Source: Nostoc cf. commune SO-36 | Lineage (GTDB): Bacteria; Cyanobacteriota; Cyanobacteriia; Cyanobacteriales; Nostocaceae | Direction: 5' to 3' | NCBI RefSeq assembly: GCF_023734775.1 | Contig: NZ_AP025732.1 | Location: forward strand, 4,036,501-4,100,500 | DNA length: 64,000 nucleotides | In this document: positions 1 to 64,000 of the stretch, piece by piece | Numbering within the stretch: the first letter of the stretch is position 1 | Layout: every line of letters begins with the position of its first letter | The notes under the pieces: model-generated | Told to the model about the DNA's origin: nothing | Seen by the model: only the letters and a program-made list of their open reading frames with translations | Database searches by the model: none | Made by a program: the position numbers and the translations under genes

Positions 1-1073
1 TAAAAAGGGGAGATGAAATTTCACTCCTCTATGACACCCAATTACAAAGTAAAAAAAGCCAAATTGCCGGAAATATCCGGCAGAATCATTTACAAAGAAC
101 CCAAATCGATGCACAACTAAGAGCGCTACAGGATCAAATCACAGCTGAGTCCAACTCGATGCGGCGGGCGGTTATCTCTGCACAAGCTGATCTGAGTCGT
201 AATCAACGGGATTACAAAGACAAGCAAATTACGACTCAGGCAGAAGTGGAAGAAGTAGAAGCCTCTGTGGAGTTATCGAGAGAGGAACTAAAGCGATATC
301 AGCAGCTAGCAAATACTGGAGCGATCGCAGCTTTACAGATTAAGGAAAAAGAACAAGCGTTTAAAGCAGCACTTGCCAGATTAGAAGGGATCAAAACTGG
401 ACTCAATCCCACTAACGCCAATGTGGAGATCGCCCAAGAACGCATTGCCCAAGAACGGGCAAAGGGTCAGTCTATGCTTGCGGCATTGAACAAAGAAAGA
501 CAAGAGCTTATTGGGCGTCAAGTAGAAATTCAAAATCAAATCAGCAGCGCTCAAGAAGAGCTAAAACAACTCTCAACAGAACTACAAAAATCAGTAATTC
601 AGGCTTCAGAGGCAGGTACTATTCTGAAACTAGAATTAAGAAATCCTGGGCAAGTTGTGCGGATTGGGGATGCGATCGCTCAAATTGCTCCTAGTAAAGC
701 ACCTCTGGTTATCAAAGCCCGTGTTGCCGCTTCTGATATTAGCAAAGTGCAAGTGTGTAAAGTCGTACAAGTAACAAAATGTTCAGAGGGGGAAGTACAA
801 ATGCGGCTTTCTGCCTATCCGTACCCAGATTATGGCATCCTCAAAGGAGCTGTTAGAGCCATAACCGCTGATGCTATTACATCTCAAAGTAACGGCAATC
901 CAATTGCACCTTACTATGAGGTGACGATTGAGGCAGAGAAACTTTATTTAAAAAAGGGTGATAAACCCTATCCCATTCAACCAGGAATGGAGGTTACAGC
1001 TGATATCATTTCCAAAAAAGAAACCGTAATGACATTTATTCTGAGAAAAGCAAGGCTGCTAACAGATTTGTAG
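1..1073 (+). CDS. HlyD-family secretion adaptor, 3' part (5' end outside window)
   Basis: Membrane-fusion (periplasmic adaptor) subunit of an ABC-type or type I exporter, bridging the inner-membrane transporter and the outer membrane. The frame is open from the first bases, so the N-terminal membrane anchor lies upstream of the window; an internal ATG at 159 is not the true start. Visible are a KxGDEI-like biotinyl-lipoyl strand at the very start, a long Gln/Glu/Lys-rich coiled-coil hairpin over roughly the first 200 residues, the returning lipoyl half-motif (AGTILKLELRNPGQVVRIGD), and a beta-barrel tail ending in FILRKARLLTDL. That tail is typical of adaptors paired with peptidase-containing bacteriocin-type exporters. 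The substrate cannot be read from here; the partner ATPase is presumably just upstream. Family is secure, substrate unknown. Confidence 0.9.
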   Translation, partial: KRGDEISLLYDTQLQSKKSQIAGNIRQNHLQRTQIDAQLRALQDQITAESNSMRRAVISAQADLSRNQRDYKDKQITTQAEVEEVEASVELSREELKRYQQLANTGAIAALQIKEKEQAFKAALARLEGIKTGLNPTNANVEIAQERIAQERAKGQSMLAALNKERQELIGRQVEIQNQISSAQEELKQLSTELQKSVIQASEAGTILKLELRNPGQVVRIGDAIAQIAPSKAPLVIKARVAASDISKVQVCKVVQVTKCSEGEVQMRLSAYPYPDYGILKGAVRAITADAITSQSNGNPIAPYYEVTIEAEKLYLKKGDKPYPIQPGMEVTADIISKKETVMTFILRKARLLTDL

Positions 1074-1128
1074 GCTTTTTGTTGTATTCCACGCCATTGA
1101 GAAGTACTCAGAATTTACGAATGTAAAA

Positions 1129-1240
1129 CTAGCCCTCATCCCCAACCCCTTCTCCCATACTTGGGAGAAGGGGAGTCAATTTTAAAGTTCATTTCAACGT
1201 CCCTCTCCTTTGGGAGAGGGATTTAGGGTGAGGGCTTTTG
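1129..1240. repeat. Intergenic palindromic repeat (CCTCTCCC/GGGAGAGG type)
   Basis: Two hairpins (CTTCTCCC..GGGAGAAG and CCCTCTCC..GGGAGAGGG) sit between outer arms AGCCCTCA and TGAGGGCT. This is a common style of cyanobacterial intergenic repeat. A partial relative lies near 19790-19850. It separates the adaptor gene from the convergent hydrolase and may serve as a bidirectional terminator. Confidence 0.65.
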
Positions 1241-1277
1241 ATCCCTCCAATCCCCCTGCAAAAGCAACAGGGCTGTT

Positions 1278-2996
1278 TCATTGCCTCAAAGGTTGATAAG
1301 GGGTAGGAGTAGGTTGAGGATTTGATGGTTTGCTTGCTTGGGGAGTTGGCGCACTCCAAATTTGATTGAACTGATCTATCGACAAGGACTGTAAAAGACT
1401 AAGACTAAGCGGCTCTTTACTGATGAAGGTGGCGTAAGAAGGCTGCAAATACGAGCGGTATTCAGGGCGGTTAAGGAGATGGGTTTCTAAAAAAGCCACG
1501 CTGAGGGCGTTGAGATAAGAATAAACAGGGGCACGATCAGGGCCTAGCAAAGCAGGTGGCACAGGTAAGACATCATTTTGAGAAATCGGTTCAGCGATCG
1601 CTGAAAAGTGGGTGGCATTTTCAATCAAAGCTAGGTACTTATTGGGATCAGAAAGCCAGGTAAAGGGGCGAATTTGCTCAGATACGGGTGGGGCGAAAAT
1701 ATCTTGACTACCTGCTACCAGCATTACCGGAATTTTAATTTGACTGACTCCGCCTTCGCCCAAAATTGAGCTATTAATCGGATTAATCGCCACGATGACC
1801 TTGATGCGATCGTCTTTGAGTTCGTAATTCTTTGGGGTTAACTCAGTTGCTTGACATTGCAAAAACAGCCGACAAATTAAAGGATGAATTATTGGGATTA
1901 CAATCTTCCCTCAGTTGATTAAAGTTAATATTGGCCCCTGCTAGAGCCAAAACAGTGTACCACCAAAAGACTGACCGATCGCCCCAACTTGCTGAAAATT
2001 GAGTTTTCCTTGGAGAGTGGGATCAGATTTTTCTAGACGCTGGAGTTCATTGAGTAGATATTTGATATCCAAAGGTCGGTTGATAAATTCTGTTGCATCT
2101 GGCGGCCCGGCCAAACCTGCAAAATATTGTTGAATGCGTTCGGCATTACTACCAGGGTGTTCTAGTACAGCAACAGCAAAACCATACGATGCTAAATGTT
2201 CAGCCAGGTAGACAAAGGTAGAGCGGTCTGAGGCCAGACCATGAGAAATTACAATTAAGGGGAAAGGAGCGGTTAGAGAGTTCTGAGTTGTCAGTTCTGG
2301 GTTTTGAGTTGTAGGTAAATAGACATCTACCGGTAGACGGCGTGAGCGAGAAATGTCATTTAGCTCAAAGGTTTTTTTCTGCCAGAGGAATTTTCCTGGC
2401 GATCGCAAATCTGGTTGTTGAGAGAAGTCAACGGTTGAAGTGGCTGCTTGAGCGATCGCTTCTTTTTGAAGAGAGGCAAAAACTTCATCCTTTTTTTTCA
2501 GCAATTGTGACAAGTCATCGACTATCTTTAACCCTTCTGTGAAATTCACCCGCATAGTATCGCTGGGAAATTTCCGCAATAAATTCACAACAGTTAAACC
2601 CTGTTGATCCGCAGCAGCCAAAATCAAAGAGGCACGTATGGCATAAAAGCCGTTATTTCGAGCCTCAGTGAGGAGTAATTCTCCGAGGCGTTGCACCACC
2701 TGTTCACCTATCGGTGAGTAGGTAACTTGAGATACCAGCGTAGGGCTGATATTGAAGCGTTGCTGAAGTAGCTCCCGTAGTTGAGCGAGTTGCTGGGGAG
2801 TAGCACGGCTAGCATAAAAGGAAAGTTCATCATCGATTTTGCCTTCTTTCGCAAAAGTTTCTAGCGAGTTCACAGATAGAGAGAATTCGCCAAAGGGAGG
2901 GTAAAAAAAGCTAATGCGTTCAGCTCCTAATCCGGGAGTAGCAGTCAAAAACGTAGATATCACACCTAAACCCAGATATCTCAAAAACTTTTTCAT
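1278..2996 (-). pseudogene. DUF1400 alpha/beta hydrolase (dienelactone-hydrolase-like), one frameshift
   Basis: Secreted or periplasmic alpha/beta hydrolase of the cyanobacterial DUF1400 type; substrate unknown. The start chosen (MKKFLRYLG) begins a clear signal peptide ending near GLGA; an upstream in-frame Met would only add residues before it. An N-terminal DUF1400 region of about 150 residues is followed by the hydrolase fold, with nucleophile motif GQSFGG, acid region VAGSQDIFAPP and a probable catalytic His in NATHFSA. The frame breaks just after GQSFGG, where the 5' part stops at 1941. Shifting one base around 1949-1955 restores TLFLALAGANINFNQL and joins the C-terminal part starting at 1862 with nothing missing. 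An A-run of four (five expected) explains it. Either a sequencing error or a recent null allele. Confidence 0.8.
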
Positions 2997-3109
2997 AAGA
3001 AAAACCCACTGTCTAATCCTGCCAAACAAGTTTCAACAGAGAGGAAAGCGAGGCGGGATCTATGACCGCTTTCCTGTTTACCAAAGAATTGGGTATAAAG
3101 CCCCGTGTT

Positions 3110-3253
3110 CTACGACGGCTTTATATTTGGCAATCGCTTAATATAATCACGCAAAATTTCAGCCGGAGTAACCTGCTTAGATTCTGCATAAGATTTAAGT
3201 TTTGCCCACTCTTCATCTGAAAACCTAAGATTGTATACTTTTGGTCTATTCAT
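3110..3253 (-). CDS. Small ribbon-helix-helix (CopG/Arc-like) DNA-binding protein, 47 aa
   Basis: A 47-residue protein beginning MNRPKVYNLRFSDEEWAKLK. The pattern of one short beta strand (KVYNLRF), helix A (SDEEWAKLKSYAESK) and helix B (TPAEILRDYIKRL) is that of an RHH DNA-binding domain, which acts as a dimer on palindromic operators. A 22-bp inverted repeat directly abuts its start codon, which suggests autoregulation. No toxin gene is adjacent, so it may be an orphan antitoxin-like regulator or cargo of the surrounding IS-like relic. Fold call is good, role is inference. Confidence 0.7.
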   Translation of the reverse strand: MNRPKVYNLRFSDEEWAKLKSYAESKQVTPAEILRDYIKRLPNIKPS

Positions 3254-3275
3254 TTGTAGCCTCTATGTGCTACAA
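3254..3275 (-). promoter_or_regulatory. Palindromic operator abutting the RHH gene start
   Basis: TTGTAGC and GCTACAA are perfect 7-bp arms around an 8-nt centre, immediately upstream of the RHH start codon. On the minus strand a TTGATT and a TATTGT separated by 17 nt could be the -35 and -10 boxes, with the -10 entering the palindrome. This geometry fits autorepression by the RHH dimer. Sequence observed; function inferred. Confidence 0.5.
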
Positions 3276-4022
3276 TAAGCATAACAGGAAAGGTAATCAA
3301 CCTGTTTAAAAACCTTGTCGCCGAGAGGCACACTGAACCTTGACAATTAAATCTATGCGGTTCTACTGCATTGTTCTAGTTTCCTCTTAGCAGTAGGTAA
3401 AAGATTTATAGGAGCTAGACGAGTCAGAATTTTGGAACTATTTGTTTCAAACTAAACAGGACTTGCACTTTTTGCAACTAGGGTAGGGCATACCCAAAGT
3501 AACGCTTGAGGAGAGTCTCACCTCTGGTTTGGATGACGCAAGGACTCCAAGTTAAGTGATCTCATTGATTCAAGAATCCCCGTCGATTTATCGCGGGGAG
3601 TGTCAAATCGATAGTTTCGCATATACAGAATAATTAGGATTGAATTGGGGACTGGGACAATTTTGATGGGATTTAAACCCCAACTAAATTGGAAAAAATA
3701 CTCTTCCCCAGTACCCAGTCTCGGAGCTAACATTCCTCTCCAACAGTCAGCCAAATAGCAACAGCAGAGTGATAATAGATATAGAGATCAAAATATTTTA
3801 TATGTCTTTTACCTCCTGCCCCTCTTGTGTTGTCATCCTCAATCAACAACAGGAGCAGAATATCTCCCACCAAAACCAGTGCCAGGATGTGCCAGTTAAC
3901 GACAGCAAGAGCATGGTTAAAAGTTGTACTGTTGTTGAAAATGGTCGGGTTGTGGTTAAACCATTACAACCACAAGTCAATCAGACTTCCGAGTAAGTTT
4001 CAGTCACTTGAACTATTTTCAT
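3276..4022. other. Long non-coding stretch between the RHH gene and the broken channel gene
   Basis: Open frames here lack family features and look accidental. The interval contains the CCCCG..CGGGG hairpin treated as the right end of the IS-like relic. The stretch of about 130 nt upstream of that hairpin is where a TnpB guide-RNA scaffold would lie if the element is of that type. Nothing else recognised. Confidence 0.4.
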
Positions 4023-4932
4023 CTAAGGTAAAACATCGTGGAAGCGGTTGTAATCAATGTAGCGATGTCCATCGGGTGTGTGGTGGAAGATATCGACAAA
4101 TTGATTGTTCCACAAAATCTCATTAGCAGCATAACTATGACGGGCATGGACGACCTGTGTAACCGTTTCATCAATGCCACTTAAAGAGATGATCAGCATA
4201 GTGTTTGTTTGTGTTAGCGATTCTGCTGTCATCCCATATAGAGGACTAAACTCATCAATGATATGCATCACAGACCAGCTTAAGGTGAAGCTAGGTGTTT
4301 GGTTCCTCAGCAGTTTGAGATCGTATAACCGACGTATGAACTGCCCTTCTAAGGTTATATCGTCGCGCATTAAGTAAACTCGCATCTGCGCCTCCAGAAT
4401 CATATTGCGACGCTGGTTAGCGGTGCGAAATATGAGAGTCGGCATCGCATTATGAGGTGTAATTACTGCTACACGGCTAAATAGCACACGGGCAGTAGGC
4501 CGAGAGAACCGAGCAAATGCTAGTCCTGTCATCACAGCAATTCCCACCAAACCGATTCATTGCTTCAATGGTGACAACAATATTGGCGTAAGTTGTTTTA
4601 GGATACATTGCCCCATAGCCGATAGATGCTAGGGTTTGCACGCTAAAGAAAAACACATCTAAAAAAGAACAGGTCGGGCATTGACAATACAATCTCCTCC
4701 TATTAAGTAAGCTATTGCAAATAGAGCATTAATAGTTACATAGAAAGTACAAATTAGGATTAGAAAACCAGGCCAGGGAATCGTTAGCAGCAGATGATAA
4801 GGATCGCGGCCAGTAAGAATGCCATGCACCCATACCAATAATTTCAAATTTTCCATCTCGAACTTGAATCTGAATCGGTGGGATCAGATGCTGTCGTTGC
4901 TTCCGTGAAAGTCTCTTCAGTCTAAATTTCAT
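4023..4932 (-). pseudogene. Inward-rectifier (KirBac-like) potassium channel, three frameshifts
   Basis: Prokaryotic Kir-type K+ channel in pieces in three frames. In order: an N-terminal tail ending in RDGKFEIIGMGAWHSYW; a first membrane helix ([30 protein letters not shown]); the pore helix and selectivity filter [15 protein letters not shown]; a second membrane helix ([18 protein letters not shown]); and the cytoplasmic beta-sandwich domain (RVYLMRDDITLEGQFIRRLYDLKLLR to HTPDGHRYIDYNRFHDVLP). Frame changes fall near 4820, near 4670 and near 4548. Each is explained by a one-base change and no conserved segment is lost. The GYG filter is intact. As written it makes no full channel; the conservation suggests the true gene may be whole. 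Confidence 0.8.
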
Positions 4933-5141
4933 CGCAAGTAGCCAAAAGAACGGCAACTGCTTAGTATTGTAAATTAAGTTGCTTTAGAGACATTCACCGA
5001 GTCGCACCCAGCATTCCCGATTTTTAGCTAGAGATATGGGGATTGGGAAAGAAATTATTTTAAAATTTGCTTGGGATCTGAATCCCTAATTGAATTTACC
5101 TGCAAGGGAAGGGAAATTTGACCTTTTTTTTCTTAAATCAG

Positions 5142-5171
5142 CAAAAAATAGGGTGGGCAATGCCCACCCTA
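5142..5171 (-). terminator. Rho-independent terminator after the first DUF2382 gene
   Basis: TAGGGTGGGCA and its reverse complement are separated by a single base, and on the minus strand the stem is followed by a run of U (TATTTTTTGC). It lies 21 nt past the stop codon of the DUF2382 gene ending at 5192. Confidence 0.75.
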
Positions 5172-5191
5172 CTAATTTATCTGCTAGAAAC

Positions 5192-6094
5192 TTATTTTTC
5201 TGGTTTTAGCAATTCACCTTTAGAACAGCGGTCAAACCACTCCTGGTATTTTTTCTGCTGTGACTCATCTTCAACAGCAACAGTAACACGCACTTGCTTG
5301 CATCCGTGATTTCGCTCTTGTGCGATCGCATTCAATAATAAACTAGCAATTTTAGGTGAGCTAAATTCGCCCCTTACAGTTAAACTACTGTCAAATCCTG
5401 CAAATTCAAGTCTTTCTACTTCCGTCAACTCAACACCAGCAATTTCTCCTTGCTCTAAATCAATTTCTGCAAGTTGTTTGTGTTCTGGGCTAATTTGCTC
5501 GACAATCAACTTTTCCCGATGGACAGGAACTTGTACCATCCGGGTTTCGATTACTTTGCGAACAATTACTTCACCAACTTTACGCTTACTGCTTTCAACA
5601 AATAGTCGTTCTTCTAGCAGACGAATGATCTGCTCTTCACTAACCTGTTCTGAGTCTACTGGCTCAACTGGGCTATTTATAGTTTGATTATTGGCTAGTT
5701 GCTCAGTTGAGTCGCGTAGGCGTAGACCGTCGTAGTTATCGCCTGGTGTTTCTGCTTCTAAATATTCAGGCATATACTCGATTTCTGATTTTTTTAAGTC
5801 TATGAAAACAGATTTGGTCGGTTTGTCGATTTTTTTTATTCTCTGGCTCTGCAATCGAAACAAAGAGGGGCGTTTATTAGCTAACGGTTCCCTATATTCT
5901 CCAGTTTGTTGATTTGCCTGGTTAGATATAACTAAATTTAGCCGACGATTAGCATCGACAATTAAATCATGAACTACTCCTACTAGCTCACCTTGCTGAT
6001 CGAATACAGAAAAATTGTTCACCTTCTGTCTTAAATCTGCCAGGGAGGAGGTAGTGCTAGAGTTACCGTTTGTCTGTACAATATTTTGTGCCAT
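5192..6094 (-). CDS. DUF2382 protein with degenerate PRC-barrel-like N-terminus
   Basis: First of three neighbouring DUF2382 proteins. DUF2382 (YsnF/AvaK-like) is a stress-associated, charged, repetitive domain of unknown biochemical function. The ATG at 6094 (MAQNIVQ) is preferred over an upstream TTG. Residues about 20-70 (FSVFDQQGELVGVVHDLIVD) resemble a PRC-barrel strand set. A DUF2382 unit follows (LLEERLFVESSKRKVGEVIV..VPVHREKLIVEQ). The C-terminal 80 residues differ from the two upstream paralogues and contain VRGEFSSPKIASLLLNAIAQ. The segment coding for YDGLRLRDS overlaps a dispersed-repeat-like stretch (5711-5743), suggesting an in-frame repeat insertion. No enzymatic motif seen. Confidence 0.75.
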   Translation of the reverse strand: MAQNIVQTNGNSSTTSSLADLRQKVNNFSVFDQQGELVGVVHDLIVDANRRLNLVISNQANQQTGEYREPLANKRPSLFRLQSQRIKKIDKPTKSVFIDLKKSEIEYMPEYLEAETPGDNYDGLRLRDSTEQLANNQTINSPVEPVDSEQVSEEQIIRLLEERLFVESSKRKVGEVIVRKVIETRMVQVPVHREKLIVEQISPEHKQLAEIDLEQGEIAGVELTEVERLEFAGFDSSLTVRGEFSSPKIASLLLNAIAQERNHGCKQVRVTVAVEDESQQKKYQEWFDRCSKGELLKPEK

Positions 6095-6115
6095 AGGTTG
6101 GCTATTTATCTGCAA

Positions 6116-6351
6116 AGTTTACGAACTGTTTTCTACTTAGCTAAATTAAATGTATTAATCATCTAAATCCCATTTAGAAAATCTTTGCGAACAACATATT
6201 TACACAACCCATATCGAGAAGAATATTCGCAATCGTCGCTCTAAAGTGGTATCAGCTATTGGAAGCACAGGTAAAGCTTATTCAACAACCTTACCTGCAC
6301 TGTATCAAATTACTTATTAGTCATTAGCTAATAACTAATGACTATATTTAG
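6116..6351. other. Spacer with a terminator-like hairpin
   Basis: A perfect 10-bp stem (TAGTCATTAG / CTAATGACTA, 6318-6344) lies just past the stop of the DUF2382 gene ending at 6352 and may terminate it. A stretch of about 50 codons without a start is open on the plus strand (6165-6320) and might be a gene remnant, but nothing recognisable is in it. Confidence 0.4.
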
Positions 6352-7248
6352 TTAGCGTTCTTCAATCGGAAGATTACCAGAATTCACATCTAACTCTTCA
6401 CGACGCACGGTTTCTTGAGTTTCGACTGTTTCTTGATCGACTACTTTTCTAACTCTAACTTCTTCACGCAAAAATGCTTCTTTGCGAACATCAGCAGTTT
6501 CTTCGTGGATTTCGATGCGAGCAACTTCGCCTTCACGGAAATCTGCTTCGCGCCCAGAAACGGTAGTACCTGCATCTGCTGGAGTTACACGCTCAATTAC
6601 AACTCGTTCTCTTTCTACCGGTACTGCAACCCGTGCTGTTTCAGTCTCAACATGCTTGCCAATTGCTACTTCTCCAGTTTTTTGGCGTCGTTTACTAGCA
6701 ATCAACCGTTCTTCATACAATCTCAGAGTTTGATGATCTTGCTCATTTAAACCGTATAAAGAAGGCTCATGTTCGTAATTGTAGGTATCACGATTGTAAG
6801 TTGGTGTAGCTGTCGCTCCTTGATAATTTGTATCTACAGGGATTGTTGCTTCTACAGGTGTTGATGCTTCTAGAGGAAGGGTGTTCCCTGTGGGTTGACG
6901 ATATACCCCACGCACCCGTTCTTCATAGTCGTAATCAAGAGCTTCGCGTTCACTGAACTCAGGTAAATCTTCAGCTTGTTCTCTAGTCAAGCCAACTGTG
7001 TAGACACGATCAGTACTATAGTCGATACGAGCACGACCAAGTGGTAATAATACTTTCTTTCCGAAAATCCAGAAGCCTAAGTCAACGACTAAATAGCGAA
7101 AATGGCCTTCTTCATCCACTAAAACATCGCTGACACTACCAATTTTCTCATCAGTTCCTTGGGTATAGACACCAAGACCTTTGATGTCATGACCATCAAA
7201 ACTTTCCTGATAGTTAGGCTCGAAATCTTGTAGTTTGTAAAGAACCAT
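6352..7248 (-). CDS. PRC-barrel plus DUF2382 protein (AvaK/YsnF-like)
   Basis: 298 residues. An N-terminal PRC-barrel (about residues 20-95: GLGVYTQGTDEKIGSVSDVL..FRYLVVDLG..KKVLLPLGRARID) is joined by a Pro/Thr-rich linker to a C-terminal DUF2382 domain (about 180-290: LRLYEERLIASKRRQKTGEV..VPVERERVVIERV..EEVRVRKVVDQETVETQ). This is the architecture of the akinete-marker protein AvaK of Anabaena and of stress proteins in other bacteria; the molecular role is not established. Highly charged and probably soluble. It shares gene order and most motifs with the gene at 8002-8814, so the two are recent paralogues. Start is the ATG opening MVLYKLQDFEPNYQE, matching the paralogue's MPIHKLEHFDPNYQE. 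Confidence 0.85.
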   Translation of the reverse strand: MVLYKLQDFEPNYQESFDGHDIKGLGVYTQGTDEKIGSVSDVLVDEEGHFRYLVVDLGFWIFGKKVLLPLGRARIDYSTDRVYTVGLTREQAEDLPEFSEREALDYDYEERVRGVYRQPTGNTLPLEASTPVEATIPVDTNYQGATATPTYNRDTYNYEHEPSLYGLNEQDHQTLRLYEERLIASKRRQKTGEVAIGKHVETETARVAVPVERERVVIERVTPADAGTTVSGREADFREGEVARIEIHEETADVRKEAFLREEVRVRKVVDQETVETQETVRREELDVNSGNLPIEER

Positions 7249-7723
7249 TATGTTGTAACCTCAAATATTTTTTTTCATCTCTTAATAACTAAACTAGACA
7301 TTTATTGATTTTTGTACCTCCTTCTGCCGAATGAATTATTTACAGAGTTAAATATCAAAAGTTATAGATACTTTTATCAATATTTAGCAACATGATTGAC
7401 TAAAGACGCAAAATTATAAGGATTTAGGAGCATCCCAATTCTGCAAATTTATCAAGATAATAGTATTGTCATTGTAAGCGTAATGACAGCTTATATTTTT
7501 ACATATTTGGGATGCTCCCAAGTATTTCGCTTTTTTCATATAGACATATAGATATGTTTAGCCTTTGTGCATACAATTGCCAGATAGCTTATCGATTATT
7601 ACCGCAAATTTTTGCATTAGCTATTACATTATTTTACAGGTAAAAAAACACAGGCAGAGATAAAATTTAACTTTGCCTGTATAATTATTCCAGATAAATC
7701 TACTAAACAAATTTATCTAAACA
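7249..7723. other. Intergenic region upstream of the second DUF2382 gene
   Basis: 475 bp of AT-rich DNA holding the promoter of the minus-strand gene starting at 7248. An element GCATCCCAA (about 7431) recurs inverted as TTGGGATGC (about 7508), a widely spaced inverted pair. No gene recognised. Confidence 0.4.
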
Positions 7724-7952
7724 GAATTCAGGAGTCAGGAGTCAGAAAACAGGTATGAATTCTGTACGAGTGGTGGATGAGTAAACGGGTTTAAAACCCC
7801 CACCAAATTGAAAATTTGTTGGTCTTAAAGACGCTCGATAGCACAGCGTTAACGACGCAGGAGCGTCTGACTCGCTTTCCGCGTCGCTATCAGTGGTGGG
7901 TCTGAATCCCCCACTGATTTATTCTGACTCCTGAATTCTGACTTCTGAATTC
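7724..7952. repeat. Minitransposon-like element, copy 1
   Basis: About 229 bp bounded by inverted arms GAATTCAGGAGTCAG and CTGACTCCTGAATTC. Inside are GGGTTTAAAACCCCCACCAAATTGAAAATT and a nested palindromic dispersed-repeat block (about 7830-7892). A second copy with the same order of parts is at 44749-45007. It carries no gene, so it would need a transposase in trans. Confidence 0.75.
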
Positions 7953-8001
7953 TTCTTCAAGAGCTAGCTAATTAAATAGCTCGATGTTCACCGATACCAT
8001 T

Positions 8002-8814
8002 TTATTGCACATTTAAATTACCCGTAGTATCAACATCTAATTCTTCTCGACGGATAGTTTCTTGTGTTTCTACAGTCTCACGTTCTACTACTTTCTTGAT
8101 CCGGACTTCTTCACGCACAAAGGCTTCTTTGTGTATCTCAGGCGTTTCTTCATACACTTCTATGCGTGCTACTTCTCCTTCTTGAAACTTAAGTTCATTG
8201 GCATCTATAACTCTGCCTGCTTCTGTTGGCACAACTCGCTCAATCAGAACTCGTTCTTTTTGAATAGGTACTGAAACGTGTGCAGTATCTGTTTCAATGT
8301 GCTTACCAACTGTTACTTCTCCGGTTTTGATGCGGTTTTTGTTGGCAATTAATCGTTCTTCATAGAGTTTAAAAGTTTGATGAGATTGATCGTTTAACCC
8401 GTATAAAGCTGGTTCTGTCTGGTAATTATATGTATCGCGGTCATAAGCTACAGCACTGGTTGGAGAACGAAATACGCTACGTACATTTTCTTCGTAATCA
8501 CTATCAACGATCGCGTCTTCTGTGTGATCTGGTAAATTTTCTATTTGCTGTCCGCTTAAACCATCAACATAGACGCGTCTTTGTGCATAATCGATCCGCG
8601 AAAGACCAATTGGTAGTAATATTTTTTTGCCAACAGAATCTAACCTTACATCAATAATTAAATACCGGAAATGACCATCGTCATCAACTAAAATATCGGC
8701 TACTGAACCAACTTTATCTCCTCCCTCAGTGCAAACATCCAGCGCTTTAACGTCGTCTCCACCAAAAGTTTCTTGATAATTTGGGTCAAAATGTTCAAGC
8801 TTGTGAATAGGCAT
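8002..8814 (-). CDS. PRC-barrel plus DUF2382 protein (AvaK/YsnF-like)
   Basis: 270 residues, paralogue of the neighbouring 6352-7248 gene. The PRC-barrel occupies about residues 20-95 (DVKALDVCTEGGDKVGSVAD..FRYLIIDVR..KKILLPIGLSRID). The DUF2382 domain occupies about 155-260 (FKLYEERLIANKNRIKTGEV..VSVPIQKERVLIERV..EEVRIKKVVERETVETQ). The linker is shorter than in its neighbour. Predicted soluble and charged, probably responding to stress or desiccation by analogy with the family; no activity is known. A promoter is expected in the 8815-9180 interval, and minitransposon copy 1 lies just past the stop codon. Confidence 0.85.
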   Translation of the reverse strand: MPIHKLEHFDPNYQETFGGDDVKALDVCTEGGDKVGSVADILVDDDGHFRYLIIDVRLDSVGKKILLPIGLSRIDYAQRRVYVDGLSGQQIENLPDHTEDAIVDSDYEENVRSVFRSPTSAVAYDRDTYNYQTEPALYGLNDQSHQTFKLYEERLIANKNRIKTGEVTVGKHIETDTAHVSVPIQKERVLIERVVPTEAGRVIDANELKFQEGEVARIEVYEETPEIHKEAFVREEVRIKKVVERETVETQETIRREELDVDTTGNLNVQ

Positions 8815-9187
8815 ACGCTGCTCCTAATTTGTATATAGGGTTTATTTATAACTTTAAAAAATGTTGTGCTAAGTTTCATCCTACTGGCGACTGAGTTTAC
8901 TGGAGATATTGGATGATTTATGATTCATATTTGATTAGGCAAATACTCAAATTAAACACTATTGATAACCAATAGAAATATAACTAAAGTTATAAAAATC
9001 TGAGACATTATACTGGTATAAAATATTTTGTAATTAGTTGCGACGATCGCCTACACTTTCTTACTCATGCTGTTGACAGAATCCTTACCCGACTGAATGG
9101 AATGGCTCTGCTTTTTGGGCAATCTCCTTTGCATAAGTTCTAATTAAGAGCCAATACTGAAACAATAGGAGTAGACACTACAGCGCC
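8815..9187. other. Divergent intergenic region
   Basis: Between the minus-strand DUF2382 gene and the plus-strand DUF1995 gene; must hold both promoters. No repeat or RNA gene recognised. Confidence 0.4.
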
Positions 9188-9931
9188 ATGCAGATTATGA
9201 GTCAACTTCCAAATAGTCTTGAAGATGCGATCGCCCAATCTCAAACAGCCGTGCAAGCTGCCCTTAAAGACGGCCTTACTCGGATACAAGTTGAGTTCTT
9301 GTTCCCAGAACTCAAGTTTATGCCGGTGGCGGAACAATTTCTACCACTGTTTACAGAATATGATTCTCGTTTGAAGATTTTCTTTGCTGACGCGGGTGCT
9401 GCGGCTTTAGCCCGCCGCAATTGGGTTGATGCACCATTTCAAATTTTGGATATTGGAACGGGAAGGGCTGCTTCCTTGCAGGCAAAAATTCAGCCAGAGG
9501 ATGAAATTTTCTTGTTCATCGCACCTACTTCCATAGAAGTACCGCAGTTGGAAAAGTTATGTGAAATAATAAGCGATCGCCCTTTAGTCTTCTTAAATCC
9601 CCGCTTAGAAGATGCTGGAACTGTGGGCATTGGTTATACAGCGAGAAAAGTCCGCGATCGCTTCATCAGTACCATTGAATCCGCCTATTACCTCCGCCCT
9701 ATAGATGATGAAAGTGCCTTATATCGCTGCTACCCCGGACAGTGGGAAGTTTGGCTGGAAACCAACGGCGAATATCAAAGGATTGCTGAATTACCCACCA
9801 AACCATCAGGTGATGAGTTGGATCTCATCCTTTTAAAAGGGCAACCGCAAACAACAACAGACGCGACATCTGCGAAAAAGCCCAATGTGTTTAAGAGTTT
9901 GCAACGGTTTCTAAAAGCGTTGAGTAGTTAA
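9188..9931 (+). CDS. DUF1995 family protein
   Basis: 247 residues, a family shared by cyanobacteria and chloroplasts; the Arabidopsis photosystem II assembly factor LPA3 is a member as I recall it. Diagnostic stretches are LPNSLEDAIAQSQTAVQAAL at the start, RIQVEFLFPELKFMPVAEQF, and YTARKVRDRFISTIESAYYLRPIDD followed by YPGQWEVW near the C-terminus. No signal peptide or membrane segment, so cytosolic or membrane-peripheral. A second ATG nine bases downstream (MSQLPNS) is an equally good start. Probably a photosynthesis-related accessory factor, by family only. Confidence 0.85.
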   Translation: MQIMSQLPNSLEDAIAQSQTAVQAALKDGLTRIQVEFLFPELKFMPVAEQFLPLFTEYDSRLKIFFADAGAAALARRNWVDAPFQILDIGTGRAASLQAKIQPEDEIFLFIAPTSIEVPQLEKLCEIISDRPLVFLNPRLEDAGTVGIGYTARKVRDRFISTIESAYYLRPIDDESALYRCYPGQWEVWLETNGEYQRIAELPTKPSGDELDLILLKGQPQTTTDATSAKKPNVFKSLQRFLKALSS

Positions 9932-10088
9932 GATAATGCAGAGGTAGCAGAGATAAATTTTATTATCTGCTGCCTCCTTTGCCCTATACCAGACAGACAA
10001 AGACTTTGTAAATCTAAGCAAGTACTAACTGTTTTTAATTCTAAAGTTATGAATGGATAGCAATAAATTAAGTGGTATTTCTGGAGAT

Positions 10089-10505
10089 TTATTCACTAGC
10101 TAATATTCTATCTAATTCTTTAGGCGACATCACTGGAATCGCAGCATCTACAAAACCAGACACATCACGAGTTATAATTGCATCTACCCCATGTGCCATT
10201 CCACAGGCATACTGCACCGCATCCTCAAAATCTTGGAAATTTAATGCGATCGCCTGTTCTAAGATAGTACGCTCAACGGGACAAATGTGTAAGTCTATTA
10301 AAACTTGAATGATTGCGTCTTGAGCCACCTTCACGCCTGCGGTTCTGCGAACAATATAATATATATTAGTGATTGTTGTTGCTGCAATAAAGCCTTGAAC
10401 CTCACCAGCATCAATCCTCTGAAACAGCCTTGCTGCCTCCTCTACAAAAAGTTCCCGCTCTTGCAAAAAATCAAGAACGACATTAGTATCTATTAAAACT
10501 CGCAT
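10089..10505 (-). CDS. PIN-domain toxin (VapC-like)
   Basis: 138 residues with the acidic residues of a PIN nuclease: Asp in MRVLIDTNVVLDFL, Glu in FVEEAARLF, Asp-rich FQDFEDAVQYA and the late Asp in VDAIITRDVSGF. Such proteins cleave tRNA or other RNA when free of antitoxin. The start codon overlaps the last base of an upstream small gene's stop (TAATG), the usual coupled antitoxin-toxin order. That upstream gene is frameshifted here (see 10505-10727), which would be toxic if both were real, so either the antitoxin is intact in the organism or the toxin is silent. Confidence 0.85.
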   Translation of the reverse strand: MRVLIDTNVVLDFLQERELFVEEAARLFQRIDAGEVQGFIAATTITNIYYIVRRTAGVKVAQDAIIQVLIDLHICPVERTILEQAIALNFQDFEDAVQYACGMAHGVDAIITRDVSGFVDAAIPVMSPKELDRILASE

Positions 10506-10727
10506 TACTGGTACTTCTCAGTAAGATAGGTAATATATTCTGTTCTAATATCTTCATTACCTGACGCATCCTGAACTTTTTGCAATCCCTCGCAATCGGG
10601 ACAAGTTCCCTTTATTTTGTAATCCGCGAGTTTCGTGCTGTAAAGATTCGAGCAAGGTTTGGACTAATTGCCAGCGATCACTAGTTGATAATTGTAGCGC
10701 CTGTTTTTGCAAGTTTTGTAATGTCAT
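10505..10727 (-). pseudogene. VapB-like antitoxin partner, one frameshift
   Basis: Begins MTLQNLQKQALQLSTSDRWQ and runs through QTLLESLQHET..NLSRLRGIAKSS, as in small antitoxins paired with PIN toxins in cyanobacteria. The frame then ends early. Removing one base near 10562-10572 restores ..SGASGNEDIRTEYITYLTEKYQ, which stops at TAA overlapping the toxin ATG. The 223-nt span is one over a multiple of three, consistent with a single insertion. The intact product would be 73 aa. Confidence 0.7.
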
Positions 10728-10794
10728 TAGCTTTTTCCTGCTTTTATCTTCGCTACCTCAATTGTAAATTTAATAGCACTTAAACAACAAGCCT

Positions 10795-11130
10795 TTATCC
10801 CACAGCATAATCTGTATACTGCCGGATGTAGGGTGGGTGAAATCCAACTACAATATCGTTTTTTGGTACTCCCATCGCCGTAAGTTGCTCACCGACATCC
10901 TCTTCTGTACCATTCCACTGAATCCAAATTTTGCCGTTTTTGATATCAAAATGCATCACAGGGCCAAAAACCCTACGTCTATTTTGCCAACCAATATATA
11001 TCAGTTGATAATGGTCTTGTTCTACGTCAAAAATTGTTTGAGCTTCAATTTCATTATTCGCGGAGGCACGTTGAGCATATTCTGTAAGTAATTGCTGAAT
11101 ACACTTTCGATATTTATCTAAATCTGCCAT
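10795..11130 (-). CDS. xisI: XisI family protein
   Basis: 111 residues of the XisI (fdxN element excision controlling factor) family: MADLDKYRKCIQQLLTEYAQ, then DVEQDHYQLIYIGWQ, VMHFDIKNGKIWIQWNGTE and the terminal GFHPPYIRQYTDYAVG. In Anabaena, XisH and XisI are needed with the XisF recombinase for excision of the fdxN element in heterocysts, but many xisHI pairs occur away from any element. It overlaps the upstream xisH by 13 nt, so the two are co-translated. No recombinase gene lies nearby, so this is one of the dispersed pairs. Confidence 0.92.
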   Translation of the reverse strand: MADLDKYRKCIQQLLTEYAQRASANNEIEAQTIFDVEQDHYQLIYIGWQNRRRVFGPVMHFDIKNGKIWIQWNGTEEDVGEQLTAMGVPKNDIVVGFHPPYIRQYTDYAVG

Positions 11131-11537
11131 CGGGTAATTTCCTCCGTTTCTACATCATAAACTATCAAATTGATTTGACTGCGCTGGATAACAGTTTTAA
11201 TAAATGGTTTATTTAAAAAATCGTTATAAGTGTTTAAGGGCACTGCTAAATACAAAACTCGCTCAGAATCTATCTCTTCTAAAGCATATCGATAATTTAT
11301 AAACTGTCCCACCGCAGTATGAAACTCAGAAATAGTTGAAGTGCCGATGAAACTTTTAACTTCAACCGCTATTATTTCTCCTTCTCTTTCTGCCGCAATA
11401 ATTCTCTCTGCCCCCAAGTCAATATACATATCAGTAATATTTTCTATGCGAATTAACAAAGGGTCATGAGTAATTCGCCACCCATCCTTTTGTAATGCCG
11501 ATTTCACAACATTGTGAAATTTATCTCTAGCTGACAT
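11118..11537 (-). CDS. xisH: XisH family protein (PD-(D/E)XK-like fold)
   Basis: About 139 residues from MSARDKFHNVVKSALQKDGW; an upstream in-frame start (11564) would only add a nonconserved leader. Conserved stretches are ITHDPLLIRI, IDLGAERIIAAER, IAVEVKSFIGTSTISEFHTA, GQFINYRYAL, LAVPLNTYNDFL and the terminal VDVETEEITRWQI-like end. The Glu-Val-Lys in a strand followed by a helix resembles a PD-(D/E)XK nuclease core, though activity is unproven. Partner of the overlapping xisI. Confidence 0.92.
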   Translation of the reverse strand: MSARDKFHNVVKSALQKDGWRITHDPLLIRIENITDMYIDLGAERIIAAEREGEIIAVEVKSFIGTSTISEFHTAVGQFINYRYALEEIDSERVLYLAVPLNTYNDFLNKPFIKTVIQRSQINLIVYDVETEEITRWQI

Positions 11538-11635
11538 AAACTGTTTTTTCAGCCTGCATAGCATTCTAAATATATTTTGCCAAAATGAACGGGAATAGGA
11601 GTTAGGAATTTATAAACTCCTAACCCCTAATTTTT

Positions 11636-14600
11636 TTAATTCCCTTGTAACGGGGCGTTTAAGACTTTCTCAATGCGATCGCGCGTTTCTAGTAAGTGGG
11701 CTTTGGTGTATTCATCCTCGGAATTAACTCCTTTGAGTTTATCATCTAGCTGTTTGAGTTTATACCAAGCTAAAGTCCGAGCATCTTCAGGAACATATTC
11801 TTTTCGCAATACCATACCAGTCAAAATGTCCAGGTATTCCCTCTGCAAACCTCGCCGTAGACTGGCGATTTTCATCGGTTTATCTTTTGGTTTGATTACT
11901 TCTGTCCAAACACCTGATTGTAAAGTGTCAAATAGTTCCGGTAGAGTCAGTGCTTTTCCCTCACTAGTTTTGAGTTCGATATCTTTGAGGCGAGAGAGGC
12001 GATCGCCTGAGAGTAAATCTCGCAACACAGAACTCTGCATGAGTAGCACCAAGTCATGAATTGGAAAATCCAAACGACCAACTTGCGGATAACTACCCCA
12101 ATGCCGCCAACGGGAAGGTGCTAACTTATTCAGTAGTTCTGGTGAAAACTTCAGGGCATCTTCTGCAAACACATACTTTTGCAGCGTCTCTAAAGCCTGC
12201 CGTTGTTCTTCAACTGGTACTGCTTCAAATGGTAATCGATGTTGCCGGACTCCAGAGACTTTCTGGGAGGGGATCTCGTTAGGGTGAATGCGATAGAAAG
12301 ACTGTCCCCCGATGTATTTTGTGGTGTAATATATTTGCTGGAAATAGTTACCCAATACCGTGCTAAAACGTTCGCTCACATCGCTGTAACTATCACCATC
12401 CATTGGGAAACGTTGATCGAGACGTTCCCACATCACCCGCGAATTATTCAATTGCCACTGAGAATAAAGCAGCACATTGCCGCTGTTATCCCAAGCATCA
12501 GCAGTTGGGTCAAGGTCATACACGTCTTCATCTGTAGAATAACTCAACTCTGGCTTATAGGATTGTGCAGCAATTTCCTCTAAAATTGGCTTTTCTGCTA
12601 GGGGAGTTGATGTCGGAATTTGTGTGTAGCCGTACTTAATCGCCCATTCATCATAAGGCCCTACCATGCTAGGAAAATAATCTCCCTGTTTTGTACCTTG
12701 AGGAGCAATATTTGGGGGAATATAATCCATTACGGAAGTTGTCAGACCTTTAGCTTTGGTAATTTCTGTATTATTCATCTCCTGCGGTGGTAACAGTGTA
12801 CTACCACGGAAATTATGACGTAAACCAAGAGTATGCCCAACTTCGTGAGCGATGATTAAACGTAAATATTGATTGATATATTCTTTCATCTGGTCTGGAG
12901 TGGCCATAGTCTCTGGCAGCAGTGACATCGCTAGTGAACCAACGGCAAACTGGTTAGCAGCTTCCATCCCGTAGCATAAATCGTACTCGCCTGCCATTTT
13001 TGATAAACGACTCAACAAACCCTGTTTCCCTTGCATTTGCTGGGGCACACCACTGTTTTTCGCATCTAAACCATTAGCGCAAAGTAGACGATTTTGCATC
13101 AAAGCTGATAAAGTGGTGCGATTTTCTGTTTGGCTGGGCTGAACGATTTTGCGATACTCACTTTTGAGTACCCTTACAAAGCTGGCATCTACGAGAATGT
13201 CTGCATCCAAAATTTCCCCTGTTAATGGGTTAACGCGGGATGGCCCCATTGCAAAGTATCCATCTACTGTGTTAATCCAGCGAATTGTGTTGTAACGAAT
13301 ATCTGCTGGATCCCATGTGGCATCATCTGGCATTTGGCGGACTTCAATTGCATCCTTAAATCCGGCTTTGAGGAAGGCTTTGTTCCACATCAGAACGCCT
13401 TCTTTCATCGCATCGCGGTACTCTAAGGGTACAGCGTTATCAATCCAGAAGACAATCGGTTTTTTGGGGTGAGAAATTATTGCTTTCGGGTCTTGTTTTT
13501 CTAAATGCCAGCGATTGATGTAGCGGACAAAAGAATCGCCGCGATCGTCTTTGGATAAATCTTGATAGGCGGTGATGAAATAGCCGATGCGATCGTCAGC
13601 AGTGCGTGGTCGATAATCTTGATCGGGTAGTTGGGAGAGACTGTAGTGGACGCGCAGGGTAAAGCCACGGTTGTCAGCTAGCGAAGCAAAGCTTGCCACT
13701 TCACTGTCGCGGTCAACGCCACCAGAGAAATTTAAAACTGATTCGATTTCTAAGTTTTGGGGAAAAGCTTTAGCAGTACCAAAATAAGACTGATCTGTAC
13801 TTCCCGGTACTCCTAAATTTACAGATAATCCAGCTAAGTCTGTGAGTAACAAATCTCCCAAGTCAATCAGAAAAGTTTTGCGTTCTGGATGAATGCTTTT
13901 AATGGAAATGCTATATAAAACAGAGTCACTAAAAGACCGCGCTAGCGATCGCACTTGCGGATCTCCCTCACGAGTGCGAAAATTCACATTGCGGATCACA
14001 AAGTTTAATTTATCATCTACCCGTTGGAAATAAAACAAAAAATCTTGCAGAGGCATACCACTGTAAATACCCCGTTCGCCAATGCCCGATTCTAGGGTTG
14101 CCGTAGCTAGGTAATTTTTATTAAGTTGTTCTGGCTTAATTTCTAGATAAATCTTATTCTTTTCTTTGTTGCGATAAAGGGTGAACAATCCCCCTGACTT
14201 TTGGGTGTCTTTGATTACTTCGTTAAATGGTTCCAAATCATCCTTAGCTGCTGGTTTAGCACTAGGACTAGGCTTTGTATTTGGTTTTTCTGGAGGTTTG
14301 GCAACTTGTAAAAATGGCTGCTGTGCTGATTTTTTCAGGTCTTTGACTACCCACATAAACGGTTGAGGCTGTGCGGCTTTACTTTGGTTAACTACCCAAA
14401 CTTGCCCTGATGGTAGCCTCTCTTTATCAGAAATATTGATATTATTTGGCGATAAGGCTGAGGTTTTAGTTACAGGAAATTCTGTTTTTAACTGACTATT
14501 GGATTTTTCTTCATTCCTAGCTGTCACCACAGCTTCTACAACTCTATGGTTGCCTGACAAAGTATCAACTTTGTTAACAGACGGTGACTTGGCACTAGCC

Positions 14601-14668
14601 GTTACTATTCCTAAAAACAAACCATGTAACAAAATCATATAAAAAGTTAATCTGTTCATCGCATCCAT
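11636..14668 (-). CDS. Secreted zinc-dependent metalloprotease (DUF5117 family)
   Basis: 1010 residues. An N-terminal hydrophobic stretch (MNRLTFYMILLHGLFLGIV) is a signal peptide or anchor; a second ATG nine bases in is also possible. A low-complexity Pro/Ser/Lys linker (about 110-150) precedes the DUF5117/DUF5118-type region. The zincin motif HEVGHTLGLRHN lies near residue 607, with FRGS next and SVMDYIPPN downstream as a Met-turn. Length and order match the large zinc-dependent proteases found in cyanobacteria and Bacteroidota. Expected to act outside the cytoplasm; substrate unknown. Monocistronic. Confidence 0.88.
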   Translation of the reverse strand: MDAMNRLTFYMILLHGLFLGIVTASAKSPSVNKVDTLSGNHRVVEAVVTARNEEKSNSQLKTEFPVTKTSALSPNNINISDKERLPSGQVWVVNQSKAAQPQPFMWVVKDLKKSAQQPFLQVAKPPEKPNTKPSPSAKPAAKDDLEPFNEVIKDTQKSGGLFTLYRNKEKNKIYLEIKPEQLNKNYLATATLESGIGERGIYSGMPLQDFLFYFQRVDDKLNFVIRNVNFRTREGDPQVRSLARSFSDSVLYSISIKSIHPERKTFLIDLGDLLLTDLAGLSVNLGVPGSTDQSYFGTAKAFPQNLEIESVLNFSGGVDRDSEVASFASLADNRGFTLRVHYSLSQLPDQDYRPRTADDRIGYFITAYQDLSKDDRGDSFVRYINRWHLEKQDPKAIISHPKKPIVFWIDNAVPLEYRDAMKEGVLMWNKAFLKAGFKDAIEVRQMPDDATWDPADIRYNTIRWINTVDGYFAMGPSRVNPLTGEILDADILVDASFVRVLKSEYRKIVQPSQTENRTTLSALMQNRLLCANGLDAKNSGVPQQMQGKQGLLSRLSKMAGEYDLCYGMEAANQFAVGSLAMSLLPETMATPDQMKEYINQYLRLIIAHEVGHTLGLRHNFRGSTLLPPQEMNNTEITKAKGLTTSVMDYIPPNIAPQGTKQGDYFPSMVGPYDEWAIKYGYTQIPTSTPLAEKPILEEIAAQSYKPELSYSTDEDVYDLDPTADAWDNSGNVLLYSQWQLNNSRVMWERLDQRFPMDGDSYSDVSERFSTVLGNYFQQIYYTTKYIGGQSFYRIHPNEIPSQKVSGVRQHRLPFEAVPVEEQRQALETLQKYVFAEDALKFSPELLNKLAPSRWRHWGSYPQVGRLDFPIHDLVLLMQSSVLRDLLSGDRLSRLKDIELKTSEGKALTLPELFDTLQSGVWTEVIKPKDKPMKIASLRRGLQREYLDILTGMVLRKEYVPEDARTLAWYKLKQLDDKLKGVNSEDEYTKAHLLETRDRIEKVLNAPLQGN

Positions 14669-15163
14669 TCCCGATAACTATCCCGTAGTAAATTTATAAC
14701 TTTTGCAAAGCTATACAGCCTGCACTCTGCCGATTCTTTCAGTTGCGTTATATTAAGCAGCAAACTTTGGCTTCAATTTAATTGCCTATTAGCTTTGTTG
14801 TGTTGTTTTAGTGTAGGATTTTCCCTAACAATTCTTTCTCCAATAAACAGTAAGTATTATTTTTACATCAGACGAGGAAATTTATTGGAAAAAAAGTATA
14901 ACAAATTAACCAAGGTATGGAAATTACTTTATTTTTAAGAGAATTTTTCAGTTAACACTTTATCTACATCATGAGAAGCCGCCTTTTCGGAACGCCGTTG
15001 GCAAATTCACAGTAGTCCGGCGTAGCATCGCCAACTCATGATTTTTTGACTATAGTATTTATTTATACTATTTGTCCTTGACAATGAGAAGCAAACTAGC
15101 ATAGAAAACTTTTAATTCCGGATTATCAAAAACAGTAATTTAAATGTAACAACGGACACAGAA
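14669..15163. other. Divergent intergenic region with a dispersed palindromic repeat
   Basis: 495 bp. About 14985-15043 holds a dispersed-repeat-like palindromic block (AACGCCGTTGGC..GGCGTAGCATCGCCAAC) of the style seen at other places in this window. The rest is AT-rich and must carry the promoters of the protease and the pentapeptide gene. Confidence 0.45.
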
Positions 15164-16930
15164 ATGTCAACATATTTATCTCAAGTCTGGCTGCTGCTGA
15201 GAAATTATGTGAGGGGTACAAGGTTGCAAGAGATGCCAAAGACCACATCGCTAGAAACTGAAGCAGTTTTACCTTTAGGAAAAAGTATTAAAGCAGACAA
15301 AAGTGTTAAATTTGCTCAAGATAATTTGCAGGAGTATTTATACTCGCCAACACTGCAAAAAAGCTTAGAAAAATGGACAATACCAGTCAACGGTTTGACT
15401 TCTAAGATAGATAATCAGACATCGGGCATTGTCGCTTCTGGGTTTTGCTTTAAAATATGCGATCGCCAGATGCATGAAGAGATTTACGAATTATTGGGTA
15501 ATAGTGCCCTGAAACCAGAAATAGTTCACCAATTAATAGAATTGGTTGTGACAAATAAGAAAATTCGCCTAGAACTGCTTTTCTGGCGGCTAGAAGATTT
15601 TTATCGTCGCTGGTGTCAGGGAGAATTTATCGATGGGACACCAGATAATAACCTGCCTCAGAAAACCAGATTAAAACTAGCAGCAGAAAATATTGCGATC
15701 GGGTTGAGACAAGTAGACATATATACAGGGTTAAACGTACTAATTTTACTGTTAGAGTTACACCGCTACGCCCAAGAGCGAGATGAACTCAAACAAAAAA
15801 TCACCTTCTATCCATCCGCACAACCAGACACAGACAATTTTTTCACATCCCAATTACTGCGGATCATCAACTATAGTGATGCACTGGAAATTGGCAACTT
15901 TAGCAGCATAGTTGGGCAATTCCTCAAAGGGGGCAACTTTCAGAATGCTTACCTGGGTGATGCCAACCTCACCGGGGCAGACTTTAGCGGTGCTAACCTA
16001 AGCTTTGCTTATCTCGGCGATGCCAACTTAACTGGTGTCAACTTCAGTGGTGCCAACCTTAGCGGTGCTAACTTGGGGGATGCCAACCTTAGCGGTGCCA
16101 ACCTTAGCGGTGCCAACCTCAGCCGCGCCGACCTCAGCAGCACCAACCTCAGTGGTGCTAACCTTAGTTGTGCCAACCTTAGCCGCGCCGACCTCAACCG
16201 CGCCGACCTCAGCAGCACCAACCTCAGCCGCGCCGACGTCAGCCATGCCGACCTCAACCGCGCCGACCTCAGCAGCACCAACCTTAGCCATGCTGACTTA
16301 AGTAACGCCATCCTTTTCGGTGCGAATCTGAGTGAAGCCAACCTCCGCAACACTAATCTTAACCATGCTGACCTCTGTCGTGCCGACCTCAGTGGTGCTG
16401 ATTTGAGTCACGCCATCCTCAACGGTACTAACCTTAGTGACACAATTCTTTTCAGTACCAACCTTAGTAATGCCATTCTTGTTGCCGCAGACCTGAGCTA
16501 TGCCAAACTTAATGGGGCCAAACTTAACAATGCCAGACTTAACGGTGCAATGTTTTTAGGCGCCGACCTTAGCGGTGTAGACCTTAGTCGGGTAATTCTC
16601 AACGAAGCCGACCTGAGTGGTGTGATTCTCAACGAAGCCGACCTCAGTGGTGCCGACCTCACCGACGCTATTCTTTTCGGTACAGACTTCAGTTATGCCA
16701 ACCTTAACAGTGCTAACCTCAGTGGCAGTAACCTCAGTGGTGCTATCCTCAATGGTGCGGATCTCAGCCATAGTGACCTAAGTTACGCCATTCTGGGTGG
16801 TGCTGACCTCAGCGATGCCAATATGGAAAAAATGACCTGGGGTAAAAAGCAGCAGTGGGAAGATGTGCGGGGATTAGAGACAGCAGTTAATATGCCTCCG
16901 GCGTTGAAGGAAGAATTGGGGTTGAATTGA
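15164..16930 (+). CDS. Pentapeptide-repeat protein sharing a middle domain with the downstream NACHT protein
   Basis: 588 residues. A unique N-terminus (about 1-115) is followed by a helical region, about 120-250 ([66 protein letters not shown]), clearly homologous to residues 620-770 of the next gene. About sixty A(N/D)LSx pentapeptides follow (about 255-553), which fold as a right-handed quadrilateral beta-helix. It closes with a short cap (WEDVRGLETAVNMPPALKEELGLN) also present in the next protein. It lacks the NTPase part, so it looks like a C-terminal half with a new N-terminus. The stop TGA is in frame with the next gene. Function unknown. Confidence 0.85.
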   Translation: MSTYLSQVWLLLRNYVRGTRLQEMPKTTSLETEAVLPLGKSIKADKSVKFAQDNLQEYLYSPTLQKSLEKWTIPVNGLTSKIDNQTSGIVASGFCFKICDRQMHEEIYELLGNSALKPEIVHQLIELVVTNKKIRLELLFWRLEDFYRRWCQGEFIDGTPDNNLPQKTRLKLAAENIAIGLRQVDIYTGLNVLILLLELHRYAQERDELKQKITFYPSAQPDTDNFFTSQLLRIINYSDALEIGNFSSIVGQFLKGGNFQNAYLGDANLTGADFSGANLSFAYLGDANLTGVNFSGANLSGANLGDANLSGANLSGANLSRADLSSTNLSGANLSCANLSRADLNRADLSSTNLSRADVSHADLNRADLSSTNLSHADLSNAILFGANLSEANLRNTNLNHADLCRADLSGADLSHAILNGTNLSDTILFSTNLSNAILVAADLSYAKLNGAKLNNARLNGAMFLGADLSGVDLSRVILNEADLSGVILNEADLSGADLTDAILFGTDFSYANLNSANLSGSNLSGAILNGADLSHSDLSYAILGGADLSDANMEKMTWGKKQQWEDVRGLETAVNMPPALKEELGLN

Positions 16931-19765
16931 GATGAGGGGGCAAGGAAGACTGGCAAGGCAGTTTTAGAAGCGGCAAATACCTTTAAAGAACAAGGTGCCA
17001 GCCTAGAACTATTGAAACCTCTATTACAAAACTCATCTTCACTACTAGATGTGTTGTGTTCACCTTTAGCGCAGGTGGTGGGTGCGGGTTTGCCATTCGT
17101 GCCGCTTGGAATAGCCTTGCTAAAGTATTCCCGCGACGTAACCAAGCAAGATCCTTCTTTAGTAGACTGTATATTTATAGTTAGTCAAGTAGCTTATTTA
17201 GAAAGTATCCAAGAAATTTTATCTTTATACCCATCTATTAAATTGAATAGTGACCTCAATATTAATAAAGCACTAACCAAAGAACTAGAAAAACTAAATG
17301 ATATTGAATTAGATTATCAAAATGCCAGCAATGCTATAGCCTGTTTCCACGAATCAGAATTAGCTAAAGCATTTAATCAAGTTTTATTAGCGCGGTTAGC
17401 AGCAGCAAACATCCCCAATGCTCATGCTAATATTTTGACGCAACGAGTAGCTTGGAATACTCACCGCTACATAATTCAAGCCTGGATAGAATCAGGGGAT
17501 GCCATCAAAAATATAATTCAACCTTCCTTTGGAGAATGGCAGAAAGAACAGCAGAAGTTCTCTAGTATTGATGAATACCTAAAAGATCATATTGCTGGTA
17601 AGCCTTTAGAAAAAGTTTTTGATGAGAGTTTTTCATTTAAAGATATTTACGTACCTTTAAAAGCCAAACCTGTAGATAAAAATGGCGATATAGATGAAAA
17701 AGTAAATTCCTTAGATTTAGAAACGTGGGCTAAAGAAAATCTGCTCAATCCAAATAACTTAGAACAAGTGATGTTTGTTCAAGGAAGCCCAGGAAGTGGC
17801 AAAAGTGTCTTCTGTCGGATGTTTTCTGATTGGGTGCGGCAGCATTTGCATCCCATTTGGACACCAATTTTGGTTCGCTTACGGGATCTAGACTCCTTTG
17901 AATCGAGTTTAGCAAAAACTTTAAAAGCAGAACTGAAAATTAGCTTTATTCAAAGCGATGAAAACTGGTTGACGAATAAAAACACCGGTTTCTTGTTTAT
18001 CCTTGATGGGTTTGATGAATTGCATATTAAGGCTAGAAACGACCTCAATCTAGAAAAATTTATCAAACAACTTTCTGGATTTCAGGAAGATTGTAAAGAT
18101 TACCCTAATATGGGACATCGGGTGTTAATTACTGGTAGGTCGATGTCTTTACAAGGTATCCCTGACTTGCCTCGCAATTTAGAGCGGGTGGAAATTGTCG
18201 AAATGGATGGACAACTCCAACAAAAATGGTTAGAGAAGTGGGAAGAATTACTAGCCAATAAAGGAAGAACCGCAGCCTTTGGGCAGTTTTTACAAGGTGA
18301 TAAATGTCCATCTGAGGTGAAAAATTTAGCCCAAGAGCCGCTCTTACTTTATTTGTTAGCCGCAATGTATCGAGATGGGAAATTGGCAATTGATAAATTA
18401 GAGCAAGCAAACCATAGCACAGCCAAAATTGTAATTTATCAGGAGGCTTTAAACTGGGTACTGACAAAACAGCGTTCTAAAAAGGATGGGACTAATTTAA
18501 ATATTGAGTTAACCAAACAGAAACCCGAAGATTTAAAACGTATTCTCACAGAAGCGGCTGTTTGCGTTGTGCAGTCGGGAGGCGAATTTGCTTCCATGTC
18601 AATGTTAGAAGCCCGTTTACAAGATGACGAAACAGCAAAAGCTTTAATTGAAAAAGCTAAAGAAAAACTGGGTAACGAAGCTCTCAAAACAGCTTTAGCT
18701 GCTTTTTACATTCGTCCTGCTGATAAACAAGAGGGTGGAGTTGAGTTTTTTCATAAGAGTTTTGGCGAATTTCTCTTTGCTGAACGTCTAAAAGTACGTT
18801 TGAAAGATTGGACAAAATACTATAAAGCAGAAGATGAAAGACAATTAGTTATTTCCGAAGCCCAAATGAATTGGCAAATTTATGATTTGCTGGGTTTTGG
18901 CAGACTCACACCAGAAATTGTGGAATATTTGATGGGGTTGCTGACTGAAAATCAAGATTTCCCTTGGGAGCAGTTATTTAAGCGCTTAGAAAAGTTTTAC
19001 GTTAACTGGTGTAAGGGAAAATTTATTGACTCTGCTGAAGAGACTTTACCTCAGAAAAAGCTGCGACAGTTGCAAAAGTATGGAATTCAAGAGCTAGGTC
19101 AGCGTCAGGTAGATATTTATGCAGGGTTGAATGTGATGATTTTGCTCTTGGAGTTGCACCGCTATGTTCAAGAGCGAGATGATCTCAAAAAACAGATTAT
19201 CTTCTATCCGTCTGGTCAACCAAATAAAAATTCTTGGACAGCCCAACTGTTTCGCATCATCAACTACAGTGATTGCATTCAGCTTGGAACTTTTAATAGT
19301 GTAGTTGGACAATTTCTCAGCGGCGCAAACCTCAGCGGCGCAAACCTCAGCGACGCAAACCTCAGCGACGCAAACCTCAGCCGCACATACCTCGCCCACA
19401 CATACCTCGCCCGCGTAAACCTCAGCGACGCAGACCTCAGCGACGCAAATCTCAGTGGCGCAGACCTCAGCCGCGCAAACCTCACTCGCGCAAACCTTAG
19501 TGGTGCAGACCTTAGCCAAGCACAAATCCTCCGCGCAGACCTTAGTGGCGCAGACCTCACTCGCGCAAACCTCACTCGCGCAAACCTTAGTGGCTCATAC
19601 CTCAGTGATGAATTTTATGGAGATATCCGCTGGGATGAAAATACAAAATGGGATGATGTAAAAGGGCTGGATACAGCAATCAATGTGCCAGAAGCCTTAA
19701 AGCAACAGTTGGGGCTGAGTTCAGAAGAGTTGGAAGCAAAGGAACAGGGGAGAATCAGTACATAA
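16931..19765 (+). CDS. NACHT (STAND) NTPase with C-terminal pentapeptide repeats
   Basis: The frame is open from the codon after the preceding gene's TGA ([18 protein letters not shown]..), and that segment looks like authentic protein, but it has no ATG. The first non-ATG candidate start is TTG at 17012. Order of parts: an N-terminal helical region (about 1-245), Walker A GSPGSGKS and Walker [11 protein letters not shown], a winged-helix-like region with [15 protein letters not shown], the helical domain shared with the upstream protein, and about 18 pentapeptides (AxLSx) with cap [22 protein letters not shown] NTPases are ligand-triggered switches, and many NACHT proteins act in phage defence; that role here is inference. 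Confidence 0.85.
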
Positions 19766-19789
19766 CTAATTAGTTCAATGAAAGAAAAG

Positions 19790-20110
19790 ACCTCTCCCTG
19801 GTTTTACTACGCAAAACCGTCCCTCTCCGACTCGGAGAGGGACAGACTTGAACTTTAGTTTAAGGCAGGGAGAGGTTCGTCGAACTCACAGAAAACACGA
19901 ACTTCCGAGAATATTTGTAGGTTGGGTTGAACGAAGTGAAACCCAACAAACCCCGCAAAATGTTGGGTTTCGTTCCTCAACCCAACCTACACATTTTTAT
20001 TTTTTGGGTTTAACCGAACCGTATTAGAGGAGGGACAGACTTGAACTAAAACTCAAGGCAGAGAGAGGTTCGTCGAGCTCACGCAAAACACGAACTTCCG
20101 AGTTCCGAAC
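19790..20110. repeat. Direct-repeat pair flanking a long palindrome
   Basis: Two diverged copies of about 75 bp (19834-19909 and 20031-20104), sharing GGGACAGACTTGAACT, AGAGAGGTTCGTCGA-like and AAAACACGAACTTCCGAG segments. Between them is a palindrome (arms about 19916-19948 and 19961-19991, GTAGGTTGGGTTGA.. / ..CAACCCAACCTAC). The second copy runs straight into the 21-nt array. Confidence 0.65.
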
Positions 20111-20211
20111 ACGAACTTCCAAGTTCCGAACACGAACTTCCGAGTTCCGAACACCAACTTCCGAGTTCCGAACACGAACTTCCGAGTTCCGAACACCAAC
20201 TTCCGAGTTCC
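20091..20211. repeat. 21-nt tandem array, about 5.8 units
   Basis: Unit CGAACTTCCGAGTTCCGAACA (with one unit CCAAG and alternating CCAAC starts), six registers at exactly 21 nt from 20091. Each unit contains AACTTCCGAGTTC, the same 13-nt core (reverse strand) as the array at 31429-31716. The core has AACT/AGTT inverted ends. Confidence 0.85.
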
Positions 20212-20365
20212 AATCTCAAAAGATGGGCATCTGAGCTTGAGCAGTGATGAATACTACCTCAAAGCCCGCTCTGAGTATGCTAACTGTACATCACAAGCCG
20301 ATATCTTGCTTGCTAGAGTGTGAGTAGTTCACGTAAAATATAGTGCCATTGTTGCAGCAGTTCTC

Positions 20366-21436
20366 ATGACCTCATCTGCGTCGTTTGACACATTAGAGTC
20401 TTTACAGGCGGATATCGCTGAATTGATCGTTCGTTTACCGACATTAAAAAATCGGCAATTTATTCAGCAAGCACTTGCTACTATTATTCGTCTAGCTGAT
20501 ACCGAAATTGAGCGTCTCGATTGGAAAATATTGTCGGCTGCCTTAGCAGATATGGAACGCGGTTTCCAGCTTTTTTATGATTACCGACACGTTCGCAAAG
20601 TCACCATCTTCGGTTCTGCTCGTCTAGCGCCAGATACACCAGATTACCAAATGGCCCTTGAGTTTGGTCGTGCTATTTCTCAATTAGGATTTATGGTCAT
20701 GACTGGCGGTGGTGGTGGAATCATGCAGGCGGGTCATGAAGGTGCTGGGCGAGAAAATTCTTTTGGATTAAACATTCAGTTACCCTTTGAACAAGAAGCA
20801 AACCCCTTTATAGAAGGTGATCCCAAGCTAATTAACTTCAAATATTTCTTTACCCGCAAGTTGTTTCTCCTCAAAGAAAGTGATGCTGTAGCTTTGTTTC
20901 CTGGAGGCTTTGGGACTCAAGATGAAGCTTTTGAATGTATGACATTAAGCCAGACTGGTAAATTTGGCCCACTACCTCTAGTTTTAATTGACCACCCTGG
21001 TGGTGATTACTGGCGCTCTTGGAGCGAATATATTGATAAGCAATTAGTGCAAAATGGTCTTGTCAGTCCTGAAGATCCCAACCTTTATACGGTGACAGAT
21101 AACTTGGATGTGGCTTGTGATGCCATTACTAGTTTTTACCAGGTTTATCACTCCAGCCGCTATGTAAGCAATAAGTTAGTCATCCGCCTGAAGACAGATA
21201 TATCAGACGCGCTTGTAGAGCAACTCAATGCAGATTTTAGCGACATCCTGATTCAAGGAAGAATTGAAAAAAGTCAGGCATTAGCTCAAGAATCCCAAGA
21301 TGAAACTTTTGGACTACCCCGTCTCACTTTGTACTTCAATCAACGCGACTTGGGGCGCTTGTATCAAATGATTGCCACAATTAACCAGAATGGTACTCCT
21401 TCACCAGAGGATGTAGCGCATCCAGAAAGAAAGTAA
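20366..21436 (+). CDS. LOG-family (TIGR00730-like) nucleotide-processing protein
   Basis: 356 residues. A Rossmann-like LOG domain: FGSARLAPDTPDYQMALEFG, MTGGGGGIMQAGHEGAGREN, then the signature PGGFGTQDEAFE. LOG proteins are phosphoribohydrolases that release free base from cytokinin-type nucleotides or AMP; older databases label them lysine decarboxylase. The protein is longer than a minimal LOG (about 190 aa), with a helical N-terminal 75 residues and a C-terminal extension of about 80, as in other cyanobacterial members. Cytosolic, apparently monocistronic. Exact substrate unknown. Confidence 0.88.
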   Translation: MTSSASFDTLESLQADIAELIVRLPTLKNRQFIQQALATIIRLADTEIERLDWKILSAALADMERGFQLFYDYRHVRKVTIFGSARLAPDTPDYQMALEFGRAISQLGFMVMTGGGGGIMQAGHEGAGRENSFGLNIQLPFEQEANPFIEGDPKLINFKYFFTRKLFLLKESDAVALFPGGFGTQDEAFECMTLSQTGKFGPLPLVLIDHPGGDYWRSWSEYIDKQLVQNGLVSPEDPNLYTVTDNLDVACDAITSFYQVYHSSRYVSNKLVIRLKTDISDALVEQLNADFSDILIQGRIEKSQALAQESQDETFGLPRLTLYFNQRDLGRLYQMIATINQNGTPSPEDVAHPERK

Positions 21437-21586
21437 GTATCTTGCATAAGTCGGGAAAAGGGGAAAGAAAAAACCTTTAACCTTTAACCTTTTCCCCAAT
21501 TATTATGGCTCAATACTGATTGTTGTAAAAAAACTTGTATATTGGCACAGTAAACAACATCTCAAATCCCAACAGAGGAATAAAAA

Positions 21587-22909
21587 ATGCTGGAATTATT
21601 GGGTTCAGGTTTGGTGTCACTTTGGCTGGAAATGGCTGGGGTACAAATCAAGCCTCTAGATGCCTTAGATGCTCTAACTTGGCAAAGTAGTCCTGGCTTA
21701 GTTCTTGCCCCTGATCCAAATCCAACTGGGGCAACTACGGTGCAGGGATATCTAAAAAAGCTCATAACATCAAAGGTGGTGGGGCAAAATCTGGCTGAGA
21801 GTCAGGGGATTTGGATGCAGTCGGGGCCGATGCTGATGGCAAATCACCAAGGTACAACTCCGCTACCGGCTGCTTCTTTAACCAAAATTGCAACTTCATT
21901 AGTTGCCTTGAAAACTTGGGGGCCAGATTACCAATTTGATACTTTGGTGAGTGCGACTGGCCCAGTGGTAAATGGAGTTGTACAGGGCGATTTGGTCGTT
22001 GCTGGCCGTGGCGATCCTTTGTTTGTTTGGGAAGAAGCGATCGCTCTCGGTAATACTCTCAATCAAATGGGCATTAAGCAAGTAAAGGGAAATTTGATCA
22101 TTACTGGCAATTTTGCCATGAATTTCCAACGTCAGCCGATGCTGGCGGGTGTGATGCTCAAACAAACACTAAATCGTGCAACTTGGGGTCGCCCTGCGAT
22201 TTATATACACTCAACCATGCCCAAGGGAACACCCAAGCCTCAAGTTGTAATTGCAGGCGGGGTGAAAGTTGAGGCGCAACCAAACCCTCAACAAGTTTTG
22301 TTAGTGCGTCATCGCTCATTGCCCTTGAAGCAACTAATCAAGGAGATGAACGTTTACAGTAACAACGATATGGCAGAGATGCTGGCAGATTCAGTCGGGG
22401 GAGCAGGTGTAGTCCAATCAACCGCCGCCAGCCTTGCTAGAGTGCCACAAGTAGAAATTCAGTTAATCAATGGTTCTGGACTGGGGCCGGAAAATCGCAT
22501 TTCCCCCAGAGCCGCTTGTGCCATGTTGATGGCTATTCAAGGTGAGGCAGCCGCCCATCAACTGAATCTCGCTGACTTGTTCCCCATGTCTGGTTTTGAT
22601 CACCGGGGGACACTGCACGCTAGACATATTCCTCTGGCTACTGTGATCAAAACTGGTACTCTCCGGGATGTCAGCGCTTTAGCGGGAGTAATGCCCACAC
22701 GCGATCGCGGTTTGGTTTGGTTTGCTATTATCAACCGTGGGACAAATGTCTGGGGTTTGCGGACTGAACAAGACCAACTCTTACAAAGTGTTGTCAAACA
22801 ATTACAACAACCTCCCACCGTTCCTGTTGCCCTCACTCCCCACTCGGCGGTAAACTCTTTACCCCAGCTAGGCGCAGCTAGTCGGAATGAAATCTTATAC
22901 AAAAGTTAG
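21587..22909 (+). CDS. D-alanyl-D-alanine carboxypeptidase, S13 (PBP4/DacB type)
   Basis: 440 residues with all three penicillin-binding motifs: SxxK in PAASLTKIATSL, SxN in VYSNNDMAEML and KTG in TVIKTGTLRDVSALAG. These enzymes trim or cleave peptidoglycan peptide bridges in the periplasm. The N-terminus (LLGSGLVSLWLEMAGVQIKPLDA) is hydrophobic but not a classical cleaved signal. The start is supported by an AGAGGA ribosome-binding site a few bases upstream. Stand-alone gene. Confidence 0.92.
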   Translation: MLELLGSGLVSLWLEMAGVQIKPLDALDALTWQSSPGLVLAPDPNPTGATTVQGYLKKLITSKVVGQNLAESQGIWMQSGPMLMANHQGTTPLPAASLTKIATSLVALKTWGPDYQFDTLVSATGPVVNGVVQGDLVVAGRGDPLFVWEEAIALGNTLNQMGIKQVKGNLIITGNFAMNFQRQPMLAGVMLKQTLNRATWGRPAIYIHSTMPKGTPKPQVVIAGGVKVEAQPNPQQVLLVRHRSLPLKQLIKEMNVYSNNDMAEMLADSVGGAGVVQSTAASLARVPQVEIQLINGSGLGPENRISPRAACAMLMAIQGEAAAHQLNLADLFPMSGFDHRGTLHARHIPLATVIKTGTLRDVSALAGVMPTRDRGLVWFAIINRGTNVWGLRTEQDQLLQSVVKQLQQPPTVPVALTPHSAVNSLPQLGAASRNEILYKS

Positions 22910-23173
22910 TTCATCGATAGTCTACAGTTAGAACAGAGAGCGGACTAATCTTATGAGCAATCCAAAAGTTTTATTGATGGGTAAAAACCGAACTTGTAAA
23001 GGGTAAATGTCTATAATAGCTTTTGGGTTAAATTTTCTATTAAGTTGATTACAGGCAGTTCGTAAAATGCCCTAACCACAAGAGTGGAAACAGGCGAAAC
23101 CTAGAATAAAAATAACTGTAAATAGATTTGTCACGACTAAGCAACAATTAGGCTTATAAATTAGGTTGTGATT

Positions 23174-24385
23174 ATGCGATTTCCCAAATTATCTCGGTCT
23201 TTCCGTCAACTCGGTACTCATGTTTTAGCGATCGCGCTAGGAGTTCTGCTAACAGTTAGCACATTGCAGGTGTTACCTTCCCAAGCCGAACCAGCACCCA
23301 CAGTAACTGCTGGAGATAGTTCAAACCTAATTGCCCAACGGCAATCTCCATCTGCTGCGATCGGTAGCACTAGCTTTGTCACAGCAGCAGTAAATCGTGT
23401 TGGTTCAGCAGTTGTCCGCATTGATACTGAGCGGACAATTACTCGTCGCGTCGATCCATTTATGGAAGACCCTTTTTTCCGCCGATTTTTTGGTGAAGGT
23501 TTCTCCCAACAGATTCCTTCTGAGCAGTTACGCGGTTTAGGCTCAGGTTTTATTCTTGACAAGAGTGGGTTAGTTCTGACTAATGCTCATGTCGTCGATA
23601 AGGCTGATAAAGTAACAGTCCGACTCAAAGATGGTCGTACCTTTGAAGGAAAAGTTCAAGGGATTGATGAAGTCACAGATTTAGCAGTAGTCAAAATTAA
23701 TGCTGGTAACGATTTGCCAGTCGCGCCCTTGGGTTCTTCCAGTAATGTCCAAGTAGGAGACTGGGCGATCGCAGTTGGTAATCCTTTAGGGTTTGATAAT
23801 ACCGTTACCTTGGGAATTGTCAGCACCCTCAAACGTTCTAGCGCTCAAGTCGGCATTAGTGACAAACGCTTAGACTTCATTCAGACAGATGCCGCCATTA
23901 ACCCAGGAAACTCTGGCGGGCCACTATTAAATGGTCAAGGTGAAGTGATTGGGATTAATACAGCAATTCGCCCTGATGCAATGGGTATTGGGTTTGCCAT
24001 TCCCATCGATAAAGCCAAAGCGATCGCTGCACAACTTCAACGTGATGGCAAAGTTGCTCACCCCTATCTAGGTGTGCAAATGCTAACTTTGACACCCGAT
24101 CTTGCCAAGCAAAATAACACTGATCCCAACTCTCCGATTCAGATACCAGAAATTAATGGTGTTTTTGTCATGCGAGTTGTCCCCAACTCTCCAGCAGCAT
24201 CTGCGGGTATCCGGCGCGGGGATGTAATTCTTCAAGTTGATGGTAAACCTATTACCAGTGCTGAACAATTGCAGAATGTTGTCGAAGACAGTCGTCTTGG
24301 TCAAGTATTACAGGTGAAAGTGCAACGAGGTAATCAGACACAGCAGTTTTCAATCCGCACAGCTGAGTTGCAAAATGCTTCGTAG
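23174..24385 (+). CDS. HtrA/Deg-type serine protease with PDZ domain
   Basis: About 403 residues starting MRFPKLSRSF; an upstream GTG at 23168 would add two residues. A signal or anchor helix (LAIALGVLLTVSTLQVLP) is followed by the trypsin-like domain with catalytic His (LTNAHVVD), Asp (TDLAVVKI) and Ser (NPGNSGGPLLNG), then one PDZ domain (about 300-395: GVFVMRVVPNSPAASAGIRRGDVILQVDGKPI). It matches the cyanobacterial HhoA/HhoB/HtrA family of periplasmic or outer-membrane quality-control proteases. Which of the three cannot be settled by eye. Confidence 0.93.
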   Translation: MRFPKLSRSFRQLGTHVLAIALGVLLTVSTLQVLPSQAEPAPTVTAGDSSNLIAQRQSPSAAIGSTSFVTAAVNRVGSAVVRIDTERTITRRVDPFMEDPFFRRFFGEGFSQQIPSEQLRGLGSGFILDKSGLVLTNAHVVDKADKVTVRLKDGRTFEGKVQGIDEVTDLAVVKINAGNDLPVAPLGSSSNVQVGDWAIAVGNPLGFDNTVTLGIVSTLKRSSAQVGISDKRLDFIQTDAAINPGNSGGPLLNGQGEVIGINTAIRPDAMGIGFAIPIDKAKAIAAQLQRDGKVAHPYLGVQMLTLTPDLAKQNNTDPNSPIQIPEINGVFVMRVVPNSPAASAGIRRGDVILQVDGKPITSAEQLQNVVEDSRLGQVLQVKVQRGNQTQQFSIRTAELQNAS

Positions 24386-24412
24386 GGGACAATATAGCCG
24401 ATTTTAATTGTG

Positions 24413-24433
24413 TGGCACAGCATTGCTGTGCCA
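24413..24433. terminator. Hairpin between convergent genes
   Basis: TGGCACAGC and GCTGTGCCA are perfect arms around a 3-nt loop, between the ends of the protease and the MBL-fold gene. There is no long U tract, so it may be a bidirectional terminator or a dispersed repeat. Confidence 0.5.
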
Positions 24434-24463
24434 TTACTGCGTGTTATATCAAATATGTCTAAA

Positions 24464-25367
24464 TTACTTAGCAACATTTAATACTAAACCTTCATGAGCT
24501 AGTATCGCTTGAGGAAAAGCAGATTTAATATCAACTTGAACCTGGTCAAGAAAATCATCATGATCATCTGGGTGATGATGAGAAATGGCTAGCCGTTTAA
24601 CTCCAGCATTCAGAGCCGCATTCACCCCAGCTTGCCAAAGCAAATCAGCAGAGTCATGGTTGTGAGAAGTAGGAGGAGTGTAAGTTGCATTAGCAATCAG
24701 CAAATCAACGCCTTTGATGAACTGTAAAATCTGCTCTCGCTCCACTTGATCGGCATTCTGATGCAAATCCGTGACATAAGCAACACTATACTCTTGCCAA
24801 GTCACTCGGTAGCCAACTGACCGCTGAGTTTGATTAATTAATGCAGTTGTAATGGTGACATCATCTAGCTTTACGTCATTGTCTGGAGCCAGATTATAAA
24901 ACTGCAACTCCGACTGCATTACCTGTAAAGGGTAAGGAAAGTGGGGCTGGAGCATCTGGTCATACAGACACTGTTTTGATTGATGCTCCATTTGAGGCAG
25001 CTGTGCCATAAATATGAAAGCAATTTTCCCCAATAAATGCGGGAGCAAAAAAGGGAAAACCTTGGATTCTGTTTGATTGGCAGTTGGTAAAAAATAAATG
25101 GGCTTGTATTGGCTGTTGCAGTTCTTGCCAAGTTTTACCTAATATACGTAAGCCAGTACCGCCATCAAAAATCAAGCGTTTCCCAGCTACCTGCATTTCT
25201 AGACAAGCGGTATTACCACCATAACGATTGGTGTTGCTACTTGGGGTGGGAATCAAACCTCTTACACCCCAAAATTGCACAAGAAATTTATCTGCTGGAC
25301 TATTTGGCAGGGTAGCTGATTTTTCAGGTATGTAGCTTTGGGAATCCGACAACTCAAAATTTGACAT
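24464..25367 (-). pseudogene. MBL-fold hydrolase-like protein, frameshifted and lacking the usual metal motif
   Basis: Two frames join into one metallo-beta-lactamase-fold protein of about 300 aa: VQFWGVRGLIPTPSSNTNRYGGNTACLEM..LIFDGGTGLRILG, HLFFTNCQSNRIQGFPFFAPAF, then QSELQFYNLAPDNDV..VTDLHQNADQ and HHHPDDHDDFL. Removing one A from an AAAA run (24974-24977 on the plus strand) fuses ..GASIK to QCLYDQML without loss. Relatives that cleave phosphodiesters have THxHxDxxQG at the position of TNCQSNRIQG, so the first His-His-Asp ligand set is replaced by Asn-Gln-Asn. If the sequence is right, this is a non-catalytic or decaying member. The later His and Asp positions are kept. Confidence 0.75.
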
Positions 25368-25378
25368 TTTCCTTGAAA

Positions 25379-25762
25379 TTAGACCTTACTAAGCAGGTCA
25401 TCGTAGCGCCGCACTTCCAATAACCTGTTTTTTTCGTCCACAATTACTACCGTCGGAGAGTAACTTTTTAACTCTTCTGGAGTAAACTGCCCGTAAGTCA
25501 TTATAATCAAGCGATCGCCAATAATGCCTAGACGTGCCGCACCCCCATTTAGCTCAATTATTCCTGAATGGGCTGGAGCCGGGATCGCATAAGTAATAAA
25601 GCGCTGACCGTTGGCACTATTAACTACTTGCACTTGCTCATAAGGTAAGATACCAGCTTTGTCTAAAAGGATTTCATCAATGCTGATACTACCCACGTAG
25701 TTGATATTTGCCCCCGTGAGGGTGCAGTTATGAATTTTTGCCAAAAGGAGAGTACGCTGCAT
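25379..25762 (-). CDS. panD: Aspartate 1-decarboxylase
   Basis: 127 residues from [20 protein letters not shown]; an upstream in-frame start (25807) adds only nonconserved residues. It makes beta-alanine from aspartate for pantothenate and CoA synthesis. The self-cleavage site that creates the pyruvoyl group is the Gly-Ser in YVGSISID. Other conserved stretches are [26 protein letters not shown] and [12 protein letters not shown]. Closely follows ppa on the same strand but with over 100 nt between, so probably separate units. Confidence 0.95.
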
Positions 25763-25807
25763 TCTGGTTCGGGGTTGGTGGCAGATTTTAAAATCCGTAA
25801 GAAGCAA

Positions 25808-25888
25808 AAGTTAGAAGTTAGGAGGGAGGAGTAAGAAATAAAAATTCATAACTCTTAACTCCTAACTCTTAACTCTTTAACTACTCTA
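25808..25888. repeat. Short intergenic inverted repeat
   Basis: GTTAGGAGGGAGGAGTAAG and CTTAACTCCTAACTCTTAAC face each other between ppa and panD. Similar GTTAGGAG/CTCCTAAC material is at 11590-11630. Probably a dispersed intergenic repeat able to form a stem. Confidence 0.5.
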
Positions 25889-26401
25889 TTATCCTCTATA
25901 AGCTTTGACGGATTTTTCAACTAAAGCTGCAACCTTGTCTACATCTTGCCAACCGAGAATTTCAGTTACCTTTTTTTCCAAATTTTTATAACTACGGAAA
26001 AATTCGGCAATTTCATCTAAGCGGTGTGGCGCTATGTCATTCAGGGATTTGACCTGAGTGTAGCGCGGATCTTTGTCAGGAACACAAAGGATTTTTTCAT
26101 CGCGATCGCCACCGTCAATCATCTCCAAAAAGCCAATCGGTCGTGCGGCAATCACACAGCCTGGAAAGGTTGGCTCGTCAATTATGACCATACCATCTAG
26201 GGGATCGCCATCATCAGCCAAAGTATTTGGTACAAAGCCGTAATCATAAGGATATTTTACCGAGGAATAAAGTACTCGGTCTAGAGCAAAAGCTTCTAGT
26301 TCCTTGTCGTATTCGTATTTATTTTTACTTCCACCAACAATTTCAACCAGAACGTTGATTAGACCGGGTTTCGGTTGGGCTGGAATACGAGATAAGTCCA
26401 C
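25889..26401 (-). CDS. ppa: Inorganic pyrophosphatase (family I)
   Basis: 170 residues, GTG start ([17 protein letters not shown]). Soluble enzyme hydrolysing PPi to phosphate, pulling biosynthetic reactions forward. Family I signature with metal-binding aspartates in [12 protein letters not shown], the upstream [14 protein letters not shown], and [13 protein letters not shown]. Length matches bacterial hexameric enzymes. Stand-alone on the minus strand. Confidence 0.96.
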
Positions 26402-26509
26402 AAAAAACTCCTCTGATAACTCAATTATGGGGGCACTCAGTCAGCTTTGCTCCCCGTGTAGAATTTTAGGGCAATATGACTCTCTTCCCAAGGTATTAGC
26501 AAAAAATAG

Positions 26510-26543
26510 AAAAAGCGTTGCAAGCTTCCTCGCAACGCTTTTT
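26510..26543 (-). terminator. Rho-independent terminator
   Basis: AAAAAGCGTTGC and GCAACGCTTTTT form a 12-bp stem with a 10-nt loop. A- and T-runs on both sides make it bidirectional. On the minus strand it lies downstream of the 61-aa gene ending at 26757. Confidence 0.8.
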
Positions 26544-26756
26544 CCAAGAGGGTATTATGGATATCCTCCGCCCTTAATTACTGTTATGGGGATTTTTCAC
26601 CCTTATTGTGTCAAGACAAGTTAAATCTGGAGTCACACAACACAGATTCAGCTTATTCCTGATAAACTCGATCCAAAATCTCTAGAGATTGCATCAAAAT
26701 CAGTTTTCTCGTTTCTTACAGCTCTCCTATTAGGGAGATGCTACTAGAAAGCTTTA

Positions 26757-26942
26757 TCAATCTTTACTTCCTTGTAGGTTTTGGATCAGGGGTTGCTGGT
26801 TATTTTCAACATTAGCTGAAGAATAATGGGCGATGACAAATACAGGTAGAATGAGAGTTAACAGAGCGATCGCAGTTCCCACAATATCTGCCAAACGTTG
26901 GGAATATGTGTCGGCATTGGCAGACTGGCTATTTGAATTCAT
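26757..26942 (-). CDS. Small single-pass membrane protein, 61 aa, function unknown
   Basis: [42 protein letters not shown].. A polar N-terminus of about 18 residues, one membrane helix (about 22-42) and a polar tail. I do not recognise a named family, though the [18 protein letters not shown] pattern resembles small hypothetical proteins of cyanobacteria. ATG start and a downstream terminator support a real gene. Confidence 0.6.
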
Positions 26943-27967
26943 ACAAAATTGAAGTTTTTTCGTAACACTGTATAGGTCTACTCTCTGAATGAGAGTGTTG
27001 ATGCTATTTTAGCTATTTTTAAACTGTAGAATGTGTATCATTCCACAAGCTAAACCAGTTGTGCAACTGTCAGAAGAGCGTTTTTATACATGAAATTATT
27101 AATACCAAGCTACAAGTAAACAAATCATGTTTTATTTTGTGATTAATATTTTCAGATGTTTCCCTGTATGGTGTAACGGCTCCAGTAGGTAAAGCCAACT
27201 TTAACAGCATCATAAATTACATTTTTTCGCTGCTTAAAAATTAATTAGCAAAATGTACTTGTTCGATACTTCATGATTATATCATTCTGTAAAGCCTTTG
27301 ATAAGGTTATTTTACTATAATTGCTAATTTGTGATACAGGACACAAAACCGCAATTGCACTGAATATCTACCAGTGCTTTTATTGTTATACGGTAGTTAT
27401 ACACACAAATATTTGATGATCCAGAATAAATGGCTAGTAATGATTTTTGTAACCAATCATAACTACCGAATAAATACAGATACAGTAACTGTGTTGTACA
27501 GCATGAATTCAGTGATAACACTAAACAAATATTTAAGAATTGGAATTTTCAAATCTGTTCAATATCACAGTAATTTTGTCAATCTATATATAGATAGAGT
27601 AAAAAATGTTTTAGAGAATGGTGTGTATGTGTAGAGTGTTATCGCCAGACTTTGCTCACATTTGAATCAAATACCCAATCTCAATTTTCAAATTCTAAAT
27701 CCGTATAATTTTTTGGATCAATCCAGATAAAATACAAAAAATTGTATCCTACATAACAAATTAATTAACTAAAAAAACCGCCACTAACTATCATAGGGCG
27801 GTCTTGTTAAGCAATCGGAGGGTAATTACAGATTACTCTGCTAATAAATGAAATTGCTGTAACGAAGTTTGCATTAAATTGGGGATTGGGAATTGAGGAT
27901 TGGGCATGCTTACTCTCCTTGTCGCACTCATCTCTCTCACTCCCTACAGACGTGATTAATCGCGTCT
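26943..27967. other. 1-kb gene-free region
   Basis: AT-rich, no convincing gene on either strand. Contains a large inverted repeat (15-bp arms, one mismatch, 27386-27400 and 27459-27473, TTATACGGTAGTTAT against ATAACTACCGAATAA). Near 27777-27806 an imperfect AACCGCC..GGGCGGT hairpin may be a terminator. Could hold an unannotated small RNA; not provable by eye. Confidence 0.45.
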
Positions 27968-28935
27968 TTACTTTCCATAAACACTCATTGGTTCCTTGAT
28001 AAATCGGGTGTAAAGATGTTTAAACGTAGACTTAATGACGCGGGGCATACCAAAATCAATGGGCATTAACTTGTCTGGTAGTCGCCAATCTTCTATTCTT
28101 AATAAGTCAGGATTTAAATGCGGAAACTCTATGTCAGCAAGTTCTGGACAAACCCCTAGCCTTTGGGAAGCTGCAACTGTAGGAACTTGTTCAGGAGGAA
28201 CATTGAGGATTTCTACCATTGCCCGATCTAACGCAAATATATCTGATGCGGCTGCTAAAATTCCCAGTTGGCGAGGTTCACCATTACTAGGGCCATTTCC
28301 TTCATGACCGATGATGCCATCTAATATGGTTAAGTTAGGGTTAATAGCCCTAGCAGTTTCTACTAACATTTCACCAAATCTATTCGCATCTTTTCCGGCT
28401 TCCATGTGCCACCAAGCTTTCATTTTGCCGGGGACGCAACCAAATAAGTTTTTTACGCCCAGTGTTAATGTTAGCTGCATGTGTGATTTTACTTTCGGTA
28501 GGTTAATCACTACGTCTGCTTCCATTGCTTCTTTTGACAGTCGCAGATGGTTAAAATTGTCGCTAATGGTTTGGTAACGCTGACCCTGAAAATCGATGAT
28601 GGGAAGATTCAGTTCTTCTAAAATAGGCAGATAGCCATTTGCCACTGCTACGCCTTTGGCACTACCAAAAGCAGGACTATCGCCCAAAAATGGCTTACCG
28701 CCAACCTCAATTACCATCTGGGCAACTTCGTAAACTAGTTCGGCACGGGTGATACACTCTTTACCAGGACGCGAGCCTGTAAGTAGATTAGGTTTGAGTA
28801 AAACGCGATCGCCTTTTTTACAAACGCTGCCATTCCTCCAAAAGGTTCCAGCAGTGTGACTAAAGATTCTCGTAAAGCCTCTTGTTCGTAGGATGTAGCC
28901 CGAATGAGACTGACAGATGATTTTTGAGTCTGCAT
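27968..28935 (-). pseudogene. DUF362 protein, one frameshift
   Basis: DUF362 family, proteins of unknown function often linked to iron-sulfur clusters. The 5' part (MQTQKSSVSLIRATSYEQEA..FGGMAAFVKK) leaves the frame in a run of six A (plus-strand 28814-28819). With seven A it reads VKKGDRVLLKPNLLTGSRPGKECITRAELVYEVAQMVIEVGG, joining the 3' part that continues with DSPAFGSAKGVAVANGY, INLPKVKSHMQLTLTLGVKNLFGCVPG and LDGIIGHEGNGPSNGEP. All family landmarks are retained, so the break is a single-base homopolymer error or a very young mutation. No C-terminal ferredoxin domain is visible. Confidence 0.82.
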
Positions 28936-28984
28936 GGATAATAAATTACCAGTAATGAAGATATTCTTTTATCTTCCTATTTAT

Positions 28985-29166
28985 ACCAATTCTCTAAAAT
29001 CTCGCGTACTAGCTTAACCTCTGCCGTAACCACAAAGCCAAAAACGAACCGCAGAGAACGCAGAGTCATGAGAGGTTTTTTGATCAGTTAATCGTTCCTT
29101 TTTATTTTTCTCTCTGTGTACTCTGTGCCTCTGTGGTAGCCTGCGGCAAGCCGCTTTGCGTCTACG
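28985..29166. repeat. Intergenic inverted repeat with a dispersed-repeat tail
   Basis: ACGAACCGCAGAGAACGCAGAG (about 29043) faces CTCTGTGTACTCTGTGCCTCTGTGGT (about 29112-29137), an imperfect stem of a kind frequent in Nostoc-group spacers. A half of it recurs at about 55735-55775. A palindromic block GCGGCAAGCCGC follows at 29143-29154. Confidence 0.55.
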
Positions 29167-29181
29167 TTAAAAAAATTGACA

Positions 29182-30618
29182 CTAATCGATCTGCTTTGAT
29201 TCTCGACTCAGAGGTAAGATACCACTCATCTGTTCTAGATTTAACACTGTGGCTAATTCTGCCTCATTCATCAATCCGCGTTCTAAGACAATTTGCCGTA
29301 AAGATTTACCAGTTTCTAAAGATTCTTTGGCGACATCTGCGGCATTTAAATAACCGATGTGGGTATTTAACGCGGTTACTAAGGCTAAACTACCTTCTGC
29401 ATAAGCTAAACAACGTTCCTGGTTTGCTGTGATTCCTTCAATACAGCGTTCTGTAAGGACAGCGATGGTATTACCGAGAATTTCGATGCTGTGAATCAGG
29501 TTATAGGCGATTAGCGGCATCATCACATTTAATTCTAATTGTCCGGCTTGGGCGGCTAATGCGATCGCACTGTCGTAGCCCATCACCTGAAAACACACCA
29601 TTGATGTCATCTCTGCCATAACTGGGTTATATTTTCCTGGCATAATCGAGGAACCGGGTTGCACTGGGGGGAGTTGAATTTCTTTCAAGCCTGTTTTTGG
29701 CCCCGAATCCATCAGCCGCAAATCATGAGATATTTTGACTAAATCCTGAGCCAAGTTGCGTAAAGCACCGGAAACATTTACAAATGGCGCCATACTTTGC
29801 ATGGCTGCCATGAGATGGGGCGCAGGTTCTAAAGGAGTATCAATCAATTCTGAGAGAACTTCTACTACACGGGCGCGATATAGAGGATGAGTATTTAACC
29901 CGGTTCCGGCTGCACTACCTCCCAAACCCAACACCATCAAATCTCCAGAGGCGGTGTAAATCCGGTTTTGGTGTTCTGTAAGAATGTGCGCCCAAGCCCG
30001 AAAATTCTCACCCAAACGCACGGGGACGGCATCTTGTAAGTGGGTTCTGCCAGATTTGACGATATCTTGAAATTCTACCGCTTTGTTTTCTAAGGATGCG
30101 ATCGCACCATCTATTGCTGGGTGTAATGTCTTGGATAATGCCAATAATCCACCAATCCGAATTGCAGTAGGAATCACATCATTGGTAGACTGTCCATAAT
30201 TAACGTGATCGTTAGGACTAACGCGTTTATAATTCCCCTTTTCTTCACCCAGAATTTCTAAGGCGCGATTTGCCAGAACTTCGTTGATATTCATGTGGTG
30301 GGATGTTCCAGCACCTGCCTGATAAACATCCACAACAAATTGATCCCGGAACTTCCCAGCCAGGATTTCATCAGTTGCTTGCACAATCGCCTGACTAATA
30401 TCTTGAGGAATGCAATCTAGTTCTCCATTCACAATTGCTGTAGCTTTTTTGATTATTAATCCAGCATCTACGTAAGTAGGTAAAGGCTTGATGCCGCTAA
30501 TGGGAAAGTTTTCGATTGCTCGTAGCGTTTGGATACCGTAATAAACGCTACTAGCAATTTGGCGATCGCCCATCGAATCGCGTTCGATGCGGAATTGGTT
30601 GTCTGTGTGTTCAGTCAT
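29182..30618 (-). CDS. aspA: Aspartate ammonia-lyase (fumarase/aspartase superfamily)
   Basis: 478 residues. Class II fumarase/aspartase fold with TGPSxx-equivalent NYGQSTNDVIPTA, KSGRTHLQDAVPVRLG and the mobile catalytic loop GSSIMPGKYNPVMAE. The N-terminus FRIERDSMGDRQIASSVYYGIQTLRAIENFPISG and full length fit aspartase better than fumarase. It interconverts aspartate and fumarate plus ammonia; in cyanobacteria this may help break down aspartate released from cyanophycin. Lyase call is firm, aspartase over fumarase about 80 percent. Confidence 0.9.
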   Translation of the reverse strand: MTEHTDNQFRIERDSMGDRQIASSVYYGIQTLRAIENFPISGIKPLPTYVDAGLIIKKATAIVNGELDCIPQDISQAIVQATDEILAGKFRDQFVVDVYQAGAGTSHHMNINEVLANRALEILGEEKGNYKRVSPNDHVNYGQSTNDVIPTAIRIGGLLALSKTLHPAIDGAIASLENKAVEFQDIVKSGRTHLQDAVPVRLGENFRAWAHILTEHQNRIYTASGDLMVLGLGGSAAGTGLNTHPLYRARVVEVLSELIDTPLEPAPHLMAAMQSMAPFVNVSGALRNLAQDLVKISHDLRLMDSGPKTGLKEIQLPPVQPGSSIMPGKYNPVMAEMTSMVCFQVMGYDSAIALAAQAGQLELNVMMPLIAYNLIHSIEILGNTIAVLTERCIEGITANQERCLAYAEGSLALVTALNTHIGYLNAADVAKESLETGKSLRQIVLERGLMNEAELATVLNLEQMSGILPLSRESKQID

Positions 30619-30810
30619 AGTATTGTTTTAAGAGAGCTACAGAAAACAGATTTTCCCACGCAGGCACACTCAGATACACTAATCTGCATAGATTTTGCAT
30701 ATTTGCCTCGCTGCTTGTTGCTTTACAGTCGTTAATTTTGAAGTTTGATTTATGAATTACGAATTACAAATTACGTTAGCGAAGCGGGGCGAAGCCCATT
30801 ACGAATTATT

Positions 30811-31338
30811 ATGACTATACCCAACTGGATTACCTTCTCTCGCCTATTGGGGATACCATTTCTGCTTTATGGTTTATATAATCCCACACCTCAAGCTCAG
30901 TGGATATGTTTGTCGATTTTTCTCGTTGCTGCATTGACTGATTGGTTAGACGGCTATTTGGCGCGAAAACTCAACCAAATTAGTGAATTGGGTAAATTTC
31001 TCGATCCTTTAGTGGATAAACTTTTGGTACTTGCGCCGTTGCTGGTTTTTATTGAATTAGGAAAAGTGCCAGCTTGGGGAGTGTTTTTGATTTTAGCGCG
31101 GGAATTAGCGATCGCTGGTTGGCGGGTAAATCAAACGACAATTACTGGGGCGAATATTTGGGGTAAACTCAAAACTGTTAGTCAAATAGTTGCGATCGCA
31201 CTTCTGATTGCACCACTACCTGAAGTATGGCAAAGTCCCTCTCTGATTGCCTTTTGGATTTCTGTTGCCTTGACTTTAATTTCTGGGGGTATTTATCTTT
31301 TGCCGCAAAAAGTTAGCACTAATGAAACGGCAATATAG
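30811..31338 (+). CDS. pgsA: CDP-diacylglycerol--glycerol-3-phosphate 3-phosphatidyltransferase
   Basis: 175 residues from MTIPNWITFSRLLGIPFLLY; an upstream in-frame start is inside a dispersed repeat (30774-30800) and is rejected. Integral membrane enzyme making phosphatidylglycerol phosphate, the precursor of PG that photosystems require. The CDP-alcohol phosphatidyltransferase signature is DWLDGYLARKLNQISELGKF followed by LDPLVDK. Four or more hydrophobic helices. C-terminus ends on a soluble tail. The repeat just upstream may affect its 5' UTR. Confidence 0.93.
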   Translation: MTIPNWITFSRLLGIPFLLYGLYNPTPQAQWICLSIFLVAALTDWLDGYLARKLNQISELGKFLDPLVDKLLVLAPLLVFIELGKVPAWGVFLILARELAIAGWRVNQTTITGANIWGKLKTVSQIVAIALLIAPLPEVWQSPSLIAFWISVALTLISGGIYLLPQKVSTNETAI

Positions 31339-31428
31339 TATCGTAACTAGGAAAAATACACCTTTAAGTTCAAGGAGAAATCAAATAACCTGCATTGTAT
31401 CGATATTTTTTTATTTGGAAGTCCTTTA

Positions 31429-31716
31429 GAACTCGGAAGTTGAGCCTCTGAACTCGGAAGTTGAGCCTCTGAACTCGAAAGTTGAGCCTCTGAACTCGGA
31501 AGTTGAGCCTCTGAACTCGAAAGTTGAGCCTTTGAACTCGGAAGTTGAGCCTCTGAACTCGGAAGTTGAGCCTCTGAACTCGGAAGTTGAGCCTTTGAAC
31601 TCGAAAGTTGAGCCTCTGAACTCGGAAGTTGCACCTTTGAACTCGGAAGTTGAGCCTCTGAACTCGGAAGTTGAGCCTCTGAACTCGGAAGTTGCACTTT
31701 TGAACCCGGAACTTCA
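31429..31716. repeat. 21-nt tandem array, about 14 units
   Basis: Unit GAACTCGGAAGTTGAGCCTCT repeated at a strict 21-nt period, with variants at two positions (GGAAG/GAAAG; CCTCT/CCTTT) and two units reading GTTGCACTTT-like. Because 21 is a multiple of three, all frames stay open and give false repetitive ORFs. The 13-nt core GAACTCGGAAGTT is the reverse complement of the core in the 20091-20211 array. Confidence 0.9.
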
Positions 31717-31825
31717 AGATCAAAAGTTCAAAACTCGGAATTTTTAGAATTCACAAACAAATAAAGAGTCGAGTTGAACAAATATGAGAAGTAATTTAGC
31801 GCCTCACTTTGACACAGCTACTACT

Positions 31826-32710
31826 TTATTTCTCAAAATCATAGCTAGGTAATCCGCTAACATCAGTTTGGAGAGCAAACAAATCACCTGAATAGAAACT
31901 TTTTTCTATCTCCCCTTGGCTAAGTCCAACTGAAGCAGTAGTAATGTAGAGTGTTTGTAAATCTTCGCCGCCAAAAGTGCAACTAGTTGGCACTTGCACA
32001 GGTAATTTTATCCGCAATATCTCTTCACCCTTGGGGTTGAAACGAATCACACACCATCCATCCCACATCGCTGACCAAATATTTCCTTGACTATCTATCG
32101 TCAACCCATCTGGATAGAAAGATTCATGAGTTAAATCAACAAAAATCCGGCGATTAGTAATGCTACCTGTTACTGAATTAAAGTCGTAAGCATATATTTT
32201 TTGTTGAGGAGAATCACTCAAATAAAACGTTTTTTGATCGGGACTCCACCCCAAACCATTAGAGATAGTCAATCCCGTTTCCATGATCTGCAATGAACCA
32301 TCAGCATCATAACGATAGAGACTAGCCTGGGGTTTTTCTAAAGAACACATTGAGCCAATCCAAAAGCGGCCTTGGGGGTCACATTTGCCATCATTAAAAC
32401 GGTTATCTGGCAGATTTGCTTCAATTTCTAAAATGGGAGTAACTTCACCTGTCTGGGTGTTGAGGAATGCCAGATGATGACGCAGTGCCATAATTAATCT
32501 ATCTTTACCTGCTGTTGCGATCGCACCTACTACATCTCCCACATCAAAAAACAAGTCTTTCCCCGTAGCCGGATTGAACTGATGTACACGATGGTTGTGA
32601 ATATCAATCCAGTACAGTAAGTTTTGGGTAGAATCCCAGATGGGGCTTTCACCCAAGCGGGCACGAGACTCTAGAACATTGTAAAGTGGATATTGCAAAA
32701 CCTGGCTCAT
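31826..32710 (-). CDS. SMP-30/gluconolactonase/LRE family protein
   Basis: About 294 residues from MSQVLQYPLYNVLESRARLGESP. Six-bladed beta-propeller hydrolase family; many members open sugar lactones with a bound divalent metal. Landmarks are GESPIWD (metal Glu), YWIDIHNHRVHQF, RFNDGKCDPQGRFWIGSM (Asn/Asp metal ligands), TISNGLGWSPDQKTFYLSDSPQQKIYAYDF and the DGLTIDSQGNIWSAMWDGW segment. Cytosolic, no signal. Likely a sugar-acid lactonase; true substrate unknown. Confidence 0.9.
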   Translation of the reverse strand: MSQVLQYPLYNVLESRARLGESPIWDSTQNLLYWIDIHNHRVHQFNPATGKDLFFDVGDVVGAIATAGKDRLIMALRHHLAFLNTQTGEVTPILEIEANLPDNRFNDGKCDPQGRFWIGSMCSLEKPQASLYRYDADGSLQIMETGLTISNGLGWSPDQKTFYLSDSPQQKIYAYDFNSVTGSITNRRIFVDLTHESFYPDGLTIDSQGNIWSAMWDGWCVIRFNPKGEEILRIKLPVQVPTSCTFGGEDLQTLYITTASVGLSQGEIEKSFYSGDLFALQTDVSGLPSYDFEK

Positions 32711-32933
32711 TTTATCAATCAACAATAGTATTTACAGAAACTAGTTTCAGTAGCCTTCAGGCAATTCTAAAAAACGTTTGCCTGACTAATAAAGAAAATT
32801 TTCATTCCTGTTTCAGTAAAGACTAAAGATGCAATTTATCGCGTCTTCCCCAGGTAGAAGAAAATATTTTTAATTTTGACTCAACCTTTACTGCGATCCG
32901 TTAACTTAAAATTAGTCGGTCAGGATTCGCCTT

Positions 32934-33668
32934 ATGTATCAAACAGACCCGCCTCTCTCTCCCAAAGAAACCCTGCCAACCATGTATGATCTTCCCAGTG
33001 AATACCCGGAGGACTCTGGTTTGCCTGACGAATTTCACCTTTTTCAGCCCCAACTTCTGCGCGAAACCTTCTGTCCACCTAACTATCCAGCAGAGGAAGT
33101 ATTTGTTGCCAATGACTTAAACCTTTACTATGACCTCCGGCATACACTATGGTACAAACGCCCAGACTGGTTTGCTGCTGTGGGAGTTTCGCGTCTCTAC
33201 GAACAGCAAAACTTGCGTCTGAGTTATGTTATCTGGCAAGAAGGGGTTGCTCCTTTTGTAGTGGTAGAATTGCTTTCTCCTGGCACTGAAAAAGAAGACT
33301 TAGGACAAACTCTGCGGGAGATTAACCAACCACCGACCAAATGGGAAGTTTATGAGCGGATTTTGCGAGTTCCTTACTACATTGTTTTTGACCGCTACAC
33401 TGACAAACTCCAAGTATTTCAATTAGTTGCAGATAGTTACAGCGAATTGGACTTGAGTACTTCACGGGCGTGGATGCCGGGTTTAGAACTGGGCTTAGGA
33501 CTTTGGCAAGGTTCTTACCAAGGAATTGAGCGATTGTGGCTACGTTGGTATGATGCATCTGGGAATTGGCTTCCCACGCCGCTAGAAAAACTAGAACGAG
33601 AAAGTCAACGTGCTAACAGATTAGCAGCACAACTGCGAGAGTTAGGCGTTAACCCTGATGATTTATGA
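32934..33668 (+). CDS. Uma2 family protein (PD-(D/E)XK nuclease superfamily)
   Basis: 244 residues. Conserved Uma2 features: the Asp region VANDLNLYYDLRHTLWYKRPDWFAAVG, the strand FVVVELLSPGTEKEDLG and YYIVFDRYTDKLQVFQLV. Family is hugely expanded in cyanobacteria, has a restriction-endonuclease fold and no established function. C-terminus is a coiled Arg/Glu-rich tail (LEKLERESQRANRLAAQLRELG). Could be a domesticated nuclease; unlinked to other defence genes here. Confidence 0.9.
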   Translation: MYQTDPPLSPKETLPTMYDLPSEYPEDSGLPDEFHLFQPQLLRETFCPPNYPAEEVFVANDLNLYYDLRHTLWYKRPDWFAAVGVSRLYEQQNLRLSYVIWQEGVAPFVVVELLSPGTEKEDLGQTLREINQPPTKWEVYERILRVPYYIVFDRYTDKLQVFQLVADSYSELDLSTSRAWMPGLELGLGLWQGSYQGIERLWLRWYDASGNWLPTPLEKLERESQRANRLAAQLRELGVNPDDL

Positions 33669-33733
33669 AAATGCGATCGCATCAAGTCAACTTAAGTGAA
33701 ACGGGCGAGTCTTATTCGCCCAGCCTGATGCAC

Positions 33734-34674
33734 TCACAACGCTTGTAAAATCTCCTCATCTACAGAAAAATCAACATCAGCTTTATCTTTTGCATTAGCC
33801 AAATAGTCATTTTCCAGAGAATCTTGTAACCCAGAAATCAAATCATATTCAGGATGCCAATTTAATTCTGTTTGCGCTCTATTCACCGAAGCAAAGAAAT
33901 GCTGTACCCGCATCGGAAAAGCTTTGCGTTTGCCGAAATCAAACTTTTTCGGGTCGTAGTGGACGATTTTTACAGCATCGGGCGATTTGCCAGCAGCTAC
34001 AGCACTAGCACGGGCTAAACCATCAAAAGTGACAAAGCGATCGCCAGAGATATTATAAATCTGTTTTATGGCTTGTTCATTACCCAAAATCTTAGTCATT
34101 GCTTGTGCTAAGTCTTTTACATGACCTAGCTGAGTGATATGCAAGCCATTTCCGGGGATAGGAATGGGGCGATCGCGCACAATTCTGTCAAAAAACCAGC
34201 CCTCCAACTCATTATAATTACGAGGCCCGTAAATATAAGTAGGACGAATAGAGGTAAAGGGTAATCCCAATTGAGTCAAATAAGCTTCTGTTTCATGTTT
34301 ACCTTTATGACGACTTTTGGGATCTACTGGATCGCCTTCTACATGAGGCAATTGGTCAGATTTGAGATACACTCCCGCAGAACTCATGTACACAAAATGT
34401 TGCACTCGGTCTTGAAAAATCTCTGCTAGTGGTTGAGTATCAGTAAGTTCCCGCCCGTTATTGTCAAAAATGACATCAAAGTTTTCTTGTGATAACTTTG
34501 CTTTTAATTGAGTAGCATCTGTGCGATCGCCTATAATTTGTCCTACTCCCTGTAAAGAAGGTGCAGGTCGATTCCCACGATTGAACAGCACCACCTCGTG
34601 TCCTTGTTCCACTAGTAGCTGAGTCAAATACACACCAATGAACCGAGTACCACCTCTATAATCAGAATTCGCAT
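33734..34674 (-). pseudogene. NAD-dependent epimerase/CSP41-like protein, frameshift at N-terminus
   Basis: Extended short-chain dehydrogenase (SDR) of the type related to chloroplast CSP41: YLTQLLVEQGHEVVLFNRGNRPAP, then FVYMSSAGVYLKSDQLPH and GPRNYNELEGWFFDRI. The nucleotide-binding start MRILI..GGTRFIGVYLTQ lies upstream, with its ATG at 34674, in a different frame. A single missing base near 34654-34660 explains the split (941 nt, one short of a multiple of three). As written, the start would be lost. CSP41 proteins bind or cleave RNA in chloroplasts; a role in the cyanobacterium is inference. Confidence 0.8.
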
Positions 34675-34968
34675 AAATTCACCCTTTTTATATCAGTTGT
34701 CGGCAAGGGAGTAGGGGGTTCGGGAGTAGGTAATAAAGCAGGGGAGGCAGGGGAAGAATAACTACTATTGGTATTCCCCATTCCCCACTCCCCATTCTCC
34801 ACTCCCCACTTTGAGATTATCAGGTTGCAGCATCCATCTGGAACCTCAGAGGAAAAGATTCGTCCTATGTGCTAATCTGGGCGCTTACCGTAAATTAATC
34901 ACAAAGGGAAACTTTTCAGTTAACGTCATCAAGTTGGTCTTTGTATTTTCCATTTATTCAAGTTATCT
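34675..34968. other. Intergenic region with CCCCA/CCCCACT-rich repeats
   Basis: Between divergent genes. Contains a low-complexity block (CCCCATTCCCCACTCCCCATTCTCCACTCC) near 34777-34810. No gene. Confidence 0.5.
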
Positions 34969-36111
34969 GTGCCCTTGAAATATGCTCTGGTTCATGAGTG
35001 GCTGACACCCAAAGCCACCGGTGGTTCAGAACTCGTTGTCCGAGAAATTTTGAATCACATTGATGCTGATTTGTATGCTCTCATCGATTTTGAATCCAGC
35101 AATCCTGAAAGTTATTTATACAAACGTCAGATTGGCAAGACGTTTCTCCAAAACTTTCCTTATGCCCGGAACGGTGTACAAAAATACTTGCCTTTGTGGC
35201 CCTTGGCAATTGAACAACTTGATTTGCGGCATTATGATGTAATTCTGTCTTCATCCCACGCTGTTGCCAAAGGAATCCTTACCACTCCCGAACAGATGCA
35301 TATTTGCTACTGTCATAGCCCTATGCGCTATGCCTGGGACTTAACCTTTGATTATCTGCGCTACAGCAAACTAGGTAGTGGCGTACCTGGGTGGGTAACG
35401 CGATATTTATTACATCGTTTGCGCCAGTGGGATGTATTGAGTGCCAATCGTGTTGATTACTTCATTGCCAACTCGCAGTATACAGCTCGGCGGATTTGGC
35501 GTTGCTATCGACGAGAAGCTACAGTCATTTATCCACCAGTGAATATTGCGGAATTTCCGTTTCTCTCTGAAAAAGAGGATTTTTACCTGACAGTTTCCCG
35601 GTTAGTGAGTTATAAGCAAATATCGTTGATTGTCAAGGCTTTTAATCAACTAAAACGACCATTAGTAGTCATTGGTACAGGAGATGAAATGAACAAGATT
35701 AGGGAGATGGCAAACTCCAATATTCAAATACTGGGTGGCAACCCGATAATGTGGTTAAAAAATATATGTCTAGGGTTAAGGTGTTTGTATATGCAGCTTG
35801 TGAAGATTTTGGTATTGTCCTTAGTAGAAGCACAGGCTTGCGGTACGCCAGTAATTGCTTATGGTGCAGGGGGTGCTTTAGAAAGTGTGCGAGATATCCG
35901 CTCTTGTGTGGATACAGGGACAGGTATATTTTTCAAAACACAAACAGAGACGGCTTTAGTGGAGGCAGTAGAAAAGTTTGAAGTTTATCAAGGTTCCTTC
36001 AGTTCCGAGTATATGCGATCGCACGCCGAGCAGTTCTCACCGCAAATTTTTGCCGATCGTTATTTAGATTTTGTAAACAAATGCAACGAAAAAAGACCAT
36101 TTTTGCAATGA
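34969..36111 (+). CDS. Glycosyltransferase, GT4 type, with a scrambled internal 30-residue segment
   Basis: 380 residues, GTG start (MPLKYALVHEWLTPKATGG). Cytosolic or membrane-peripheral retaining glycosyltransferase of a surface polysaccharide pathway. A GT-B N-domain with GGSELV..HYDVILSSSHAVAKGIL and CYCHSPMRYAWD is followed by a C-domain with YLTVSRLVSYKQISLIVKAFNQL and VEAQACGTPVIAYGAGGALESV. Between about 35736 and 35824 the frame reads LGGNPIMWLKNICLGL.., which fits nothing. One added T and one deleted A restore [35 protein letters not shown]. Two opposite single-base errors therefore hide inside an intact-looking ORF. Acceptor and donor sugars unknown; leads the polysaccharide cluster. 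Confidence 0.88.
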   Translation: MPLKYALVHEWLTPKATGGSELVVREILNHIDADLYALIDFESSNPESYLYKRQIGKTFLQNFPYARNGVQKYLPLWPLAIEQLDLRHYDVILSSSHAVAKGILTTPEQMHICYCHSPMRYAWDLTFDYLRYSKLGSGVPGWVTRYLLHRLRQWDVLSANRVDYFIANSQYTARRIWRCYRREATVIYPPVNIAEFPFLSEKEDFYLTVSRLVSYKQISLIVKAFNQLKRPLVVIGTGDEMNKIREMANSNIQILGGNPIMWLKNICLGLRCLYMQLVKILVLSLVEAQACGTPVIAYGAGGALESVRDIRSCVDTGTGIFFKTQTETALVEAVEKFEVYQGSFSSEYMRSHAEQFSPQIFADRYLDFVNKCNEKRPFLQ

Positions 36112-36219
36112 TGGTCTTAATTAACGTCTTATTTTTTTAGGCTTTTGGCAATTTTCACCAGAAGCACCTCATTTTGGCTTTAATATTGGGACTATGTGTG
36201 GTGTGGATTATAAAGGAGT

Positions 36220-36978
36220 ATGATGACTGCCCAGAGCTCACTCCTCTCCGGCAAGCGAGGCGTTAGGCAAGACACTAGCTCGTCTACGCGTTTCTTAAAA
36301 CGCGGTCAAAAAACAAAGACGCCAAAAGTTAAGCCCAAAGGTTCATCTTTTCAGGGTTTAAACGGAGAGTTTGCCAAACGACTGTTCGATATAGTGTTTT
36401 CGCTGTCGGTATTAATTTTGTTCTTCCCCATCTACTTAATTTTGACCTTGCTGATTGCCTTTAGCTCAGAAGGGCCAATTTTTTATATCCAGGAACGGGT
36501 AGGGAAAAATTACAAAGCGTTTAATTGTATTAAATTCCGAACAATGGTAAGCAATGCAGACGAAATCCTCATGCAAATGATGGAAACATCGCCCGAATTG
36601 CGACAAGAATTTGAGAGCAGTTTTAAGCTGAAACAAGACCCCCGGATTACCAAAATTGGTCGATTTTTGCGAATTACTAGCTTAGACGAATTTCCCCAGT
36701 TCTGGAACGTTTTAAAAGGGGACATGAGTGTAGTCGGCCCCCGACCCTTGGTAACAGAAGAACTGCCAAAATATGGTTATCACATTGATGAGATTTTAAC
36801 AATCCGTCCAGGAATTACTGGTTTGTGGCAGGTATCTGGGCGTAATGACATTCCCTACCCTCGACGAGTCCAAATAGACCTGCATTATGTCAAATTTAGG
36901 AATTTCTGGCTTGATTTATGGATAATTTTGAAAACTGTTGATGTGGTCATTTTGCCCAAAAACAACGGGGCATACTGA
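36220..36978 (+). CDS. Priming sugar transferase (bacterial sugar transferase family)
   Basis: 252 residues of the undecaprenyl-phosphate sugar-phosphate transferase family (WbaP/ExoY-like) that starts exopolysaccharide repeat units. A variable N-terminus, whose DNA includes repeat-like material (about 36244-36290), precedes KRLFDIVFSLSVLILFFPIYL (membrane helix). Then come IKFRTMVSNAD, the family box TSLDEFPQFWNVLKGDMSVVGPRPL, and RPGITGLWQVSGRND. It ends in the typical KNNGAY tail. Likely co-operates with the upstream glycosyltransferase. A paralogue lies at 44010-44663. Confidence 0.93.
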   Translation: MMTAQSSLLSGKRGVRQDTSSSTRFLKRGQKTKTPKVKPKGSSFQGLNGEFAKRLFDIVFSLSVLILFFPIYLILTLLIAFSSEGPIFYIQERVGKNYKAFNCIKFRTMVSNADEILMQMMETSPELRQEFESSFKLKQDPRITKIGRFLRITSLDEFPQFWNVLKGDMSVVGPRPLVTEELPKYGYHIDEILTIRPGITGLWQVSGRNDIPYPRRVQIDLHYVKFRNFWLDLWIILKTVDVVILPKNNGAY

Positions 36979-37489
36979 GTAAATTACTTAGGGTCGATTC
37001 TGTGGGGCAGTTAATGCCCCTAAGTACTAATTGTTACCTTAAGACTAGAGTATTGCTCATCTTTGATTTGCATAATTATCTATAATTTGTTTGTGCTTTG
37101 TTCTTTTCTACTTAACTCAGGCTTTTCTGGGTATGTCTCTGTGCTTCCTTCTGCCCTGATTTGGATTGTTGCCAGAAGTCTAATACAAAATACCTATTTT
37201 ATTAAGTCTTTATAAAATCAATAAATTTTTAACAAAAAAACAAAGTATACAAAAATAATCTTGATCTATTCTGGTAAAAAAATGAATATACATAATTAAG
37301 AAATCTTGAGCTATTTCAGTTTATACTTACGTGCTAAATTATTTTTTATTACGTATATTTATTTACGGAAAAAGTCTTATAACAGCAAGAACTCGTAGGT
37401 TTCCCATTAGGCAATTCAGCAATTAGTTGCTAGGTTGTATCAGATTGCCTGTAACTTTTTAATCAAGGAAAATAAGGTATATATTGAGC
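36979..37489. other. 511-bp AT-rich region upstream of gmd
   Basis: No gene recognised. Near 37001-37025 TGGGGCAGTTAATGCCCC could form a small stem that ends the sugar-transferase transcript. The rest is AT-rich and probably holds the gmd promoter. Confidence 0.4.
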
Positions 37490-38571
37490 ATGACGCAACA
37501 GAAGCGAGCTTTAATTACTGGTATTACCGGTCAAGATGGTTCATATTTAAGTGAGTTTTTGTTGGAACAAGGCTATGAGGTTCATGGCATCATTCGCCGG
37601 ACTTCTACCTTCAACACAGACCGCATCGATCACATTTACGAAGACCCCCACAAAGAGGGAGTGCGGTTATTTCTTCACTACGGAGACTTGACGGATGGTA
37701 CGACGTTGCGCCGCATTTTAGAAGAAGTTAAACCAGTAGAGATTTACAACCTCGGCGCTCAATCCCATGTCAGTAGTTAGCTTTGATTCACCAGAATATT
37801 ACGGTGGATGCTGTAGGAATGGGTACATTGCGTCTGTTGGAAGCAATTCGAGACTACCAGCATCGTACCGGAATTCAGGTGCGATTTTACCAGGCGGGTT
37901 CTTCAGAAATGTACGGTTTAGTACAAGCAATACCTCAAAGTGAGACAACGCCCTTTTATCCCCGCAGCCCCTACGCCTGTGCGAAAGTTTATGCCCACTG
38001 GCAAACTGTAAATTATCGTGAGTCTTATGATTTGTTTGCTTGTAACGGTATACTTTTTAACCATGAGTCACCACGGCGGGGTGAAACCTTTGTAACCCGG
38101 AAAATTACTAGAGCCGTGGCTGGTATTGTTGCTGGTAAACAGAAAAAGATTTACATGGGTAATCTAGATTCCAAGCGAGATTGGGGCTATGCGAAGGATT
38201 ACGTCAAAGCAATGTGGTTGATGTTGCAGAAAGATCAGCCAGACGATTACGTAATTGCTACTGGCGAAACCCACTCGGTACGGGAATTTTTGGAACTAGC
38301 ATTTAATTATGTAAATCTCAATTGGCAAGATTATGTAGAGTTTGATGAGCGTTACCTCCGTCCATCGGAGGTAGATTTATTGATTGGCGATGCTACCAAA
38401 GCACGGCAGAATTTAGGTTGGACACCATCAGTGACCTTTGAAGAACTAGTTTCCCTAATGGTAGAAGCAGACTTACAAGCATTGGGTCAGACTTCACCCA
38501 ATGGAAATGGTTCGCAATTTCCATTAGATATTGCAACTATTCGTCAAGAACTGGGCGCTTTGCACTTCTGA
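37490..38571 (+). pseudogene. gmd: GDP-mannose 4,6-dehydratase, two single-base insertions
   Basis: First step of GDP-L-fucose synthesis. 5' part: [39 protein letters not shown] (Gly-rich NADP site) to NLGAQSHVS; 3' part: [73 protein letters not shown]. Two extra bases, near 37773-37776 and 37796-37801, break the frame between them. Removing both gives [18 protein letters not shown]. With correction, a full-length enzyme of about 360 aa with catalytic Thr/Ser-Tyr-Lys motif (YACAK). Followed 23 nt later by the next enzyme of the pathway, so an operon. Confidence 0.9.
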
Positions 38572-38594
38572 TTTGCACCACAGAGGATAAAAAT

Positions 38595-39539
38595 ATGACC
38601 GCCTTAGAACTAAAAAATCAACGAATTCTCGTCACTGGTGGGTCGGGGTTTCTAGGTCGTCAGGTGATCGATCAACTGTGTATTGCAGGGGCTGATCGTG
38701 AGAAGATTACAATAGTGCGATCGCGCGATTGTGATTTGCGTGTTTGGGAAAATAGCCAACGTGCAGTTGACCAGCAAGACATCATTATTCACCTAGCAGC
38801 TCATGTCGGTGGTATCGGTCTGAACCGCGAAAAACCCGCTGAGTTGTTTTATGATAACTTGATCATGGGAACCCAGCTAATTCACGCTGCTTACCAAGCT
38901 GGAGTAGAAAAATTTGTTTGTGTTGGCACAATCTGCGCCTATCCTAAATTTACCCCAGTGCCATTCAAAGAAGATGACCTTTGGAATGGCTACCCCGAGG
39001 AAACCAACGCCCCTTACGGAATTGCAAAAAAAGCGCTTTTAGTTCAATTGCAATCTTACCGCCAGCAGTACGGTTTTAATGGGATTTACCTACTCCCAGT
39101 AAATTTATATGGCCCAGAAGATAATTTTGACCCTGGAAGTTCCCACGTTATTCCGGCATTAGTTCGCAAAGTTCACGAGGCCCAAATTAAAGCAGAAAAG
39201 CAACTGCAAGTTTGGGGTGATGGCAGTCCTACCCGTGAGTTTCTGTATTCAGAAGATGCAGCGAGGGGGATTGTTATGGGGACTCAATTCTATAATGAAT
39301 CGGAACCAGTTAACTTGGGAACGGGTTATGAAATCTCCATTCTTGATTTAGTAACTCTTATCTGCGAATTAATGGAGTTTAAGGGTGAAATCGTGTGGCA
39401 AACTGACAAGCCTAATGGTCAACCCCGCCGTTGTTTAGATACTGAACGCGCCAAGCTTGCCTTTAATTTTACGGCTCAGGTGAGCTTTGAAGAAGGGCTA
39501 AAAAATACCATTGAGTGGTATCGTCAACACGCGGCATAA
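38595..39539 (+). CDS. fcl: GDP-L-fucose synthase
   Basis: 314 residues. Epimerase/reductase turning GDP-4-keto-6-deoxymannose into GDP-L-fucose, directly after gmd, with a GAGG ribosome-binding site in the 23-nt gap. NADP site [38 protein letters not shown], catalytic Ser region [22 protein letters not shown], active Tyr-Lys in YGIAKKALL, and [25 protein letters not shown]. It supplies fucose for the surface polysaccharide. Confidence 0.95.
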
Positions 39540-39568
39540 CTATAGTATTGGTGAATGTAGAGTTATAT

Positions 39569-39597
39569 AAGCTGGGCGATGCCCAGCTTATTTTTTT
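39569..39597 (+). terminator. Rho-independent terminator after GDP-fucose synthase
   Basis: AAGCTGGGC and GCCCAGCTT form a perfect 9-bp stem with a GAT loop, followed by TATTTTTTT. It lies 30 nt past the fcl stop codon. Confidence 0.9.
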
Positions 39598-39613
39598 GGC
39601 GATATAAATTTTT

Positions 39614-40189
39614 ATGGACAAAGTTAATCATCAATTAAATAAAGCAGAACTGCGCCGCACTTTACTCAAAACACGTCAATCAATGTCCGTTGGAGAATGG
39701 AGAGAAAAAAGCGATCGCATTAGCTATCATTTACAAAAATCTACTTTGTTTACCCAAGCAAAAACAATACTCGCTTATTTCAGCTTTCGCCAAGAACCCG
39801 ATCTCAGTCCCCTATTTGCCAACACCAAATACCGTTGGGGATTTCCTCGCTGCGTTGATAAATCCTTATGTTGGCATATTTGGACACCTGATGATTCTGT
39901 TCAAAGCGGCGCTTATGGCATTGCTGAACCACACCCTGACGCTCCAATCTTAGATGCTGCGAAAGTAGATTTGATTCTTGTCCCCAGTGTAGCTTGCGAC
40001 CATCAAGGATATCGTTTGGGTTATGGCGGCGGATATTATGATCGCTTGCTCAGTTTACCGCAGTGGCAGACAAAGCCGACTATCGGAATTGTCTTTGATT
40101 TTGCCTATTTCTCCCAAATACCGATTGAACCTTGGGATAAACCATTACAACATATTTGTACGGAAACCGGATTGACTCAAAAAGGTTGA
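39614..40189 (+). CDS. 5-formyltetrahydrofolate cyclo-ligase
   Basis: 191 residues; ATP-dependent enzyme converting 5-formyl-THF to 5,10-methenyl-THF. Landmarks are KAELRRTLLKTRQSM at the N-terminus, ILAYFSFRQEPDLSPLF, GIAEPHPDAPILDAAKVDLILVP and the signature GYRLGYGGGYYDRLLS. Cytosolic and apparently its own transcription unit, since a terminator precedes it. Confidence 0.93.
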   Translation: MDKVNHQLNKAELRRTLLKTRQSMSVGEWREKSDRISYHLQKSTLFTQAKTILAYFSFRQEPDLSPLFANTKYRWGFPRCVDKSLCWHIWTPDDSVQSGAYGIAEPHPDAPILDAAKVDLILVPSVACDHQGYRLGYGGGYYDRLLSLPQWQTKPTIGIVFDFAYFSQIPIEPWDKPLQHICTETGLTQKG

Positions 40190-40227
40190 AGGATTCAGGA
40201 TAATGAAGACATCTCATCAAATGTTTT

Positions 40228-41269
40228 ATGACTAACCCAACGTCATCTACCACTGAGCAAGAAGCAAGTAATCGACGATATTATCGCAACGAGCCTCCAA
40301 GCTCAACAAAAAAATGGCCCAGACCTCCGCCAAATTCATAGCAAAAGTCATGGACTCCTTTGGGGAGAGTTTATTATTGAACCCAATCTTCGTGAAGACC
40401 TGAAAGTAGGTTTGTTCAAAACGCCCCAAACCTATCCTGCGTGGATTCGTTTCTCTAGTGGTGGTTCACCTCAAAAGCGTGGGAAATTCCACTCCGATAG
40501 CCAACCTGATGTTCGTGGTATCGCCATCAAGGTGATGAATGTGGAAGGGCAAAAAGCCCTTGATGATGAAGAAAAAACTCAAGATTTTATACTTAACAAT
40601 TATCCGATTTTCTTGACTAAAGACGTTCGTGATTATGTCGATCTTTCTCAAGCAGGTAGTGGAAAACTTAGCCCAGAACGGCTAGAAGAACTTGGTTACG
40701 CCTTTGCTATCTTGCAAAAAATTGGCAGCCACAAGGTAGGAAATCCACTTTTGATTCAATATTGGAGTATGGCTCCCTTTAAGTTTGGCGTTAGCGAAGC
40801 GGTAGCGACGTTAGGAGCGTCTCGCATTGTAAAATTGTCTGTCAAATCTCAACAGCCTGAACAACCACCGGAAACACTTCCAGAATCAGAAAATTACCTT
40901 CGAGAAACGCTGGTAAAATATCTGACTGAAGAAGGTCGAGAAGCGTCTTTTGACTTCCTAATTCAGTTTTATGTAGATGATGAAAAAACGCCAATTGAAG
41001 ACCATGTTAAAGAATGGCAAGAAGCAGATTCACCATTTATTAACGTTGCAACTGTCCGCATTCCTAGTCAGAAGTTTGATTTTGAAGAACGCAAACGTTT
41101 AGATGAGGGTTCGCTATTTTCTCCTTGGCATACACTCCTAGAGCATGAGCCTGTTGGAAGTGTGAATCTCTCTCGTAAGAGGCTTTACAGCGAACTTGCA
41201 AAGTATCGACGAGAACAAATTGCCCAACGCTTGCGGGAACCACAACCTTATGTAGCGGTTGAAGATTAA
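40228..41269 (+). pseudogene. Catalase-like heme protein (y4iL-type), frameshift near N-terminus
   Basis: Catalase-fold protein, probably a heme peroxidase or lipid-linked catalase relative. The ATG at 40228 (MTNPTSSTTEQE) is followed by a frame change near 40260-40266; removing one base gives ..QVIDDIIATSLQAQQKNGPDLRQIHSKSHGLLWGEFIIEPNLREDLKVGLFKTPQ, continuing into AWIRFSSGG, PDVRGIAIKVMN and QDFILNNYPIFLTKDV. The ATG within the 3' part (40412) would lose about 60 conserved residues. A 36-nt dispersed repeat insertion at 40788-40825 adds an unusual GVSEAVATLGAS stretch in frame. Which substrate it uses is unknown. Confidence 0.8.
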
Positions 41270-41775
41270 CTACTGTGAATTGGCTTAAAACTGCAAGATA
41301 AACTTTTGAAAGCTGTGTGTACAACATTGGGTTTTCTACCAATTAAATCTAATTAGTAAAAATTGAAATACCAAGATTACCGACTTTTAAAATAAGTCAG
41401 TAATCTTGGTTTAATGAATAAATAATTATATAACTGATGGCTGAGTACTCAAGTAATTGAATATCCGCTAAGTCAAATTGTAGGTTTACAAATAGAATAA
41501 GGTGATGGTGAAGATGTTGAGAAGGCAGGAGGCAGAAGGCAGAAGGGAAACCCCATAAATAAATTTAGGGGATTCAATAGGGACGTAGTATTTCTTGCGC
41601 TGCGCGTTTCGAAATACATATTTTTTCTTTTTTTCATAAATAAATTTAGGGGCTTTAAACCCTTTTAGCAGAGGGCAAAAATTATATTTTCTTCCTCCTG
41701 TCTTCTGCCTTCTGCCCTCTGCCTTTCTTCGGTAAAGTTTATCGCTTTAATCTAAAATTAGCATCAGGCAATAAT
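41270..41775. other. Intergenic region with terminator and inverted repeat element
   Basis: A strong stem (CCAAGATTAC.GACTT against AAGTC.GTAATCTTGG, 41371-41409) follows the catalase-like gene and is a probable terminator. Between 41521 and 41727 a repeat has opposite arms GAAGGCAGGAGGCAGAAGGCAGAAGGG and CTTCTGCCTTCTGCCCTCTGCC, with a duplicated CCCATAAATAAATTTAGGGG-like motif inside and a small palindrome near 41595-41620. Confidence 0.6.
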
Positions 41776-42979
41776 CCAGGGCTATTTCATTCTAAACATA
41801 AAGGCTGTATGGTACAATGCAGCACTAAAAATGAAATACATCTAGTACCGTGAGCCAACCAGCAATAATTGAAGCTTTTCTTGAGCTTCAAGACCCCCGC
41901 CGCCGAGCTGGGCAACGTCATACGTTGCCATTGTGCCTAGCATTATTTACCCTTGCGTAGGCGCAGCCCGCCGTAGGCATCGCAGCGGGGAATAAAGGAT
42001 TTTTAGCAATCGGAGATTGGATTGCAAGCTACCAAGAAGAATTGATAGAACTATTAAAACCTGCGAAAAATAGATTACCCTCGTATAGCACCTTACGTCG
42101 TGCCTTGTTACAGGTTAATTACGAGGAATATGGAGCGTGTCTTGCTAAGTTCTTTAATATACAACCAGTCTGCGGAGAAACCATAGGGTTAGATGGCAAA
42201 GTCATCAAAGGTTCGTATCAAATCGAAGAAGATAATCCAAATTCCGATTCTCATCCGGCAATAATGTTAGTTAGCACCTATATTGTCGAGCGTGGTTTGA
42301 TTTTAGAGCCGTGGGAAGTAGATGCTAAAACCAATGAAATTAAAGCTCTACCAATTTTGATTCAAAAATTAGCTCTTCAAGGGGTAGTTTTCGCTTTTGA
42401 TGCGATTAATACCCAAAAAAAACTTGTGAATTGATAATCGAAACTGGTAATGATTACATTGCTGCTCTTAAAGGCAACCAACCAACTCTGTTTAAAGATG
42501 TTAAAACAAATTTTATACCAGACTCTACTGTTTCACTAATTAATAAAGGTCATGGTCGAATCGAAAAACGTAGAGTTAGTATTTGTCAGTCGCCAAATGA
42601 TATTACATTCTGGCCTGGTCTGAAAACTATCATCCGAGTCCAATCAGAACGTCAGACTATCAGGCACAATCATATTGAAGTCCAAAATGAAACACGTTAT
42701 TACATATCTTCCTTAAGTACGACAGCCCAAGAGTTTAGCGAGCGCATCCGGGGATATTGGGGTGTTGAAAATAAAGTTCATTATGTTCGAGATGTAACTC
42801 AAGGAGAAGACGCTTCTAGAATTCGTACTAAACCTTTACCCCAGATTTTTGCTATCGCTCGTAATTTCACTCTGAATTTATATCGAAGTCAAATGTTTGA
42901 AAATATGGCACAAGCTCAACGATTATGTTCATTTGGGTTAGACACACTTAAGCAATTTTTTAGAATGAAATAGCCCTGG
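41776..42979 (+). mobile_element. ISAs1-type insertion sequence, 1204 bp, with 8-bp target duplication
   Basis: Terminal inverted repeats CCAGGGCTATTTCATTCTAA(A) match for 21 bp at both ends. The direct repeat GCAATAAT flanks it exactly (41768-41775 and 42980-42987). It holds one transposase gene, which carries a 27-nt repeat insertion and a frame change (next entry). Sharp ends and a perfect duplication suggest a fairly recent insertion. Confidence 0.93.
41850..42973 (+). pseudogene. ISAs1-family transposase, broken by an inserted repeat and a frameshift
   Basis: DDE transposase in three pieces. A GTG at 41850 opens SQPAIIEAFLELQDPRRRAG..LFTLA. There a 27-nt palindromic repeat (41957-41983) inserts an in-frame TAG at 41958. 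After it the frame continues AAGNKGFLAIGDWIASYQEE to the first Asp (GLDGKVIKGSYQ) and second Asp (FDAINTQKK). Another frame change falls in a run of eight A (42415-42422); nine would read TQKKTCELIIETGNDYIAALKGNQ. The last piece has the catalytic Glu in GYWGVENKVHYVRDVTQGED. As written it is inactive; the A8 run could also be a polymerase-slippage site. Confidence 0.88.
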
Positions 42980-43150
42980 GCAATAATCTACCTCTAAATG
43001 AATGTTATAGAAGTTTTAGCTATGAAGAAAGGCAGCTACTTACCAAGAGTATTGAGACATTTATTAATTCAGGTTGACCTATTAAATAATGGATTAAAAA
43101 ATCTCTTAGTCAAAAATTAATATTTACAAAAATCGGAATTTATTAATCAA
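42980..43150. other. Spacer downstream of the IS
   Basis: Starts with the right copy of the target duplication GCAATAAT. AT-rich, no gene; leads into the ABC permease. Confidence 0.4.
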
Positions 43151-43987
43151 ATGCTGAACTGTAAAAAATCACGATCGCAGGTTTTACTAATGTATGTGCT
43201 GTTGGGAGCGATCGCACTGTTGATGCTCTTTCCCTTACTATGGCTAATTAGTACAGCCTTGAAGTCACCGACGGAAAACATTTTTCAGACGCCGCCACAG
43301 TTGTTACCCAGTCAACCAACATTAAATAACTTCTTTAGTGTGTGGAACTCTCTACCTTTTGGACAATACCTGTATAACAGTACTTTGGTATCAGTGCTGA
43401 CTGTGGCTTTAAATCTACTGTTTTGCGCCTTGGCTGCCTATCCGTTGGCAAGATTGTCCTTTGTGGGGCGAGACGGGATTTTTGTAGCGATCGTCTCGAC
43501 GATTATGATTCCCTTTCAAATCGTAATGATTCCTCTGTATATTTTGACAGTCCAGTTAGGTTTGAGAAACACTTATTTAGGGATGATTTTTCCGAGTTTA
43601 GCTTCTGCCTTTGGCATTTTTCTATTGCGCCAAGCTTTCATGAGTGTCCCCAAAGAAATAGAAGAAGCCGCCCGGATGGATGGCAGCTCAGAATTAGGAT
43701 TATGGTGGCATATTATGTTACCAGCAGTTCGCCCAGCACTGGTAACTTTAGCTATTTTCGTATTCATTGGTGCTTGGAGTGACTTTTTGTGGCCTTTAAT
43801 TGTCATCCAAGACGAAAATTTATACACTCTTCCGTTGGGAGTTGCCAAGTTAGCAGGGACATTTTCTCTTGACTGGCGGTTGGTAGCTGCTGGTTCAGTA
43901 ATTGCGATCGCGCCAGTATTATTATTATTTCTATTTTTACAACGTTACATTGTACCCACTGAAACTGGTAGCGGCGTTAAAGGATAA
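43151..43987 (+). CDS. Carbohydrate ABC transporter permease (MalG type)
   Basis: 278 residues, six membrane helices (first about 12-34: VLLMYVLLGAIALLMLFPLLWLIS). The EAA loop that docks the ATPase is EEAARMDGSSELGLWWHIMLPAVRPALVT. Inner-membrane half of a sugar importer. The other permease, ATPase and binding protein are not here, so it is an orphan permease whose partners lie elsewhere, as is usual in cyanobacteria. The IS just upstream could have cut it off from a former neighbour. Sugar not known. Confidence 0.92.
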   Translation: MLNCKKSRSQVLLMYVLLGAIALLMLFPLLWLISTALKSPTENIFQTPPQLLPSQPTLNNFFSVWNSLPFGQYLYNSTLVSVLTVALNLLFCALAAYPLARLSFVGRDGIFVAIVSTIMIPFQIVMIPLYILTVQLGLRNTYLGMIFPSLASAFGIFLLRQAFMSVPKEIEEAARMDGSSELGLWWHIMLPAVRPALVTLAIFVFIGAWSDFLWPLIVIQDENLYTLPLGVAKLAGTFSLDWRLVAAGSVIAIAPVLLLFLFLQRYIVPTETGSGVKG

Positions 43988-44009
43988 AAATCTTTCTCTA
44001 TGCCCCAAT

Positions 44010-44663
44010 TTAATAAGCACCAGTCTTTTTGAATACCACCCAAATAGTTTTAATAATCAGAACCAAGTCATAAATTACAGACCACTTGCGTTGATAATCT
44101 ATATCCATCTTGACAATAGTTTCAAAGTCTGTAATCGTTGAACGCCCATTAGCCTGCCATTCTCCAGTAATACCGGGTTTGACTCGCAATCTATCCCAGT
44201 GGTGTGGATCGTAATGACTGACTTCATCAGGAGTAGGAGGACGAGTACCAACTAAACTCATGTCTCCTAACAAAACATTCCAAAATTGAGGTAATTCGTC
44301 TAAGCTAGTACGCCGCAAAAATTTACCTACGGGAGTAATACGAGGATCGTCAACAGATTTAAAAATATGGCCTTTTGCTTGATTTTGAACCAAATGCTTG
44401 AGTTTATCAGCATCAACGATCATCGAGCGAAATTTCCACATCCGGAAAGTTTTTCCATTCAAACCACAGCGAATTTGAGAATAAAATATTGGATTTGGCT
44501 CATAAATAAAAGTAGCAATTGCTACGGGAATTGCTACTATAAATGTGATTATTAACCCCACAATAGCTCCCATAATGTCAATTAATCGTTTTCTGACGCT
44601 TAATGTTGAAGGGTGTGAAGGCTTTTGCGAAGAATTAACTGAATAAAGATAAAGATTACTCAC
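44010..44663 (-). CDS. Priming sugar transferase (bacterial sugar transferase family)
   Basis: 217 residues, GTG start (MSNLYLYSVNSSQK). Short form, with an N-terminal membrane helix (IMGAIVGLIITFIVAIPVAIATFIY), WKFRSMIVDAD, the family box TSLDELPQFWNVLLGDMSLVGTRPP, and KPGITGEWQANGRS, ending FKKTGAY. It transfers a sugar phosphate to a lipid carrier to start polysaccharide repeats. Paralogue of the 36220 gene but shorter and more diverged. Converges with the ABC permease gene. Confidence 0.92.
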   Translation of the reverse strand: MSNLYLYSVNSSQKPSHPSTLSVRKRLIDIMGAIVGLIITFIVAIPVAIATFIYEPNPIFYSQIRCGLNGKTFRMWKFRSMIVDADKLKHLVQNQAKGHIFKSVDDPRITPVGKFLRRTSLDELPQFWNVLLGDMSLVGTRPPTPDEVSHYDPHHWDRLRVKPGITGEWQANGRSTITDFETIVKMDIDYQRKWSVIYDLVLIIKTIWVVFKKTGAY

Positions 44664-44748
44664 GAGGGCTAACTTATTTTATTACAGGAATTTTTGCATC
44701 ATCAGTAGTGTAGACATAGACATGATTTTACAAACGATTTATCGAACA

Positions 44749-45007
44749 GAATTCAGGAGTCAGGAGTCAGGAGTCAGAATTCAGAATGAATTCTGTACGA
44801 CTGGCGGATAGCGCAGCGTATACCCTTCGGGATGCTTCGCTTAGAGCGAGTACTCGATAGCGTAGCGTTAGCGAGTATTCGAGCGTCGCGTCTGAATAAT
44901 CGGGTTTAAGACCCCCACCAAATTGAAAATTTGGTGGTCTTCAATCAGTCGGGGATTCAGACCCGCGACTGATTGATTCTGACTCCTGAATTCTGACTTC
45001 TGAATTC
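44749..45007. repeat. Minitransposon-like element, copy 2
   Basis: Same arms GAATTCAGGAGTCAG / CTGACTCCTGAATTC and same internal blocks as 7724-7952 (GAATTCTGTACGA, GGTTTAAGACCCCCACCAAA, GGGGATTCAGACCC). The nested palindromic repeat is longer (about 44800-44895: ATAGCGTAGCGTTAGCGAGTAT), so nested repeats inserted or grew independently in the copies. Confidence 0.75.
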
Positions 45008-45288
45008 TTCTTAAAACTGTTTTTGTTACTACTACCGATTGGTACTGTACATAAAATTGAAACACTAAAAAAATCAAAAATTTAAATTTTACAGAATCTT
45101 TAAATTACACTGATAAATTGTGAATCTACAGTATTTTTTCCATAAAATAAAAAATATACTACTATACGTAGATGTCCCAAAAATTACTTTAATAAAATAT
45201 TAGTAGTACTTACAAAATTCCAAATGCTGACAACGTAAGCATTTGGAATTTTCAGTAGTATTCTTATTTCTAGCGTTATGTACTAGTT
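45008..45288. other. AT-rich spacer
   Basis: Follows minitransposon copy 2. A hairpin with arms CCAAATGCT(GACAACGTA)AGCATTTGG near 45221-45247 lies past the stop of the Hsp70-like gene and may terminate it. Confidence 0.5.
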
Positions 45289-48200
45289 TCAACGGTCAAC
45301 CTCTAAGGCGAAATTCACCGTATATGGTTCCTCCAGCGATTGCTGATTACTAGCTTTGATCGCATCTAGATAGCGGCGCAAAGATAATAGTTGTTGGGTA
45401 TTGGGACGATAAGTGAGACTCCCTTGTTTTTCAAAAAGAGGTGCCGTAGCGATCGCTTGATAGTCTGGATTGTCTTGTGAACTCTGGGTAAGCCAAGTTG
45501 AATCTGTAACTGAAGGTATCAAACCCGAAGGTAGTTCACCTTCCAAAAAAGCCAGCAGTCGTTGCTGACAAGTGCGAGTATTGATCCCACGACCCTCAAA
45601 TAACTGGGTAATTTCACCAAAAGATACGGATCGGTCTGGTAGCAGTCGCAGCAATTCTGTAAAGAGAAAATAATCAGTATATTGTTGCCTAGGTATATCT
45701 AAAATTTGGGGATGCAGAGGTAGCATCGCCAAACCGTAAGCAACCCGACTGCAATTAGGAGCGCCGTTTTCGCCGAGGTATAAATCTTGAATAATCTTAG
45801 CGCTGGGGAGTTTTTGGCGTAACCAACGGTTCACCGTCCCGACACAAGCCACCCCACCAGTGAGAATAGCTTGATTAATGGCTTCTGTAGGGATACCACG
45901 AGCTACCAATAACTTGTTAAGTTCTCGGTTCAGGCGGCGCACAAAGGGGATAAATACCTGGCTTTCTAAGTCTCGTCGCTGCAAAATCCATCGCTGATCG
46001 GCTAATTCCAGAGTAAAAGAGTCTTGGTGTTGCAAAATCAGCTTTAGTGCTAATGCCGCATCTAATACTGCCTGTCCCAGTAAAGAACTTTCTAGACGCT
46101 GCTGGAGGCGAATACGAGCGGTAATATCTGGTTCTCCGACTCTGGGTAGTTCTAATTCTTCCAACCCTAAACTCTGCCAGTGCATTTGGTCTAAACCGGG
46201 AATTGACGGTTGCCATTGCCAAGGATTGCTGGCGGTAGTTTTGCCGTCGCTTGGTGTTTCTGAGCGTGATTGTCGAGATTTCGGTGGCAATAGCAGATGG
46301 CAAATAATATCTTGTTCAATTCCCTTGCCAGCATAAGCAAAACTGTGGAGCATGAAATCATTGTATGTCAATTGCGTCAAGCTTTCTGGTACATTCACCA
46401 ACAACATTTCTGTGGCAGTTGTCCCAATGTTAATTACAAGGGTGTTGCCAACAATGGGATGTTCGCTGGTTTTTGCTGGATAAGAACCTTGAGCATCGCT
46501 TAATTTTACTTGCTCACCGTTAGCAGCATCGAGTTCTGGGAGTAGACTAGCGATCGCTTCTTCGACAAAAAAGACTTGCTGCGGATGTTGGATCAGCTTG
46601 CTAGTGAGTAAAGCTTCCCGCACGTTAAAGCGGTATTGTTCCGACCAGTTAGATGGACAGGTGCAAATTACACCAGCAATATTATTGATAATTTGGGGAA
46701 AATTTTGTTCGCTGATGCCAACAGCAGCAGCCATTAAACTGGGGGTGGTAGAAGTTTTTTCGGATTTGAGGGTTAATAGTAGCTTAGAGAGCGATCGCAC
46801 TACCCAAATCAAAGGCCCTGCCGAAAATTCATTAATTGCAAAACAGGTTCCCATTTCTGTCGTTCACTCTTGTAGGGAATGGCTACTTGTAAATAAGGCT
46901 TCAGCTGCGCCGAGTAGAGATTATTTATCGTCGGATCTGCCGTTGATCTCGGTGTTGCAGGAGTGGTAGCCGAGCGATCGCTACCTTTATCTTGAGCAAC
47001 AGCCGCAGGTGCTGTTTGCTCATGTGCTTCGATACTTTCATTTTCACCGTGGGGTATAGAAGCTGTAGGTAGATAAACCTCTGTTGGTAAACGAAATGAT
47101 TGCTGGAAGGAACTTGTTTCCGGTGGATTTTCTGCTGACCAGTAGATAGGATGTACAACAAAAGTCGAGCGATTTAATAATGCGGCAGAAATTCCTGTTG
47201 TACCTAAATCAATTCCTAAATACCAAACTGATTCTTTAAAATCGGACGAAACTTCTGGATTATTTATGGAGTGAGAAATTGAAGGCAAAGAACTGTCTTG
47301 AAGCGGAGTTGTGACTTCCTCTTCTTTGTCAGTTTCTACCTGGGGAGCTTCTAAACTAACGAAAGCAGCAGCTGAGGTATCTTCTATTAATTGGAGACTT
47401 TCAGAGGAAGTTGTGGGGATTGTGTCTTGAGTTTTATCAATTAGTCCCGCGAAAATATCCAAGTTGGTAGCTGGTTGCGACTCAGAATTTAGCTGCTGAT
47501 CAAAATTAGCCAAATCGCGATCTAATTGCTGCAACTGTTCTTCATCTAGGGAAATATCAGGTACTACTGGAGACTGGTTTGACTCAACAGAAAGCAAGTT
47601 TTCTTCTGGTGAAGCAGCAATGTAGCTATCTGAAGAAAGTTCTTGCTGATCATTGTTAATTAATACTTCCGATGTAGCGATTTCGGTAGGCTTCTCTACA
47701 AGACCCTGCGTGTAGCTTGCTTCCTCATAGGGGTATGCCAACGCAATTGCTGCTACTTCTGGAGTAACTTGTGCTGGACTTGTGACATCCTCCGCAAAAG
47801 ATGATATATCCAGCCCTTGCTCATCACTACCTGTATCAGGCAATAAGTCAGTTAGGTTATTAATTGTATCAACATTAGGTGGCTGAGTGTCGGCTTCTAC
47901 CGGGAAACTCTCTGTTTGTGGAGTAGAAAGGCTAAGAGGTGAGTCTAAGTCAGTATCCTCTGCAAAAAAGAGTTCTTCCTGTGGCTCTAATGAATCCGTG
48001 GTTTCTCCTAAAGTCTCTTGGGTTGATAAACTTGTATCTGGTGCTGCGATCGCAGAATCGACCGTTGGGGTAACAGGTGGGGCTTCAGCGATGTTTAACG
48101 GTGATGAAGAAACTGTGGATAAGTCATTTGTGGCAACATCGAGATTTGGATTATTAACATCACCAGCACCAAACAAACTGGCGTAAAGTTGGTCTACTTC

Positions 48201-49304
48201 ATCACCAATTAAGGCAGAAATATCTTCCGGTAATTCGGTCAAGGTTTCAGAAGATTCAGACGAGTCTAAACCAAGCTGCAACATTGCTGCATCTAAATCC
48301 TCTGTGAGGGTAGTCTCCTGTTGCTCAAAATTAATAGTGAGTGGAGATGAAATTTCTGGCTGTATAATCTCCAAAGGTTGGGGTGCAACTTCAACAGCAA
48401 TCTCGGCTGTTTCAGGCGATGATGCTAGTGTTTCAGATTCTATCCCCAAGAAAGATGGCTGGGAACTAGGGGGTTCTTGCTGCAAATACTGGGTGAAATT
48501 GTTCACAAAGCTGGTCATCAGCTGTTCACCTTGCATCCCCTGGCTATGCATTCTTGCCAGTGCTTGCGACAAGGATTCGTAATAAGTATTAATATTGCGC
48601 TGTAGTGCGTCAAATACTACATTTACCGTGCCATCTAGTGATAATAGGCGTTGATCCAACTCCCTGGCCAACTGTGTTAACTGCTCTAGACGCTCTGGGG
48701 ATTCTAACAAAGGTTGAGTTGCAGATGCCTGATTAATTCCTCCTGAAGAACTAGAGGTATTTTCTCCCGTCTGTCCGATCAATGGCGTTAAAGTTGGTAC
48801 TAGGCGACTCATGAGTACCTGTAAAAACTCGGTAATCATTTGCTCCTGGTTTGTCAACTGCTGCGCTAAGGAGTAGTTTTGCAAACGCTTTTGTTCTAGC
48901 TGGCGAATTTCCTGTATGAGAGTGGTTCGCTCTTGCAAGAGCAATTCTAATTCCGATCGCAACGGCTGAATCAATCTCGAAAATTCATTTTTTAATTCTC
49001 CTGTACTAACAGTACTCTCTTCCTGGGTGGGTTCTAGCGGCAGTAGTGGATACTGGTTATTGCCGCGATCAATAAATTTTGTTAACAAAGGCGAACGCGG
49101 TTCTTCAAAAGACTGATTTGGGATGCCGCTTTCTAATGCTTCTTTTTCTTGTAATTTCACTAAGAAGCCGCGAATTCGTTCTAAAACTTCTTTAGGCTCT
49201 TGCGCCTGACCAGACAGAAATCTAGACAGGCGCTTGCCACCGCTAGCAAGTAAGTTGTCAATGTCTGCGATCAGCTTGGAAATTTCGTCTGTACTAAAAG
49301 TCAC
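45289..49304 (-). pseudogene. Giant Hsp70/actin-fold ATPase with long acidic N-terminal region, one frameshift
   Basis: GTG start (MTFSTDEISKLIADIDNLLA). Residues about 1-240 are helical and coiled-coil (LQERTTLIQEIRQLEQKRLQ), about 240-670 acidic, Ser/Thr/Glu/Pro-rich and probably disordered. An Hsp70-like ATPase region then follows: phosphate 1 VWYLGIDLGTTGISAALLNR, phosphate 2 TLVINIGTTATEMLLVNVP, and adenosine-side AILTGGVACVGTVNRWLRQKLP. Just before the second half the frame breaks near 46836-46840; one added A gives LQINEFSAGPLIWVVRSL. The intact product would be about 1338 aa, twice a normal Hsp70, and there is no typical substrate-binding domain. Function unknown. Confidence 0.82.
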
Positions 49305-49788
49305 TTTTATTACCTTATCTAAAAATTTATGCCAATTAATGTGACAATTACTTTACAATCACCGTCTCCCTAAGGGGAAGCAAGCTACGCGCCGCGTCGA
49401 CCAGAGGAGAGGTTTTGAGTAGTAAAAGCCAAGTTTGGACTTGTGACTGTCATTATGTTATGGATTACTGAGAGCCGTGGCAATCTTCAGTCAGCATTTG
49501 TGTGAAAAGCTTATTTTTGCAGGTTATCAAGAAAGGTAGCGAACCCAGAAGCAAGCTAGGCATAACAACTCTTAGAAATGCTATGCCGAATGTCTCTCGT
49601 AGAGAAGACTTTACGCTGCGCTATCTGCCTTTCTTGGTAAAAATTGTTTAGAAAGACCTTCTGGTCGCTTTCTTATGTAGCATAGTTTAGTGTTCTCTTT
49701 GAAAGGGAGCTGTGCTTTGATAGCTTAGGCTAAAAATGGCGCCCTTGTTTGTTGTGTGTATATAGCAGCTTGAATTAAAGATGTCGTA
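49305..49788. other. Divergent region with several dispersed palindromic repeats
   Basis: 484 bp between the Hsp70-like and Crp-type genes. Repeat-like blocks around 49372-49405 (GAAGCAAGCTACGCGCCGCGTCGACC) and 49550-49640 (GAAGCAAGCTAGGC..TCTCTCGTAGAGAAGACTTTACGCTGCGC). No gene. Confidence 0.5.
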
Positions 49789-50490
49789 ATGGAAGACAGA
49801 TATAGCTTGCAAGCACAGGCTAATCCCTGGATGATCACCTCCGCTCCCTTTTTTCAAGGGTTGCCAGAAACTGCTGTAGAATTAGCCCTTGTCCATCTTG
49901 TTACCCGTACCCACCCAGCCAATCAGGTAATTCTACTGGAAAATGACTGGGGCGGTTCTGTGTACTTTATTATGGATGGATGGGTAAAAATTCGTACCTA
50001 TAATCTGGAAGGAAAAGAGGTAACGCTGAATATTCTTGGCAAAGGGGAATTGTTTGGTGAAATGGCCGCGCTAGATGAAGTACCTAGATCCACAGATGTG
50101 ATTACCTTGGCCCCAACAATAATTGGGAGTATGCCTGCTCAAGATTTTGTCAAGCTACTTCAGGTAGAACCCTTGGCAGGAGTTCGATTAGCGCAACTAA
50201 TGGCACGACGTTTGCGGCAAGTAAATCGCCGATTGCGGTTGCGGGAATCTGATAGCCAGTCAAGAGTAGCAGATACTTTGCTATTTTTGGCAGAAGGACA
50301 AGGAAAAAAAGGGCAGACAGGAACTGAAATCCCTAATTTACCTCATCGTGAATTAAGCAGTTTGAGCGGACTGGCGCGGGAAACGGTGACACGAGTATTG
50401 ACAAGGCTAGAAAAAAAAGGCTTGATTAAACGGGATCAAGACACTATTTGTGTTCCCGATTTGTCAGCCTTAGAAAGAATGATCGTTTAA
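49789..50490 (+). CDS. Crp/Fnr-family transcription regulator (SYCRP1-like)
   Basis: 233 residues. A cyclic-nucleotide-binding beta-roll (about 20-140) with phosphate-binding cassette GELFGEMAALDEVPRSTDV is followed by a dimer helix and a winged helix (about 165-225) whose recognition helix is SSLSGLARETVTRVLTRLEKKGLI. The Gly-Glu and Arg-Ser-Thr residues in the cassette fit cAMP binding and set it apart from NtcA. cAMP regulators in cyanobacteria act in motility and carbon responses, so that role is plausible here. No partner gene adjacent. Confidence 0.9.
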   Translation: MEDRYSLQAQANPWMITSAPFFQGLPETAVELALVHLVTRTHPANQVILLENDWGGSVYFIMDGWVKIRTYNLEGKEVTLNILGKGELFGEMAALDEVPRSTDVITLAPTIIGSMPAQDFVKLLQVEPLAGVRLAQLMARRLRQVNRRLRLRESDSQSRVADTLLFLAEGQGKKGQTGTEIPNLPHRELSSLSGLARETVTRVLTRLEKKGLIKRDQDTICVPDLSALERMIV

Positions 50491-50714
50491 CAGATCGCGG
50501 CCTTTGCTTCCCCAACTTCTCTACGAAAGGCTACGTAAAAAGCTAAGAAAAGTTGGTGAGGAATGAGCGCTTCGGAACTGAGTACTGGGTACTGGGTACT
50601 GGGGAAGAAATTCTTTTAAGATTTGGTTGGGGTATAAATTCCCATCCAGATTTTGCCAATGTCCAGTAAAATCAGCCCCCAATCTCGAATTCCCAGTTTA
50701 AGAACTTATCAGAT

Positions 50715-51456
50715 ATGAGTATTTTAGATTCTCTGCCAGATGAGCCGGAGGAAGATCCATCCCCTGAGTCTCCAATTCCTCAGAATCATTGGTTAGACAA
50801 AGAACAGCAATTAATGCCTCCTCAACTCAAGGCTGATGCGCCCTTGAGAATGGTGGAAACGGCATTTTTAGCAAGTACCGCTAGCTTAATTTGGTTTATT
50901 AATTTTTACTTTCCTTTGGGCCCAGTTTTACGGATATTTTTTCCAGTGCCGATCGCTCTAGTTTATCTGCGTTGGGGCAAACGTGCGGCGTGGATGGCAG
51001 CACTTACTTGCGGGTTGCTGCTGACTGTATTGATGGGGCCAGCCCGTAGTTTACTGTTTGTCATGCCCTACGGGTTCATGGGCGTGCTTTTGGGAGCAAC
51101 ATGGTATCGCCGTCGTGTTCCCTGGATTGTTTCTATCAGCTTGGGTACGTTGTTGGGTACTTTGGGAGTATTTTTTAGGCTGTGGCTGTTGTCTGTTTTG
51201 TCAGGTGAAGACTTGTGGATTTATGTAATTACCCAGGTGACTGAGTTCATTGAGTGGGCATTTTTGAAGTTGAGTTTGTTGACGACTCCCAGTGTTTTTT
51301 TTGATTCAAGTGGGAGCGATCGCTTTAATTTTACTCAACAATTTTATCTACCTTTTTGTGGTACACCTGGCAGCGTGGTTCCTTTTTGAACGTCTCGGCA
51401 ACCCCATTCCCCGTCCCCCACGCTGGGTACAAGTCCTGATGGATTATGACGGATAG
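50715..51456 (+). pseudogene. DUF2232 membrane protein, one frameshift near the C-terminus
   Basis: Membrane protein of about 246 aa with several helices (AFLASTASLIWFINFYFPLGPVLRIFF.., AAWMAALTCGLLLTVLMGP.., WIVSISLGTLLGTLGVFFRLW). The frame fails in a run of eight T (51295-51302); with seven T it reads SVFLIQVGAIALILLNNFIYLFVVHLAAWFLFERLGNPIPRPPRWVQVLMDYDG, a well-formed last helix and tail to 51456. Function unknown; DUF2232 members are sometimes linked to transporter or cell-envelope functions, not proven. Confidence 0.82.
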
Positions 51457-51533
51457 TTATTTGTCATTTGTCATTTGTCATTTGTTATTTGTCATTGGTT
51501 AAATGATAAGTCCTAACTAATCCCCAATGCCCC

Positions 51534-52740
51534 ATGCCCAATGCCCAAATTCGTATTTATACCCAAAAAGAACAAGGTGAAGAATGGCTGCGACGCTATC
51601 GTGGTTGTCTACCTGTATTTGCCTGTGTTTTAGGATTTACTGAAACTGGTTTAATTCCAGGGATTTCCGCAGCTGGACGCACTCCAGAGGATCGGAAATA
51701 TACTGCTTGTGCCGATGCCGAGTTTTTGTATTATGGCGCAAAACATAAAGCTCAATATCCCCTACCGCCATTAGCGGCTGGCGCTTCACCTGTGCTGATT
51801 TCTCGTGCTGTCTTTGAGTCATTAAAGATACCAGTTCATTTGTTTAATGCTGGTTTACCGCAGCCTCCTGCTGTACCAGTAGTTGATTTAGGTGGCGCTC
51901 CAGCTAAGTGTTTAAGTGGAGGTGCTGCTATGGAAATCGCAACGGTACAGCACTTGCTTGAACAAGGGCTACTTTGGGGAGAACGCCTTGCTGCCAATAT
52001 CCAACAGGGGTATCTGATTATCGGTGAGTGCGTCGTTGGAGGTACTACAACTGCCCTGGCAATCTTAACTGGTTTAGGTATAGAAGCTGCCGGAAAAGTT
52101 AACAGTAGTCACCCTGTTTGTAACCATGAGCAAAAGTGGGCACTAGTCCAAACTGGGTTGGAGAAGATGAGGGGGGGCAGGGGGCAGGGGGCCAGGGGGA
52201 GCAGGGGGAGCAGGGGAAGAAAATTTTACGTCCTCGTCATCCTCCTCATCTTCCTCAGTTAACCCTTTACAACTTGTTGCTGCTGTGGGTGATCCCATGC
52301 AAGTAGTGGTAGCTGGAATGGCGATCGCTGCTAGCCGTAGTTGTGGTGTAATGCTTGCTGGTGGGACGCAAATGCTGGCGGTTTATGCGCTAATGAGTGC
52401 GATCGCCCAAGCTTACGCCTTATCATGGCAACCAGAAGAAGTAGTTGTAGGCACAACCCGTTGGGTGGCAGAAGACCCTACTGGCGCTACAGTTGACTTA
52501 GCCCTCAATTTAGGAAAAGGCAGCTTAACTCATAGTGGAAGAATCCCTCCTCTATTAGCAACTCATCTAAGTTTTGCTGATTCTCGTTATCCCCAACTGA
52601 GAGCTTATGAGCAAGGTTTTGTGAAAGAGGGTATTGGTGCTGGAGCCGCTTGCATAGCCGCCCATCTTAGCCAAGATTGGCAGCAACACCAACTTTTGGC
52701 AGCTATTGAAGCCCAACTAGAAAGCCTAATACCAATTTAA
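51534..52740 (+). pseudogene. cobT: CobT-type nicotinate-nucleotide--dimethylbenzimidazole phosphoribosyltransferase, with a G-rich insertion
   Basis: Lower-ligand enzyme of cobamide (B12-type) synthesis, archaeal/cyanobacterial type. First half: VFACVLGFTETGLIPGISAAGRTPEDRKYTACADAEFL, GLPQPPAVPVVDLGGAPAKCLSGGAAM, GYLIIGECVVGGTTTALAIL, KWALVQTGLEKM. Second half: NPLQLVAAVGDPMQVVVAGMAIAASRSCGVMLAGGTQM and VGTTRWVAEDPTG. Between them (about 52170-52262) is a G-rich repeat (GGGGGAGCAGGGG) that ends in a serine run in the correct frame (ENFTSSSSSSSSSVNPLQ). Net offset is one base, so a wrong homopolymer G count would explain the break. The insertion itself seems real. Confidence 0.82.
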
Positions 52741-53199
52741 ATCAATTCGCAATTCGCAATTCGCAATTCGCAATTACGTGTTGTAACGGGGATTTAGACC
52801 CCGCCACAACACTTGCGGCTTGATAAAAGCCGGGGATTTAAATCCCTGCACTTTGTTAAATAAAGAATGCGACAAATAGACCATTTGTAGAGACGCGATT
52901 CATCGCGTCTTTACCCAAAGATGTGTTGCAATCATTAATTGAATTGGTATAAGTACAGCATTCAAATAGGTTCATCACAAGTCGATGCAATCAAGTTGCA
53001 GGTCGATGCAATCAAGTTGTAGGTCGATGCAATCAAGTTGCAAGTCAAAAGGCTTGTGTGTACACCGTAGCTTTTTAGGAGAGAAGCCAAGGTTTATTGG
53101 ATGCAAACGAGAACCGCTATAAACATAGTATTTTAAAATCAAATTCTTATTATTTCGTTACAATCTGCTTATGCGTTAGGCATTCAAGAGTTATCAGCC
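52741..53199. repeat. Intergenic region with tandem repeats
   Basis: Contains AATTCGC repeated about five times (52744-52776); a GGGGATTTAGACCCC hairpin (52786-52812); and three 21-nt units GTCGATGCAATCAAGTTGCAG (about 52980-53045), a third 21-nt array in the window with a different core. No gene; precedes the metallophosphoesterase. Confidence 0.7.
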
Positions 53200-54770
53200 A
53201 TGAAATTGATTTCCGAACCACCGATTCCTGTAAAAATTCAAAAGATGAAGGAACGGGTGCGGTGGATGCATCCAAGTTTTGTGCAACGGGGAATTGACCA
53301 AACCAGTATAGTTATTGACGATGGCAAGCAGGATAGTCCAGAGTTTTCCTTCATGGTTATTGGTGATTCTGGCACTAAATCCCATTCTCGCCACCACCCC
53401 CAACGAAAAGTTGCCGAATTGATGCTTCCTCACCGCGACGATTGCAGTTTTGTGTTGCACACGGCCGATGTGATTTATGTGGTGGGTTCGCAAGAGTATT
53501 ATTCAACAAACTTTATTGAGCCTTATCGGGAATTTCTTGTCGGTGGCGATAACCCGAAAAGCATTCCTTATGACCGCATGGTGTTTAATCTGCCGTTTTT
53601 GCCAGTACTTGGTAATCATGATTATTACGATGTGCCATTGATGTACCGTTTATTTACTGGAACAACATCGTCACTACGTCGCCTGTTCCGCTACAAAGAT
53701 ATTGAGATTGGCTGGCATGGATCATACCAAGGTAATGCTTACGCACGGGCATTTATGGACTATACAGGGGCGATCGCTTCCCACAAGAGTTAGAACGTCA
53801 TTTAGATCGGCACTATACTGCTAAGACCGACACAGGGCGCTGTTTGCGTTATGAACCTGGACAGTTTACCCGCTTACCCAATCGCTATTACACCTTTCGT
53901 TACGGCGGGATAGATTTTTTCGCACTGGATTCTAATACCTTTAATACACCGTCACCCTTGCCTGAAACTCAAGAGGGGGAAATTTACCGCCAGGAATTGC
54001 AAAAGCGTCGCCATGAAATCGATCGAGAAGAATTGCAGATTTTGAAAATATGCGATGGACTCAACCCAGATAAACCCACCGAAGCGGAACAACTCGATGA
54101 ACTTAGCGCCAAATTAGACCAAATAAATGAGATCAAAATCGACATTGAGAAACAACTAGCATCTCAGAAAATGCCTGCGATCGACTTTGAACAACTTGAA
54201 TGGTTGCGAAGCAGACTAATTGAATCTTGGAACACCTCAGAAGTGCGCGGACGCGTAATCTTTTTCCACCATCCCCCCTACGTCACAGAAGCTACCAAAT
54301 GGAATCAGGCACAAACCTTGGCGGTTCGCCACCGCTTGCGCTGGGTGTTTGAACGAGTGGCAGAAACTCTTGGTTCTCTAATTAAAGAACGTCCCATAGT
54401 TGATTTGATTTTAAATGGTCACGCTCACTGTTTGGAGCATCTTTGCACAACTGATACCGGATTTGCTGACTCTCACATTAACTGCATTATCTCTGGTGGT
54501 AGTGGTCATCGTCCCCGTTATCAAAGGCGAGAGGGGACTGAATTGATGGAAACTTTTGCAGAAATTGCAGGTAAAACCACTCGAAAAGTTGCGGATTCAA
54601 CGCTTTTTGTGGGGCGTCATGACTACAATTCCCAAAACCGACTACCTTACTCATGCGTGCGGATTGATGTTCTTGATGGTTGTCCGCCCAAGTTTATTAT
54701 CAGACCACTAATTACTGAACGGGTTGAAGAAGAGTGGCATAATAGCGAACTTGAATCTTTTGTAATTTAA
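53200..54770 (+). pseudogene. Calcineurin-like metallophosphoesterase, one frameshift
   Basis: Two frames make one protein of about 523 aa. N-terminal metal motif SFMVIGDSGTKSHSRHH, TADVIYVVGSQEYY, PVLGNHDYYDVPL; C-terminal YYTFRYGGIDFFALDSNTFN, VIFFHHPPYV and the closing LILNGHAHCLEHL. A coiled Glu/Lys-rich insert sits between (QELQKRRHEIDREELQIL). One missing base near 53758-53764 gives FMDLYRGDRFPQELERHLDRHYTAKTDTGRC, joining the halves. Metal ligands D/H..N-H..H..HxH are complete. Its substrate is unknown; possibly a phosphodiesterase or protein phosphatase. Confidence 0.85.
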
Positions 54771-54817
54771 ACGCGAATATATCCTAGTCTGGAATAGAGT
54801 TTTGATAATTTCAAATT

Positions 54818-55577
54818 ATGGCAGGACACAGTAAATGGGCAAATATTAAGCGCCAAAAAGCCGTAGTAGATGCAAAAAAGGGAAAAACCTTTACTCAGTT
54901 ATCCAGGGCGATTATCGTTGCTGCTAGAAGCGGAGTACCAGATCCGGCGCTGAATTTTCAACTTCGCACGGCAATTGACAAGGCAAAGGCTGCGAGTATC
55001 CCCAATGATAATATTGAACGAGCGATCGCTAAAGGTGCAGGTACTTTTGGCGGTGATAATGCTACCTTTGAAGCGATTCGCTACGAAGGTTACGGCCCCG
55101 GTGGTGTAGCGATTTTAATTGAAGCCCTCACAGATAATCGCAATCGCACGGCTGCTGACTTGCGTGTAGCTTTTAGCAAGAATGGTGGCAATCTTGGCGA
55201 AGTAGGTTGCGTTAGTTGGATGTTTTGACCAAAAAGGCGTTTGTGTAGTGCAGGATGTGGTTAACGAAGAACAGCTTTTAGAAGCATCCCTCGAAGGCGA
55301 TGCCCAGTCTTATGAGATGACTGAAGATGAGATGGCTGAGGTATTTACTGACATTGGCAATTTAGAAACCCTTAGCCAGACACTCAAAGAGCAAGGTATT
55401 AAGGTAATTGATGCCGAATTGCGCTGGATTCCCAGTAATAGTGTAGAAGTTACCGAACCGGATCAGGCGCGATCGCTTTTCAAGCTAATTGATACTCTAG
55501 AAAGTTTGGATGATGTACAAAACGTCACAGCTAACTTTGAAATATCAGAAGAATTGATGACTTTGAGTATTTCTTAA
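54818..55577 (+). pseudogene. yebC: YebC/PmpR (TACO1) family protein, one frameshift
   Basis: Ribosome-associated or DNA-binding YebC family, which helps translate difficult proline stretches or acts as regulator in bacteria. [25 protein letters not shown] to [18 protein letters not shown], then a TTTT run (55223-55226) ends the frame; with TTT it reads [46 protein letters not shown]. Full length is 252 aa, normal for the family. Strict conservation on both sides of the break argues for a sequence error. Confidence 0.93.
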
Positions 55578-55921
55578 TCAAAATTAACGCAGGTATCATA
55601 GCCAAATATAGCGATTTTCATTTGAATGAGGCACAGGGTAGGTTAGCACTAAAACTTTTCAAAAATCCTCTAGGTTCTATCTCAATACGGTTCAGTTAAG
55701 GCTAAAACTCTGTTATCAAATTCAACTTTTTAACGAACCGCCAAGGCGCAGAGGACGCAGAGAGAAGAATGAGAAGGAAAAAATTGCTTAACTAACTGTA
55801 TTGGGTTCTATCTGTATTTTATAGATATAAAATTAGACATGAAAGATTCATATCAATTACAAACTGATGACATATAGCTATTGGATAGTTAGATTGTTGA
55901 TTACCTGATGAGGATTTCTAA
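55578..55921. other. Intergenic region
   Basis: Includes GAACCGCCAAGGCGCAGAGGACGCAGAGAGAAG (about 55736-55768), half of the repeat at 28985-29137. The GAGG 5-7 nt before the GTG at 55922 is its ribosome-binding site. Confidence 0.5.
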
Positions 55922-56122
55922 GTGAATAAATTCGCTAAAGCTTTACTTTTGGCTTTGATTTTTGCTGCACCTCTAAGCGCTTTTGCATCTGAAGCTCAAG
56001 CTAAAACTGTCTATACTCATAACGTCGTAAAAAGTGCTAAAGTTCATCAGAATAAACATTATAAACATCACAAAAATCACAAGCATCATGCTAAAAATGT
56101 AGCTGTTAAAGCTCATAAATAG
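55922..56122 (+). CDS. Small secreted His/Lys-rich protein, 66 aa
   Basis: GTG start with GAGG upstream. Signal peptide MNKFAKALLLALIFAAPLSAFA (cleavage likely after SAFA or EAQA), then a mature region of about 45 residues dominated by His and Lys (YKHHKNHKHHAKN). Such sequences bind metal ions or polyanions in the periplasm or sheath. I know no named family. Confidence 0.65.
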   Translation: MNKFAKALLLALIFAAPLSAFASEAQAKTVYTHNVVKSAKVHQNKHYKHHKNHKHHAKNVAVKAHK

Positions 56123-56292
56123 TTACTATTACTTGCAAAAGTTCTTAGTAACTCTCTAATCAAGTTGAGGATTTGGAGAGAAGTCCGAACGCCGGCTTCC
56201 AGCGTTCAGACTTCGACAATTTGGAATTAGAGCGTATTTCTACACAGGAGCAAGCTAGACGTAGCGTCTCATAGAGAAGCGATAATTAGATA

Positions 56293-56730
56293 TTAAGCTT
56301 CTGGAATTTCTTTACCAACAACTTGTGATTTAAGAGTGGTGATTTCACTAGTTAACTCTTTCCTTGTTGAGGCTTTGAGTAAATAGCGGTAAACAAACCA
56401 CGCAGAGTAGCCAATACCAATCAACTCAAAAGTAGGTGCTACCAAGGGAATATCATTCAAAGCATCTAATATTGCCAAGAGTACTTTAACCCCAACAATA
56501 GACCCCACAATTAAACCAAGTGTTACTAGGGGTTGCTTATATTGATTAAAAAAGCTTCCTAGATATTCTGGTAATGTTGCTAAAAACGTAGAAACTTGCT
56601 CTCCGTATTTTAGCCATTCGTCCTGAGACTGTGCAGGAGGCTGAAGTTTTGTGATGGTTCCCGTCTGGTTGTTGATTTCTGCCACTGTAGCCTCTTTGGA
56701 TGCGGTTTCGGTAAATTCTTGTTCTGGCAT
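56293..56730 (-). CDS. CAAD-domain membrane protein
   Basis: 145 residues from MPEQEFTETASKE; the ATG at 56730 has GGGAG just upstream, and an earlier in-frame ATG at 56742 is less likely. The C-terminal CAAD domain (about 60-145), found in thylakoid proteins and appended to some cyanobacterial aminoacyl-tRNA synthetases, has two membrane helices (LVTLGLIVGSIVGVKVLLAILDAL; LVAPTFELIGIGYSAWFVYRYLL). N-terminal half is polar. Probably thylakoid-associated; relation to plant CURT1 proteins is family knowledge. Confidence 0.9.
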   Translation of the reverse strand: MPEQEFTETASKEATVAEINNQTGTITKLQPPAQSQDEWLKYGEQVSTFLATLPEYLGSFFNQYKQPLVTLGLIVGSIVGVKVLLAILDALNDIPLVAPTFELIGIGYSAWFVYRYLLKASTRKELTSEITTLKSQVVGKEIPEA

Positions 56731-57674
56731 TTTCACTCCCATTAATTTGACAGTTGAGTTTTTCTAATCTGGATAATTACAACCAAAAGGCTGTTGATTA
56801 GGTAATGCACAAGTGCATCAGTTCAATTGGGCTAAGGACACAAAAAGGTTATCGTGTCCTATAACCATAATTGCCTCGTAATAGCTACTGCATCAACTAC
56901 AAGGTAGACAGTCAGTAGGAGGATAGAACTCAGAATGCAGCAAGATGTATTATAATCAACTTCCTGAGTTCTATTTTTGGAATCATCTGGAATCCTCAGG
57001 TTGTGATTATCCCATTCCGTGTCATTTGCTCATAATCGTACTAAATCTAAGTACAAATCATGCAAAAATATGTCTAGCTCTCATTTATATAAGGCTAGAA
57101 GCCGATTTTATCTGATATTAGAGTAATTTTCAGCCGCGATCGCCAATTAAACCATTCGTAATTGATATTAGTACGTAATAAAAGTTTTTATGTATTCATA
57201 TAAACTAGACTTTTAACTTATTTTATGATATGAACGCTTGGGAGATGAGGGAAAAGTAATCAATACCCAATGCCCTATACCCCATACCCAACAAATGAGC
57301 AAACCTTTTGTTCTTTCCTGATTATATTACTTTTATAAGGAAGCATTAAGGTAGAGTAGTGGCGTACCTGATGGCAAGAATGCTATCAAGCGCATATTGA
57401 GGAAAATACTGTAGTAAGGAGAAGGCGGGACTTGAATGCAAGAAGTTATTCGTTGCTGCTGAAAAAAGTGAATCCTGTTCCCTAGCAGTAATTTTACTTA
57501 TAGTTAGTGTAAGAAAAAACGCTGCCATAGCATAGGGCTATACTAATTATCTAATAAGCAATGATTTGCTCTTGCTATAAAACAAGATAATGTAGATGTT
57601 AATCACCAATTGAAGTGTTTCCACAAGTTAGGCTAATTTGATTATTTTTGCGGGAAGGCAAGGAGGTTTGAGAA
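56731..57674. other. Large gene-free region upstream of the histidine kinase
   Basis: About 0.94 kb, AT-rich, no convincing gene on either strand. A short direct repeat CCCAATGCCCTATACCCCATACCCAA lies near 57266-57291. AGGAGG at 57661-57666 is the ribosome-binding site of the next gene. Confidence 0.4.
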
Positions 57675-59399
57675 ATGCCAACTCAAAAGCCAACCCCTAT
57701 TGACAGCAGTTCAGAAAGCAAAAAAGTGTCAGCCGAAGAGCCATCGACAGACGAACTACCGACTATAGAATTTCCCTCAAGAGGGAAGCTCAAAGCCAGT
57801 TCTTGGCGCATCCATCAAAAAATTGGCTATGGATACTTTGTAGCTATTGGAATTGGCTTTTTTGGCTCATTGACTGGCTTAGTGATCGCTAATTACTACC
57901 GGGGAAGGGAAGTCAGACAGTTCAATCAAGCTTATGAACAAGGACAATTACTCAGTAATTATAGAGATGCAGTAGTAGGGGCACAATTGCATAGCTCTAA
58001 CCTTGTTGCTGTATTAGAAAATTCACAACAACTACAAAGCAAAAAAGCCGATTTTCTGAAGAATGTTGAAAAAGCCCAGCAATTAGAGTCAAAAATTGCC
58101 GGATTTATCGACAGTAAGCCTAAAAGACTAGCGGCAACAAGTTCGACTTTACAGACCTTATTGCTGAATTACAAGAATAATTTAAAAGCCTACGTTGAGC
58201 AAATCGAGGTTGTCTTACAAAAAATTGACTCCCAACCAGCGCAGCCTCAGCAAATTTCTGCTGCCCGATCGCAGTTATTAACAATAATGCGTGGTGAAAC
58301 AGCTATAAGGCTAGAACAGCTTTCGCAAAACTTGGCCAACATCCTGCAAACTGCTGAAGATCAAGAGCAAGAAAGGCAAAAAGCCGTTGAGCAAGCAAAA
58401 GTAGTTGAGCGCTTCATCGTGATTTTGAGTATGCTGGTTTCGGTAGCGATCGCAGCCATTGTAGCTTGGCGTACCAGTCGAGCGATCGCGGAACCAGTGA
58501 TCACTGTCACCCAAGTGGCTGAACAAGTGGCGCGGAAACATAATTTTGATTTGCGAGCGCCTGTTACTACTGAAGATGAAATTGGCCTACTCGCCAAATC
58601 TTTAAATCGTCTGATTGAGCGAGTATCCGAGCGAACCAAAGAACTACAGCAAGCTAAAGAGTTAGCTGAAGCTGCTAGCAAAGCAAAAAGCGTATTTTTA
58701 GCCAATGTCAGCCACGAATTACGCACACCACTAAATGCTGTCATTGGCTTGAGCCAACTACTAGAAGACGACGCTACCGATCTTGGTTTATCGGCAGACT
58801 TTATCACAGACTTAGAAACAATTAACGCTGCTGGTAAACATCTACTGCACTTGATTAACGAAATTCTCGACTTGTCAAAAATTGAAGCCGGGAAAATGAC
58901 TCTCTATCCAGAGACATTCGAGATTGCAAATCTGATTCATAACATTGTCCTCACAGTCAAATCAGCGATCGAAAAAAATGCCAATGTTTTAGAAGTGCAT
59001 TTTGATGAACAACTTGGAACAATGTACGCCGATCAAACTAGGATGCGGCAGGTATTATTAAACTTATTGAGCAACGCCAGTAAATTCACTACAAACGGCA
59101 AGGTGACGCTGACAGTCAAAAGAGAAAAGGATGAATTACGACTAGATGCTCCTTTGGGGATGATTACTTTTACCGTTACCGACACAGGTATCGGTATGTC
59201 TAATCGTCAACAGCAGCAGTTATTTCAACCTTTTACCCAAGGAGATACTTCGACTACGAAAAAGTATGGAGGTACGGGACTGGGATTAGCAATTAGCCGC
59301 CACTTTTGTCAGATGATGGGTGGTGAAATTATTGTCAAAAGTCAGCCAGGAGTTGGCTCTACTTTTACTATTCGTCTGCCAATGACTGTACAGGATTGA
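57675..59399 (+). CDS. Membrane sensor histidine kinase with HAMP domain
   Basis: 574 residues, excellent AGGAGG site. Helix 1 about 50-72 ([25 protein letters not shown]), a helical extracytoplasmic sensor of about 175 residues, helix 2 about 247-266 ([19 protein letters not shown]), HAMP about 267-320, then HisKA with phospho-acceptor His ([19 protein letters not shown], near 346) and the ATPase: N box [14 protein letters not shown]1 [10 protein letters not shown]2 [10 protein letters not shown]. No receiver domain. Partner response regulator not adjacent. The signal sensed is unknown; four-helix-bundle sensor is likely. Confidence 0.93.
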
Positions 59400-59526
59400 A
59401 TGGGAATTGAGAATTAGGAATTGGGAATTGGGAATTGGGGAAAGACTTATTGTAAGTTTTAAACTTTTGTCCCCTTGTCCCTTTGTCCCCTTGTCCCCTT
59501 GTCCCCCTGCCCCCTCATCTCCCAAA

Positions 59527-60240
59527 CTAAGTAATAATATTTACCCTTCCAGTATCCAAGTCGTAACGACCGCCCACAATTCTCAATTTACCTGACTCCA
59601 CCTGCTCAGTTAAAAGCTTTGATTTGTGCAAACGTTCAATCTGATATTGCACATTTGCCACCACACCATTTTCAACCGCATCACCAGGCTGATCTTTGAC
59701 TTTTTTCAGTGCTGGCTTAATTGCCTGAACAAAAGTACTAATATCACCAGGTAACGATTCCTTTTTTACAGCTGCGGTTACAGCCCCACAACGCTCATGA
59801 CCCATCACCATCAGCAGTGGAGAGCCTAACAAGACAACGGCATATTCAATACTACCGATCGCTTCATGTGTGGCAATATTTCCGGCAATCCGAACATCAA
59901 AAATATCCCCAATGCCTTGATCAAAAACAATTTCTGCGGGTACTCGTGAATCAGCACAACTAAGAATAGTTGCAAATGGATGTTGAACTTGAGCAACTTC
60001 CTGCAACCGTAGCGCTGATTGATCGGGGTGTTGGAGGTGATGATCGATAAATCGCTGATTTCCCTCCATCAGCTTTTGTAAGGCGGCATCAGGAGTAAGA
60101 GATTGAGTGGGGGCTGGGTGTGCTTCGTCAGCTTTAGCCTGTTCTACCCGCCAGAGTAAATCACTGGCAGTTATCGCCATTCCAAATGCCCCGGTGATTC
60201 CCAACTTTAAAAAGTTACGACGTTCCATGAAATGCTTCAT
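59527..60240 (-). CDS. Beta-class carbonic anhydrase with Tat-type signal
   Basis: About 237 residues from MKHFMERRNFLKLGITG. The start is drawn to include a twin-arginine-like motif (RRNFLK) with a hydrophobic stretch ITGAFGMAITASDLL, so it is predicted to be exported to periplasm or lumen. Zinc ligands are CADSR and HERCG. Co-directional with and downstream of sbtA and sbtB-like genes (28-nt or smaller gap), so the three probably form one inorganic-carbon operon. It interconverts CO2 and bicarbonate outside the cytoplasm, complementing uptake. Confidence 0.9.
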   Translation of the reverse strand: MKHFMERRNFLKLGITGAFGMAITASDLLWRVEQAKADEAHPAPTQSLTPDAALQKLMEGNQRFIDHHLQHPDQSALRLQEVAQVQHPFATILSCADSRVPAEIVFDQGIGDIFDVRIAGNIATHEAIGSIEYAVVLLGSPLLMVMGHERCGAVTAAVKKESLPGDISTFVQAIKPALKKVKDQPGDAVENGVVANVQYQIERLHKSKLLTEQVESGKLRIVGGRYDLDTGRVNIIT

Positions 60241-60256
60241 TGAATTTACAACTCTC

Positions 60257-60568
60257 TTACATCGAAGCAACACATCTGACAGAGCGAATTTCCATTACAT
60301 CGGAAACGTAGCAAGTACCACCAAACTTGTTGAGAAGTGGTTTGATATTTTCTACAACACGCTTGAGTTGTTCTGGCATACAAAACGCGAGGATGTAAAC
60401 ATTATCAAGCATGGTCATGTCTAAATCTTCTGTCGTTCCTCGTAATCCTTTGCCAGCAACATTTCGGATTACGGCATGGCTATGTACACCAGACTTGTCT
60501 AAATTATCTAAAATTTTGGCAAGTTCAAAGGAGTTAGCAATAATTTCTATCTTTTTAACTACGTGCAT
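60257..60568 (-). CDS. sbtB: SbtB-like PII-type signalling protein
   Basis: 103 residues from MHVVKKIEIIANSFELAKIL with GGAG upstream; an earlier start would overlap sbtA. A PII-fold trimer protein that in cyanobacteria binds and controls SbtA according to adenine nucleotides. The T-loop region has GKGLRGTTEDLDMTMLDN. The C-terminus ends EIRSVRCVASM and lacks the CGPEGC redox loop of the best-studied SbtB. Separated from sbtA by 4 nt, a clear operon. Could equally be called PII-like carbon regulator. Confidence 0.8.
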   Translation of the reverse strand: MHVVKKIEIIANSFELAKILDNLDKSGVHSHAVIRNVAGKGLRGTTEDLDMTMLDNVYILAFCMPEQLKRVVENIKPLLNKFGGTCYVSDVMEIRSVRCVASM

Positions 60569-60572
60569 ATTA

Positions 60573-61541
60573 TTAGCTCCAAAATAGGTTAATTCCGTAG
60601 AGATATAACGGAATTCCCACAATAATATTGAACGGAAATGTCACCGCTAGAGCGGTAGAAACATACAGGCTAGGATTTGCTTCTGGAACAGTCATCCGCA
60701 TAGCTGCTGGGACAGCAATATAAGAAGCACTGGCACACAATACAGCGAATAATAGCGAATCTCCGCGAGGCATACCGATCAATTTGGCGATCGCTAACCC
60801 AATACCTGCATTGAGTATAGGAATTAGTATGGCAAATAAAATTAGGAAAACTCCGGTTTTTTGCAAGTCTTTAATTCTTCTCGCAGCCACCAATCCCATG
60901 TCAAGTAAAAAGAAGGTGAGAACGCCATAGAATAACCCTTGAGTAAAGGGTTCTAATACTTTCCAACCGCGTTCACCTGTCAACACACCTATAAATAGAC
61001 TACCTACTAATAGAAAGACTGAACTATTAAGAAATGCTTCTTGCAAAACTTCCGGCCACGAAAGCTCTCGCTTTCCATCAACGGCGAATATGTTCACCAA
61101 AATTAGACCAACTATAATCGCTGGAGATTCCATCAGGGCTAGGGCTGCCACCATGTAACCATCAAAAGCAATGCCAAGCTCAGTTAAAAAAGCGCTAGCT
61201 GTGATGAAGGTGACGGCACTGATAGAACCGTAGGTTGCTGCGATCGCAGCCGCATCGTAAGTATCCAATTTCCACTTCAGGATAAAAAAGGTGTAAATTG
61301 GCACAATGCAAGCCATCATCATTGCTGCTGCAAGTGTGAGAATTACCTCCTGAGTTACACCGCTTTTAATTAGTTCTACCCCTCCCTTAAAACCAATGGC
61401 AAACAGCAGATACAACGAAAATAGTTTGGGAATTGGTGCAGGAATTTCTAGATCAGACTTGACAAAAACAGCAATCATGCCTAAAAAGAAAAACAGGATT
61501 GGCGGATTCAAAATATTGGATACAATTAAGCTGATATCCAT
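60573..61541 (-). CDS. sbtA: SbtA-family sodium-dependent bicarbonate transporter
   Basis: 322 residues from MDISLIVSNILNPPILFFFL (GTG six bases upstream also possible). Inverted-repeat membrane protein with about ten helices; family landmarks FKGGVELIKSG, YGSISAVTFITASAFL, ALMESPAIIVGL and, near the end, AVLCASASYIAVPAAMRM. It takes up bicarbonate with sodium under low CO2. Shorter than some family members (about 370 aa), as in the second SbtA type. First gene of the sbtA-sbtB-anhydrase operon. Confidence 0.9.
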   Translation of the reverse strand: MDISLIVSNILNPPILFFFLGMIAVFVKSDLEIPAPIPKLFSLYLLFAIGFKGGVELIKSGVTQEVILTLAAAMMMACIVPIYTFFILKWKLDTYDAAAIAATYGSISAVTFITASAFLTELGIAFDGYMVAALALMESPAIIVGLILVNIFAVDGKRELSWPEVLQEAFLNSSVFLLVGSLFIGVLTGERGWKVLEPFTQGLFYGVLTFFLLDMGLVAARRIKDLQKTGVFLILFAILIPILNAGIGLAIAKLIGMPRGDSLLFAVLCASASYIAVPAAMRMTVPEANPSLYVSTALAVTFPFNIIVGIPLYLYGINLFWS

Positions 61542-61547
61542 ATCCAC

Positions 61548-62108
61548 CCCTTTTTGTATTGGTTAAACCTGAAATTAAAGAAATTTTTCATCTTTAAAAA
61601 CTTAACGGTTGAATCGTGATGTATTGTGTATCGCTACCCGATGTCACTTGGGTACTCAAGGAGCGATCGTCCTATTGGTGACAATACTTATTCTTTAGGT
61701 GTTAAACAGTGCTGAGAACAAGAAAAGTGAGAACTTACCCAACATTTTTTGATGTTGGCTTCCCCGTCGCTGATCTTACGACAGAAAGTGTAGGGAGAAC
61801 TTGCGCTCAACTTGTTTAGCGTAGAAAAAATTAACGTATTATAGGCTCAATTCATGAATTGCTCCTGCACAAATCTTGGTTAAATCCTAGTATTTTTTGA
61901 TTTACAACAGTTTTGTAAATTCTGCTTGCTCAAAAGAACGGTCAGAAAAAACTTTTGTCAAGGTTATGATTCTCGCTTTGGCATTCCATAAAGATAATTT
62001 ATTGACCAAGTTTCGTTAAGATATTGTAACCTGGGCAATAGCAACTCTCTATTGATGTGATGCCAGGCGTAGGCGTAGCCCGCCCTTAGACATCGCTTTT
62101 TCACATCC
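61548..62108. other. Divergent promoter region of sbtA and the helicase gene
   Basis: 561 bp; must contain control elements for the low-CO2-type operon. A dispersed repeat GCGTAGGCGTAGCCCGCC..GACATCGC is at 62067-62096, just before the helicase ATG, matching the 27-nt repeat inserted in the IS transposase (41957-41983). No other gene. Confidence 0.5.
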
Positions 62109-64000
62109 ATGACAACAACCATCGACTTTCTCAGTCACCTTAACCCTAGCCAACGTCAAGCCGTCGAACACTACTGTGGCCCGTTGCTAGTTGTTGCTGG
62201 CGCAGGTTCCGGTAAAACACGAGCGCTAACTTATCGTATTGCGAATCTGATTCTGAAACACCGTGTTGATCCAGAAAATATCCTGGCGGTTACTTTTACC
62301 AATAAAGCCGCACGGGAGATGAAAGAACGGATTCAACGGCTGTTTGCAGAACAACTGGCAATGAAACAACACGGACAGCGATTGGATTTGTTGACAGAAT
62401 ACCAACAAACACAACTGCGATCGCAAGTTTACAAAAACACGATCAAAGATTTGTGGTGTGGCACTTTCCACAGTCTATTTTCTCGCATTCTCCGTTTTGA
62501 TATTGAAAAATACGTAGACGAAAAAGGACGCAAGTGGAATCGTAATTTCTCTATTTTTGATGAATCAGATGTTATCAGTCTGATCAAAGAAATCGTTAAT
62601 AAAGAGCTAAATTTAGACGATAAGAAGTTTGACGCTCGCTCTGTTCGCTACGCTATTAGTAACGCTAAAAACCAAGGTTTATCACCCCAAGAATTTGAGC
62701 AAGAACAACCCAATTATCGCGGAAGGGTGATTGCCCAAGTTTACAATTTATATCAAGATAAGTTAGCACAAAACAACGCTCTTGACTTTGACGATCTTAT
62801 TCTTGTACCTACGAGATTATTTCAACAAAACGAGCAGGTACTGGGTTATTGGCATCGCAAGTTTCGTCATGTTCTCGTAGATGAATATCAGGATACTAAC
62901 CGCACTCAGTATCAACTGATTAATTTATTAGTTACTAATGGCGAAACTAAAAAGAGTGAGTGGCAATGGGAAAATCGCTCAGTTTTCGTTGTCGGTGATG
63001 CAGACCAATCAATTTACAGCTTTCGGATGGCAGATTTCACCATCTTGCTAGGATTTCAGGAAGACTTTGGTGATGGTTTGGTAGATGATGACACCCGAAC
63101 GATGGTTAAGCTAGAAGAAAACTATCGTTCTTGTGAAAACATTCTGCAAGCGGCTAATGAACTGATTGAAAATAACACCCAACGGATTGATAAAGTCCTG
63201 AAAGCGACGCGGGGGACGGGTGAGCAGATTACTTGTCACAAAGCCGATGAAGAACTTGCAGAAGCGGCATTTGTAATTAATCAAATTAGCACTTTAGAAC
63301 AGCAAAATCCAGAGTTAAACTGGGGTAGTTTTGCTATACTTTATCGGACGAATGCTCAATCTCGTCCCTTTGAAGAATTGTTGGTGAAATATCAAATTCC
63401 TTACACAGTTGTGGGGGGAATGAGGTTTTACGATCGCAAAGAAATTAAAGATGTCGTTGCTTATTTAAGAGCGATAAATAACCCAGCTGATACAGTCAGT
63501 TTATTACGAGTTATTAATACTCCCCGGCGGGGAATTGGCAAAACCACTATTGACGCTTTGATGAACGCATCTCAGCAATTAGGGACAACTTTGTGGGAAA
63601 TACTCAGCGATGAAACATCAGTTAATACATTAGCTGGACGGGCAACAAAAGCTGTAAATAACTTTGCCGCAATAATTAGCCGTTGGCAAGGACAAGTTGC
63701 TACGCTTCCGGTGACAGAGGTTTTGCAAGGAATATTAGAAGATTCTGGTTACGTTCAAGACTTGATGAATCAAGGCACGGATGAAGCCACAGATCGGGTA
63801 CAAAACGTCCAGGAACTTTATAATGCCGCACTGCAATTTCAAGAAGAAAACGAAGAAATTTCCCTGCGAGATTTTCTGAGTAGCGCCGCCCTCAGTTCCG
63901 ATTTGGATAACTTAAAAGAAGGACAGACAGCCGTTTCTTTGATGACTTTGCACGCTTCCAAAGGTTTGGAATTCCCCGTAGTGTTTTTGGTGGGATTAGA
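62109..64000 (+). CDS. pcrA: UvrD/PcrA-type DNA helicase, 5' part (continues beyond window)
   Basis: At least 630 residues, open to the window end. SF1A 3'-5' helicase for repair and replication restart. Motif I VVAGAGSGKTRAL, Ia FTNKAAREMKERI, TFHS, motif II LVDEYQDTNRTQY, motif III GDADQSIYSF, motif IV NYRSCENI, motif V TLHASKGLEFPVVF in the last visible codons. ATG at 62109 gives MTTTIDFLSHLNPSQRQAVEHYCGP, the expected Q-motif start. The gene name follows gram-positive PcrA; UvrD is equally possible. Confidence 0.93.
   Translation, partial: MTTTIDFLSHLNPSQRQAVEHYCGPLLVVAGAGSGKTRALTYRIANLILKHRVDPENILAVTFTNKAAREMKERIQRLFAEQLAMKQHGQRLDLLTEYQQTQLRSQVYKNTIKDLWCGTFHSLFSRILRFDIEKYVDEKGRKWNRNFSIFDESDVISLIKEIVNKELNLDDKKFDARSVRYAISNAKNQGLSPQEFEQEQPNYRGRVIAQVYNLYQDKLAQNNALDFDDLILVPTRLFQQNEQVLGYWHRKFRHVLVDEYQDTNRTQYQLINLLVTNGETKKSEWQWENRSVFVVGDADQSIYSFRMADFTILLGFQEDFGDGLVDDDTRTMVKLEENYRSCENILQAANELIENNTQRIDKVLKATRGTGEQITCHKADEELAEAAFVINQISTLEQQNPELNWGSFAILYRTNAQSRPFEELLVKYQIPYTVVGGMRFYDRKEIKDVVAYLRAINNPADTVSLLRVINTPRRGIGKTTIDALMNASQQLGTTLWEILSDETSVNTLAGRATKAVNNFAAIISRWQGQVATLPVTEVLQGILEDSGYVQDLMNQGTDEATDRVQNVQELYNAALQFQEENEEISLRDFLSSAALSSDLDNLKEGQTAVSLMTLHASKGLEFPVVFLVGL

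Follow-up and report, generated by a model that had tools for sequence, protein, structure and literature searches.

An in-frame stop between two pentapeptide genes of Nostoc cf. commune SO-36 is probably the scar of a deletion that removed the start of an NLR-like NACHT gene

In the genome of Nostoc cf. commune SO-36 (7.41 Mb, five contigs, 99.98% complete), two tandem genes for pentapeptide proteins are parted by an in-frame TGA, and the second of them has no normal start. This raises the question of whether the stop is part of an unusual coding arrangement or a trace of damage. The stretch analysed here, referred to as the window, comprises 64,000 nucleotides (G000:C1:4036501-4100500). The arrangement had been described in an earlier note made from the letters of the window alone, and the TGA, the open frame downstream and the lack of an ATG at its beginning were all verified. 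We call the upstream gene UP and the downstream gene DN (Table 1). From 16931 to the TAA at 19763-19765 the frame is open for 944 codons. Its first ATG, GTG or TTG is the TTG at 17012, which would give a protein of 917 residues. The first in-frame ATG, at 17771, would give 664 residues that begin just 5' of the Walker A motif and do not include NNH3.

Table 1. Features of the UP-DN locus, in positions of the window.
Feature	Position	Strand	Basis
MET, 1010-aa DUF5117/DUF5118 protein, divergent left neighbour	11636..14668	-	Pfam on the part encoded by 13000-14668
UP, intact gene for a 588-aa pentapeptide protein lacking NACHT, ATG to TGA	15164..16930	+	ORF, Pfam
UP N-terminal leader (MSTYLSQVW...)	15164..15214	+	Weak start-to-start similarity to leaders of leader-keeping DN proteins
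UP stop TGA, same frame as DN	16928..16930	+	
Residual spacer left of the join	16931..16946	+	Matches the start of the L039 UP-DN spacer
Probable deletion join, inside codon 27 of DN	16946..16947	+	514 bp of L039 absent here
DN, 5'-truncated NNH3-NACHT-helical-pentapeptide gene, open to TAA	16947..19765	+	ORF, Pfam
DN NNH3 domain (PF22735)	17003..17638	+	Pfam, residues 25-236 of the frame from 16931
TTG, earliest conventional start possible in the frame	17012..17014	+	81 nt past the UP stop
DN NACHT domain (PF05729)	17768..18235	+	Pfam, residues 280-435 of the frame from 16931
Helical region common to DN and UP	18728..19315	+	Match to UP
DN pentapeptide array	19316..19605	+	Pfam
21-bp tandem array, 6 copies, right of DN	20087..20211	+	
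LOG-like (lysine-decarboxylase-family) gene, conserved right neighbour	20366..21436	+	Pfam; relatives compared

By domain content, DN is a member of the NNH3-NACHT-pentapeptide family of NLR-like STAND proteins. The NNH3 match lies well above the gathering score (207 bits, cut-off 27), and the NACHT match scores 35.9 bits against a cut-off of 26.7, with Walker A and B motifs present. The NACHT motifs found are what we take to be Walker A (GSPGSGKS), a Walker motif and EFFHKSF. When DN was compared by sequence with solved structures, the matches were just pentapeptide chains and two longer proteins that match in the repeats. For UP, Pfam gives pentapeptide-type families only. The kinship of the two proteins, which the earlier note had recognized in a common helical middle, pentapeptides and cap, is borne out by about 50% identity over DN residues 600-887 (matched by the part of UP encoded at G000:C1:4051793-4052698) and by a match of the C-terminal parts.

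The nearest relative among the loci compared is N. flagelliforme FACHB-838 (locus L039); its proteins share 96.6% (MET), 97.1% (UP) and 97.5% (LOG-like) identity with those of the window. In a blastn comparison with this locus the window aligned in two pieces, 16807-16946 and 16947-17233, which correspond to 1-140 and 655-941 of the L039 stretch and leave 514 bp of L039 between them. This length is accounted for by the 451-nt spacer, of which 16 nt are retained, together with 26 codons and a single base of codon 27. Missing relative to FACHB-838 are the rest of the spacer, the ATG of DN and codons 2-26, a part of the gene that is kept in orthologs. These alignments strongly support a deletion at the UP-DN junction.

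The earlier note had proposed that a deletion or recombination fused the end of one paralogue to codon 2-4 of the next, with protein-like sequence from the codon after the stop. The deletion and the missing ATG stand, but the join differs. Homology to DN starts at 16947, in codon 27, and the 16 nt between the TGA and this point are a remainder of the spacer, as seen by comparison with L039. A join between the coding sequences of both paralogues was rejected because spacer past the stop of a whole UP forms its left side. The out-of-frame ATG at 16932 was also rejected as the true start of DN; an identical ATG lies inside the L039 spacer, and DN starts there 451 nt past the UP stop. That UP and DN share one frame is a one-in-three coincidence, expected by chance. 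What goes beyond chance at the junction is the missing start and leader.

Among 7995 candidates scored, 633 were DN homologs at E up to 0.001, and the first 90 residues of the best 120 of these were compared by eye. DN homologs usually carry a leader at their start, as in MNKRLSQTWQKFRQSFSVGETLTTTVE. Besides the entry of the window itself (P0001), only P0018 among the 120 of 633 homologs listed starts at the position of TTG 17012; P0051 starts three residues after it, without a methionine, and is possibly a contig-end fragment. Of 217 genomes searched at the DNA level across the family, 70 had some match, and the best 30 places were examined as loci. At 29 of these an in-frame ATG lies 26 codons (29 in one) 5' of the junction codon, and the N-terminal leader with its ATG start, a feature of the family, is kept; the window is the sole exception. 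An ATG thus normally precedes the gene in orthologous loci, which the earlier note had asked, and the ortholog set starting at TTG 17012 that it had named as contrary evidence was not found.

The UP stop and the DN ATG are 144-2185 nt apart at ten loci with DN, and the ATG is preceded by AGCGA at all ten. These loci represent nine genomes, as L039 and L093 are one place in FACHB-838, and the distances for L052 and L053 are 3 nt too long, the stop having been taken one codon early. A promoter scan of the + strand of L039 from 5850 to 6500 returned no promoter-like match; a promoter may have been lost along with the deleted stretch.

We consider it highly probable that the TGA junction is a deletion scar, with UP complete and DN now a null or very weak allele in a decaying accessory slot. 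A deletion of about 500 bases (514 bp against FACHB-838) would have taken most of the UP-DN spacer and, from DN, the first 26 codons, among them its ATG, and would have left UP complete. DN would be an NLR-like STAND NTPase that perhaps senses through its C-terminal helical and pentapeptide part and perhaps signals through its N-terminal helical part. In the window it is most likely silent or weakly made from TTG 17012; any product would arise by re-initiation at this codon in the transcript of UP, without residues 1-48. The odd in-frame stop would then be a scar of gene decay and not a new coding trick.

Other explanations were weighed against this one. The deletion could have created a translationally coupled pair in which ribosomes terminating on UP re-initiate at TTG 17012 and make a functional leaderless NLR. 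The 917 open codons and the motifs present favour such a protein, as does P0018 (86% identical over the part searched, 923 aa), which is annotated from the matching position and has an almost complete NNH3 (profile 5-213 of 213). However, the TTG lies 81 nt past the UP stop, which is far for re-initiation, and its position, residue 49 of the orthologs, is a conserved Leu in relatives. The product would also lack the leader helix and the helix at residues 30-42 in the structural model of the relative P0008 described below, and we regard functional coupling as unlikely.

Still less credit is due to an assembly artefact, in which the missing stretch is present in the strain and was dropped. Spacers of relatives can carry 21-bp tandem arrays, which are collapsible in assembly, but neither breakpoint falls in the array (one is 16 nt past the TGA, the other within coding sequence) and the join shows no array unit, so that collapse of the array is an unlikely cause. 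The few contigs and high completeness of the genome and the natural variation of spacer length in relatives also speak against an artefact, which we hold to be very improbable. The least credible explanation is programmed or tolerated readthrough of the TGA at 16928, listed in the earlier note as a possible outcome, which would give a UP-DN fusion of about 1530 aa. UP and DN do form one frame in which the next stop comes only at 19763, but this match is the one-in-three coincidence noted above, and the spacers in relatives mean that readthrough cannot be ancestral. The stop and downstream frame are not conserved together at the ten loci with DN, and readthrough finds no support.

If a deletion disabled DN, the remainder of the gene has kept its form well. 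The frame has no stop after the join. At 176 columns conserved at 90% or more in 75 homologs (residues 30-715 of P0008), DN of the window is altered at three; 14 of the 16 homologs compared have 0-2 changes each, P0022 has 4 and P0023 has 13. Since the rest of DN is open, little damaged and intact in its motifs, its loss would be recent or tolerated, and a recent loss is the step that we propose. The well-kept frame is also compatible with a tolerated leaderless protein.

Branch-specific dN/dS was obtained from three-point distances over 680 codons. For DN it is 0.36 in the window (bootstrap 0.23-0.58) versus 0.17 in FACHB-838, the difference being absent or reversed in 0.7% of 300 bootstraps, and the outgroup-polarised counts of synonymous and nonsynonymous changes are 31/50 in the window versus 39/24, with 11 ambiguous. 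Relaxed selection on DN is not established, because the contrast vanishes with other partners (0.33 versus 0.28 with G033, 0.28 versus 0.25 with G075) and the intact control gene UP leans likewise (0.15 on the window branch versus 0.05, a difference absent or reversed in 5.7% of bootstraps). For the LOG-like gene there is no such lean (0.21 versus 0.21). Synonymous divergence between the window and FACHB-838 is higher for DN (0.210) than for UP (0.131) and the LOG-like gene (0.053), and in a distant pair with G013 it is lower for DN (0.340) than for UP (0.725) and the LOG-like gene (0.638). These values hint that DN may be exchanged between strains, which would blur the selection test.

A search of the genus covered 53 genomes, and the UP 3' end was fetched in 49, the window among them; the genomes left out gave no match (G023, G027) or weak matches only (G004, G072). 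The 5' end of DN is intact at eight of the 49 loci, the window is one, six carry remnants and 34 are without clear trace. Six of the eight are full length (955-1054 aa), and the other two end at 720 aa (G019, which starts as P0008 does and is cut by a frameshift) and 712 aa (G033). The remnants (G034, G071, G024, G010, G011, G029) have at least five different layouts. In G034 and G071 alike, the DN leader is joined directly to the helical region, and NNH3 and NACHT are absent; this join is frameshifted in G071 and in frame in G034, where the resulting 426-aa remnant resembles UP. G018 was counted among the 34 loci without trace, as its sole match is 28 residues of the C-terminal cap overlapping the UP end. 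Ten of the 34 have no LOG-like gene in the fetched stretch and are less informative; one of them (G070) stops at a contig end. Judged by this survey of sequences, DN is accessory in the genus.

The MET neighbour on the left is kept in relatives. In L039, 21-bp tandem arrays flank DN on the left and right, and only the right array is present in the window; arrays on both sides occur at four of the eight loci with an intact DN 5' end (G019, G033, G060, G075). Ten intervals without DN were compared with the flanks of loci that have it, top matches only. G022 matches the left flank of G019 up to and through the array and the right flank from the array onward, as recombination between arrays would give, and in G015 and G059 the left and right flanks are joined elsewhere than at the array. 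We infer that the accessory NLR slot, which lies between UP and the LOG-like gene, has decayed on several separate occasions, of which the window represents one, and that this is ordinary decay of an NLR-like gene.

UP was located in 49 of the 53 genomes, and its length is 588-589 aa at 40 of the 49 loci. UP seems to be independent of DN, as it also occurs at loci without DN and homologs of it carry the names of other genera, among them Calothrix and Fischerella. The helical regions of UP and DN form two separate groups in an unrooted tree (79 of 233 rows used). Rooting was rejected: the outgroup, of nine rows, is very distant (branch 2.6), no single branch sets UP apart once it is added, and the root does not settle the loss of NACHT. 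The leaders may be alike from start to start, on weak evidence: hhalign gives a probability of 95.7 for profiles of 48 and 56 sequences with a low Neff (1.5 and 2.5), and single-sequence blastp reaches only E 1.4. Since the paralogue L160 of the same genome combines NNH3, NACHT and pentapeptides with the common helical region, the simplest history would be that UP lost its NACHT long ago. It is conceivable, although doubtful, that the locus repeatedly yields leader-keeping, NACHT-less pentapeptide proteins, which might serve intact NACHT proteins as decoys, regulators or immunity partners; UP would then be an ancient fixed product, the G034 remnant a recent one and the window a case in mid-decay.

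The structure was modelled for P0008, a 720-aa relative that keeps the leader and ends before the pentapeptides (mean pLDDT 83.8, pTM 0.83). The model consists of an N-terminal helix (residues 5-15, block means 85 and 83), a low-confidence linker (residues 22-25 below 50), a next helix from residue 30, the NNH3 helices, the NACHT ATPase and the beginning of the helical region. The deleted codons are thus predicted to encode, in relatives, a short N-terminal helix and linker in front of the core made up of NNH3 and NACHT. In Foldseek the model comes closest to NOD2, NLRC4 and NLRP3 (E 1.7e-9 to 1.6e-8), but no TM-score normalised by query length exceeds 0.41. A membrane-binding amphipathic helix was not supported for the DN leader, as the fraction of shuffles reaching the observed moment is 0.01-0.18 in ten proteins; in six UP proteins it is 0.002-0.12.

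A puzzling protein pair split by a stop becomes, on the deletion reading, an identifiable deletion. The NLR-like slot would turn over quickly while its NACHT-less neighbour UP stays nearly constant, and the natural null, truncated and intact alleles could be used to probe what the leader helix and NACHT do in this little-studied group of cyanobacterial NLR relatives. An automatic annotation that starts at TTG 17012, as for P0001, passes the truncated gene off as normal.

No paper on the UP-DN pair was among those listed in searches of open PMC papers, and PADLOC matched DN only weakly (mad8, E 0.0052) and gave no match for UP, P0008 or P0060. In PMC10907252 and PMC12169576, bacterial NACHT/STAND proteins are described as having an effector at the N terminus, an NTPase in the centre and a sensor at the C terminus, and by analogy intact DN may be a sensor-switch. 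DN resembles NLR-related antiphage proteins such as bNACHT25 (PMC12169576) in its central NACHT NTPase with parts on either side and its NLR-like model; these proteins are antiphage, whereas the DN family is likened to them by domains and model only, and in DN the start and leader are missing. The STAND NTPase conflict systems of multicellular bacteria (PMC7159879, PMC8195603, PMC10907252) likewise involve STAND NTPases in filamentous bacteria, with pentapeptide repeats as superstructure-forming parts, although in the accessible text the term NNH is absent from PMC7159879 and PMC8195603 and pentapeptide from PMC10907252. In domain content DN belongs with the cyanobacterial NNH3 (PF22735)-NACHT-pentapeptide proteins, from which the copy in the window differs in lacking its start codon and first 26 codons. 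In having a clean deletion and a downstream frame that is still open, DN is like ordinary 5'-truncated pseudogenes produced by short deletions. Unlike them, it has a same-frame paralogue as its upstream gene, an arrangement that mimics one gene split by a stop.

In two genomes, G034 and G071, the NNH3-NACHT-helical-pentapeptide gene (DN) persists as a remnant in which the leader, the short stretch preceding NNH3, is fused to the helical/pentapeptide parts, and both NNH3 and NACHT are gone. The junction is identical between the two remnants. Shortening at the C-terminal side is seen in G019 (L054) and G033 (L056), where the DN start is intact and the product ends before the pentapeptides, at 720 and 712 aa, respectively.

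One kind of 21-bp tandem array flanks DN on both sides at four of the eight loci where the gene's 5' end is intact. These arrays may be mediators of DN loss, and another genome, G022, looks chimeric at such an array.

The spacer between DN and the upstream pentapeptide protein gene (UP) reaches ~2.2 kb in G075 and contains two small reverse-strand ORFs, one presumably resembling a GNAT acetyltransferase, the other an OsmC-like protein.

Coordinates of DN-related features (L numbers denote loci, each with its own numbering)
Feature	Source	Position	Remark
21-bp tandem array	the window	20087-20211	
21-bp tandem arrays	N. flagelliforme FACHB-838	L039:5948-6161 and 9876-10063	
DN remnant	G034	L057:2120-3397	reading frame open
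DN remnant	G071	L140:2240-3233	frameshifted
UP-DN spacer	G075	L094:4413-6598	
NNH3-NACHT-pentapeptide paralogue	own genome, C1 near 1.28 Mb	L160:1067-4084	1005 aa
Tandem DN-type genes	Cylindrospermum sp. FACHB-282	L045:5654-12045	pair

Among database proteins, P0018 is a second one whose start coincides with the position of TTG 17012; it is known here from the protein alone, and its gene is absent from all loci compared. In one close homolog, P0007, the Walker A lysine is replaced by arginine at the residue aligned to K312 of the 720-aa relative P0008.

Besides the paralogue in the same genome, ORFs of ~1000 aa with 30-35% identity to DN occur in many relatives among the matches listed, and Cylindrospermum sp. 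FACHB-282 carries two DN-type genes in tandem.
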